This document shows positions 1 through 37,503 of a DNA stretch of 37,503 nucleotides, piece after piece. Location: positions 1 to 37,503 of the IMG/VR virus record IMGVR_UViG_3300032323_000557; one strand, written 5' to 3'. Position 1 is the stretch's first letter. Every line of letters begins with the position of its first letter. The notes under the pieces are model-generated. The model saw only the letters and a list, made by a program, of their open reading frames with translations, searched no databases and was not told the DNA's origin. The DNA is from a virus. Both the position numbers and the translations under genes were made by a program.

Positions 1-40
1 ACTGCCTCGTCCTACTGAGGATCAATTAAATGCCGCTTAA
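1..40 (+). CDS. C-terminal end of XkdW-like tail protein (continues from the right end)
   Basis: These 40 bases are the last codons of the small gene that begins at 37260. Its complete copy ends at 37427, which corresponds to base 40 here. The frame ends in TAA at 38-40 and overlaps the start of the next gene at base 30. It is listed only to show that the molecule is open at an arbitrary point within this gene. Confidence 0.85.
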   Translation, partial: LPRPTEDQLNAA

Positions 41-116
41 ACTAAACAGCACAAGTGGTGGTAGCGTAACGCTTCAGGAGCCTACGACTGCTTCTAATAG
101 AACGCTGACTTTGCCT
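1..116. repeat. Terminal direct repeat, left copy
   Basis: These bases are identical to 37388-37503. The repeat lies inside coding sequence: the end of the XkdW-like gene and the beginning of the next fibre gene. That is what an assembly overlap of a circular or circularly permuted genome looks like. A genuine direct terminal repeat is also possible. One unit is 37,387 bp. Confidence 0.97.
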
Positions 117-485
117 GATGCTACTGGTACTGTTATTTATTCAGATGCCTCTGCTAATCTGCAATTTAACTCCGGTTACGGGTCAATAGCCACAGCTTAC
201 GGTTGCAGAGCATGGGTTAACTTTAATGGCACAGGCACAGTTGCTATTCGTGCTAGTGGCAATGTATCGAGCATTACGGATAACGGGACTAGCGACTATA
301 CAGTAAATTTCTCCGCAGCTATGCCTGATGCAAATTATTCAGCCAACATAACAAGCGATGGAAGCACATTTTCTGGTGTAAGAACAGACGTAGCACCAAC
401 AACATCAGCACTGCGATTTGTTGTTAGAACAGACACAGGTGGTTCTGTTGACTCAGCATATTGTTTAGTTTCAGTCTTCCGCTAA
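30..485 (+). CDS. Tail fibre / fibre-tip protein, 151 aa
   Basis: This is a short phage tail-fibre protein. The first 35 residues carry a Ser/Thr-rich segment with SVTLQEP and LTLPDATGTV, a linker seen at the start of many fibre-tip domains. The remainder (about residues 45-151) is Gly/Ser/Asn-rich, predicted beta-rich, and contains the CRAWVNFNGTG signature common in distal domains of phage fibres. It overlaps the stop of the upstream XkdW-like gene by 11 bases, so translation is probably coupled. It lies in a cassette of variable receptor-binding genes running from about 34444 through the junction to 2077. It is too short to be a full fibre and probably attaches to a longer one. Receptor specificity cannot be inferred. 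Confidence 0.7.
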   Translation: MPLKLNSTSGGSVTLQEPTTASNRTLTLPDATGTVIYSDASANLQFNSGYGSIATAYGCRAWVNFNGTGTVAIRASGNVSSITDNGTSDYTVNFSAAMPDANYSANITSDGSTFSGVRTDVAPTTSALRFVVRTDTGGSVDSAYCLVSVFR

Positions 486-498
486 CCAAGGACTAACC

Positions 499-690
499 AT
501 GAACTCAAGGATAATTTACCCAACAGATGACGGTGGAGTCGCTGTCATAGTTCCAGCCGCTGAGTGTGGCTTAACCATTGAAGAAATCGCTGCTAAAGAC
601 GTACCAGCAGGTAAGCCTTACGAGATCGTAGACGTAGCGGATATTCCTTCAGATCGTACATTTCGTGGAGCATGGACATGGGTCTCGTAA
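499..690 (+). CDS. Conserved small phage protein of the tail-fibre cassette, 63 aa
   Basis: This acidic protein contains GLTIEEIAAKDVP and ends DRTFRGAWTW. I recognise this general pattern from small genes that sit beside tail-fibre assembly genes in many phages, but no biochemical function is known to me. A GG-rich Shine-Dalgarno stretch is weak; the sequence before the ATG is CAAGGACTAACC. The 3' end overlaps the next gene by 19 bases, so the two are probably co-translated. A fibre chaperone or accessory role is inference from position. Confidence 0.65.
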   Translation: MNSRIIYPTDDGGVAVIVPAAECGLTIEEIAAKDVPAGKPYEIVDVADIPSDRTFRGAWTWVS

Positions 691-908
691 TCGACTTAAC
701 TAAAGCTAAGAACATTGGTCACGATATGCGTCGTGCTGCTAGGGATGAAGAATTCAAGCCTTACGACGAAGCTATAGCCAAGCAGATACCGGGTACAGAA
801 GGTGCAGAAGCGGCTCGTCAGGCTATCCGTGACAAGTACGCAGCTATTCAGACAAGTATTAACGCAGCAACGACACCTGACGAGATCAAAGCAGCATTGG
901 GGATTTAA
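672..908 (+). CDS. Putative tail-fibre assembly / chaperone protein, 78 aa
   Basis: This small, mostly helical protein has a C-terminal half (EAARQAIRDKYAAIQ, then ATTPDEIKAAL) that matches the helix-rich pattern of small tail-assembly accessory proteins found next to fibre genes. The start at 672 overlaps the previous gene, with GGAG a few bases upstream; ATG 678 is an alternative. The stop at 906-908 abuts the ATG of the large S74 fibre at 909, so the pair is presumably translated together. A chaperone role for that fibre is an inference from order. Confidence 0.6.
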   Translation: MDMGLVIDLTKAKNIGHDMRRAARDEEFKPYDEAIAKQIPGTEGAEAARQAIRDKYAAIQTSINAATTPDEIKAALGI

Positions 909-1838
909 ATGTCAACATTAAAGACGAACAATGTACAAGTTGGGCAATCTGTAACGGCTACAAATAACTTTACTATTTACCAGCCTTCTACTCCAGACGG
1001 TACAGTTCGTATTGGTGTTGGCAATAGTGGCGCTACGACAGCAGATGTTCTTACGGCTAATAGTTCAGGCAACGTTGGGGTTGGTACGAGTTCGCCCACC
1101 GCTAGGCTCCAACTTGTTAATTCATCTGCCAATTGCGGCGTAATCATTGATGGGCAAAACGCTACCGCTAGAGGGGCATTCATCAATCTCAAAAAAGGCG
1201 GAACTGATACTGCTTACATCGGGCAAGCAAGCGCAATTCTTGGTGGTGCGTCAACATCGAATGATTTGCTGTTGTGGGCAGACGGCTCTATTAATCAACT
1301 GTTCTACATTAACGGCACCGAACGCGCCCGTATCGATTCCAGCGGTAATCTGCTGGTTGGGACTACGAGTACGAGCAAAACGGCTCAAGGGGTTCATATT
1401 TATACTGGCACTGCCGATTTTGTAAGAGGCGCTGGTAATGATTGTCAGAATTTTTTCAACTCTGGCACTGGTACGCGAGTTGGTCAAATCATCGTAAACG
1501 CATCGACCACAACCTACTCCACCTCATCTGATTACCGCCTAAAAGAAGATGTGCTGCCGATGACAGGCGCACTCGCAAAGGTCGCTCAACTCAAGCCATG
1601 CACTTACAAATGGAAAGCAGACGGGTCTAACGGAGAAGGCTTTATTGCTCACGAGTTGCAAGCAGTCTGTCCAGATGCTGTGACCGGCGAGAAAGATGCG
1701 GTCGATAGCGAAGGTAACATCAAGCCACAAGGCATCGATACATCGTTCCTAGTAGCCACCCTGACGGCAGCCATTCAGGAGCAGCAAGCCATGATCGAAG
1801 AACTGAAGGCTAAAGTAGCCGTACTGGAGGCTAAGTAA
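909..1838 (+). CDS. Tail fibre/spike with C-terminal S74 intramolecular chaperone domain
   Basis: This is a 309-aa receptor-binding structural protein. Residues 1-200 are beta-rich fibre sequence, including the repeated phrase SSGN(V/L)xVGT that is typical of bacteriophage fibres. From about residue 206 the motif SSDYRLKEDV starts a peptidase_S74 / endosialidase-type intramolecular chaperone. It continues with LKPCTYKWK, GFIAHELQ and a C-terminal coiled coil (about residues 280-309). In characterised relatives this domain drives trimerisation and is then released by self-cleavage at the serine near its N-terminus. Cleavage here is inferred from the motif. The TAA stop shares its last A with the ATG of the next gene. 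Confidence 0.85.
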   Translation: MSTLKTNNVQVGQSVTATNNFTIYQPSTPDGTVRIGVGNSGATTADVLTANSSGNVGVGTSSPTARLQLVNSSANCGVIIDGQNATARGAFINLKKGGTDTAYIGQASAILGGASTSNDLLLWADGSINQLFYINGTERARIDSSGNLLVGTTSTSKTAQGVHIYTGTADFVRGAGNDCQNFFNSGTGTRVGQIIVNASTTTYSTSSDYRLKEDVLPMTGALAKVAQLKPCTYKWKADGSNGEGFIAHELQAVCPDAVTGEKDAVDSEGNIKPQGIDTSFLVATLTAAIQEQQAMIEELKAKVAVLEAK

Positions 1839-2077
1839 TGACGCCTGAACTGCAGAAATACTACGAAGATCGGTTCGCCATGATGACCCACCAGGGCTGG
1901 CGCGATCTGCTGGAAGATATTGACTTAATGGTAACGTCTTTGAACAATGTTGCTACAATTCAAGACGAAAAAGATTTACAATTTAAGAAGGGTGAGTTAT
2001 CTATTCTAAATTGGCTGAGAACCCTAAAACAGGTCAGCGAAGAGGCATACGAGGCACTCAATGAGAAAGATATTTGA
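1838..2077 (+). CDS. Small helical phage protein, 79 aa, unknown function
   Basis: The protein is acidic and almost entirely helical, with Trp-containing segments (HQGWRDLLEDID) and a second helix around KGELSILNWLRTLKQ. It starts on the last A of the preceding fibre stop codon (TAATG). Its end overlaps the next gene by 17 bases, which suggests translational coupling. I recognise similar short proteins in environmental podophage genomes between fibre and head genes but know of no assigned role. Confidence 0.65.
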   Translation: MTPELQKYYEDRFAMMTHQGWRDLLEDIDLMVTSLNNVATIQDEKDLQFKKGELSILNWLRTLKQVSEEAYEALNEKDI

Positions 2078-2288
2078 ATTTCTCTGCGAAAGCGGAGAGC
2101 GCATTGAACGGTTTACCGAATACGAGGATAAACTCGTTAGTTGTAATTGCGGCAAGACAGCCCGCCGCACCATATCTGCACCGGCGTTTAAATTGGAAGG
2201 GTGGTCGGGAGCGTTTCCTACAGCTCACGCAAAGTTTGATAAAAGCCACCGAGACAAGCTAAAATCCGAGCAGAAGGCGAACAGATAA
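2061..2288 (+). CDS. Small zinc-ribbon-like protein, 75 aa
   Basis: The beginning (IFEFLCESGERIERFT) and the later Cys pair CNCG at about residues 29-31 resemble the FmdB-type small zinc-ribbon family. Only three clear metal-ligand cysteines are visible (one in CES, two in CNC), so a complete four-Cys site is not evident. The C-terminal third is basic (KSHRDKLKSEQK). The gene begins inside the 3' end of the previous gene and is followed by a 64-base gap before the scaffold gene. Function is unknown; zinc or nucleic-acid binding is inference. Confidence 0.6.
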   Translation: MRKIFEFLCESGERIERFTEYEDKLVSCNCGKTARRTISAPAFKLEGWSGAFPTAHAKFDKSHRDKLKSEQKANR

Positions 2289-2352
2289 GCAGAAATGCCC
2301 TGTTCATGTTTAATCCTGAGAACCAAAAGATGGCAGGAAAAGGAACTTCGAC

Positions 2353-3111
2353 ATGTTGATTGACAAAGAACCAGAGATGCCTAGTGAGTTAGAGGCAGAG
2401 GAAGCAAAACTACCTGATTACGCAGCGCCAGAGATACCCGAATTGCCCGACCGCTATCGCGGTAAGTCGATTGAGGATGTCGTCAAGATGCACCAAGAGG
2501 CCGAAAAGGTCATTGGTCGCCAGGCGCAGGAAGTCGGGGAAGTGCGAAAACTTGCCGATGAGCTAATTAAGCAAAATCTCTCGTCAAAATCTCAACCTGT
2601 TGAACAGGTAGAGCCTGAAGTAGACTTTTTTGATGACCCTAAAAAGGCGATTCAGAGGACTGTTGAGACACATCCGGACGTTATCGCTGCCCGCCAAGCG
2701 GGTGTCGAGTTCCAACGGATGCAAACGCAGCAACGCTTGGCTAAAGAGCACCCTGATTTCATGGAAATCAGTGCCGACAAGGACTTTGAGACGTGGATTA
2801 AATCATCTCAGGTACGACTCGAGCTTTATACGCGGGCAGATGCGAAGTTTGATTTCGATGCGGCCAATGAATTGTTAACCACCTACAAGCAGTTGCGTGG
2901 CATTAAGCAAAAGCAGGTAGAGCAATCCGGTAAGGAGGCTCGCCAGCAGTCGCTAAAAGCAGCGCAAGTGGATACGGGGGGTACCGGGGAGAGTTCGAAA
3001 CGTGTCTACCGCAGAGCTGACCTTATTCGGCTGAAAATGACCGATCCAGCTCGCTACGATGCACTGTCCGACGAAATTATGGCGGCGTATGCAGAGGGCC
3101 GGGTCAAATAA
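2353..3111 (+). CDS. Putative capsid scaffolding protein, 252 aa
   Basis: The protein is highly charged, helical and lacks hydrophobic segments. It has an acidic Pro/Glu N-terminus, a predicted coiled coil at about residues 35-80 (DVVKMHQEAEKVIGRQA), and a basic C-terminal region that ends near an Arg/Lys helix (SSKRVYRRADLIRLK). This composition and the position directly before the major capsid gene are the hallmarks of phage scaffolding proteins, which template procapsid assembly and are lost before maturation. The gap to the capsid gene is 26 bases and contains that gene's Shine-Dalgarno sequence. No protease motif was seen. Confidence 0.75.
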   Translation: MLIDKEPEMPSELEAEEAKLPDYAAPEIPELPDRYRGKSIEDVVKMHQEAEKVIGRQAQEVGEVRKLADELIKQNLSSKSQPVEQVEPEVDFFDDPKKAIQRTVETHPDVIAARQAGVEFQRMQTQQRLAKEHPDFMEISADKDFETWIKSSQVRLELYTRADAKFDFDAANELLTTYKQLRGIKQKQVEQSGKEARQQSLKAAQVDTGGTGESSKRVYRRADLIRLKMTDPARYDALSDEIMAAYAEGRVK

Positions 3112-3137
3112 TTTACTTTTGATTTTAGGAGCTAGAC

Positions 3138-4112
3138 ATGGCTAATACCGCATTTTCCCCAGCAAACAGTGTAACAACAACAACTTCGGCAACGTTCATC
3201 CCAGAAATTTGGAGTGACGAGATCGTTGCGGCCTACAAAAAGAACCTCGTTCTGGCCAACATCGTCATGAAGATGAACTTCAAGGGCAAGAAAGGTGACA
3301 CCGTTCACATTCCTGCACCAACCCGTGGCTCCGCATCGCGTAAAGTGGCTACAGATGCCGTCACGCTGATCGCTGCAACTGAGTCTGAAGTTCAGGTGCT
3401 GATCAACCAGCACTACGAGTACAGCCGTCTGATCGAAGACATCGTCGAAGCCCAGGCTCTGAACTCGCTGCGTCAGTTCTACACCAGCGACGCTGGCTAC
3501 GCTTTGGCTCGTCAGGTTGATACCGACCTGATCCGCCTTGGTCGTGCTTTCAATGGCGCAACCGTTGGCACCGACGACTACGCAACCAGCAACACCACCA
3601 CCAAGGCTTTCATTGGTTCGGACGGCACGACTGCGTACAACAGCACCAGCTCCAACGCTGCTGCGCTGACTGACGTTGCTATCCGTCGTACCATCCAGCG
3701 TCTGGATGACAACGACACCCCAATGGACGGTCGTTTCTTCATCATCCCACCATCAAGCCGTAACACGCTGATGGGTCTGGCTCGCTACACCGAACAGGCA
3801 TTTGTCGGCGACGGCAATGCTATTCGTAACGGCGAGATCGGCAATCTGTACGGTATCCCTGTGTTCGTGACTTCCAACGCCGACACTGGCGCTGGTAACT
3901 CGGGCGCTGACCGTATCTGCTTGATGGGTCACAAAGAGTCGATGGTATTGGTTGAGCAGATGGGCGTTCGTTCGCAGACTCAGTACAAGCAGGAATACCT
4001 GGGCACGCTGTTCACCTCCGACATGCTCTACGGTGTCAAGGCGATGCGTACTGCTGCAACCGTCGGCGCTGCGACATCGTCGTCGGCCTTTGCACTGGCT
4101 GTTCCAGCCTAA
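3138..4112 (+). CDS. Major capsid protein, 324 aa
   Basis: This forms the icosahedral shell. The N-terminus (AFSPANSV, then FIPEIWSDEIVAAYKKNLVLANIV) and the helical stretch ending RQVDTDLIRLG are typical of coat proteins of T7/P22-scale podophages. An HK97-type fold is expected from the family, not visible directly. The gene has a strong Shine-Dalgarno (TTAGGAGCTAGAC before ATG). It shows markedly biased, GC-richer codon use than its neighbours, as expected for the most highly expressed gene. It is followed at once by an intrinsic terminator. Position after the scaffold supports the call. Confidence 0.88.
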   Translation: MANTAFSPANSVTTTTSATFIPEIWSDEIVAAYKKNLVLANIVMKMNFKGKKGDTVHIPAPTRGSASRKVATDAVTLIAATESEVQVLINQHYEYSRLIEDIVEAQALNSLRQFYTSDAGYALARQVDTDLIRLGRAFNGATVGTDDYATSNTTTKAFIGSDGTTAYNSTSSNAAALTDVAIRRTIQRLDDNDTPMDGRFFIIPPSSRNTLMGLARYTEQAFVGDGNAIRNGEIGNLYGIPVFVTSNADTGAGNSGADRICLMGHKESMVLVEQMGVRSQTQYKQEYLGTLFTSDMLYGVKAMRTAATVGAATSSSAFALAVPA

Positions 4113-4118
4113 TTAAAC

Positions 4119-4143
4119 TCCCCGGCTTCGGCCGGGGGTTTTT
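4119..4143 (+). terminator. Intrinsic terminator after the capsid gene
   Basis: A 7-bp GC-rich stem (4120-4126 with 4131-4137) closes on a very stable TTCG tetraloop and is followed by five Ts. It begins seven bases after the capsid stop. It probably sets a boundary so that capsid mRNA is made in excess over the downstream genes. Confidence 0.88.
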
Positions 4144-4163
4144 AACCTAATTAGGAGAACTTC

Positions 4164-4490
4164 ATGGCAAATGCAACTTCCGTCGTGGTTCGGGCTGGCA
4201 ATGACCAGTTCCGTGGCCTCTACACCAATACTTTTCTTGTCCGTGCAACGCTAGACGCCGATAATTTGGCTGATGGCGCAGGTGATACCGATACCGTAGC
4301 TGTCCCTGGCGTAGCCTTGGGCGATATGGTGCTGTCGGCTTCGTTGGCGGTTGATGTGGCGGGTCTGATCGTGACCGCCTACGTCAGTGCTGCTAACGTG
4401 GTCAGTATCCGTTTCCAAAACGAAACCGGCGCTGAAGTCAATTTGGCTTCCGCTACACTTCGTTTGGTCGTAGTACGTTCATTGGCGTAA
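4164..4490 (+). CDS. Small virion-type beta-rich protein, 108 aa (decoration-like)
   Basis: This Ala/Val/Thr-rich protein has no charge clusters and is predicted mostly beta strand. It starts MANATSVVVRAGNDQFRG and has a good AGGAG upstream. Its location directly after the capsid gene, between two intrinsic terminators, suggests a high-copy virion component such as a head decoration or minor head protein. That assignment is inference; no named family was recognised. Confidence 0.6.
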   Translation: MANATSVVVRAGNDQFRGLYTNTFLVRATLDADNLADGAGDTDTVAVPGVALGDMVLSASLAVDVAGLIVTAYVSAANVVSIRFQNETGAEVNLASATLRLVVVRSLA

Positions 4491-4516
4491 AAATTGGGGG
4501 CGCAAGCCCCCAATTT
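4491..4516 (+). terminator. Strong hairpin, probable intrinsic terminator
   Basis: A perfect 11-bp stem (4491-4501 with 4506-4516) closes on a GCAA tetraloop and starts immediately after the stop codon of the previous gene. The downstream T-run is short (three Ts), so termination may be partial or the hairpin may protect the upstream mRNA 3' end. Together with 4119-4143 it isolates the 108-aa gene. Confidence 0.75.
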
Positions 4517-4532
4517 GCCGTTCGGAGGTTTT

Positions 4533-4736
4533 GTGGCGACTTTCAAATGCTTGACCAGTGGCCAGACGGTCACGTTTATCTATCAGCACGACATCGACAG
4601 CATGAAAGGCCATCAAGGCTACGTGCGTATCGATGTGGCAGAAGACCAGCAGGAAGAAACGCCGGTGGTAATTAACTTAACACCCCCGACCAAACGGCAG
4701 GGGCGGCCAAGGAAAATAGACAATGTCGGAAATTGA
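4533..4736 (+). CDS. Small protein with AT-hook-like motif, 67 aa
   Basis: The GTG at 4533 is chosen because GGAGG at 4524-4528 precedes it, whereas an upstream TTG at 4494 lies inside a terminator stem. The N-terminal half is beta-like (TFKCLTSGQTVTFIY). The C-terminus has KRQGRPRK, a sequence resembling the minor-groove-binding AT-hook (core GRP flanked by basic residues). The gene overlaps the next by 14 bases. DNA binding is an inference from that short motif; otherwise the function is unknown. Confidence 0.6.
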   Translation: MATFKCLTSGQTVTFIYQHDIDSMKGHQGYVRIDVAEDQQEETPVVINLTPPTKRQGRPRKIDNVGN

Positions 4737-4932
4737 TCCAAGAGAATTTGGCAAACTAGAGGCGCAGGTGGAATCATTGCAAGCAGAAGTTCATGGCCTG
4801 CGGGACGACGTCAAGCAGCTACTAGAAATGGCCAATAAGTCCAAAGGTGGGTTTTGGATGGGTATGACTATCGCCTCTACACTGGGCGGTGTACTGACTT
4901 TTGTTGCGGATAGACTACTTTTAAAGGGGTGA
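4723..4932 (+). CDS. Small coiled-coil membrane protein, 69 aa (XhlA/holin-like architecture)
   Basis: Residues 8-40 form a heptad-rich coiled coil (LEAQVESLQAEVHGLRDDVKQ). They are followed by a single membrane segment at about residues 44-66 (FWMGMTIASTLGGVLTFVA). This layout is shared with XhlA-type haemolysin/holin accessory proteins. The gene is far from the lysis cassette, so a virion or membrane-anchoring role is equally possible. The start overlaps the preceding gene and AAGGA lies upstream. Confidence that it is a gene is high; the role is unsettled. Confidence 0.65.
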   Translation: MSEIDPREFGKLEAQVESLQAEVHGLRDDVKQLLEMANKSKGGFWMGMTIASTLGGVLTFVADRLLLKG

Positions 4933-4936
4933 CATC

Positions 4937-5101
4937 ATGCCAATGGTTGACGGAAAGAAGTACCCATACACAAAAAAGGGCAAGCAGGAAGCTGCTTCAG
5001 CCAAGATCAGCAAACTGCGCAAAGAAGGCTATCCGCAGAAACAGGCCGTAGCGATTGGTCTTAGCATGGCCGGCATGGCCAAGAAAAAGGCCAAGAAATG
5101 A
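4937..5101 (+). CDS. Very small lysine-rich protein, 54 aa
   Basis: The ORF begins MPMVDGKKYPYTKKGK and ends MAKKKAKK; about a quarter of residues are Lys. It resembles the short basic proteins annotated as DUF6496-like in phages, though I cannot confirm this. Shine-Dalgarno AAAGGGG precedes the ATG, and the stop overlaps the next start as ATGA. The strong positive charge suggests nucleic-acid binding or packaging with the genome; this is inference. Confidence 0.65.
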   Translation: MPMVDGKKYPYTKKGKQEAASAKISKLRKEGYPQKQAVAIGLSMAGMAKKKAKK

Positions 5102-5250
5102 AGGCCGGCTTGTACGCCAATATCAACGCCAAACGTAAGCGTATCGAGGCTGGGTCTGGCGAGAAGATGAGAAAACCTGGCTCCAAAGGCGCGCCGACTG
5201 CCGCCGCGTTTAAGGAGTCTGCTAAAACAGCTAAACCGAGGAAAAAATGA
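5098..5250 (+). CDS. Very small basic protein, 50 aa
   Basis: The protein contains GLYANINAKRKRIEAGSGEKM and a KPGSKGAPT stretch and ends KPRKK. Both ends are coupled to neighbours through ATGA overlaps (5098-5101 and 5247-5250), which strongly supports translation. I recognise this composition from uncharacterised proteins in environmental podophages, with no known role. It is the second of three consecutive basic proteins. Confidence 0.65.
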   Translation: MKAGLYANINAKRKRIEAGSGEKMRKPGSKGAPTAAAFKESAKTAKPRKK

Positions 5251-5549
5251 AGACACCCGCTTGGCAAAGAAAAGCCGGTCAAAATGCAAAAGGCGGCTTG
5301 AATGCCAAGGGCAGGGAGTCTTATAATGCAACAACTGGGGGAAACCTCAAAGCGCCGGTGAAATCCGGCGACAACCCACGACGAGCTTCTTTTCTTGCCA
5401 GGATGGGCGGCATGCCCGGTCCAGAGCGTGTAGACGGTAAGCCTACCCGGCTGCTGTTGTCCCTAAACGCTTGGGGCGCTACATCCAAGGCAGATGCAAA
5501 GGTAAAAGCTAAAGCTATCTCCGCAAGGAATAAGGCGAAAAGCAAATGA
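5247..5549 (+). CDS. DUF6321-like basic protein, 100 aa
   Basis: The sequence pattern WQRKAGQNAKGGLNAKGRESYN, TGGNLKAPV, FLARMGGMPGP and KPTRLLLSLNAWG matches the DUF6321 family as I remember it, which is widespread in phages and has no assigned function. It is strongly basic, with a Lys/Ala-rich tail. It is coupled by ATGA overlaps to the gene before and to the adaptor gene after. The location between capsid and connector genes suggests a virion or DNA-packaging role. Confidence 0.7.
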   Translation: MKTPAWQRKAGQNAKGGLNAKGRESYNATTGGNLKAPVKSGDNPRRASFLARMGGMPGPERVDGKPTRLLLSLNAWGATSKADAKVKAKAISARNKAKSK

Positions 5550-6196
5550 CCTACCTAGAACTCGTCAACGATGTCTTAGCTCGCCTGCGAGAGCAGCAAG
5601 TGACGACCGTTAACCTGACTAATTACTCCTCCCTTGTAGGGAAGTTCGTCAATGACGCCAAGCGCCAGATCGAGGACGCCTACGACTGGAACGCGCTGGG
5701 CCAAGAAATTACCGTCACCACATCCGGCAGCGTTTACGAGTATTCGTTGACTGGCGCCGGGCAGAAATTCCGCGTTACCAGCGACCCACTAAACATTACC
5801 AGCAACGTCATCATGGAGGTGATTACCGTCTCCGATATGCGCCGCAAGCAAAACCTGCAACCGCAAGTGACCGCTGTTCCGAATCAATATTGCTTTGAGG
5901 GTGTCGATAACAACGGCGACGCCAAGGTGCAGCTGTGGGGCCGTCCTGACGGCGTCTACACCATCAAGTTTTTCGTGTCCGTACCGCAAGCCGTGTTGAC
6001 TTCGGATTCAACGTCAGTGTTGGTTCCTGACGTGCTGGTGGCGCAGAACGCCTACGCCCGCGCCTTGGTTGAGCGCGGCGAGGATGGCGGTCTGAACTCG
6101 TCAGAAGCCTACGCGCTGTATAAAGCAATGCTGTCTGACTACATTGCTTTGGAAGCCACACGGTTCCCAGAGATGCAGGAGTTCTACGCCTCATGA
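5546..6196 (+). CDS. Head-tail adaptor protein, 216 aa
   Basis: The N-terminal helices (YLELVNDVLARLREQ, then VGKFVNDAKRQIEDAYDWNAL) followed by a beta domain are the pattern of podovirus adaptor proteins such as those of SU10- and P22-like phages. These form a dodecamer beneath the portal. The size is usual for that family. It is coupled by four-base overlaps to both neighbours and directly precedes the nozzle gene, the expected order. The family call is by memory of the pattern, not a search. Confidence 0.72.
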   Translation: MTYLELVNDVLARLREQQVTTVNLTNYSSLVGKFVNDAKRQIEDAYDWNALGQEITVTTSGSVYEYSLTGAGQKFRVTSDPLNITSNVIMEVITVSDMRRKQNLQPQVTAVPNQYCFEGVDNNGDAKVQLWGRPDGVYTIKFFVSVPQAVLTSDSTSVLVPDVLVAQNAYARALVERGEDGGLNSSEAYALYKAMLSDYIALEATRFPEMQEFYAS

Positions 6197-7752
6197 GCCA
6201 GCCACTGCGCATTGATACGATCTCGGCGCCAGGCTTTTACGGCCTGAACACCCAAGATTCGCCGCTTGATTTGAACGCTGGTTTTGCCCTAGAGGCGACC
6301 AACTGCGTTATCGATCAGTACGGCCGTGTCGGTGCCCGCCAAGGTTGGTCAAGACTTAACAGCAGCTCCGGCAATCTGGGCGCGAACGATCCGGGCGTCA
6401 TCCATGAGCTGGTGGTCGCTGACGGCACCTACACAATTCTGTTTGCCGGCAATAACAAGATTTTTAAGCTCGATGGCAGCAATGCAGTTGTCGAGTTGAC
6501 CTACGGGGGAGGGGGTACCGCCCCAACGATCACCGCCAACAACTGGCAATGCGCCTCACTTAACAGCATCACGTATTTCTTCCAGACGGGGCATGACCCG
6601 CTGATCTACGATCCGGCGGTTAGCACCACGACCTACCGCCGCGTCAGTGAGAAGACAGGATATGCAGGCACGGTACCGTCTGGCAATATCGTCATTTCGG
6701 CCTACGGTCGTCTGTGGATCGCCAACACTGCGTCGGACAAACAGACGTTGACGTTCTCTGACTTGCTGGCTGGCCACATCTATACGGGCGGCACATCCGG
6801 TACGTTGAATGTGAATAACGTATGGCCTGCGGGTCCAGACGAGATTGTCGGCTTGGCCGCGCACAACAATTTTCTGATCATCTTTGGTAAGCGCCAGATT
6901 CTGGTTTACCAGGGCGCGACAGCACCGGCGACTATGTCGCTAAACGACACGGTAGTCGGCATTGGCTGCATTTCGCGTGACTCGATCCAGCCTACGGCAA
7001 CGGACGTCTTCTTCTTGTCTAACAGCGGTGTGCGCTCGTTGATGCGCACGATCCAAGAGAAGTCAGCGCCGTTTCGTGACATCAGTAAGAACGTGCGTAA
7101 CGACTTAATGGGGATCGTTGCCGGCGAGACGCAGGCTAATATCAAGGCAGTGTATTCGGAAGTTAACGCGTTTTATCTGCTGACGTTGCCAACTAACCAG
7201 TCTGTCTACGTGTTTGATACGCGGGGTTATCTTCAGGATGGTTCCGCTAGAGTCACGCAGTGGACGTCGATTACGCCATCAGCTTTGCTGTCACGCCGTA
7301 ATGGGGACTTGCTACTTGGGCAGACCGGCTACATTGGGAAGTACGGCACGTATTTAGATGACGCAGCCGAGTATCGATTCCAGTATTACACCAATCACAG
7401 CGACTTAGGTGACCAGAGCATCACGTCCATATTGAAGCGCATCGGCGTTATCGTCATTGGTGGCACAAACCAATTTGTGACGATCAAATGGGGTTTCGAT
7501 TTTAACGAGAACTATCTGTCGCAAAACACGCAGATCCCCACGCAGGCCGTGTCTGAATACGGAGTGGCCGAATATGGCGCTAATGGCGTTCCTGTTGCGC
7601 AGTATGCCGACGGTATTGCACTACAAACGCTATATGCGCAAGGTACGGGTTCTGGTCGCATTGTTCAAACAGGCTACGAGGCTGACATCAATTCTTCGGC
7701 GCTGTCGATTCAAAAAATTGAAATTCTGTCGAAAAACGGAAGGGTGACATGA
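6193..7752 (+). CDS. Tail nozzle / tubular protein, 519 aa
   Basis: This long, beta-rich protein repeatedly alternates short strands with Asn/Asp/Gly turns, for example LWIANTASDKQTLTFSD and FLIIFGKRQILVYQG. This is the beta-propeller-like pattern of podovirus nozzle proteins (P22 gp10 / T7 gp12 type, SU10 nozzle). These hexamerise beneath the adaptor and hold the fibres. It begins on the stop of the adaptor (ATGA) and ends on the start of the collar-type fibre (ATGA). Length is in the family range for short-tailed phages. Confidence 0.75.
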   Translation: MSQPLRIDTISAPGFYGLNTQDSPLDLNAGFALEATNCVIDQYGRVGARQGWSRLNSSSGNLGANDPGVIHELVVADGTYTILFAGNNKIFKLDGSNAVVELTYGGGGTAPTITANNWQCASLNSITYFFQTGHDPLIYDPAVSTTTYRRVSEKTGYAGTVPSGNIVISAYGRLWIANTASDKQTLTFSDLLAGHIYTGGTSGTLNVNNVWPAGPDEIVGLAAHNNFLIIFGKRQILVYQGATAPATMSLNDTVVGIGCISRDSIQPTATDVFFLSNSGVRSLMRTIQEKSAPFRDISKNVRNDLMGIVAGETQANIKAVYSEVNAFYLLTLPTNQSVYVFDTRGYLQDGSARVTQWTSITPSALLSRRNGDLLLGQTGYIGKYGTYLDDAAEYRFQYYTNHSDLGDQSITSILKRIGVIVIGGTNQFVTIKWGFDFNENYLSQNTQIPTQAVSEYGVAEYGANGVPVAQYADGIALQTLYAQGTGSGRIVQTGYEADINSSALSIQKIEILSKNGRVT

Positions 7753-8468
7753 GTAACTATACAAAAAGCACGGACTTCGCCGCTAAAGATGCGTTGGCGT
7801 CCGGCAATGCGGCCAAGATTGTTAAGGGCACGGAGATTGACACCGAGTTCAATAATATCGCCACAGCTGTCGCAACCAAAGCTGACTCAGCCAGCCCCAC
7901 GTTTACCGGCACGCCTACGCTTCCGACAGGCACGATAGCTGTTACGCAATCAACCTCTGATGACAGCACCAAAATAGCTACCACTGCGTTTGTGCAAGAT
8001 ATCGCTGACGCCATAAAAAATGCGTTGTACCCAGTTGGCTCTATATACACTAACGCAACCAGCAGCACCAATCCTGGCACGTTGCTAGGATTTGGTACGT
8101 GGACAGCGTTTGGTGCTGGGCGCGTTATGGTTGGCTTTAATTCCAGTAATTCGCTGTTTGATACGGCTGAAGAAACAGGTGGTTCTGCTGACGCTATCGT
8201 TGTAAGCCATACGCACACTGCAACGTCAACGGTTACTGATTCCGGTCACACGCATAGTATTTTTGCAAGATCACTAGGATCTTCTGCTACGACACCTAAT
8301 TATTTAATGGCTGATGTAAATTCAGCAGGTGGGCAAAACATACCAACGACAAATTCTGCTACTACTGGCATTACGGTAGCCACGACAAACAGCACTACAG
8401 GTTCAAGCGGCACTAATGCTAATTACCAGCCGTACATTACGGTCTATATGTGGAAGCGCACAGCATGA
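7749..8468 (+). CDS. Collar-type fibre with HxH metal-binding tip, 239 aa
   Basis: Residues 1-90 attach and trimerise; TFTGTPTLPTGT is a usual fibre linker. From about residue 93 LYPVGSIYTNATSSTNP, the GTWTAFGAGRVMVG stretch and the C-terminal NYQPYITVYMWKR define a phage collar / gp10-gp12-like receptor-binding tip. H154-x-H156 and H167-x-H169 are the histidine pairs that in T4 gp12-type knobs chelate metal ions along the trimer axis. The gene follows the nozzle directly, so this is probably the short fibre at the tail tip. Confidence 0.8.
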   Translation: MSNYTKSTDFAAKDALASGNAAKIVKGTEIDTEFNNIATAVATKADSASPTFTGTPTLPTGTIAVTQSTSDDSTKIATTAFVQDIADAIKNALYPVGSIYTNATSSTNPGTLLGFGTWTAFGAGRVMVGFNSSNSLFDTAEETGGSADAIVVSHTHTATSTVTDSGHTHSIFARSLGSSATTPNYLMADVNSAGGQNIPTTNSATTGITVATTNSTTGSSGTNANYQPYITVYMWKRTA

Positions 8469-8788
8469 TCACCGACACGTTTCCAGAGCATCAAATCACG
8501 CATCATTTCTCTGATGGCATGTACGCCAAAGAGATGCGTGTAGAAGCAGGGCAGGCTATTCTGAAGCACACACACGATTTTAGCCACTTGTCGATTCTTG
8601 CTAGAGGTCGTGTTGCGATATTGATCGGTGAAGAAATACAAGTTATTGAAGCGCCTGCTTGCATAGATATCAAAGCAGGTTTGGTACATGGCGTAAAAGC
8701 CATTGAAGATTGTGTTTGGTATTGCATTCACGCCACTGACGAAAAAGATCCAGTCAAGGTGGATGAAGTTTTGATAAAGGGGTACTAA
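8465..8788 (+). CDS. Cupin-fold protein, 107 aa
   Basis: ATG 8465 is taken as the start because it overlaps the previous stop as ATGA; an in-frame GTG 15 bases upstream has no support. The single cupin barrel is recognised from HTHDFSHLSILARGRV (metal ligands H-x-H and later H) and GLVHGVKAIED. Cupins bind a metal or small molecule. In phages they occur next to fibre genes and may be carbohydrate-binding or enzymatic accessories. No substrate can be inferred. The next gene begins one base after its stop. Confidence 0.75.
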   Translation: MITDTFPEHQITHHFSDGMYAKEMRVEAGQAILKHTHDFSHLSILARGRVAILIGEEIQVIEAPACIDIKAGLVHGVKAIEDCVWYCIHATDEKDPVKVDEVLIKGY

Positions 8789-8789
8789 C

Positions 8790-9884
8790 ATGCCAGTAAC
8801 GGCGGCACTCATTGGCGGCGGCGCCAGTCTTTTAGGTGGTTTTCTCGGTGGGAGATCACAAGAACGTGCTGCGCGCACATCCGCAAACGCGCAACTAGAA
8901 GCTGCGCGCATCGCGGCGGATGCCGCTCGGTTCAGACCCGTTGGCGTCACAACCCGGTTTGGGCAGAGTCAATTCGAATTTGACCCTAGCGGTAATTTGA
9001 GGAGTGCTGGGTATCAAATCGACCCACGCCTAGCTGGCTATCAAGAACGCCTAGATACGTTGGCTGGACAGCGGTTAGGCGAAGCTGAGATGGCTGGCGA
9101 AGCCTACGCGCCGCTGCGTCAGGCTGGTCAGCAACTGTTCCAACTAGGCGGCCAATACTTAGCGGAGACGCCAGAACAGGTCGCCGAGCGCTACATGGCG
9201 CGTCAGATGGACCTGTTGGCGCCCAGCCGTGAACGTCAGTACGCCCAGTTGCAAAACCAGCTGTTCCAAACTGGCCGTGGTGGTTTGGCCGTTGGCGCTA
9301 CTGGCACTCGCCCAGGCGGCGGCGTTGGGTTGGGTGCATCCAGCCCTGAAGCAGAAGCGTACTTCAACGCATTGGCGCAGCAAGATGCGCAGCTGGCAGC
9401 TCAAGCGCAGCAGGAAGGCCAGCGTCAGCTAGCGTTTGGCACAGGTCTGTTTGGTCAAGGCGCAGGTTTGCTGGGCGGCTACGAGTCGGGTGTCACCGGT
9501 GCGCTGAATCCGTTCACAACCACAATAGGCGGCATCTCGACGCTAGAGAGCTTGGGTCAACAGCCGCTGGATATCGGCGCTCAGCTGGGAGGCCGTGCAG
9601 CTACTGCAGGCGCTAACGCAGGTCAGTCGTTGTTGCAGGGTGGCATAAGTGCAGCGCGCACAACACAAGCGGCAGCGTTCGATCCAATGTCCGCTGCGTT
9701 GATGGGCTTTGGTAGTAACCCCGCGTTTGGTCAAGCCGCAGCAGGTCTGTTTGGTGGTGGTGGCGGTGCTGGCCCGAACCAAACGCAGTTGAGGGACGAT
9801 TTCATAAACACTTCAACCGCGCCTAGCTATTTTAGTTACAACCCAAACCAAAACGCGAGGTTCCAAGGTTATGGCTACTACTAA
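8790..9884 (+). CDS. Ejection protein I / internal virion protein, 364 aa
   Basis: The N-terminus is a Gly-rich hydrophobic segment (AALIGGGASLLGGFLGG) that could insert into a membrane. It is followed by Ala/Gln/Arg-rich helices (about residues 25-140) and a Gly/Gln-rich remainder. Similar composition is found in P22 gp7/gp20- and T7 gp14-type proteins, which are ejected with the DNA and build a channel across the cell envelope. It is the first of three such genes in a row. Shine-Dalgarno AAAGGGG precedes the ATG. Confidence 0.7.
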   Translation: MPVTAALIGGGASLLGGFLGGRSQERAARTSANAQLEAARIAADAARFRPVGVTTRFGQSQFEFDPSGNLRSAGYQIDPRLAGYQERLDTLAGQRLGEAEMAGEAYAPLRQAGQQLFQLGGQYLAETPEQVAERYMARQMDLLAPSRERQYAQLQNQLFQTGRGGLAVGATGTRPGGGVGLGASSPEAEAYFNALAQQDAQLAAQAQQEGQRQLAFGTGLFGQGAGLLGGYESGVTGALNPFTTTIGGISTLESLGQQPLDIGAQLGGRAATAGANAGQSLLQGGISAARTTQAAAFDPMSAALMGFGSNPAFGQAAAGLFGGGGGAGPNQTQLRDDFINTSTAPSYFSYNPNQNARFQGYGYY

Positions 9885-11355
9885 TATCTTAGGTCTGTTT
9901 ACGTCGCCTGAACAATATCAGGCGCAGCAGTTAGCGCAACAGCAGGCTAATGAGCAGGCACGCGCAATTAACTTTGCTGGCCTTAGTCCACTGCAGCAAG
10001 CCAACTACGGCACATTCTTGGGCGCCCAACAGTTAGGCCGTGGGTTTGCCGGTCTTCTGGGTGTGCAAGACCCACAGCTGCAACGCATTCGTCAGCGCGA
10101 TCAGCTCATGCAGTCAATCAACCCTGCAGACCCTGAGTCGCTGATGGCAGGCATCCGAGCTGCAACAAACGCTGGCGATCAAGAGCTGGCATTGACGCTG
10201 ACTGACTTCATGAACAGGCAGGGCAGCGAGATGGCGCTGGCTGCACAACGAACAGCTCAAGCTAATCGTGAACGTGTTCAGGCGTTGCCTGCCGGTATTC
10301 AAGAAGCTGCGCGGATTGCTGAGATAGAGCGAGTATTGCCTACTTTAGACCCCAATAGCACTGATTACAAAGCGTTGGTGGCGGAAAGAACTCGTTTGCA
10401 GCGTTCAGCTAAAGCCGCGACAGCAACAGAAAAGCAGCGCGAAGCCGAAGCGTATGCAAACACGGTGAGCGATAACCCTGACTCAGCTGAGTGGAAAAAG
10501 GCGTATAAAACTCGATTAGACAGGTTGCAGTTGGGTAAAGATGCGGAGAGTAAATCGGCTAATCAGAAAGAAGCCGAAGCGTACGCAAATACGGTAAGCG
10601 ACGATCCTAAATCAACTCAATGGAAAGAGGCGTATAAAACGCGATTGGATAGGCTACAGTTGGGCGCTGAAAAAGAAGATAGAGGTATTTCTTTTGGCGC
10701 AGACAGAGAATCCATCGCCGCTGAACTCTACGGGAAGCCATTTAAGGATTTAACTCAAGCTGAAAAAGCTAAAGTTAACGCACGTAAAGAGGCCGAAGAT
10801 AATACGAGAGCGGCATCAAGCGCGGCTAAACTTGTAATGCCTGGTCAAAATAAAGAAGGATTGAAAGGCGTATCTTCATTCAGAAACGAAGTTATCCAAA
10901 CAGTGAAGCCATTCCGCGATACGGTAACGGCGACTGATAACGCTATAGTCAACATAACTGACGCCATAAAAACTAACAACTTTGTGTCGTTTAACGCTGC
11001 GCGCGTTCAATTGGCTAAAGCCTTGGGTGACAGCACGCTAAGCCGTCGTGATATTGAACAGGCTGGCGGCGATCCATCGCTTATCGGCGGGTTTTTTGAC
11101 GCTACTTCTACCCTGTTTACTGGGACGCCCAGTGTGGATACCCAGAAAAAGATTCAATCAACGCTCAAGGCTATCCGTAAAGTTGCACGCGATAAAGCTA
11201 ATAATGAATTGGATCGCCAACGTAAACTTGGCATACGTGCCGGCTATTCTTCTGAAGACGTCGATTTGGCGCTAGACTTTCCAGAATTTAAAGGTACGGG
11301 AGCCAAACCGGGCGGTAGTAGCAAAGCGGTTCCATTTAACTCGTTACCTCAGTAA
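9871..11355 (+). CDS. Ejection protein II, 494 aa, with an internal tandem repeat
   Basis: The protein is Gln/Ala-rich and helical at the N-terminus (QYQAQQLAQQQANEQARA). It has a central tandem duplication: about residues 191-222 (EAEAYANTVSDNP...RLDRLQLG) recur at 234-265. The C-terminal third is more globular. It overlaps the previous ejection gene by 14 bases. Size, composition and position between two other ejection-type genes support an internal virion protein. No enzymatic motif was seen. Confidence 0.7.
   Translation: MATTNILGLFTSPEQYQAQQLAQQQANEQARAINFAGLSPLQQANYGTFLGAQQLGRGFAGLLGVQDPQLQRIRQRDQLMQSINPADPESLMAGIRAATNAGDQELALTLTDFMNRQGSEMALAAQRTAQANRERVQALPAGIQEAARIAEIERVLPTLDPNSTDYKALVAERTRLQRSAKAATATEKQREAEAYANTVSDNPDSAEWKKAYKTRLDRLQLGKDAESKSANQKEAEAYANTVSDDPKSTQWKEAYKTRLDRLQLGAEKEDRGISFGADRESIAAELYGKPFKDLTQAEKAKVNARKEAEDNTRAASSAAKLVMPGQNKEGLKGVSSFRNEVIQTVKPFRDTVTATDNAIVNITDAIKTNNFVSFNAARVQLAKALGDSTLSRRDIEQAGGDPSLIGGFFDATSTLFTGTPSVDTQKKIQSTLKAIRKVARDKANNELDRQRKLGIRAGYSSEDVDLALDFPEFKGTGAKPGGSSKAVPFNSLPQ
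10441..10664 (+). repeat. In-frame tandem duplication, 129-base period
   Basis: Two units start at 10441 and 10570, a spacing of 129 bases or 43 codons. They encode nearly the same 32 residues but differ at many third positions, so the duplication is old and the protein sequence has been kept by selection. The unit has a helical pattern (EAYANTVS, AYKTRLDRLQLG). Confidence 0.85.
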
Positions 11356-11367
11356 TAAGGATGTGCA

Positions 11368-14091
11368 ATGGATGTCACACTCCCTAATGGCGTAGTTATA
11401 GAAGGCGTACCTGATGGCACGACGCAGACCGAAGTCATGCGTCGTGCAGTTGCGGGTGGCCTAATTACGCAGGAAGAGGCGCAGCAAGCGTTAGCTGGCC
11501 CACGTCGTCAACCTTTTGCGCCTACAATGGGCGACTTAACTGCCGAGTCTGCGCGTCTTGGCTTGACTAACACGCCTTCGTTTTTGGCCGGCGTTGGAAA
11601 TGTTTTAGCTAATTACGGCATTAACCCAATCAGCCCTAGCGGGTACGTTAGCCAAAGACCGCAAAGATTTGCTACGGCTGGCGAAGCATTCGCGCAAGGT
11701 GAAAGCACTGTTCGCGAACCATTGATGAACATGCTAGGCAGCACAGGTGTGCGGCCGTCAACTACCGGCGAAGCTATTTATAGCGGTGGTGTTCAGGCAG
11801 TAACCGATCCGTTTAGCTACCTGTTTGGTGGTACAGGTTTATTTCGTAGCCAAGCTGGGCGTGCCGTAGGCGCGCCACTTGAACAATTTATTGTTGGTAC
11901 AGGAGCGCAAGCTGGTGTTGAAACAGGTCGTGCAACTGGCCTTCCTGGCGGTGAACTTGTAGGTGGACTGTTAGGTGGCGGCCTTACCGCTTACGGCCTG
12001 GGGCAGAGTCGTCGCCTTACTGATTTAACGGGTAAAGGACTATCCGCCGTCAACAAAAAAGTTAAGGATCTGACTGGCACGGTGCCGCAAGACGAGATGA
12101 TGCGCGACGTCAATACGCGCATCAACAACATCTTTGCCGCTGCTGCAGCCGCTGACCCTAACTTTATGACTGTGCTGGAAAAAGCGTCTAAAGCACAGCA
12201 GAGCGTGTCGCTTAAAGCACCAGGCGCGCCAGCAGTGCAGCTGCCGTTGAACGCGCTGTTGGCCGACAACCCGGTCATCAACAGCTTTATTCAGAACCTA
12301 TCCTCTCGCGACCCTACGTTTCAAGCGCTGTACGGCTCGCAGTTTGAAGCCGCTAAAGACGCCTTGCGCCAGAATCAACTCCGTTTGTTCGGCGACCCTA
12401 GCCAAGTCAGCTTAACTGGCATAAGTCGTGCTGACGCTGCTGCGCAAGCAAGAGCCACTGAAAAGTCGGTGGCGCGACAAGTTCGCAGCTTGGATCAGCA
12501 AATTGCGGATGCTTACTCTGGTCAATCTATCGATCCTACGGCGTTTGGAACCCGCGTTGAAACTTTGCTGGAAACTAAAGCCAAAGCAGCACGCGACTCT
12601 ACTGCGCCGCTGTACAAAGAAGCGTTCGATCTGGCTGCCAAGAATAACGTCGTATTGCCTGCGGCAGCGGTGGATGACGTCTATTCGTTTGTCACCAGCG
12701 AAACTAACCGCGACATATTCAACAAGTTTCCTACGCTGTACGGTTTGGTCGAGAGACGATTCCGCCCAAAGACTACGGAGCCAAGCCCCATTCTGACAGC
12801 CGAAGGCCAGCCCGCCACGCCTGGCGGCGTAGAGTTCTCAGACGTCAGCCCCGAGGCGCTAGACTCGCTGAAGCGTCGCATCAACAAGGATTTGCGCACA
12901 ACAAACAACACGGATCAGATTCGATTCCTGACCATGCTGAAAGAAAAGGTGTCCGGCCATATCGACAATCTCGACCCTGAGTTTGTCAACGCCTACCGCA
13001 ACGCGGATAACGCCTATCTGCAGCGAGTCGGCCTGCCGTACAACAGCGAAACGATTAAGAATATCGATCGTAAAAAGTTTGTTGAGACGGTCGCCCCTGC
13101 CATTATCGGCAACCGCACTAATGTGGACGACTTGATCCGCGCAACGGGCGCTGAAGGCGAACGTCTGGCACGCGACGCGTTCTACGATAGCTTTACTACG
13201 GCAGCGTTGAAGGATGGCGTTCTCGACCCGAAAGCGGCGAATAAGTGGCTGTCTAAAAACGCAACCAAGATGACGTCAATCCCAGGCTTAGAGACTGAGA
13301 TGCGTGGCACGATAAATAACGTGCAAGACTTGGTCAACCGCCGCACGGCCTTGGAAGCTAATTTCCGTCGTGTAACCGGCGACCAAGTCGTTCGCGAAGG
13401 CGGTTTCGCCAACGCGGGCGATTTGGTATCTAAGCTGTACGGCGATATTAGCTACACAAACAAGTTCATGTCGCAGTACGGCGCCAATAAAGACGCCGTC
13501 AACGCCGTTCGGTCGTTCATGCTGGACGATTTGCTTAACGCCAGCGATCCAAAAGCCATGCTGGCTGACCGGACAAGAGCCGCCGTGTTTAACCGCGTCT
13601 TCGGCCCAACCTACGCGCAGAAAGTTGGCGATTTTGTAGAAGTATCCCAGCGCTTGAGCCGGGACCCATCTAACGTGTCGTTCCGTGGCGAGACGATACC
13701 CAAGACGCCGATTGAAGAGATGACGGGTATTCCACCTGAGATGATTCTCTCGCGTATTAACAACCCGGTATCTGGAAAACTGTACGCCATAACGTCGCTC
13801 TTTAGTAAGTGGTGGGCTGGCAGCGTGGCTAGGTCTACGGAAGAAAAGCTTAAAGCTATCCTGCTAAACCCTGTTGACGCGCAAAGAATTTTTGCGTCGA
13901 TACCCAATAAAGAAGGCGCGTTCGATCCTAAAAAGCTCAACGCGGCGGTTGATATTGGTAAGAAATACGGTTTGGATTGGATTGCAGAAGCAACGGCTAA
14001 CGTTGCGTCAGGCGCGGCCAGAGGCGCCTATCGCGCTGGCGTGTCAGAAGCGCCAATTCCTGTAGCCGAGCCTGTCGATATGGAGGAGTAA
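11368..14091 (+). CDS. Large ejection protein III, 907 aa
   Basis: This is the largest protein of the virion unit. It begins VTLPNGVVIEGVPDGTTQTEVMRRA, a short N-terminal beta-turn-helix element I recognise from large podophage internal proteins. A Gly-rich hydrophobic stretch at about residues 190-215 (GELVGGLLGGGLTAYGLG) may be membrane-active. The rest is a long charged helical region, like P22 gp16 or T7 gp16 in size class. I see no lysozyme or transglycosylase catalytic motif, so a peptidoglycan-cutting role is not supported. Shine-Dalgarno AAGGATG lies upstream. Confidence 0.7.
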   Translation: MDVTLPNGVVIEGVPDGTTQTEVMRRAVAGGLITQEEAQQALAGPRRQPFAPTMGDLTAESARLGLTNTPSFLAGVGNVLANYGINPISPSGYVSQRPQRFATAGEAFAQGESTVREPLMNMLGSTGVRPSTTGEAIYSGGVQAVTDPFSYLFGGTGLFRSQAGRAVGAPLEQFIVGTGAQAGVETGRATGLPGGELVGGLLGGGLTAYGLGQSRRLTDLTGKGLSAVNKKVKDLTGTVPQDEMMRDVNTRINNIFAAAAAADPNFMTVLEKASKAQQSVSLKAPGAPAVQLPLNALLADNPVINSFIQNLSSRDPTFQALYGSQFEAAKDALRQNQLRLFGDPSQVSLTGISRADAAAQARATEKSVARQVRSLDQQIADAYSGQSIDPTAFGTRVETLLETKAKAARDSTAPLYKEAFDLAAKNNVVLPAAAVDDVYSFVTSETNRDIFNKFPTLYGLVERRFRPKTTEPSPILTAEGQPATPGGVEFSDVSPEALDSLKRRINKDLRTTNNTDQIRFLTMLKEKVSGHIDNLDPEFVNAYRNADNAYLQRVGLPYNSETIKNIDRKKFVETVAPAIIGNRTNVDDLIRATGAEGERLARDAFYDSFTTAALKDGVLDPKAANKWLSKNATKMTSIPGLETEMRGTINNVQDLVNRRTALEANFRRVTGDQVVREGGFANAGDLVSKLYGDISYTNKFMSQYGANKDAVNAVRSFMLDDLLNASDPKAMLADRTRAAVFNRVFGPTYAQKVGDFVEVSQRLSRDPSNVSFRGETIPKTPIEEMTGIPPEMILSRINNPVSGKLYAITSLFSKWWAGSVARSTEEKLKAILLNPVDAQRIFASIPNKEGAFDPKKLNAAVDIGKKYGLDWIAEATANVASGAARGAYRAGVSEAPIPVAEPVDMEE

Positions 14092-14092
14092 G

Positions 14093-14803
14093 ATTGACCC
14101 GCTCACCCTTCTGGCCGCAGCCAACGCGGCAGTGGCTGCAGTCAAGAAGGGATGCCAGCTCTACAAAGACATCAAGGGCGCCGCAGGCGAGGTTAAGGAT
14201 GTACTGGATGATCTGAAGACGCAGTTCGGGAAGATACAAAACCCGACTAACGCCCAGAAGATTCAGTACAACGAAGAAGTTGCAAAGGTTCAGGAGATCG
14301 GCAAGGCTGATCCGAACGATGTGTTCATTAAGATCGGTAATGATCTTGGTGTCCTGATGGATGAGTATGACAAGATCGGTAAGGTCTTTATCCAGCAGGA
14401 AGCAGAAGCAACGCAGGTGTACACAGGTACGGATTCGGTCGGCAAGCGGGCATTGATTCGCGTCATCATCCGGTCAAGATTAGATGCGATGTTTGCTGAG
14501 TTGCGCGAGACGATGGTCTACAAAGCGCCAGCTGAGCTGGGCGATTTGTGGAGCCGGTACGAGAAGATGTGGAAGCAGATCGTCATTGAGCAGGACGAAG
14601 CGCATAAGCGTGAGACTGCGAAGCTACAGATTGAAGCTGCTCGGCAACGTAGGTTGAGAAGGAAGCGGAAGGAAGAAGCGGTATGGGTTGGAGCAATCCT
14701 TTTCGTCGTGGTGTGGTACGTCGGAACCCTGCTCCTCCTACGAACGAGCCAGACGTACCGTGGGCATTACTCGTCGCCGTGGTGGTCTTGTGTTTTGTGC
14801 TAG
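14093..14803 (+). CDS. Helical membrane-anchored phage protein, 236 aa, probable ATT start
   Basis: The reading frame extends upstream of the first GTG (14132) to ATT at 14093. This ATT lies six bases after GGAGG (14082-14086) at ideal spacing. It would give the N-terminus (M)DPLTLLAAANAAVAAVKKG, which I recognise as the normal beginning of this family (MDPLT... followed by CxLYKDIKGAAGEVK). The GTG has no ribosome site. The body is charged and helical (about residues 20-205). A basic stretch RQRRLRRKRKEE leads into one transmembrane segment near residues 208-225. It overlaps the next membrane gene by 121 bases. Function is unknown; membrane anchoring beside the lysis genes is suggestive. Confidence 0.7.
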   Translation: MDPLTLLAAANAAVAAVKKGCQLYKDIKGAAGEVKDVLDDLKTQFGKIQNPTNAQKIQYNEEVAKVQEIGKADPNDVFIKIGNDLGVLMDEYDKIGKVFIQQEAEATQVYTGTDSVGKRALIRVIIRSRLDAMFAELRETMVYKAPAELGDLWSRYEKMWKQIVIEQDEAHKRETAKLQIEAARQRRLRRKRKEEAVWVGAILFVVVWYVGTLLLLRTSQTYRGHYSSPWWSCVLC

Positions 14804-14934
14804 TGATTGCGCTGCCTGTGATGGGTGTGATGTACATGGACATGAACAACGCGCTGTACCGGGCGGAGCAAGAAACCCGCAAGATGAAAGAGCTGCGGAT
14901 AAAAGTTTTACGGGAAATGAGGGGTGAAGAATGA
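14683..14934 (+). CDS. Small single-span membrane protein, 83 aa
   Basis: The N-terminus is basic and Pro-rich (FRRGVVRRNPAPPTNEP). A strong transmembrane helix follows at about residues 27-49 (ALLVAVVVLCFVLVIALPVMG), then a charged coiled tail. Its first 121 bases overlap the end of the preceding gene in another frame, so both strands of meaning are membrane-related. GGAAGGAAG precedes the ATG and the stop overlaps the endolysin start. It could be a holin or antiholin partner of 15702-16133. Confidence 0.6.
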   Translation: MGWSNPFRRGVVRRNPAPPTNEPDVPWALLVAVVVLCFVLVIALPVMGVMYMDMNNALYRAEQETRKMKELRIKVLREMRGEE

Positions 14935-15569
14935 TCACAATGCAGCAGTTTAGGCAGCTAGTCCCAAATACCAAATACCCACAGCAGTGGTACAACACGC
15001 TGTTCGGCAAGCAAACTGAATTGGGCGGCAAGACGCTGCTCGATGAGTATGAGATCAATAGCCCTAAACGTATAGCGGCGTTCATGGCTCAGTGCGGTCA
15101 TGAGTCGGGCGGGTTTGTCTGGCTGACAGAGAACCTGAACTATAGCGCAGCAGGTCTGATGAAGACCTTTGCCAAATACTTCCCGACCCTTGAGCTTGCC
15201 AATGCCTACGCTCGCCAGCCAGATAAAATTGCCAACCGCGTCTACGCCAATCGCATGGGCAACGGGGACGAGGCGTCTTCCGAGGGCAGCGTCTACAAGG
15301 GCAGAGGATTAATTCAGGTTACCGGCAAGGACAACTATTTTTGGTTTGCATCATCCATTGGCATCACACCCAAAGAAGCCTCTGAGTATATGCAGACCTT
15401 TGAGGGAGCAGCGCAGAGTGCGTGCTGGTACTGGGAGCAGACAAGCCTGAACAAACTGGCTGATGCCGGTGACATTTTGACCATGACTAAACGGATTAAC
15501 GGAGGCACCATTGGACTTGAAGACCGTAAGAAACATTACGCTCATGCTCTGCATGTGCTGGGCGGCTAG
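14931..15569 (+). CDS. Endolysin, glycoside hydrolase family 19 type, 212 aa
   Basis: The enzyme cleaves the peptidoglycan glycan strands at lysis. The GH19 signature is clear: QCGHESGGF with candidate catalytic Glu58, then WLTENLNYSA with Glu67, KYFP, RVYANRMGNG, YKGRGLIQVTGKDNY and a C-terminal RINGG..GLEDRKKHY. There is no signal peptide, so release through a holin is expected. The gene is coupled to the membrane gene upstream by a four-base overlap. Its last 59 bases also encode the start of a lipoprotein in another frame. Confidence 0.88.
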   Translation: MITMQQFRQLVPNTKYPQQWYNTLFGKQTELGGKTLLDEYEINSPKRIAAFMAQCGHESGGFVWLTENLNYSAAGLMKTFAKYFPTLELANAYARQPDKIANRVYANRMGNGDEASSEGSVYKGRGLIQVTGKDNYFWFASSIGITPKEASEYMQTFEGAAQSACWYWEQTSLNKLADAGDILTMTKRINGGTIGLEDRKKHYAHALHVLGG

Positions 15570-15705
15570 TGCCTGCAGCGATCGGTTTAGGTACCCTTGC
15601 CAGGACCCGAAGAACTGGGAGACTAAAGAGTGCAAGCCACCGATCTGCACTGCAACCGGCACTTGTCCTGAAGACGTTACTCAACCTGAAAAGGTGAAAC
15701 CATGA
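15511..15705 (+). CDS. Small Cys-rich lipoprotein, 64 aa, nested in the endolysin 3' end
   Basis: The start is TTG 15511, five bases after GGAGG (15501-15505). It gives a basic N-region, a hydrophobic core and the lipobox AASAC, with lipidated Cys22. The mature part CSDRFRYPCQDPKNWE, then CKPPICTATGTCPEDV has five further cysteines, and I recognise it from other podophage genomes. The lipobox supports outer-membrane anchoring. It could be a second outer spanin-like factor or a superinfection function; it is not Pro-rich like Rz1. The stop overlaps the holin candidate start. Confidence 0.75.
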   Translation: MDLKTVRNITLMLCMCWAASACSDRFRYPCQDPKNWETKECKPPICTATGTCPEDVTQPEKVKP

Positions 15706-16133
15706 TTTTGAAAGCCACAGAAGAACAGCTCAACTCTCTGCTGAAGTTCACCATCGGCATTACCTTCTGCCTGATCCTAGTCATCATGGCAGGGCTGTCG
15801 ATGTACTCGGTGGTGTTCGTCACCCAGCCGATGTCAGGCATGGCCCCGGCAGATAAAAATTTTTTCCTGCTGCTTTCCGACATGTCAAAGTACATCTTGG
15901 GCGCGTTGGCGACCCTCATTGCAGTTAAGGGTAAGGAAGCCTTCGTACCGCCACCCGGCATCTCGACTGCTGCTGACTTCAAGGATGCACCACCACCCAA
16001 GCCTGCGCCTGTTGTGACCACGACTGTAACCACAGTACGCAGCGAGGGAGATCCTGCTGCTGTTGCTGCTGCTGCTGGCTATGCTGGCAAGCCTGCTCCT
16101 GTTCAACCACCACATCCGGAGAGAGACGAATGA
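15702..16133 (+). CDS. Putative holin, two-span membrane protein, 143 aa
   Basis: The N-terminus is cytoplasmic and charged. Membrane helix 1 spans about residues 16-40 (GITFCLILVIMAGLSMYSVVF). A short loop PMSGMAPADKNFF follows, and helix 2 is at about residues 62-78 (YILGALATLIAV). A long Pro/Ala-rich C-terminal tail follows. The N-terminal pattern EEQLNSLLKFTIGITF and PMSGMAPADK is one I recognise in phage membrane proteins annotated as holins. The place between endolysin and spanins fits. Small ATGA overlaps join it to both neighbours. Confidence 0.7.
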   Translation: MILKATEEQLNSLLKFTIGITFCLILVIMAGLSMYSVVFVTQPMSGMAPADKNFFLLLSDMSKYILGALATLIAVKGKEAFVPPPGISTAADFKDAPPPKPAPVVTTTVTTVRSEGDPAAVAAAAGYAGKPAPVQPPHPERDE

Positions 16134-16306
16134 AGACGCTATTTGCAACCCTGTTGGCCTTGACCCTGACAATGCCTGCCTTTGCCCAGGAGACTAAGAA
16201 GATTTGCAACATGCAGAAGGATCGCAAAGGCAAGGAAGTTAAAGTTTGCAAGGATGTTAAGGTCCATAAAAAATTGGACGGAACAAAAGTGCCGCCAACA
16301 AAATGA
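16130..16306 (+). CDS. Small exported protein with signal peptide, 58 aa
   Basis: MKTLFATLLALTLTMPAFA followed by QETKK is a textbook signal peptide with an AFA cleavage site. The mature peptide is about 39 residues, basic, with two cysteines (KKIC and KVCK) that could form a disulfide in the periplasm. It starts on the holin-candidate stop and ends on the Rz-like start (both ATGA). I do not recognise a family; periplasmic action during lysis or infection is inferred from position. Confidence 0.7.
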   Translation: MKTLFATLLALTLTMPAFAQETKKICNMQKDRKGKEVKVCKDVKVHKKLDGTKVPPTK

Positions 16307-16776
16307 ATCCTTGGTTCCTTCTAGGCGCTGCGCTGGCGGTAGCTGCTGCCGGCGCAGGCGGTCTGTACAAGGGCCATGAACTTGGCATGGCTGAAGTTCA
16401 GCAGGCTTGGGACAAGGAGAAGGCCGAACAATACGCCGCCTACGCTGCTGCGCAGGATGTAGCGCGCCAGAAAGAGCAGGCGTTGCAAGCCGGCGCCGAC
16501 CAACTACGCCAGGAGAAAGACCGTGAAATCCGTAATCTTAATGCTCGCGCTACCGCTCTTACTAACAGCCTGCGCGACAGGCCGAGTCGCACCACCACCG
16601 TTACCAGTGCCGTGTCCGACACCGCCAACGCTGGATGCGCCCCCACCAGCTGTACTGGAGCAGGACTTTCTAAAGAGGATGGAGAATTTCTTGCAGGGGA
16701 GGCTGCCAGAGCAGATCAGCTCCGCACCCTCCTCAAACAGTGCCACGCCCAGTACGAAACCCTAAAGCAGAAGTAA
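16303..16776 (+). CDS. Rz: Rz-like inner-membrane spanin, 157 aa
   Basis: The i-spanin has an N-terminal membrane anchor (about residues 3-22, WFLLGAALAVAAAGAGG). A periplasmic coiled coil then follows (residues 25-95, AWDKEKAEQYAAYAAAQDVARQKEQALQ). Length and layout match lambda Rz. The o-spanin is entirely encoded within it in another frame, the classical nested arrangement. Together they bridge and fuse the inner and outer membranes in the last step of lysis of Gram-negative hosts. Its stop directly abuts the stop of the convergent leftward gene. Confidence 0.85.
   Translation: MNPWFLLGAALAVAAAGAGGLYKGHELGMAEVQQAWDKEKAEQYAAYAAAQDVARQKEQALQAGADQLRQEKDREIRNLNARATALTNSLRDRPSRTTTVTSAVSDTANAGCAPTSCTGAGLSKEDGEFLAGEAARADQLRTLLKQCHAQYETLKQK
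16523..16765 (+). CDS. Rz1: Rz1-like outer-membrane lipoprotein spanin, 80 aa, nested in Rz
   Basis: Located wholly inside the Rz-like gene in the +1 frame. The signal sequence has lipobox LLTAC (Cys17), followed by a Pro-rich segment (APPPLPVPCPTPPTLDAPPP) characteristic of Rz1 o-spanins. A short helical tail follows. The mature lipoprotein would be sorted to the inner leaflet of the outer membrane and pair with Rz. AGGAGAAAGACCGTGAA lies upstream of the start. Confidence 0.85.
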   Translation: MKSVILMLALPLLLTACATGRVAPPPLPVPCPTPPTLDAPPPAVLEQDFLKRMENFLQGRLPEQISSAPSSNSATPSTKP

Positions 16777-16959
16777 TTACAGGCGGTGCTGTCGCAGCTG
16801 GCGGCACACCGCACGGTCTTGCGGCGACATATCGGGAATGATTTCCGCGATCCCGCATTCAGCAGCTGTGGGCCGGTTAGGCGGCTCTGCAAAGAAGGCC
16901 AAGAAACTCAGCGTTGCTACGACAATCGCAGCGTAATAGAAGTAGACGAGTTCTTTCAT
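16777..16959 (-). CDS. Small membrane protein, 60 aa
   Basis: Residues 5-24 form a membrane helix (VYFYYAAIVVATLSFLAFF). A small hydrophilic domain with AAECGIAEIIPDMSPQDRAVCRQLR follows. It starts on the upstream gene's stop (ATGA overlap) and GGGAGG lies 11 bases before the ATG. I recognise this sequence type from other podophage genomes; no function is known. It is the last gene of the leftward operon, with its stop adjoining that of the Rz-like gene. Confidence 0.7.
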   Translation of the reverse strand: MKELVYFYYAAIVVATLSFLAFFAEPPNRPTAAECGIAEIIPDMSPQDRAVCRQLRQHRL

Positions 16960-17171
16960 ACGCTCAGTAGCCTCCCGAAGAATTTAGTGATTGGTGACTC
17001 GCGCTGTGGCTTGTCACCCAACACGATGTCCTGCACGAAACGCTCTTCAGGCGTAGATGCGCGTTGATATAAGGGTGGAGTGTAGAACTCGCCAATACGT
17101 ACCTTACCTGTGTCATAGGGCGCGGGTTTTACTGTCTCATAGGTCCTTACAAATTTACCGTTATAAAGCAT
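16956..17171 (-). CDS. Small phage protein, 71 aa, unknown function
   Basis: The start at 17171 is chosen because AGGAGG stands seven bases upstream; an in-frame ATG 21 bases earlier lacks a site. The sequence is hydrophilic with several Tyr/Pro (MLYNGKFVRTYETVKPAPYD) and ends KFFGRLLSV. It overlaps both neighbours (11 bases with the zinc-ribbon gene, four with the membrane gene). Not recognised beyond being phage-like. Confidence 0.6.
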   Translation of the reverse strand: MLYNGKFVRTYETVKPAPYDTGKVRIGEFYTPPLYQRASTPEERFVQDIVLGDKPQRESPITKFFGRLLSV

Positions 17172-17406
17172 CGTTTTTCCTCCTATCTTCATTTGCGCGG
17201 CGAGTGTTGACTTCTTTCTTTTTTATCAACGCTGCCTCGTCGTTAGTATAAATCGATTTCCCCACCAAAACGTTACCCGCTATCCACACCTCGGCGGAGT
17301 AGGCATTGTTCTTGCATGATGGGCACTTACGTTGCCGCCGGATGCCGCCTGGTTGCTGCGCAGTATTTACAACGTGCGTCTTGGTGCCACACTGCTGACA
17401 TTTCAT
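17161..17406 (-). CDS. NrdR-like zinc-ribbon protein, 81 aa
   Basis: The N-terminus has MKCQQCGTKT...GGIRRQRKCPSC, two CxxC pairs separated by an Arg-rich turn. This matches the zinc-ribbon that begins NrdR-type transcriptional repressors, but the ATP-cone domain is absent. It is therefore a stand-alone ribbon that may bind DNA or modulate transcription. The C-terminus is basic (KKKEVNTRRANEDRRKN). Coupled by ATGA overlap to the upstream gene. A regulatory role is inferred from the fold. Confidence 0.65.
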   Translation of the reverse strand: MKCQQCGTKTHVVNTAQQPGGIRRQRKCPSCKNNAYSAEVWIAGNVLVGKSIYTNDEAALIKKKEVNTRRANEDRRKNDAL

Positions 17407-17597
17407 GGACGTACCGCCTTACTCATGATCTCCATCCGCTCACGGGCGTCACGCAGGGCGCAGTAGCGCTGGTGCAGGCGCTGCAAGTGCGAGCTGCGGC
17501 GCTCGTTTAGCGTCTCATGTGTGAGCATCGCGAATACTTCATCTTCTGAGAGCAACGCAATTTTGTCATTTAGGGCGCGCCAGCTTAGCTTTTTCAT
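17403..17597 (-). CDS. Small helical protein, 64 aa, unknown function
   Basis: The protein starts MKKLSWRALNDKIALLSEDEVFAML and is a compact, charged helical protein with LHQRYCALRDARERMEIM at the end. Overlaps on both sides (31 bases with the upstream gene, four with the downstream) indicate a co-translated operon. The composition is like short phage proteins in replication operons; no family name is known to me. Confidence 0.6.
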   Translation of the reverse strand: MKKLSWRALNDKIALLSEDEVFAMLTHETLNERRSSHLQRLHQRYCALRDARERMEIMSKAVRP

Positions 17598-17739
17598 CGT
17601 TTATCCTTTTCTGTATCTCATCAACTTGCTCTAGCGCTCGCTCGAATGCGCGCGCCATTTGGTTTAACTCTTTGCGGCGCTGTCGTTCCTCTGTTCGCGC
17701 TGCGGTGAGTTTGGCTTTCCAGTAATCTAGTCGGCGCAT
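17566..17739 (-). CDS. Small coiled-coil protein, 57 aa
   Basis: This short gene has a clear Shine-Dalgarno, AAGGAG six bases before ATG 17739. The protein begins MRRLDYWKAKLTAARTEERQ and is strongly helical with heptads (MARAFERALEQVDEIQKRI), basic at both ends. It overlaps the next gene by 32 bases and the previous by 13. It explains what otherwise would be a gap between neighbours. Role unknown; possibly a partner of the neighbouring helicase or nuclease. Confidence 0.6.
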   Translation of the reverse strand: MRRLDYWKAKLTAARTEERQRRKELNQMARAFERALEQVDEIQKRINDEKAKLARPK

Positions 17740-17942
17740 ACGCCGCTCCTTGTCATCTTGTTTTTAATACTTTGCGGAATCTTCGGCTTCGGGCACCAAC
17801 CCAAGCAGTCATCCGTCCAGTTGCCAACGATCAAGACGCCGCCTGGGTTCAACAACAGCAAACTGCACGCCCGTGGTGGTGGTTCGAGGTCCGGATCGCG
17901 GAAGTAAAGCTGGTCGGTGGTGGCTTGTAAAAACTCAGTCAT
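17727..17942 (-). CDS. Small conserved phage protein, 71 aa
   Basis: The sequence DQLYFRDPDLEPPPRACSLLLLNPGGVLIVGNW followed by DDCLGWCPKPKIP is one I recognise from other phages as a small conserved protein next to helicase genes. It appears globular and beta-rich. It starts on the helicase stop (ATGA, 17939-17942), consistent with coupled expression. No catalytic motif is obvious. Confidence 0.65.
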   Translation of the reverse strand: MTEFLQATTDQLYFRDPDLEPPPRACSLLLLNPGGVLIVGNWTDDCLGWCPKPKIPQSIKNKMTRSGVCAD

Positions 17943-19276
17943 TTCAGTGCCTCCATCGCTATGTCGGAAATTGCTCGTTTGTCGTGGAGTGCGCCCCAGA
18001 TTTTTTCATCGACCGTTTTCGTGGCCATAAGGATATACACCCATACGTCGCGCAGCTGACCGGAACGATGCAGGCGTCCGACGGTTTGCTCAAACAACTC
18101 GAGCGACCAGGGCAAGGAGAGGAAGACCATGTGGCATCCTCCGTGCTGAAGGTTAAGACCGTGTCCGGCGGATTTCGGATGTACAGCAAGGAGCTGGACT
18201 TGGCCGGCGTTCCATCGCTCAATAGCGCGGTCATCATCGAGCGTAACCAGTTTCGGATAGCGACGACGCAATTCCGCCACTTCCTCTTGGAACTGATAAA
18301 CAATAAGCGTGTTCGCATGCTGGTTCTCCTCCAGTAGTTCGTCTAACCGATCAAACTTGTGACTGCTAAACCACACCGCCGTTTTGCTGGATGTGAACTG
18401 ACCCGGCGCGTCACTCGCAACGCGGGTGCTGTCATAAACAAAACCGGACGCCATCTGTTGCAACTTTGATGTAACAGCGGCGGCATTAGCCGCTAAAATC
18501 TCAGCGGTCGGGAACTGCACCACAAAGTCTTTCTTCATCTTTTCATACGGCTTTCTGTCGTCCAGTTCGCACCGCAGCTCGACCACATGACAGGGCGGCA
18601 GCTTGTCTTTGTATTCGCCAGGCTCCAAGACAAACGTCGCTGGCTTGATGCGTTGCATGACCAACGACAGCGCGCCTGGGCGTGGCAGCCACTCGCCGAA
18701 GTCACGGTTCATGCAGACAAAGTACTGTTGCAAGAAGGCGCCCTTGGCACGGCCTAGCAGTTTCTCGTCAACGATCTTGCACTGACCGAACACGTCTTCA
18801 AGGCCGTTACTGGTAAACGATCCCGTTAGACCCCAGCGGATCTTGAACCGGTCGATGACCTTGTGCAGCGCCTTGAAGCGTGTGCCGGACGGGTTCTTCA
18901 ACTTGGTCAGCTCGTCAAACACAATGCCGTCAAAATCAGACAAGTCCTGCTCGGCCAACCACTGGATGTTGTCGTAGTTGATGACGACGATGTCACGGGG
19001 CGTGCGTAACGCCGAGACGCGTTTTTGAGGGGTGCCAACAGCTACGCAACACGATAGCGCAGGAGACCACTTTGGCACCTCGATCGGCCACACGTCCGTA
19101 CACACGCGCTTGGGTGCCAAGACAAGAAACCGGCTTGCGTACCCGTCGTTGACCATCGCCTGCATGGCGGTCAGCGTGATCGCCGTCTTGCCTGCGCCCA
19201 CGGGCGCTAAGATCATCGCCCGGTCACGCTCGTACAGGAAGTCGGCTGCTTCATCTTGGTAAGGTCTAAGCTGCAT
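17939..19276 (-). CDS. SNF2-family DEAD/DEAH-type helicase, 445 aa
   Basis: The start at 19276 gives MQLRPYQDEAADFL (Q-motif-like), with GAGGT upstream; the extension to 19330 lacks support. Walker A APVGAGKT has Lys30, motif II is FDEL (Asp121-Glu122), and motif VI near the C-terminus is GRLHRSGQ (residues 400-407) with the nearby DEKIWGAL. The layout is two RecA-like domains of SF2/SNF2 type, ATP-dependent. In phages such proteins sit in DNA-metabolism operons and may act in replication, recombination or restriction evasion. The enzymatic role beyond ATPase/translocase is not shown. Confidence 0.88.
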   Translation of the reverse strand: MQLRPYQDEAADFLYERDRAMILAPVGAGKTAITLTAMQAMVNDGYASRFLVLAPKRVCTDVWPIEVPKWSPALSCCVAVGTPQKRVSALRTPRDIVVINYDNIQWLAEQDLSDFDGIVFDELTKLKNPSGTRFKALHKVIDRFKIRWGLTGSFTSNGLEDVFGQCKIVDEKLLGRAKGAFLQQYFVCMNRDFGEWLPRPGALSLVMQRIKPATFVLEPGEYKDKLPPCHVVELRCELDDRKPYEKMKKDFVVQFPTAEILAANAAAVTSKLQQMASGFVYDSTRVASDAPGQFTSSKTAVWFSSHKFDRLDELLEENQHANTLIVYQFQEEVAELRRRYPKLVTLDDDRAIERWNAGQVQLLAVHPKSAGHGLNLQHGGCHMVFLSLPWSLELFEQTVGRLHRSGQLRDVWVYILMATKTVDEKIWGALHDKRAISDIAMEALK

Positions 19277-19430
19277 CGTTACCTCTGGCGCGGATAGTTG
19301 CCGCTGCCAACAGCCTGCCCAGCTCGTCAACGGTTAGCGTCACCATGTCGTTATGCACAGGGTCGACCTTGTCTTTGTCAGCGACTTCGCGAACCATGCG
19401 CAGAATGTCATCTCTCTCTAATCCACTCAT
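19266..19430 (-). CDS. Very small protein, 54 aa, between nuclease and helicase
   Basis: ATG 19430 follows AAGGAG at seven bases, and the ORF runs to TAG at 19266, overlapping the helicase start by 11 bases. The product is acidic and helical (LERDDILRMVREVADKDKV, LTVDELGRLLAAA). Overlap with both neighbours and a good ribosome site support it. It is too short for routine calling, and no family is recognised. Confidence 0.55.
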   Translation of the reverse strand: MSGLERDDILRMVREVADKDKVDPVHNDMVTLTVDELGRLLAAATIRARGNDAA

Positions 19431-19680
19431 CAATCATCTCCTTCGACCATAAACAAACGTAGTTCTGTCGCAGCGCAATAACGTCGTCAGCAAATCGTTT
19501 CTGTAGTTCGGACAGCCGACCACCTTTGGTTTTCAATTCGACAAACCATGTGCTGCCATCAGGCATACAAGCGATGCGGTCACTCACGCCGCGCTGATTG
19601 ACTGACCTGAACTTGTATGTCGTACCGCCGGCACGCTCGACTGTCCAAACAAAGTAGTTCTCAATTTCTTTTTCTAGCAT
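19408..19680 (-). CDS. VRR-NUC domain nuclease, 90 aa
   Basis: The whole protein is a minimal VRR-NUC (PD-(D/E)XK) domain: GVSDR with Asp34, FVELKTKGG with Glu48-x-Lys50, then LSELQKRFADDV. Stand-alone phage VRR-NUC proteins act on branched or Holliday-type DNA. The gene lies beside the helicase in the leftward operon, so a replication-intermediate processing pair is plausible. It overlaps the following 54-aa gene by 23 bases. Confidence 0.85.
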   Translation of the reverse strand: MLEKEIENYFVWTVERAGGTTYKFRSVNQRGVSDRIACMPDGSTWFVELKTKGGRLSELQKRFADDVIALRQNYVCLWSKEMIDEWIRER

Positions 19681-19852
19681 CTAATTGTTCCGCGACATAC
19701 TGTATGGCTTTGTTGATAGATTCCTCATCACCCACCGTAGCCCAGCAGCCGATATTGCTGGCAGGATGGCCCACCATGCACCGTTGGCTTCCGTCTTGCA
19801 CAATAATGATGTTGTACTTTTCTGCTAACGCAATTGCTTCATCTGTTGTCAT
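19661..19852 (-). CDS. First gene of leftward operon, 63 aa, unknown function
   Basis: ATG 19852 has GGAGG at six bases and lies about 14 bases downstream of the predicted transcription start. The sequence is mixed alpha/beta (DEAIALAEKYNIIIVQDG, then GHPASNIGCWATVGDEESINKAIQ). It is not recognised. As the operon leader it may be made early. It overlaps the nuclease gene by 20 bases. Confidence 0.65.
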   Translation of the reverse strand: MTTDEAIALAEKYNIIIVQDGSQRCMVGHPASNIGCWATVGDEESINKAIQYVAEQLDARKRN

Positions 19853-19872
19853 GACCCACCTCCTTAAGCCGA

Positions 19873-19901
19873 AATATAAGGCATCAAAAAGTATTTGACA
19901 A
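19873..19901 (-). promoter_or_regulatory. Sigma-70 type promoter for the leftward operon
   Basis: On the minus strand TTGTCA (19901-19896) is 17 bases from TATATT (19878-19873). Transcription should start near 19866 and give a leader of about 14 bases. Its -35 overlaps the -35 of the rightward promoter by five bases. Confidence 0.7.
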
Positions 19902-19923
19902 GGATTATTTTAGGGTCTACAGT
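19895..19923 (+). promoter_or_regulatory. Sigma-70 type promoter for the replication operon
   Basis: A consensus TTGACA (19895-19900) is 17 bases from TACAGT (19918-19923). The start should be near 19930, just ahead of the 19958 gene. The hexamer lies within the longest reading frame of the next gene, which is one reason to reject a TTG start at 19895. Confidence 0.7.
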
Positions 19924-19957
19924 CGAGGCTCAATCACTACACGGGAGTACAGTAAAA

Positions 19958-20482
19958 ATGAGACTTACACATACCATGCGAGACGCATTTGTTCGTGCAG
20001 CCATGCACGACGTGCCAAAGGTTGATTACGATGAGCAGGTGCAGAAGTTCGTGCGCGAGTACGTCGCAGTCATGTTCGCAAGAGACTTCCCCGGCATCGA
20101 CATGAACGTCGTAATGGAAAAGAAATGGCTTAACAAAACGTCGCTGTGTCTGCCTGGCAATTTGAAAGGGCCCTACCTGTGCGCGCCAGATAACTGGCGG
20201 ATGCTTGAGGCCGACAAAAAAGCTTGGGACAAGCTCACTGAGTTAAGCGAAAAGAAAAACGCTCAGGAACGCACGCTGAGCGATCTTGAATCAAAACTCC
20301 GATCGGTCGCTTACTCGTGCAACACCAGAGCGCAGCTGCTCGAGGCGCTGCCTGAGTTCGAAAAGTATCTTCCTGCCGACGATGTCAAAGCAATTCGCAC
20401 ATTGCCGGCGCTTGCCAACGTGGTTGCCGACTTTGCGAAAGCGGGCTGGCCGAAAGACAAGAAGAAAGCGGTGGCGGCATGA
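19958..20482 (+). CDS. Nmad5-like protein (nucleotide-modification-associated), 174 aa
   Basis: The start is ATG 19958, with GGGAG ten bases upstream. This leaves the promoter outside the coding region. The N-terminus MRLTHTMRDAFVRAAMHDVPK and DYDEQVQKFV match the Nmad5 pattern as I recall it, a domain linked by genomic context to phage DNA base modification. The central region is less conserved. A coiled coil spans about residues 85-115 and the C-terminus is basic. No catalytic residues are known to me, so modification chemistry is not established. The stop overlaps the next start. Confidence 0.6.
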   Translation: MRLTHTMRDAFVRAAMHDVPKVDYDEQVQKFVREYVAVMFARDFPGIDMNVVMEKKWLNKTSLCLPGNLKGPYLCAPDNWRMLEADKKAWDKLTELSEKKNAQERTLSDLESKLRSVAYSCNTRAQLLEALPEFEKYLPADDVKAIRTLPALANVVADFAKAGWPKDKKKAVAA

Positions 20483-21603
20483 GTCACTCCAATATCGTCG
20501 GCGGCTCTACCGCCAAGCGCGTCATCAACTGCCCGGCATCAGTCAAGCTTGTGCAACAGATGCCACCACAAGCTGAGTCCGAACACGCAGCACGCGGCAC
20601 TCTCTTGCACAACGTGATCGCCGAACTGCTTGAGTTCGACAAGAAGCCCGCGCAGTGCTTGGGCGCCCAATACAAAGATCAGACACTCACACCGGAGCTA
20701 CTTGATGAGAAGATTATTCCCGCTCTCGCGGCACTCGACGAGATCGACCCGAACAAGCAGATGGAGTACATGGTTGAGACCCGAGTTAGTTTTGGCGACT
20801 TTCTGCCTGGTGTCTTTGGTAGCACTGACTTACTTGGGCGTAAAGATAAACGCGCCTTCGTTCTTGATTGGAAATTTGGCGATGGCGTACTTGTGGATGC
20901 TGAAGACAACCCTCAGTTATTATTTTACGCAGCTGCAGCGATGAGAACGCCAGCTGCGCAATGGGTATTCGAAGGTGCTGAAGAGATCGAGTGCATCATT
21001 GTGCAGCCGCCAGCGATGCGTCGCTGGGTCACGACACCCGAGCGTGTGAAGCAGTTCGAAGTAGAACTCGCCCGCGCTGTGCGTGAGTCGTCATGGCCGA
21101 ACCCAACAATGCAAACCGGCGACCACTGCCGTTGGTGTACAGCTAAGCCGATCTGCCCTGAGATGACAGGCGCAGTCGATCGCGCATTGAAGGTGCAGCT
21201 GGCCGCGCTACCGAAAGAGCAGATCGCCATGCAGCTGCAGCAGGCTGACATGCTGGAAGACTACGTCAAGAACTTGCGCGCGCTCGCGTTCCAGCTGCTT
21301 GAAAGCGGACACCCGGTGCCAGGTTACAAGTTAGTCGCTAAGCGTGGCACACGCCAGTGGGTGAATGAAGCGAAGATTGAAGCGTGGGTCGATGCGAACA
21401 ACATCAAAGACGCATACGAGCCGGTGAAAATTAAATCGCCTGCGCAGCTTGAGAAGATTTTGAAAAAGGATAAAATAGAATTCCCCGCTGACATGGTCGT
21501 GTCTGTGTCTTCGGGTAGTACGTTGGCCACTGAAGATGATGCACGGCCAGCGGTGTTGCAAATCGGGAAGCAGTTATCTGCGGCCCTCTCTAAACTTTCG
21601 TAA
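20479..21603 (+). CDS. DUF2800-family, RecB-like nuclease fold protein, 374 aa
   Basis: The N-terminal GGSTAKRVINCPASVKL and EHAARGTLLHN define the DUF2800 / PD-(D/E)XK family. Candidate active-site residues are Asp117 and Asp130-x-Lys132 (VLDWKFG). A cysteine cluster, Cys217, Cys220 and Cys226 (HCRWCTAKPIC), resembles the Fe-S or zinc knuckle of RecB/AddB-type nucleases. Members occur in phage replication modules as recombination-type nucleases. It is coupled to the Nmad5-like gene by ATGA overlap. Confidence 0.8.
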   Translation: MSHSNIVGGSTAKRVINCPASVKLVQQMPPQAESEHAARGTLLHNVIAELLEFDKKPAQCLGAQYKDQTLTPELLDEKIIPALAALDEIDPNKQMEYMVETRVSFGDFLPGVFGSTDLLGRKDKRAFVLDWKFGDGVLVDAEDNPQLLFYAAAAMRTPAAQWVFEGAEEIECIIVQPPAMRRWVTTPERVKQFEVELARAVRESSWPNPTMQTGDHCRWCTAKPICPEMTGAVDRALKVQLAALPKEQIAMQLQQADMLEDYVKNLRALAFQLLESGHPVPGYKLVAKRGTRQWVNEAKIEAWVDANNIKDAYEPVKIKSPAQLEKILKKDKIEFPADMVVSVSSGSTLATEDDARPAVLQIGKQLSAALSKLS

Positions 21604-21614
21604 AGGAAAATACA

Positions 21615-22235
21615 ATGTCATTCGCAATCGCAAATCTCCCCAACGTTTCTGCACTCACCACCGCACTGCGCACGCTTGAAAAAGATGTCGGCGCTGTGGG
21701 CTCCGTTATCCTGAAGATGGACAAGGGCGGCCACTGGGTGTTTGGTGCTGATCAAACTGAAGTCGACGACGATGTGCTGTGGGCGGTCAATCCCATGTCT
21801 TTCGTTCACGGCTTCATCGCGTGGGGTGAGGGTGAAGTGCTGGGCGAGAGTATGGTGCCCGTTACTGAGCCACGTCCTGAAGTCGGCGCTGCACCACCGA
21901 ACGCCAAGAAGGGTTGGGAGCTGCAGGTCGGTATGTCTTTGAAGTGCTTGTCTGGCGAAGACAAAGACTTAGAAGTTCGTTACACCGTGACGTCTGTTGG
22001 CGGCAAGCGTGCTGTGCAAGAGCTGGGTGTTAAGATCGCAACGCAGATCGAGAAAGACCAAGCCAACCCTGTGCCTGTGGTGCGCTTGAAGAAAGAGCAT
22101 TACCAGCACAAGGCGTACGGCAAGATCTACACACCGCTGTTTGAAGTGGTAGAGTGGATCGGCATGGATGGTAAACCGACTGAAGCGGACGATGTGCCTG
22201 CTGAAGCCACGCCTGCCCGCCGCCGTCGCGGCTAA
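21615..22235 (+). CDS. Conserved replication-module protein, 206 aa (possible ssDNA-binding)
   Basis: The protein starts SFAIANLPNVSALTTALRTLEKDVG. It has a central beta-rich domain and an acidic then Arg-rich tail (EADDVPAEATPARRRRG). It lies between a nuclease-like protein and the polymerase, where many phages encode a single-strand binding protein, and the acidic tail would suit that. No OB-fold signature could be verified by eye, so the function is tentative. AAAGGA precedes the ATG. Confidence 0.6.
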   Translation: MSFAIANLPNVSALTTALRTLEKDVGAVGSVILKMDKGGHWVFGADQTEVDDDVLWAVNPMSFVHGFIAWGEGEVLGESMVPVTEPRPEVGAAPPNAKKGWELQVGMSLKCLSGEDKDLEVRYTVTSVGGKRAVQELGVKIATQIEKDQANPVPVVRLKKEHYQHKAYGKIYTPLFEVVEWIGMDGKPTEADDVPAEATPARRRRG

Positions 22236-22326
22236 GTAGTACGGGGGAAAGCGGATGCTGGCGTGCGGCACTGCGTAAAGCGGAGCGCATTGCAGTCAGA
22301 CGCAGCGAGTACCCCACCTTTTCTAC

Positions 22327-22395
22327 GGCTCCTGTCATTTAATCATCAGGTTTTCCTTGGTCGGTTCGGCCTGATGCTGGCGGATGACAGGAGCC
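22327..22395 (+). repeat. Nested inverted repeat (12-bp outer, 7-bp inner stem)
   Basis: The arm 22327-22338 pairs perfectly with 22384-22395. Inside it 22344-22350 (CATCAGG) pairs with 22370-22376, leaving a 19-base loop. As RNA it would be a stable double hairpin with an internal loop. Confidence 0.8.
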
Positions 22396-22444
22396 ACCCT
22401 TACTATGCTAGTATTTGCATGTGCTTGGCGGCACGCTTACAGAC

Positions 22445-22526
22445 AAGCCCTGTTCTGCATTCTGCTCGGTGTCTGCCGAGTCCGCCAACGTCGCGAGACG
22501 AGAATGCAGAACAGGGCTTTTTTATT
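22445..22526 (+). terminator. 19-bp hairpin with internal branches and T-run
   Basis: A perfect 19-bp stem (22445-22463 with 22501-22519) is followed by a run of Ts ending at 22523. The 37-base interior forms two more hairpins: 22465-22469 with 22476-22480, and 22489-22492 with 22497-22500 closed by a GCGA tetraloop. As RNA it would be a three-way junction. It could terminate transcription ahead of the HNH gene or be a functional RNA. Confidence 0.7.
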
Positions 22527-22535
22527 GGTGATGTG

Positions 22536-23057
22536 ATGAAAGAGCGATGGAAACCTATACCCGGTTATGAAGGCCAGTATGAAGTTAGCGATCAAGGACG
22601 CGTGCGGTCTTCCACGCGTTTAGTTATGTGCGAGGGAACCGTTAAAGGTTCGTACTTTTCAGTTAAACAAGGGCGTATGCTAAAGCCGGGGCGTATGACG
22701 GCAGGGCATCTATCTGTAGCGCTTGGTAGACGCAACAGTCAGTGCGTACATAAATTAGTTTTGATGGCGTTTGTAGGGCCGGCGCCTGCTGGCTGCGAAT
22801 GTTTGCACGCAAATGGAAACCCAGCGGATAACCGACTGGTAAATTTGCGGTGGGGCACGCGTAGCGAAAATAACGTGGACGCGATCCTACATCAGCGCAG
22901 AGGAAAGCTAACCAGAGCGCAAATAAAAGACATTCGCGCGCGCCTCGAATCGAAAGAATGGGGTCTTGGGCGAAAATTGGCTAAGGAGTATGGCGTGCAT
23001 GAGTCAACGATAAGCGCGATAAAAGTTCGGAGGCACTATGCGTGTTTTGTGGATTGA
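22536..23057 (+). CDS. HNH homing-type endonuclease with NUMOD4 domain, 173 aa
   Basis: ATG 22536 is taken as the start because the NUMOD4 DNA-binding motif begins directly after it (WKPIPGYEGQYEVSDQGRVRS). The HNH centre follows (H72, then CLHANGNPADN with His91 and Asn99, LRWGTRSEN). A C-terminal helix-turn-helix is visible (LAKEYGVHESTISAIKV). Free-standing genes of this type are selfish and spread by cutting uninfected alleles. The gene stands between two replication genes, overlaps the polymerase start by 20 bases, and follows a structured leader; its ribosome site is poor. Confidence 0.85.
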   Translation: MKERWKPIPGYEGQYEVSDQGRVRSSTRLVMCEGTVKGSYFSVKQGRMLKPGRMTAGHLSVALGRRNSQCVHKLVLMAFVGPAPAGCECLHANGNPADNRLVNLRWGTRSENNVDAILHQRRGKLTRAQIKDIRARLESKEWGLGRKLAKEYGVHESTISAIKVRRHYACFVD

Positions 23058-24981
23058 CATGGAAACGCGCAGTCGTTGTGATTTAACTAGCAGGGGAGTC
23101 TATAACTATGCCCAAGACGGCACCACCGATGTACTTTGTATGTCCTACGCGTTTGACGACGATGAGGTTGTCACCTGGACTCCCGACCAGCCTTTTCCGG
23201 ATCGTGTTAAGAATCATGCAGGGCGCATATATGCCCACAACGCTGCATTCGAACGTCTTATTTTTTGGTACGTCCTTCAATGTAACTTTCAACTCGAGCA
23301 GTTCGTCTGCACCGCTGCACAAGCGCGTGCGAACTGCTTACCTGGCAGCCTTGAAGACGTCGGACGCGCCATCTCCAGCGTCATGCGCAAAGACCACCGA
23401 GGAAACCAACTTATCCGAGCGCTATCGATCCCCCGCGCAGATGGGACTTTCAACACTGACCCGGCGTTAATGGCCGAGATGATCGAATATTGCGAGCAGG
23501 ACGTCAGAGCCATGCGCGTCATTAGCAAGGCCATGCGTCCACTGTCCGAGCAGGAGCTGGCCGACTACCACACGAACGAGCGCATCAACGACCGGGGCGT
23601 GCTGCTGGACGTGCCACTGGCGCACGCCGCCATCCGGTATGCGGATGCTGAGAAAGAAGAAATCGAGAAGCTTGTCGTCGAGTTGACCGAGGGCGAGATC
23701 GCGTCTGTGCGCAGCCCGAAGATGAAAAAATGGGTGATGGACCGCATCAAACCGCAGGCGTTGAAGTTGATGGAGACTTACAAAGACGGCGAGTTAAAGT
23801 ACAGTATCGATAAGACCGTACGCGCCAATCTGTTAATGCTTGCCAAGGAGAACCCCGATGAGATTCCGACCCATGTTGCGGACGTCATTCAATGCGCAGA
23901 TGACCTCTGGGCGTCGTCGGTTGCGAAGTTCGGCCGCCTTGCAAGTCTGGCAGACGAAGACGATCACCGAGTACGAGGTGCTTTTGTCTTCGCCGGAGGA
24001 TCTGCCACTGGACGTGCTTCGAGCTATGGCGCGCAGGTCCATAACTTCAGCCGCACCTGCGCCGAACAGCCAGATGATGTTAGGCACGCTATGGTCCGAG
24101 GCCACAGCATCACCCCAGGATTTGGAAAACGCGTTACAGATGTTCTCAAGGGAATGCTCCGGCCCGCACTGATCGCAGCGCCCGGCAAGCAGTTCGTTGT
24201 CGCCGACTGGTCAGCTGTGGAGGCCAGAGTCACCGCGTGGGCGTCAGCCGATCCACAGGCCGAGGACGTGTTGGACACCTTCCGCGCAGGCAAAGACATT
24301 TACATCCGCGAGGCCGCCGGTATCTACCGCGTGCCGTACGAGGACATCACCGACGAGCAGCGCCAGATCGGCAAGGTCGCGATCCTGTCGCTGGGTTTCG
24401 GTGGGTCAGTGGGCGCCTTCACAGCGATGGGTCGGGTCTATAAGGTCTACATGCCAGAGTCCGATTCGCGCCGCATTGTAGACGCGTGGCGGCGCACAAA
24501 CTCATGGGCAGTACGTTACTGGGCTAAGCTCGAAGAGGCTTACACAAGGGCGCTGCGCAATCCTGGACGGGAGTTTTCGACCGGTCGGGTCACCTACCTA
24601 TACGACCGCCAGCATCTTTGGTACGCGCTGCCGTCGGGTCGCATCCTGTGCTATCCATTTGCTAAGTTTGAGGGTGACGAGATCACGTACGTCAAGGCCG
24701 CATGGAAACCGGCAGCGGATGCGAAGGAATGGCCACGGGCACGCTTGTGGCGCGGCCTCGCCTGTGAGAATATAACGCAGGCGATCGCCAACGATCTGCT
24801 GCGGCATGCTTTACGCCAATTAGATGACGTAGTGCTGCACGTACATGATGAGATCGTTCTGGAGACGGCCGACCCTGATGCACCCAATACCCTAAAGCGA
24901 GTAATGTGCACTGCACCCGACTGGGCTGCAGGGCTTCCCTTGAACGCTGGCGTCAAAACTATGACGCGATACGGCAAATAA
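23038..24981 (+). CDS. Family A DNA polymerase with 3'-5' exonuclease, 647 aa
   Basis: Exonuclease motifs: Asp7-x-Glu9 (IDMET), Asn68 region (AHNAAFE), and Tyr151...Asp155 (YCEQDV). Polymerase motif A is VVADWSAVEAR (Asp390). Motif B is RQIGKVAILSLGFGG (Arg442, Lys446, Phe454). Motif C is VHDE (His603-Asp604-Glu605). The two metal-binding aspartates are therefore present. There is no 5'-3' exonuclease domain, as in T7-type polymerases. Phe454 stands where the finger-helix Tyr/Phe affects ddNTP use in other family A enzymes. GGAGG precedes the ATG inside the HNH gene. Confidence 0.9.
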   Translation: MRVLWIDMETRSRCDLTSRGVYNYAQDGTTDVLCMSYAFDDDEVVTWTPDQPFPDRVKNHAGRIYAHNAAFERLIFWYVLQCNFQLEQFVCTAAQARANCLPGSLEDVGRAISSVMRKDHRGNQLIRALSIPRADGTFNTDPALMAEMIEYCEQDVRAMRVISKAMRPLSEQELADYHTNERINDRGVLLDVPLAHAAIRYADAEKEEIEKLVVELTEGEIASVRSPKMKKWVMDRIKPQALKLMETYKDGELKYSIDKTVRANLLMLAKENPDEIPTHVADVIQCADDLWASSVAKFGRLASLADEDDHRVRGAFVFAGGSATGRASSYGAQVHNFSRTCAEQPDDVRHAMVRGHSITPGFGKRVTDVLKGMLRPALIAAPGKQFVVADWSAVEARVTAWASADPQAEDVLDTFRAGKDIYIREAAGIYRVPYEDITDEQRQIGKVAILSLGFGGSVGAFTAMGRVYKVYMPESDSRRIVDAWRRTNSWAVRYWAKLEEAYTRALRNPGREFSTGRVTYLYDRQHLWYALPSGRILCYPFAKFEGDEITYVKAAWKPAADAKEWPRARLWRGLACENITQAIANDLLRHALRQLDDVVLHVHDEIVLETADPDAPNTLKRVMCTAPDWAAGLPLNAGVKTMTRYGK

Positions 24982-24982
24982 A

Positions 24983-25008
24983 AAAGCCGCCTGGCAGGGC
25001 GGCTTTCT
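24983..25008 (+). terminator. Hairpin terminator after the polymerase gene
   Basis: A nine-bp stem (24983-24991 with 24998-25006) with loop TGGCAG lies just after the stop codon. The T-run is short (TTTCT), so it is probably partial and lets some transcription into the primase gene. Confidence 0.65.
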
Positions 25009-25025
25009 AACTACATAGGACTGCA

Positions 25026-27329
25026 ATGGAATTCCTTGATTATATCCAAAATCTCGCACCCGAGGGCGAAACAGCCTTGATCGTGCGTCAAAAACCTATC
25101 CTAGCCGACGGCGAGCTGCAGCTGCACGCGGACGGCGCCGTCAAGTGTACGTGGCCAGCGTACCTGCCCAAACACAAGCGCAAGGACGGCGAGAGCTGGT
25201 ACGGCAACACAGCGTCATTCATCAAAGACCGCTTCAAGGATGGCCGCCCCAGCGCATCGGCCGCCAACTGCGAATACATCCTAGTGATGATGTTAGACGA
25301 CATCGGCACCAAATCGAAGACACCACCACTGGAGCCGACTTGGATCATGGAGACCTCACCCGGCTCGTTCCAGTGGGGCTACGCATTCTCAGAGCAGCCA
25401 ACCAAGGCCGACTTCGCAGCAGCGATCCGCGCGATTGCTGATGCCGGTTACACAGACCCTGGCGCCTGCAACCCGGTGCGCAACTTTCGGCTACCCGGCT
25501 CGGTTAACATCAAGCCAGGCCGCGAGAGCTTCAAGGCGCAGCTGGCACGCTTCAATCCCGAGCGCGAGTACACGCTGGAGCAAATCTGCACGGCGCTGGA
25601 CGTCACCCCTGTCGCCGGTGTCGGCCTTGGACCCACACCGATCCGGCTGCAAGACGACGGCAACGACGACGTCATGGCGTGGCTCTCGGAGCAAGGGCTC
25701 TTTTTGCGGCACACAAACCCCGAAGGCTGGGCTGGCGTCATCTGCCCGAACCATGCCGAACACACGGACGGCAACCCTGAAGGGCGCTACCACCCGGCAA
25801 ACCGGGCGTACTGCTGCCTGCACTCGCACTGCATCGAACTGGGCTCGGCTGCTTTTCTGGAGTGGGTCGCGGCCAATGGCGGGCCACAGCACACGCCTGG
25901 CCCACGTCAGGAGCTGCTTGCCGCTGTTATGACCGCAGCATTGGCTAAGCTGCCCGATTCGGGTATGTTCGAAGACACGGCCGAAAAAGTCATGCAGGCC
26001 ACTGACGCACGCTCTAAGCGCCGTGAGATAAATAAGCTAGAAAAGTCCGACTGGTTCAAGAGGTTTGCCTATGTTCAAGAAGATGAAAGCTTTTTTGATA
26101 TGGACGATCGCAGGGAAATTTCTCGATCTACTTTTAACGCACTTTTCCGGCATATCCCCTGCCGGTCCATACATAACGGCGCAAAAATTGAGGCGGCTAC
26201 GTGTTTCGACGAGAATCGCCAATCAGAGGACGCTTATGCGCTGGTCGGCATAACGTACGCCGCCGGCGAGGAAGTCGTCGTTGAGCGGCAAGGGCATCAG
26301 TACGGCAACCGCTGGCGCGACGCTCGGCCTGCAGGCATACCAGGCGACGTGACACCGTGGCTCGACCATGTCACGCGCATGATCCCGACCGACTTTGAGC
26401 GTGAGCATTTCTTGAACGCGCTGGCCTTCAAGGTCCAGCACCCCGAGCGCAAGATCAACCACGCTATTTTGATCGGCGGACACCCTGGGTCGGGCAAAGA
26501 CACCATGCTGGCGCCGTTTTTCTGGGCGATCGGCGGGTTGACTAAGCAGAACTGCAGCCTGGTTAAGAACGAAGACCTAAACTCGCAGTGGGGCTACGCG
26601 CTCGAATGCGAGGTGATGGAGATCGCCGAGCTGCGCCAGAGCGAGGCGCGCGATAGGCGTGCGCTCGAGAACGCCCTAAAGCCCATCATCGCAGCACCTC
26701 CAGAGCTGCTACAGGTCAACCGCAAGGGCTTGCACCCCTATATGGCGCTAAACCGCGTGTTTGTCGTCGCGTTTTCGAACGAGCGTGCAGCGATCTCCAT
26801 CCCATCAAACGACCGCCGCTGGTTCTGCCTGTGGGCAGAAGCAGGCCGCCTGCCCGAAGCAGACGCGTCGCGCCTGTGGCGCTGGTATCACAATGGCGGC
26901 TTTGAGGCGATCGCATCCTGGCTGCATACCCGTGACGTATCGGCCTTTAACCCTTCAGCGGCTCCACCGATGACCGAAGCTAAAGCGATCATGATCGACC
27001 AGGGTCGCAGCACCGCAGAATCGTACCTGATCGAGCAGATCAGCGGCCGGCTGGGTGAGTTTGCAAGCGGCGTCATTGCGTCACCCTTTTTCGCACTCTG
27101 TGACCGCTTAGCAGGCGCTGCGCCTTCAGGCGTCAAGATTCCACAGGTCGCGCTTCTGCACGCGCTGAGCGAGGCCGGCTGGGTCGATATGGGGCGCATC
27201 CACTCGTCCGAACATCAGACCAGGAAACAAATCTACTGCGCGCCGGAGCTGGCGACCCTGTCGAAAGCAGAACTGCGCCGGCGAGCTGAAGATATGCCAG
27301 CGCCCGCAGCTGTGCGACTGGTTAAATAG
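25026..27329 (+). CDS. Primase-helicase, 767 aa
   Basis: The N-terminal 200 residues resemble the RepB/AEP-type primase of phages (YILVMMLDDIGTKSK, TWIMETSPGSFQWGYAF, NPVRNFRLPGSVN). A zinc-binding segment follows: C240-x2-H243-x2-H246 and the CCLHSHC cluster at 263-269. A DUF5906-like SF3 helicase domain has Walker A GGHPGSGKD (Lys491) and a winged tail. It would prime and unwind DNA for the polymerase encoded just upstream. The start is ATG 25026. It is the last gene of the rightward operon and ends opposite the leftward terminator. Confidence 0.85.
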   Translation: MEFLDYIQNLAPEGETALIVRQKPILADGELQLHADGAVKCTWPAYLPKHKRKDGESWYGNTASFIKDRFKDGRPSASAANCEYILVMMLDDIGTKSKTPPLEPTWIMETSPGSFQWGYAFSEQPTKADFAAAIRAIADAGYTDPGACNPVRNFRLPGSVNIKPGRESFKAQLARFNPEREYTLEQICTALDVTPVAGVGLGPTPIRLQDDGNDDVMAWLSEQGLFLRHTNPEGWAGVICPNHAEHTDGNPEGRYHPANRAYCCLHSHCIELGSAAFLEWVAANGGPQHTPGPRQELLAAVMTAALAKLPDSGMFEDTAEKVMQATDARSKRREINKLEKSDWFKRFAYVQEDESFFDMDDRREISRSTFNALFRHIPCRSIHNGAKIEAATCFDENRQSEDAYALVGITYAAGEEVVVERQGHQYGNRWRDARPAGIPGDVTPWLDHVTRMIPTDFEREHFLNALAFKVQHPERKINHAILIGGHPGSGKDTMLAPFFWAIGGLTKQNCSLVKNEDLNSQWGYALECEVMEIAELRQSEARDRRALENALKPIIAAPPELLQVNRKGLHPYMALNRVFVVAFSNERAAISIPSNDRRWFCLWAEAGRLPEADASRLWRWYHNGGFEAIASWLHTRDVSAFNPSAAPPMTEAKAIMIDQGRSTAESYLIEQISGRLGEFASGVIASPFFALCDRLAGAAPSGVKIPQVALLHALSEAGWVDMGRIHSSEHQTRKQIYCAPELATLSKAELRRRAEDMPAPAAVRLVK

Positions 27330-27333
27330 GCGT

Positions 27334-27366
27334 AAAAAAGCCCGCACAGCCTTCAGGCTGGCGGGC
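27334..27366 (-). terminator. Intrinsic terminator of the small-gene leftward operon
   Basis: On the minus strand a 27-base hairpin (GCCCGC with GCGGGC, inner CAGCC with GGCTG, 27366-27340) is followed by six Ts (27339-27334). It points leftwards and ends the operon that starts at 29367. A second small hairpin, CCGGC/GCCGG, lies at 27371-27386. Confidence 0.8.
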
Positions 27367-27412
27367 AAAACCGGCGGGGGCGCCGGTAGACTCAAGCGCG
27401 GAGACTCGCGCA

Positions 27413-27472
27413 CTACAATCGTCGCACAAGAACCCATAGTCCGACAATCAATTTAAATGCGAGCGCTAGCAT
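27413..27472 (-). CDS. Candidate 19-aa membrane micropeptide
   Basis: The reading frame MLALAFKLIVGLWVLVRRL starts seven bases after GGGAGG and overlaps the end of the previous gene by seven bases. It is hydrophobic throughout and ends in Arg-Arg-Leu, the layout of a single-span membrane peptide with a cytoplasmic positive end. It is the last gene before the operon terminator. It is too short for normal calling and its translation is unproven. Confidence 0.45.
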   Translation of the reverse strand: MLALAFKLIVGLWVLVRRL

Positions 27473-27735
27473 GGCGTGTCCTCCCTGATATCCTGCTCAA
27501 TCGATAGCGCGGCTTCGGCTTCAATATCTTTGATAATGTCGTCCTTCAGCAAATCGATTACATTCACGCCGCCGGCAAACGCGTGGACTAGCCACGCGGC
27601 GGCGGCCATGCCTACCGATCGATCACCCGGCTCATAATCGACAAAGCAAACTAGCTCTATGTCGCCATAATCGTACATGTACGGGTATAGATGCTGCGGC
27701 CATTGCAGGCCGCTGATATTAGTTTGCGTTTTCAT
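27466..27735 (-). CDS. Small phage protein, 89 aa, unknown function
   Basis: The start at 27735 gives MKTQTNISGLQWPQHLY. Longer in-frame starts run into the gene upstream without a ribosome site. The protein has a Tyr/Asp-rich start, a central hydrophobic patch (GMAAAAWLVHAFAGGVNVIDLL) and an acidic tail. It overlaps the 97-aa gene before it by 17 bases. Not recognised. Confidence 0.55.
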   Translation of the reverse strand: MKTQTNISGLQWPQHLYPYMYDYGDIELVCFVDYEPGDRSVGMAAAAWLVHAFAGGVNVIDLLKDDIIKDIEAEAALSIEQDIREDTPC

Positions 27736-28012
27736 TAGACAAATCCTCCAGCAAAGGGATTGACGGGTCATATAGCGCTGTGCCGGAATAGTTAAGCATT
27801 TCCGTGTAATCGCATGGCACAAGATGATTTAACGTTTCAAATTGGCGGACATAATCGCCTGTTGACATCGTGCCGGCGTAATCTTTGGGAAACTTGCGGA
27901 TGTCTTTCGGTTTTTTTGGTTTCCATGCCTTGCGGGCGAGTTTCGCCCACTCGATCGGGCATTTGTCGAATTTGAGTGTGTACGTAGTGCCGTCAATGTT
28001 TAGTGTTTGCAT
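27719..28012 (-). CDS. Small phage protein, 97 aa, unknown function
   Basis: AAGGAG lies eight bases before ATG 28012, within the recurring GGAGAATCGACCATG leader of this operon. The sequence begins MQTLNIDGTTYTLKFDKC and has a Lys-rich middle (AWKPKKPKDIRKFPKDY) and an acidic end. It is a probable compact alpha/beta protein. No known family was seen. Confidence 0.6.
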   Translation of the reverse strand: MQTLNIDGTTYTLKFDKCPIEWAKLARKAWKPKKPKDIRKFPKDYAGTMSTGDYVRQFETLNHLVPCDYTEMLNYSGTALYDPSIPLLEDLSNENAN

Positions 28013-28028
28013 GGTCGATTCTCCTTAA

Positions 28029-28181
28029 TTACCACAGCGCAGCGCCGTGAGTTTCGATTGTGGGCGCTTGCGCCCGTTTGCGCGTTACTTTGCGCGTTAT
28101 GTAAGGCCGGCCTGCCGCTGGCGGGAAATCGCGCCAACAACAGACCGCCCCGAAGTCATCTAGCCAGCCGTACTGCGTCAT
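28029..28181 (-). CDS. Very small protein, 50 aa
   Basis: ATG 28181 overlaps the previous stop (ATGA at 28178-28181), so translation is coupled even without its own ribosome site. The product starts MTQYGWLDDFGAVCCWRDF and becomes basic (ITRKVTRKRAQ). It fills the otherwise empty space between two genes. Unrecognised. Confidence 0.5.
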   Translation of the reverse strand: MTQYGWLDDFGAVCCWRDFPPAAGRPYITRKVTRKRAQAPTIETHGAALW

Positions 28182-28501
28182 GCGTTTTCGGTCTCTTTAT
28201 GGCATACGTGGCAATAATCGTATTCATTGTCGCTAACATAGGATTCCATTTCCCAATAGGTGTCGAAATCATGCTCTTCGCCGCACTCAGGGCATGAATA
28301 AGACCATTTGACATCGAATCCGATTGAGCAGTAGACGCAGCCCGTCCAACATTCACCAATAACCCATACATTGCCGGAGTTTTCATTGACCCCTGCGCAG
28401 GTATAAGCGTCAACAGTTAAGCCAGCAGCGCGGATAGCTTTGACGCACTCAAAAAAGCGGTCAAGATCAGCACCTTGAAATTGCTCAAATAAATTTGTCA
28501 T
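28178..28501 (-). CDS. Cys-rich zinc-binding-like protein, 107 aa
   Basis: The N-terminal half is an alpha/beta domain (FEQFQGADLDRFFECVKAI). The C-terminal half carries a pair of knuckles: CPECGEEH and CHVCHKE, plus other cysteines (CWTGCVYC), suited to bind one or two zinc ions. Such small zinc proteins can bind nucleic acid or host proteins. A GGAGAACTGACCATG leader precedes the start. Function unknown. Confidence 0.65.
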   Translation of the reverse strand: MTNLFEQFQGADLDRFFECVKAIRAAGLTVDAYTCAGVNENSGNVWVIGECWTGCVYCSIGFDVKWSYSCPECGEEHDFDTYWEMESYVSDNEYDYCHVCHKETENA

Positions 28502-28519
28502 GGTCAGTTCTCCTGTAGA

Positions 28520-28735
28520 TTAGATAGATTGTTTGGACACAATAAAATCAGCTAGAAATACTTCAAGCAAGCGGACGCGCTCGAGACCCTCGAAATCGCC
28601 GTTTGCATCATTCCACTCCAATGCGCGGATGATGACGTCATCCGGTGCGGAATAAATGTCCCATGCGTCATGTGGCACGCCGTGAAATAGTTCGACAATT
28701 TGGCCTTCAGTAAAAGTGTAAGAAAGATTGCTCAT
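28520..28735 (-). CDS. Small acidic protein, 71 aa, unknown function
   Basis: The protein has MSNLSYTFTEGQIVELFHGVP and VRLLEVFLADFIV, and many Asp/Glu in between. Leader CAGGAGAACCGATCATG is nearly the same as that of the 28501 gene, over about 28 bases. Acidic small proteins in early phage operons often bind host enzymes or mimic DNA; that is only a possibility here. Confidence 0.6.
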   Translation of the reverse strand: MSNLSYTFTEGQIVELFHGVPHDAWDIYSAPDDVIIRALEWNDANGDFEGLERVRLLEVFLADFIVSKQSI

Positions 28736-28753
28736 GATCGGTTCTCCTGTAGG

Positions 28754-28969
28754 TTAGATATTGGCTAAATCGTGAATTTGCCGGCAAATGCCGACTTGTC
28801 CGTCTATTGGATGCGTCAAGTCAAAATTGTCGCGAATGTGCCGCAGCCAATATTGGCCAGCCATTGTCTGCATGACGATATACCGCTCGCCTGATTCGGC
28901 GATAACATGGTCGCCTGATGCGACCGGATTAACAAGCGCGTTTACTTTTGAGTGGTGATGGACGTTCAT
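28754..28969 (-). CDS. Small phage protein, 71 aa
   Basis: The start is ATG 28969 with AAGGA upstream. The longer in-frame extension overlaps the preceding gene without support. The N-terminus is His-rich (MNVHHHSKVN), then a small beta-like domain (GDHVIAESGERYIVMQTMAGQYWLRHI). No family was recognised; it could be an SH3-like or KOW-like fold by pattern, but this is weak. Confidence 0.55.
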   Translation of the reverse strand: MNVHHHSKVNALVNPVASGDHVIAESGERYIVMQTMAGQYWLRHIRDNFDLTHPIDGQVGICRQIHDLANI

Positions 28970-28991
28970 GGTCGGTTTCCTTATCAAGTTA

Positions 28992-29156
28992 TTAAATGTC
29001 GCTGTCGCTTGTGGTGACGTGCGCGGCGGCGCATGCGAGCCATATTGCCGTCCACATAATCGCTTCGGCGCTGTCAAATACGCGGGTCAGCGTGCCAATA
29101 ACGATCAGCGTGCCAAGAGCGGCTAGTGCGAGTGTCTGAATAGTTTTAAGTTTCAT
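28992..29156 (-). CDS. Small two-span membrane protein, 54 aa
   Basis: ATG 29156 is preceded by AAGGGG. Two hydrophobic helices are visible: about residues 8-23 (TLALAALGTLIVIG) and 34-45 (MWTAIWLACAAA). The ends are short. A membrane role during infection, for instance exclusion or host-membrane alteration, is only inference. The longer in-frame start is not supported. Confidence 0.55.
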   Translation of the reverse strand: MKLKTIQTLALAALGTLIVIGTLTRVFDSAEAIMWTAIWLACAAAHVTTSDSDI

Positions 29157-29199
29157 ATCGTGCCCCTTAGTAGTGGCCGGCTTTCGCCGGCCGTTTGAT

Positions 29200-29367
29200 T
29201 TAGATGTAATTCCAAGCTTTGGCGCCGACAGACTGCGCGAACCGCTTTGCGTCGCGTTTTTGCGCAAATGTCATTTCGGTGATGATGTTTTCCAGTAGTG
29301 GCTTGACGCCGCGAACGATTGCGATTTTCCAGCCGTCACGGGTTTTAGTTAAGTGCGCAGTGACCAT
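29200..29367 (-). CDS. Small basic protein, 55 aa, first gene of the leftward small-gene operon
   Basis: ATG 29367 has GGAG seven bases upstream (GGAGAAAAAA). The product begins MVTAHLTKTRDGWKIAIVRG and is basic with FAQKRDAKRFAQSVGAK. The pattern 'DGW..' then helix is reminiscent of DUF2188-like small proteins but is not secure. It stands about 40 bases behind the strong promoter at 29413-29441, so it is probably the most highly expressed of the group. Confidence 0.6.
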   Translation of the reverse strand: MVTAHLTKTRDGWKIAIVRGVKPLLENIITEMTFAQKRDAKRFAQSVGAKAWNYI

Positions 29368-29405
29368 TTTTTTCTCCACTTGAGTGAATAAATTATTGTG
29401 TTGCT

Positions 29406-29429
29406 GAAACACATGTTAGTCCGTGTTTC
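29406..29429. promoter_or_regulatory. Operator-like inverted repeat over the -10 region
   Basis: GAAACAC (29406-29412) and GTGTTTC (29423-29429) are perfect inverted arms separated by ten bases. The gap holds the -10 hexamer of the leftward promoter. A dimeric regulator bound here would block that promoter. A further small palindrome GACAAATGTC covers its -35 (29430-29439). Confidence 0.6.
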
Positions 29430-29441
29430 GACAAATGTCAA
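29413..29441 (-). promoter_or_regulatory. Sigma-70 type promoter of the leftward small-gene operon
   Basis: Consensus TTGACA (29441-29436) with 17-base spacing to TAACAT (29418-29413) on the minus strand. Start near 29406 gives a leader of about 39 bases. Confidence 0.75.
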
Positions 29442-29586
29442 ACAATGTTTTGCATTTATTTGCGATTCGCGGTTCCAATGGTCATTTAGGGGGCAAAATG
29501 GTCATGAAATGGTCATTTGGCGAGGGTGAATGACCATGGCAAAACCCGCTTGTAGACTAGGTTTTGGCCAATAATGGTCAAATGGT

Positions 29587-29628
29587 CATTTATTTTTAGA
29601 TGTTAGTAGTAATAATAAGTAATATAGG
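29587..29628. other. AT-rich tract, possible DNA-unwinding element
   Basis: About 40 bases of nearly pure A/T (TTTATTTTTAGATG..., TAATAATAAG...) stand between the two halves of the repeat array. Next to iterons this is what a DNA-unwinding element of a replication origin looks like. Function is inference. Confidence 0.5.
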
Positions 29629-29665
29629 GGAATGCCGTGCCGTGCGCGCCGGAATGCCGTGCCGT
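29629..29665. repeat. 15-base direct repeat pair (22-base period)
   Basis: GGAATGCCGTGCCGT occurs exactly at 29629-29643 and again at 29651-29665. They lie beside the AT-rich tract inside the iteron-like array and may be a second protein-binding site. Confidence 0.8.
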
Positions 29666-29683
29666 CACGCAAAAATTTTGATT

Positions 29684-29711
29684 TTGCGCTGGGGGTCTGA
29701 GCGATTAAAAT
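29684..29711 (+). promoter_or_regulatory. Candidate promoter for the 29754 gene
   Basis: TTGCGC (29684-29689) and TAAAAT (29706-29711) at 16-base spacing, the latter matching the -10 consensus at five of six. Start near 29718 would lie on the triple TGACCAT block (29715-29738), so the repeats could act as an operator. The -35 is weak. Confidence 0.35.
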
Positions 29712-29753
29712 TGCATGACCATTTGACCATTTGACCATGTCAGAGTGATAACT

Positions 29754-29969
29754 ATGCCTTCTGGCCGTCCAGCATCAATTCGCACGCGGTATTTTTCCCG
29801 GCGCATTTCCGATAATGACGCCGCTATCCTTGCTCATGCCGGCGCCGGCGATATTAGTTTAGGGTTTAAGAACATACTTGATTTATATTGTCAAACTGTC
29901 AATATGAGTAAAAGTAATGATAAGTCTGAATGTCATTCGACTGAACAATATAGCGATAATGGCCAATAA
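29754..29969 (+). CDS. Small protein, possible ribbon-helix-helix DNA-binding regulator, 71 aa
   Basis: The start is ATG 29754 (or GTG 29745). Residues 7-16 (ASIRTRYFSRRI) could be the beta strand and SDNDAAILAHAG plus GFKNILDLYCQTV two helices, the order of a ribbon-helix-helix fold. The end is hydrophilic (KSNDKSECHSTEQYSDNG). It lies immediately behind the three tandem TGACCAT repeats, a natural place for the gene of the protein that binds them. The fold call is visual and unverified. Confidence 0.5.
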   Translation: MPSGRPASIRTRYFSRRISDNDAAILAHAGAGDISLGFKNILDLYCQTVNMSKSNDKSECHSTEQYSDNGQ

Positions 29970-30041
29970 CTTGCGGCCGTGAAGTACCGGCAAAAGGGTC
30001 CCGCTTCCTCTCACGTTCACGCCCCACCCCATAGCCTTCCC

Positions 30042-30228
30042 CTATCAATCCCTGGATATCGATAGTCACCCCTCTCGCTCATAGCCGGCACCTATCGCCG
30101 CCGATTATGCGCACATATAACCTACGTTATGTCAAACGCGCCTGATAGCCGCTTGCTATCATTGGCGGCCGTTTGCCGGCGGTTTGTTATCATTTTGATA
30201 GGGGGGAGGGGGGTCTGCCTGGCTATCA
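30042..30228. repeat. CTATC/GATAG repeat cluster in noncoding region before late genes
   Basis: Occurrences: CTATCA 30042-30047, TATCGATAG 30057-30065, CTATCG 30092-30097, TGATAG 30143-30148, CTATCA 30156-30161, TTATCA 30187-30192, TGATAG 30196-30201 and CTATCA 30223-30228. Several form inverted pairs, for example TATCA-TTT-TGATA. The stretch 29970-30349 has no convincing gene. It is C-rich to about 30110 and has G-runs near 30201-30213. It probably holds regulatory sites for the late operon or part of the origin. Confidence 0.65.
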
Positions 30229-30286
30229 AAATTTGCGGGAGCCGCCTACCCTCTGAAAAAGCAAAATTAGACCCCCAGCTACTAGC

Positions 30287-30316
30287 TTGTGGTTTGACAG
30301 CAAAAAAGCATACAAT
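30287..30316 (+). promoter_or_regulatory. Candidate late-operon promoter
   Basis: TACAAT (30311-30316) is a good -10 with TTGTGG (30287-30292) 18 bases upstream. A perfect TTGACA at 30294 is badly spaced (11 bases). Transcription would start near 30323, before the 30350 gene. The CTATC cluster lies directly upstream. Confidence 0.4.
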
Positions 30317-30349
30317 CGCGCTAACAGCTTCCACCCTAGGAAAAAAGCT

Positions 30350-30652
30350 ATGCCAGCCCCGATTAAAGACCCACCGTACGTGCCGCCAGCGACGCTGCCA
30401 AAGACTGACACGCAGCGCATCAAAGAGTTGAAGCAGATGCTCATTGAGGGCAAGGGCGCTGACGTCGTGCAGAAGGTCATTACGATCGCGTTAGACGACG
30501 GCCACCCAGGCCAGATGGCCGCCCTGAAGATGTGTATGGACCGCGCACTGCCTGCGAGCATGTTCGAGAAGACCGCCGCCCAGCGCAGCGCGATCAACAT
30601 CACCATTACCGGCATCGGCCAGCCGGAGATCAAGGACATCGTCGATGGATAA
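30350..30652 (+). CDS. Putative small terminase / packaging protein, 100 aa
   Basis: ATG 30350 has AGGA nine bases upstream; the open frame to 30287 includes promoter sequence and is rejected. The helical protein has QRIKELKQMLIEGKGADVV and ALDDGHPGQMAALKMCMDRALP. These resemble the short helical proteins before large terminases that are annotated as small terminase or DUF5681-like. It is two genes ahead of the large terminase. The name is from position and pattern, so moderate. Confidence 0.55.
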   Translation: MPAPIKDPPYVPPATLPKTDTQRIKELKQMLIEGKGADVVQKVITIALDDGHPGQMAALKMCMDRALPASMFEKTAAQRSAINITITGIGQPEIKDIVDG

Positions 30653-31145
30653 CTGGATATCTCAGTACGAAAAGTTTAGCGCCATGCCTTGGGCGCCGAC
30701 GCAGCTCTCAGACAAAGAAGAGAAGCAGTTCCAGAAATGGCTGCAAGGCACCAAATTGTTTTCGTCCGTCAAGCCTTACTTGGCGCAAGACGCCGGCGTG
30801 CCCGTAGAAAAGTTGAGCAATTCGCAAGCAATAAAAATGATGCTTGAACGGCCCGACTATGACTATCGCGGCGCCTGGAAGGCGGGCGTCACCGAGGTTA
30901 TTAGCCCTTACGACAACCGCCCGCACTGGCCCTCCGCCACGCCAGAAGGGCGCATGCTGAAAGACCCCACCCACCCCACCGCGTGGAAAGAGTTCTTCAT
31001 GCGGCAATACAACAAAGACCCAGACGAGTTGGGGCTAGACACCCTAGACAAGGCGCGCATGTGGCAGCAACAGCAGCAAATGCCCGCGTCAGCGCCACCC
31101 CGACCAGCGTTTGTGTACCAAGATCCGTTTGGCGTGCCGTTCTGA
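30645..31145 (+). CDS. Conserved phage protein upstream of terminase, 166 aa
   Basis: The motif DYDYRGAWKAGVTE then PYDNRPHWPSATPEGRMLK and HPTAWKEFFM is one I recognise as widely conserved in tailed phages and next to terminase or portal genes. The role is unknown. It overlaps the previous gene by eight bases and the terminase start by one base (TGATG), implying co-translation with the packaging motor. The C-terminus is Gln/Pro-rich. Confidence 0.7.
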   Translation: MDNWISQYEKFSAMPWAPTQLSDKEEKQFQKWLQGTKLFSSVKPYLAQDAGVPVEKLSNSQAIKMMLERPDYDYRGAWKAGVTEVISPYDNRPHWPSATPEGRMLKDPTHPTAWKEFFMRQYNKDPDELGLDTLDKARMWQQQQQMPASAPPRPAFVYQDPFGVPF

Positions 31146-32404
31146 TGTCGGACCTTAACTTCCAGCTGCTGCCGTGGCAACAAGAAGTCTTCAACGACGA
31201 CACACGCTTCAAGGTGGTTGCAGCCGGTCGCCGGTGCGGCAAGTCGCGTCTGGCGGCGACCACGCTGCTGATTGAGGGGCTGCGCTGCCCATCAGGATCT
31301 GCGGTCTTATATGTCGCGCCCACCAACGGCCAAGCGCGCCAGATTATCTGGAACGTCTTGCTGGATCTGGGACGCGACGTGATCGCTGGCAGTCACGTCA
31401 ACAACCAGGACATCACGCTCATTAACGGTGCGGTGATCTACGTGCGAGGCGCCGATCGGCCAGACACGCTGCGAGGCGTCTCGCTCACGTATGCGGTGTT
31501 AGACGAGGTCGCCGACATCAAACCAGAAGCGTGGGAGCAGGTCATCCGCGCGTCGCTCTCAGATAAGAAGGGACGAGGGCTCTTCATCGGCACGCCCAAG
31601 GGCAGGAACTGGTTCAACGACCTGTACAAGTTGGGGCAGACGGGTGAGGACGAGGATTGGAAGAGCTGGCACTTCACGACCCAGGACAACCCACTGATCG
31701 ACCCGAAGGAAATAGAATCCGCGAAAAAGACGCTATCGACGTTTGCATTTAAGCAAGAGTACATGGCGAGCTTCGACAATGCGGGTTCCGACATCTTCAA
31801 AGAGGAGTGGATCAAGCACGGCGAGGAGCCGGACTATGGCAGCTACTTCGTGGCGGTGGACTTGGCCGGGTTTGAGGAAGTGGCCAAGCAGGCAGCGAAT
31901 TCGAAGAAGCGGCTGGATGAGACGGCGATCGCGATTGTCAAAGTGACCGAGGATGGCAAGTGGTTCGTGAAAGACATCCAGCATGGGCGCTGGGACATCC
32001 GCGAGACAGCAGCGAAGATTCTGATGGCCATGCGGGACTACCGCCCATTAAGCGTGGGGATCGAACGGGGCGCGTTAAAAAACGCGGTTTTGCCCTATTT
32101 GAGTGACTTAATGCGCAAGAATAATGTATATTCTCACATAGTTGATCTCACGCATGGTAACCGGAAAAAGGCTGACCGGATCATCTGGAGCCTCCAGGGT
32201 CGGTTCGAGCACGGCAGGATCGTGCTGAACCAAGAAGGTGATTTTGAGACCTTTCTTGACCAGCTGTTGATGTTCCCGGCGCAAGGCGTCCACGATGACC
32301 TACCCGACGCGCTCTCTTACATTGACCAGCTGGCGGTGACTTCCTACTTCGAAGGCGACGCCGACGATGACTGGGAGCCGATGGACGTAATTTCTGGGGT
32401 GTAA
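31145..32404 (+). CDS. terL: Terminase large subunit, 419 aa
   Basis: The packaging motor ATPase and headful nuclease. Walker A is GRRCGKS (residues 28-34) and Walker B is VLDEV (Asp120-Glu121). The nuclease domain has VAVDLAG (Asp239), VGIERG (Glu307) and HDDLPDAL (Asp384/385/388). The start at 31145 is chosen over an extension to 30983 because it begins MSDLNFQLLPWQQEV, the normal N-terminus, and overlaps the stop of the gene before. It precedes the portal by one base. Confidence 0.9.
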   Translation: MSDLNFQLLPWQQEVFNDDTRFKVVAAGRRCGKSRLAATTLLIEGLRCPSGSAVLYVAPTNGQARQIIWNVLLDLGRDVIAGSHVNNQDITLINGAVIYVRGADRPDTLRGVSLTYAVLDEVADIKPEAWEQVIRASLSDKKGRGLFIGTPKGRNWFNDLYKLGQTGEDEDWKSWHFTTQDNPLIDPKEIESAKKTLSTFAFKQEYMASFDNAGSDIFKEEWIKHGEEPDYGSYFVAVDLAGFEEVAKQAANSKKRLDETAIAIVKVTEDGKWFVKDIQHGRWDIRETAAKILMAMRDYRPLSVGIERGALKNAVLPYLSDLMRKNNVYSHIVDLTHGNRKKADRIIWSLQGRFEHGRIVLNQEGDFETFLDQLLMFPAQGVHDDLPDALSYIDQLAVTSYFEGDADDDWEPMDVISGV

Positions 32405-32405
32405 G

Positions 32406-34454
32406 ATGGACCGAAACGATTTTGACGAACCCACGGAAAACGATAAAGAGCTTATCGATTTCGTGGTTCAGCATTGCGACCGCTGGCGCGACTACCGTAA
32501 TGTGAACTTCCTCCCGCAATGGGAAGAATATGAGCGCATCTTCCGTGGCGAGTGGGCCGTTGAAGACAAGACACGCGACTCTGAACGCTCCCGTATTGTG
32601 ACTCCGATGACTCAGCAAGCCGTTGAGACGCGCCATGCAGAGATCATGGAAGCGATCTTCGGCTCTGGGGAATACTTCGACATCAAGGACGACGTCAGAG
32701 ACATCGACGGCAACCCGATGGATGTCGAGATGATCAAGATCCAAATGATGGAGGATCTGAAGAAAGACAAGTTTAGGAAGTACGTCGATCAGATTGAGTT
32801 GTTGGCCGCGATCTATGGCACGGGTATCGCCGAGATCACAACGACAATGGAGAAGGAATACATTCCAGCGACCCAGCCGATCCCCGGCATGACAGGCCAA
32901 GCGGCCATCGGTGTGCAAGAGGTGGAGCGCGTCTCGGTCAAACCGATACCGGTCAATCCAAAGAATTTCTTGTGGGATCCCAACGGCACGTCGGTGGACG
33001 ACTGCATGGGTGTGGCGATCGAGAAGTACGTGTCCATCCACAAGGTGGTGGCTAATATTGAGAAGGGCGTCTATCGTAAGGTCAACATCGTGCCGACCTA
33101 CGACGACACCGACTTGGAGCCCACACAAGAGGTCAGTCAGTACCAGAACGAGAAGGTCAAGCTTCTGACGTACTACGGCTTGGTGCCCAAAGAGTACCTG
33201 TCTAAGCTAGACAAAGAAGACGAGGAGATGATCGATCTGTTCCCGGACGATTCAGTGGCCGAGGACTACAGCGACTTGGTCGAAGCGATCATCGTCATCG
33301 GTAACGACGGCATGCTGTTGAAAGCCGAAGAGAACCCGTACATGATGAAGGATCGTCCGGTACTAACCTATCAGGACGACACGGTGCCCAACCGCCTGCC
33401 TGGCCGTGGGACGGTGGAAAAAGCCTACAACATGCAAAAGGCAATCGATGCGCAGGTGAGAACGCATCTGGACTCGCTGGCGTTGACTGCTGTTCCGATG
33501 GTGGCGATGGACGCCACACGCTTGCCCCGAGGGGCAAAGTTTGAAGTCCGTCCGGGCAAGGCGTTCATGACCAACGGCAACCCGAGCGAGATTTTGTTCC
33601 CGTTCAAGTTCGGCCAAACCGATGGCAGCAACCTGACGACCGCACAGGCGTTCGAGCGCATGCTCCTGCAAGCCACAGGCACACTGGACAGCCAAGGCAT
33701 GGTCACGCAGGTGGCCAGAGACGGCGGCAATGCCGGCATGTCGATGGCAGTGGCAACGATCATTAAGAAGTACAAGCGCACGCTGGTGAACTTCCAGGAA
33801 GACTTCCTGATTCCGTTCATCAAAAAAGCAGCGTTTAGGTACATGCAATTCGACCCCGAGCGCTATCCGTCAGTGGATCTGAACTTCGTGCCGACCGCCA
33901 CACTGGGCATCATCGCCCGCGAGTACGAGCAGGCGCAGTTTATTGCGCTCTTGCAGACGTTAGGTCCTGACACACCGGTGCTACCATTGATTCTCAAAGG
34001 GATCGTGGCCAACAGCTCGCTGTCAAACCGCATGGAGTTGATGGAGTCCTTGACGCAGATGGCTCAGCCCAACCCTGAAGCGCAGGCAGCGCAGCAGATG
34101 CAGCAGCAGCTGGCCATGCAGGCCGCGCAGTCGCAGATTGCGGTCAATCAGACGCAGGCTGAGCGCAACCGGGCAGAAGCGATCAATACCACGATTGAGA
34201 CGAAATTAAAGCCAATCGAGGTGCAGAGCAAGATTATGGCGGCCAACACGCAGAATCTGCCTAATGACGCTGAGATGGCCTCCAAAGAGTTCGACAAACG
34301 GGTGAAGATCGCCGAGCTGATGCTAAAAGAAGCCGACATCAAGAACAAATCGAAGATTGTTGAGATGCAAATGGCGGAGAAGCAGAACAAAATCAGCGGC
34401 ATGGAAGAGGATTTCTTGGAAGAATTGACCAAGGAGCTGTCTGGTGGACGTTGA
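32406..34454 (+). CDS. Portal protein, 682 aa
   Basis: The portal ring is the DNA entry and exit vertex. The order is terminase, portal, as in most phages. Recognisable features are the N-terminal WRDYRNVNFLPQWEEYERIFRG and RIVTPMTQQAVETRHAEIMEAIFG, and the central ATGTLDSQGMVTQVARDGG. A Gln/Ala-rich C-terminal barrel-like helical region follows (residues about 545-680). The length is typical of podovirus portals with a long barrel. The last 11 bases overlap the collagen-containing fibre gene. Confidence 0.85.
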   Translation: MDRNDFDEPTENDKELIDFVVQHCDRWRDYRNVNFLPQWEEYERIFRGEWAVEDKTRDSERSRIVTPMTQQAVETRHAEIMEAIFGSGEYFDIKDDVRDIDGNPMDVEMIKIQMMEDLKKDKFRKYVDQIELLAAIYGTGIAEITTTMEKEYIPATQPIPGMTGQAAIGVQEVERVSVKPIPVNPKNFLWDPNGTSVDDCMGVAIEKYVSIHKVVANIEKGVYRKVNIVPTYDDTDLEPTQEVSQYQNEKVKLLTYYGLVPKEYLSKLDKEDEEMIDLFPDDSVAEDYSDLVEAIIVIGNDGMLLKAEENPYMMKDRPVLTYQDDTVPNRLPGRGTVEKAYNMQKAIDAQVRTHLDSLALTAVPMVAMDATRLPRGAKFEVRPGKAFMTNGNPSEILFPFKFGQTDGSNLTTAQAFERMLLQATGTLDSQGMVTQVARDGGNAGMSMAVATIIKKYKRTLVNFQEDFLIPFIKKAAFRYMQFDPERYPSVDLNFVPTATLGIIAREYEQAQFIALLQTLGPDTPVLPLILKGIVANSSLSNRMELMESLTQMAQPNPEAQAAQQMQQQLAMQAAQSQIAVNQTQAERNRAEAINTTIETKLKPIEVQSKIMAANTQNLPNDAEMASKEFDKRVKIAELMLKEADIKNKSKIVEMQMAEKQNKISGMEEDFLEELTKELSGGR

Positions 34455-36735
34455 AAGCCTAGCTAAGCAGTTAATCCTTCAGAACATGACGCCAGAGCAG
34501 CAGACTGCTGTTCTGGAGTCGGTTCGTGCAACGCTCCAAGAGGCCAGAGGCAACCAGAAACGACGGGTAAGTGAGAACGTCGGCGCGGTGGTTGATGCGC
34601 TACGGAAGATTGAAGCCGATATTCGGGCGAAATACGACGATCTAGGCAACAAAATCACGGCTCGAGTCAACTCGATACGTGATGGACGTGACGGCACCAA
34701 CGGATCGGACGGCAGAGATGGCCTAGATGGCCGTCCAGGCCGTGATGGCGCTCAAGGACCCGCTGGACCAGCAGGCCGCGACGGTGTGAATGGCGTGGAT
34801 GGGGTCGATGGGGTGTCTGTCACGGATGCTAAGATCGACTTCGACGGCTCGCTAGTCATAAGTCTATCCAACGGGCGTGAAATCAACGTCGGTGAGGTGG
34901 TCGCACCCGACTTGGCCGAGCGGATCAAGGTCATTACCAACGGTGGTGGCACCTCGCAGACGGTGATTGATGCTCTGGCGTCGCTCCAGCAGCAGATCAA
35001 CAACTTAATTCCCAGCCAGACAGGCAATGCGGGCAAGTTCTTGACCACCAATGGGTCGGTATTGTCGTGGGCTGATGTGGCTGGCGGTCTGGATTACCAA
35101 GGTACATGGAACGCGGCGACCAACACGCCCACTTTGGCCTCTGGTGTGGGCACCAACGGCTACTATTACGTGGTGTCGGTCGATGGTACGACGACCTTAG
35201 ATGGCATTAGTGATTGGAAAGCGGGCGATTGGCTGCTGTTTAACGGCACCGCATGGCAAAAGATTGATCAGAGCTGGGCGATTGCAGGCGCCAACGACAA
35301 TATCACGTCGATGACGGGCATCACAGGCGGTATTTCATCACCTGACTTCATCCAGTTTGACACAGGCGCGAGTGTTACCAACGCAGCAGGCCGTCTGTAC
35401 TGGGATGCTACGCAACAGACGCTAACCGTTGGTTTGAACGCCAATATTGCAGCGGACGTGGGTCAAACGCTCTATGCGTACGTGACCAACGATGAATCGG
35501 TGACAATTACCAAGGGCCAGCCGGTCTATATGTTCGCGGCGCAGGGTGATCGGGTGTCGGTCAAGCTGGCAAGCAACACTAGCGACACAACATCGGCCAA
35601 AACTTTGGGTGTTTGCGCTGAAAATATTGCTGCAGGTCAGGCCGGCATGGTCTTGTGCCAAGGCGTGCAGGATGGGCTGAATTTAAGCGCTTACAACCCT
35701 GGTGACACGCTCTATGTGGGCGCTACAGCGGGCACATTGACGTCTACCAAGCCCTATGCGCCCAACCATCTGGTCTATGTTGGTGTGGTGGAGCGCGCGA
35801 ATGCCGGCAATGGCCGTCTGTACGTGCGCATCCAAAACGGCTATGAGTTGGATGAATTGCATAACGTCTCGGCCCAGAATCCATCTAATGGCCAGACGCT
35901 GATCTATAACGCTACGACTAGTCTGTGGGAGAAAAACACCCTGACTGACGGCACCGGCATCAGTATTACTGAGGGTGCTGGGACGATCACGATTACCAAC
36001 AGCGCGCCGGATCAGACGGTGGCTTTAACGGGCGCTGGTACAACCAGCATCAGCGGTACGTACCCTAATTTCACCATCACGTCGAACGATCAGTACGTTG
36101 GTACGGTCACAAGCGTAGCTGGCACCGGCACAGTCAACGGTATTAGCCTCTCAGGCACGGTCACATCCAGTGGCAACTTGACTTTAGGTGGCACGCTCTC
36201 AAACGTCAGTTTGTCAACGCAGGTAACCGGCACACTGCCGATTGCCAATGGTGGTACAGGCCAGACGACACAGACTGCAGCATTTGACGCGTTGTCGCCA
36301 CTGACTACCAAGGGCGATCTGGTCGTTCATAACGGCACCAACGATGTACGCTTAGCAGTTGGATCGAATGGCCAACTGCTAACCGCTGATTCGGCAGAAG
36401 CTACGGGTGTCAAGTGGGCAGCAGCGCCAGTCAGTACGACGGTGTCGGACGACACCACAACGAACGCAAGCTACTACCCAACGTTTGCAACGGCAACCAG
36501 CGGCACGTTCTCAACTGCTACGGTATCCAGCACTAAGTTGACGTACAACCCGTCGTTGGGTGACTTGAGAGCCACGCAGCTGGCGGCATCCAATGGCATT
36601 ATGTTTACCAACCAGACGATCAATACGTCGGTGACGTTCCCGACCGGCTATGACGGCATCAGTGGTAAGAACTCAACGATCGCCTCTGGCGTGACGGTGA
36701 CGGTGCCAAGTGGTGCCACCTGGACGATTGTGTAA
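34444..36735 (+). CDS. Long tail fibre with collagen-like segment, 763 aa
   Basis: GTG 34444 with GGAG seven bases upstream. Residues 1-75 are a coiled, helical attachment region (ESVRATLQEARGNQKRR). Residues about 80-126 are a collagen-like run of G-x-y triplets (GRDGTNGSDGRDGLDGRPG and on). The rest is a beta-rich shaft and tip with IANGGTGQTT and similar fibre repeats. Collagen-like stretches form stiff triple helices in phage fibres. It sits between the portal and the other fibre genes, unusual for head-proximal order but common in environmental podophages. Confidence 0.8.
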   Translation: MDVESLAKQLILQNMTPEQQTAVLESVRATLQEARGNQKRRVSENVGAVVDALRKIEADIRAKYDDLGNKITARVNSIRDGRDGTNGSDGRDGLDGRPGRDGAQGPAGPAGRDGVNGVDGVDGVSVTDAKIDFDGSLVISLSNGREINVGEVVAPDLAERIKVITNGGGTSQTVIDALASLQQQINNLIPSQTGNAGKFLTTNGSVLSWADVAGGLDYQGTWNAATNTPTLASGVGTNGYYYVVSVDGTTTLDGISDWKAGDWLLFNGTAWQKIDQSWAIAGANDNITSMTGITGGISSPDFIQFDTGASVTNAAGRLYWDATQQTLTVGLNANIAADVGQTLYAYVTNDESVTITKGQPVYMFAAQGDRVSVKLASNTSDTTSAKTLGVCAENIAAGQAGMVLCQGVQDGLNLSAYNPGDTLYVGATAGTLTSTKPYAPNHLVYVGVVERANAGNGRLYVRIQNGYELDELHNVSAQNPSNGQTLIYNATTSLWEKNTLTDGTGISITEGAGTITITNSAPDQTVALTGAGTTSISGTYPNFTITSNDQYVGTVTSVAGTGTVNGISLSGTVTSSGNLTLGGTLSNVSLSTQVTGTLPIANGGTGQTTQTAAFDALSPLTTKGDLVVHNGTNDVRLAVGSNGQLLTADSAEATGVKWAAAPVSTTVSDDTTTNASYYPTFATATSGTFSTATVSSTKLTYNPSLGDLRATQLAASNGIMFTNQTINTSVTFPTGYDGISGKNSTIASGVTVTVPSGATWTIV

Positions 36736-36744
36736 GGAACGATT

Positions 36745-37260
36745 ATGCCAATGACATTTGACGGTAACGGCACGATTACAGGACTAGCTGCTGGTGGTCT
36801 GCCTAATGCTACGGTTGTGCAAGCTGATTTGGCTACAGGTGTGGCTGGTACTGGGCCAGCGTTTAGTGCGTATAACAATGCCGCAACAAGTTTGGCACAA
36901 AATACTTACACAAAAATTGCATTTCAAGTTGAGGAATACGATACAGCTAGTTGTTACGATAATGCAACTAACTATAGATTTACACCAAATGTTGCAGGTT
37001 ACTATTTAGTTAATGGTTCATTCCAGGTGGCTACTACAGCTGGAGGTATGAAATTAGCTCTATATAAAAATGGATCTGCATATAAAGTTATGGGTCAAGC
37101 AGAGCCATCATCAGGATTTACCTATGGTTGCGCCCAAGTTTATTTAAATGGCTCAACGGATTACATAGAACTATACGCATTTCAAACAGCATCAACACAA
37201 AATACTATTGTCGCTAGCACTACTGTTTATTTTCAAGCCTCAATGGTGAGGGCCGCATAA
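36745..37260 (+). CDS. C1q/TNF-like jelly-roll fibre protein, 171 aa
   Basis: Residues 40-170 match a C1q-like domain: AFSAYNNAATSLAQNTYTK, then FTPNVAGYYLVNGSFQV and a terminal TVYFQASMVRAA. Such domains cap phage fibres and form trimers. The coding sequence is strikingly AT-rich from about 36880: 30% GC at 36961-37020 versus 60% at 36661-36720 in the previous gene. This indicates recent acquisition. Its stop overlaps the XkdW-like gene by one base. Confidence 0.8.
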   Translation: MPMTFDGNGTITGLAAGGLPNATVVQADLATGVAGTGPAFSAYNNAATSLAQNTYTKIAFQVEEYDTASCYDNATNYRFTPNVAGYYLVNGSFQVATTAGGMKLALYKNGSAYKVMGQAEPSSGFTYGCAQVYLNGSTDYIELYAFQTASTQNTIVASTTVYFQASMVRAA

Positions 37261-37427
37261 TGACTCTTTACGACAAAATTAAAGCGATTTACCCTACTCT
37301 GCAAGATACAGACTTTGTAGACACCATCCGCTTACAAAACGATTCTGACGGTAACGGTGATTACATAGCTAAATGGGATCATTCGACACTGCCTCGTCCT
37401 ACTGAGGATCAATTAAATGCCGCTTAA
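37260..37427 (+). CDS. XkdW-like small tail protein, 55 aa (crosses the circular junction)
   Basis: The short protein MTLYDKIKAIYPTLQDTDF then LQNDSDGNGDYIAKWDHSTLPRPTEDQL matches the XkdW-type phage tail domain as I remember it, which is usually fused to or next to fibres. The gene starts on the last base of the C1q-like stop. Its 3' end is repeated at the left end of the window. It ends 11 bases inside the next fibre gene. It is probably a fibre accessory. Confidence 0.75.
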   Translation: MTLYDKIKAIYPTLQDTDFVDTIRLQNDSDGNGDYIAKWDHSTLPRPTEDQLNAA

Positions 37428-37503
37428 ACTAAACAGCACAAGTGGTGGTAGCGTAACGCTTCAGGAGCCTACGACTGCTTCTAATAGAACGCTGACTTTG
37501 CCT
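37388..37503. repeat. Terminal direct repeat, right copy
   Basis: Exact copy of bases 1-116. It marks the end of one genome length (37,387 bp) and shows that the window is circular or terminally redundant. Confidence 0.97.
37417..37503 (+). CDS. Beginning of the fibre-tip gene, second copy (cut by the window end)
   Basis: This is the same start as the gene at 30-485, truncated after 29 codons by the end of the sequence. It is not a second gene but the redundant end of the circular molecule. Confidence 0.9.
   Translation, partial: MPLKLNSTSGGSVTLQEPTTASNRTLTLP

Follow-up and report, generated by a model that had tools for sequence, protein, structure and literature searches.

The repeat array at 29478-29738 of the window (the whole 37.5-kb stretch of viral DNA analyzed here) is probably a replication origin that the phage's own primase-helicase contacts through its wing, and comparison with relatives suggests that the array's repeated word has changed over and over in step with that wing. 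Computed directly across relatives, the array had a conserved layout, its word turned over, and the covariation between protein residues and word was confined to the wing. We favor an origin because the array covaries with the presumed DNA-binding end of the primase-helicase. The phage belongs to a family of podovirus-like aquatic bacterial viruses, and the genome is probably complete at about 37.4 kb because the record carries a 116-base terminal repeat. Features are listed in Table 1.

An earlier note on this DNA had described nine exact TGACCAT/ATGGTCA cores around an AT-rich tract, with period-8 tandems and a 15-base repeat pair. All nine copies were where it had placed them (29478, 29498, 29509, 29531, 29574, 29582, 29716, 29724, and 29732; five ATGGTCA and four TGACCAT), and the remaining elements matched its description, the period-8 tandems falling at 29574/29582 and 29716/29724/29732. 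In the genome-wide motif count that it had proposed, the window contained the 7-mer 15 times, against a mean of 4.2 and a maximum of 9 in shuffled sequence. The array word was also the best-clustering 7-mer anywhere in the window, and the best cluster of any 7-mer within 261 bases reached 3-5 copies in 30 shuffles versus the 9 observed, which confirmed the nine-copy cluster as real and far beyond chance. No second TGACCAT cluster occurred in the 37.5 kb. Two of the outlying matches to the 7-mer, at 28500 and 29361, covered start codons of leftward ORFs. Mutually similar repeats of 16-34 bases (CATGGTCxxTTCTCCT) at 28010, 28499, and 28733 each spanned the start codon and ribosome site of a leftward gene in a consecutive series.

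The copies are laid out as <<< > << ... >>>, with the AT-rich tract, the 15-base pair, and AGCGATTAAAAT between << and >>>. A AGCGAYTNAAAA-like sequence occupied the place of AGCGATTAAAAT in most relatives, though their words change. The right arm, which ends 15 bases before the ATG at 29754, has a period of 8 in the window and 9 in most relatives. In fold predictions the copy at 29531-29537 was able to pair locally with that at 29509, and the region of the long inverted repeat folded as a single strand with z = -4.4. We rejected an RNA family as an explanation since Rfam returned nothing above threshold. There was no DnaA box (TTATNCACA) within 10 kb of the array, and GC skew, another check raised by the earlier note, had no clear turning point there.

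Table 1 Coordinates of the array, the proposed initiator, and neighboring features in the window.
Feature	Position	Strand	Evidence or detail
Primase-helicase, proposed initiator: RepB_primase-type AEP N-terminus, DUF5906 helicase region	25026..27329	+	Pfam
C-terminal winged-helix-like domain, aa 660-756	27003..27293	+	AlphaFold2 model
Wing residues 726-731 (HSSEHQ), tracking the array word	27201..27218	+	Covariation
Leftward early operon promoter, sigma-70-like TTGACA-17-TAACAT	29413..29441	-	Consensus match only
Left arm '<<<', three ATGGTCA (29478, 29498, 29509)	29478..29515	-	Word count, layout comparison
Single opposed TGACCAT, '>' of the layout	29531..29537	+	Word count, layout comparison
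Long inverted repeat, 29573-29598 with 29706-29731	29573..29731	.	26 nt, 88% complementary
Middle tandem pair ATGGTCAAATGGTCA, '<<', directly left of the AT-rich tract	29574..29588	-	Word count, repeats
AT-rich tract, candidate DNA-unwinding element	29589..29626	.	Sequence
15-base repeat pair GGAATGCCGTGCCGT, 29629-29643 and 29651-29665	29629..29665	.	Repeat search
Constant element AGCGATTAAAAT	29700..29711	+	Comparison with relatives
Right arm '>>>', three tandem TGACCAT	29716..29738	+	Word count, relatives
71-aa conserved neighbor, two predicted helices, ribbon-helix-helix-like by pattern only	29754..29969	+	

We scanned IMG/VR with the primase (25026-27329) and recovered 80 loci, only some of which contained the exact word TGACCAT. 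Relatives were searched for any repeated word in the region corresponding to the array. Of the 117 loci with enough sequence, 69 had an array by the automatic search; two of these 69 were later set aside as misdetected. Besides TGACCAT, arrays were built from TTGCCCTCA, TTGCCTACA, TTGCCGACA, TGACTACA, TGACCCACA, TTGCCCACA, TGACGTGCA, TTGTCCACA, and TTGCTTACA, and the distant phage MW202483 (primase 52% identical) had its own array of GTTTACAT. Position 4 of the word could be T or C within single arrays. The order, orientation, and much of the spacing of the layout persisted across relatives while the word changed. The earlier note had taken absence of the motif from close relatives with the same gene order as evidence against its reading. 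TGACCAT is indeed absent from several such relatives, but the test misleads because they have the same array spelled in another word. We dropped a position-weight motif finder whose motifs had slid toward GC-rich background, and Vibrio phages 1.185.O and MZH0603 were rejected as array carriers, having only low-complexity repeats inside annotated genes. Two different relatives (L271 and L272) lay within one Rhodoferax metagenome bin, and these MAG contigs weakly hint at a betaproteobacterial host.

Among the shared genes tested, only the primase-helicase tracked the word, at six residues (aa 726-731) that were hypervariable within an otherwise conserved stretch. Wings HSSEHQ or HSAEHQ accompanied TGACCAT, STREHQ accompanied TTGCCCTCA, HSRDFN TGACCCACA, NTRE[LH]T TGACGTGCA, KSRDYD TTGTCCACA, MSRE[FY]T TGACTA, and KSSLHD a new word, TTGTCCATA. 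Word tracking was absent in terS, terL, polA, ssb, the exonuclease, the helicase, the VRR nuclease, portal, small early ORFs, and the 29754 product. We quantified the association without word classes by comparing residue identity with shared repeated 6-mers in 180 related-phage pairs from 45 loci, with overall primase identity removed. Given as effect sizes rather than p-values because the pairs are not statistically independent, partial r was 0.88 at aa 731 and 0.83 at aa 726, followed by two more wing positions, aa 728 (0.46) and aa 733 (0.43). Primase columns beyond the wing reached at most 0.40, and the best in six other gene families was ≤0.28. Clade-stratified mutual information with hand-assigned words ranked aa 731 and 726 first (z about 10-12) of 877 variable columns from six families, among them polA, ssb, and terS. 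Where the remainder of the primase was ≥85% identical, pairs shared words in 94% of cases with an identical wing and in 18% with a wing differing at ≥3 of the 6 residues, and for pairs <75% identical the values were 60% (10 pairs) with the same wing versus 6% with a different one. Contrasts of TGACCAT with the other words and of TGACGTGCA with TTGCCCACA each selected primase columns within aa 726-731. Word and wing thus look like a private lock and key.

Phages with Arg728 had words ending in ..CA while those with Ser, Ala, His, or Gly at 728, from several lineages, had words ending in ..AT or ..AA, a rule noticed after the fact and prompted by the pairing of KSSLHD with TTGTCCATA. The joint presence or loss of Arg728 and the C in the word would be contact-like. 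Two loci from a bacterial genome collection (Rhodoferax MAG), outside the set in which the rule was noticed, fit it: the KSRRHD locus strongly, with ten GTCCACA, and the ASREFQ locus weakly, with a weaker GCCTACA/GCCCACA cluster. When coarse word classes were predicted for new loci by nearest neighbor, the wing did poorly, with 15/37 correct and thus no better than the 14/37 obtained with the remaining primase sequence. Part of the reason was that T/C variants occurring together in one array fell into separate classes, and some new wings, such as KSSLHD, had no match in the training set. Merging word classes for a pairwise score did not work, since one word can be read by different wings, and whole-gene presence or absence compared with the word was confounded by clade or empty.

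AlphaFold2, run on aa 601-767 with 49 relatives, gave pLDDT values of about 84-95 over aa 671-750 and a model that is good only for about aa 670-755. The model runs helix, short strand, helix, helix, strand, strand, helix (helices 663-673, 688-698, 707-716, and 747-755; strands 720-725 and 734-738). Residues 726-733 form the loop joining the two listed strands, after the helix pair, so that 726-731 would occupy the wing position of a winged-helix-like fold. The helix at 707-716, before the wing strands, was highly conserved. Fold-library searches matched many winged-helix proteins, each weakly, with a best E of 0.08 and none ≤0.001, and Pfam gave no significant winged-helix match. At the other end of the protein, an AEP-type primase domain was present by a RepB_primase match just above that model's cut-off (E 2.6e-5), and Pfam found no Toprim (DnaG-type) domain. 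The DUF5906 match (E 8e-10) covered a region similar to phage primase-helicases, and a weak PDB match was to 'Primase' 6k9e/6k9c (E 0.006). The neighboring replication module encodes a family-A DNA polymerase (polA), a DUF2800 exonuclease, a VRR-NUC nuclease, and an SNF2 helicase. An HNH/NUMOD4 homing-endonuclease-like ORF at 22263-23057, between an ssb-like gene and the DNA polymerase, was absent from most relatives. An Nmad5 (nucleotide modification associated domain 5) gene at 19895-20482 had no homolog in the other phages of the set and may point to lineage-specific base modification.

We infer physical binding of the array, origin firing, and unwinding at the AT tract from these patterns. 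The iterons and the AT-rich unwinding tract would form the origin of this podovirus-like phage, and its primase-helicase would be the initiator. The C-terminal winged-helix-like domain would read the repeats, 8-9 bp apiece, and wing residues 726-731 would be the main determinants of base specificity. Binding at several copies in the fixed <<< > << ... >>> layout would lead to helicase assembly and opening of the AT-rich tract, and the primase domain would prime for the phage-encoded family-A polymerase. Each lineage would have a private origin address. A distance of 2.1 kb separates the array from the primase gene, and early promoter regions overlap the array, so that the same protein could also have an operator role; autoregulation of the divergent promoters is possible alongside the origin role. 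The inverted repeat of the arms may add a stem-loop, by analogy with the pRN1 model.

The same protein could instead use the array chiefly as a transcriptional operator for the divergent early promoters and 29754, with replication starting elsewhere, a reading that we consider unlikely. The array does fill the divergent intergenic region, its right arm falling within the 29754 leader and its left arm about 40-75 bp upstream of the -35 of the leftward promoter. However, the apparent reader is a primase-helicase rather than a dedicated regulator, and nine sites in a fixed layout with an AT-rich tract suit an origin better; both roles may coexist. Origin function through a stem-loop, as proposed for pRN1 and phage BIP-1 (PMC4234260), in which arm complementarity is conserved and no protein recognizes the word in duplex DNA, seems highly improbable to us. 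The 26-nt inverted repeat and its fold score are in keeping with it, but pairing leaves unexplained why all nine copies, the unpaired left ones included, use one word, and does not explain the covariation with wing residues. Structure may still add to function.

The earlier note had left open an origin or an operator, with an initiator or a small multimeric regulator as binder and the 29754 product as a candidate. The origin with an initiator on iterons gained support from the covariation, but the Omega-like regulator did not. We give almost no credence to an operator at which the ribbon-helix-helix-like 29754 product binds contiguous heptads and autoregulates. The gene directly adjoins the array in about 50 loci and its two predicted helices are compatible with a ribbon-helix-helix, yet its sequence does not track the word, the best column reaching an r of only 0.27, whereas the primase reached 0.88. 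The homologs in L006 and L007 are identical over their first 51 residues but the words differ, and L008 has a homolog about 89% identical to that of the window, yet another word. The product had no Pfam, PHROG, or PDB match, and many array-bearing relatives had no detectable homolog. It possibly has a role in regulation.

Three small leftward ORFs of the window (28178-28501, 28520-28735, and 28754-29077, all on the minus strand) had few or no homologs in close relatives, and 28178-29077 (-) is a hypervariable early region. The leftward early operon of many relatives contained a gene of 210-280 aa (L007:10419-11258 and counterparts); two scanned forms matched Pfam GP88, and no homolog was detected in the window. 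On the other side, a second short inverted-repeat cluster (CTATCA/TGATAG, ATAGCC) at 30028-30232, immediately before the presumed small terminase gene (30350), is a candidate packaging (pac/cos) site. At roughly the same place, relatives had other words, CACTAAC/AAGTTAG in one clade and CGGCCAG in another.

Returning to the origin bound by the primase-helicase wing, we see about an even chance that about ten or more words arose in one family through a rapidly rewritable code in the wing, driven by conflict at the origin, with a residue-to-base code readable from natural covariation. Satellites, origin-directed nucleases, and co-infecting relatives would fit as sources of conflict. In the PLE satellites of V. 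cholerae the iterons covary with the initiator domain, and selection for swaps was proposed to come from a phage nuclease (Odn) against the PLE origin (PMC8263062). By analogy, word change here would fit with a conflict of that kind, or with a need for co-infecting phages to avoid cross-talk.

The DNA motif bound by initiators with an AEP primase and SF3 helicase has been described as unknown (PMC4234260). The natural pairs of initiator and array compared here, more than 60, supply such a motif together with a few specificity residues. They form a dense natural data set on an essential protein-DNA interface that changes specificity on both sides at once, and possibly a source of orthogonal origin-initiator pairs. 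Unlike DnaA-dependent iteron plasmid origins, this array has no DnaA box beside it. The operators of the Omega repressor (pSM19035) are contiguous short repeats in both orientations; the array here shares such repeats and orientations, but its proposed reader is not the adjacent small protein.

In the P4 alpha protein, primase, helicase, and a C-terminal winged helix binding origin repeats occur in one polypeptide (PMC4234260, citing Ziegelin and Lanka 1995; Yeo et al. 2002). The protein here has RepB_primase and DUF5906 matches and a C-terminal winged-helix-like model, and covariation suggests that it may bind the origin. The primase is of Toprim (DnaG) type in P4 and of RepB_primase/AEP type here, and P4 has a second, distant iteron cluster (crr), whereas none was found in the window. 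The variety of words that go with particular wing residues sets this system apart from P4 and is, as far as we found in the literature, new. ORF904 of pRN1 and the protein of Bordetella phage BIP-1 combine an AEP-type primase with an SF3 helicase and a winged helix at the C-terminus and act at a site downstream of their own gene, where an inverted repeat can form a stem-loop; no origin iterons were found, the bound motif was stated as unidentified, and ORF904 was proposed to act like P4 alpha in binding, helicase assembly, opening, and priming (PMC4234260). We found the same primase type and an inverted repeat downstream of the replication gene, but here with a nine-copy iteron array, 2.1 kb downstream. 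The winged-helix protein TcpK of plasmid pCW3 reads tandem nine-nucleotide repeats at oriT with its beta-wing in a solved structure (PMC6137059), as we propose for the wing here; TcpK differs as a separate small dimer acting in transfer, with a single word described. The PLE RepA_N initiator shares covariation of its DNA-binding domain with iterons (PMC8263062) but has an unrelated fold, and its two ori types arise by domain swap, compared with many words through a few wing residues here.
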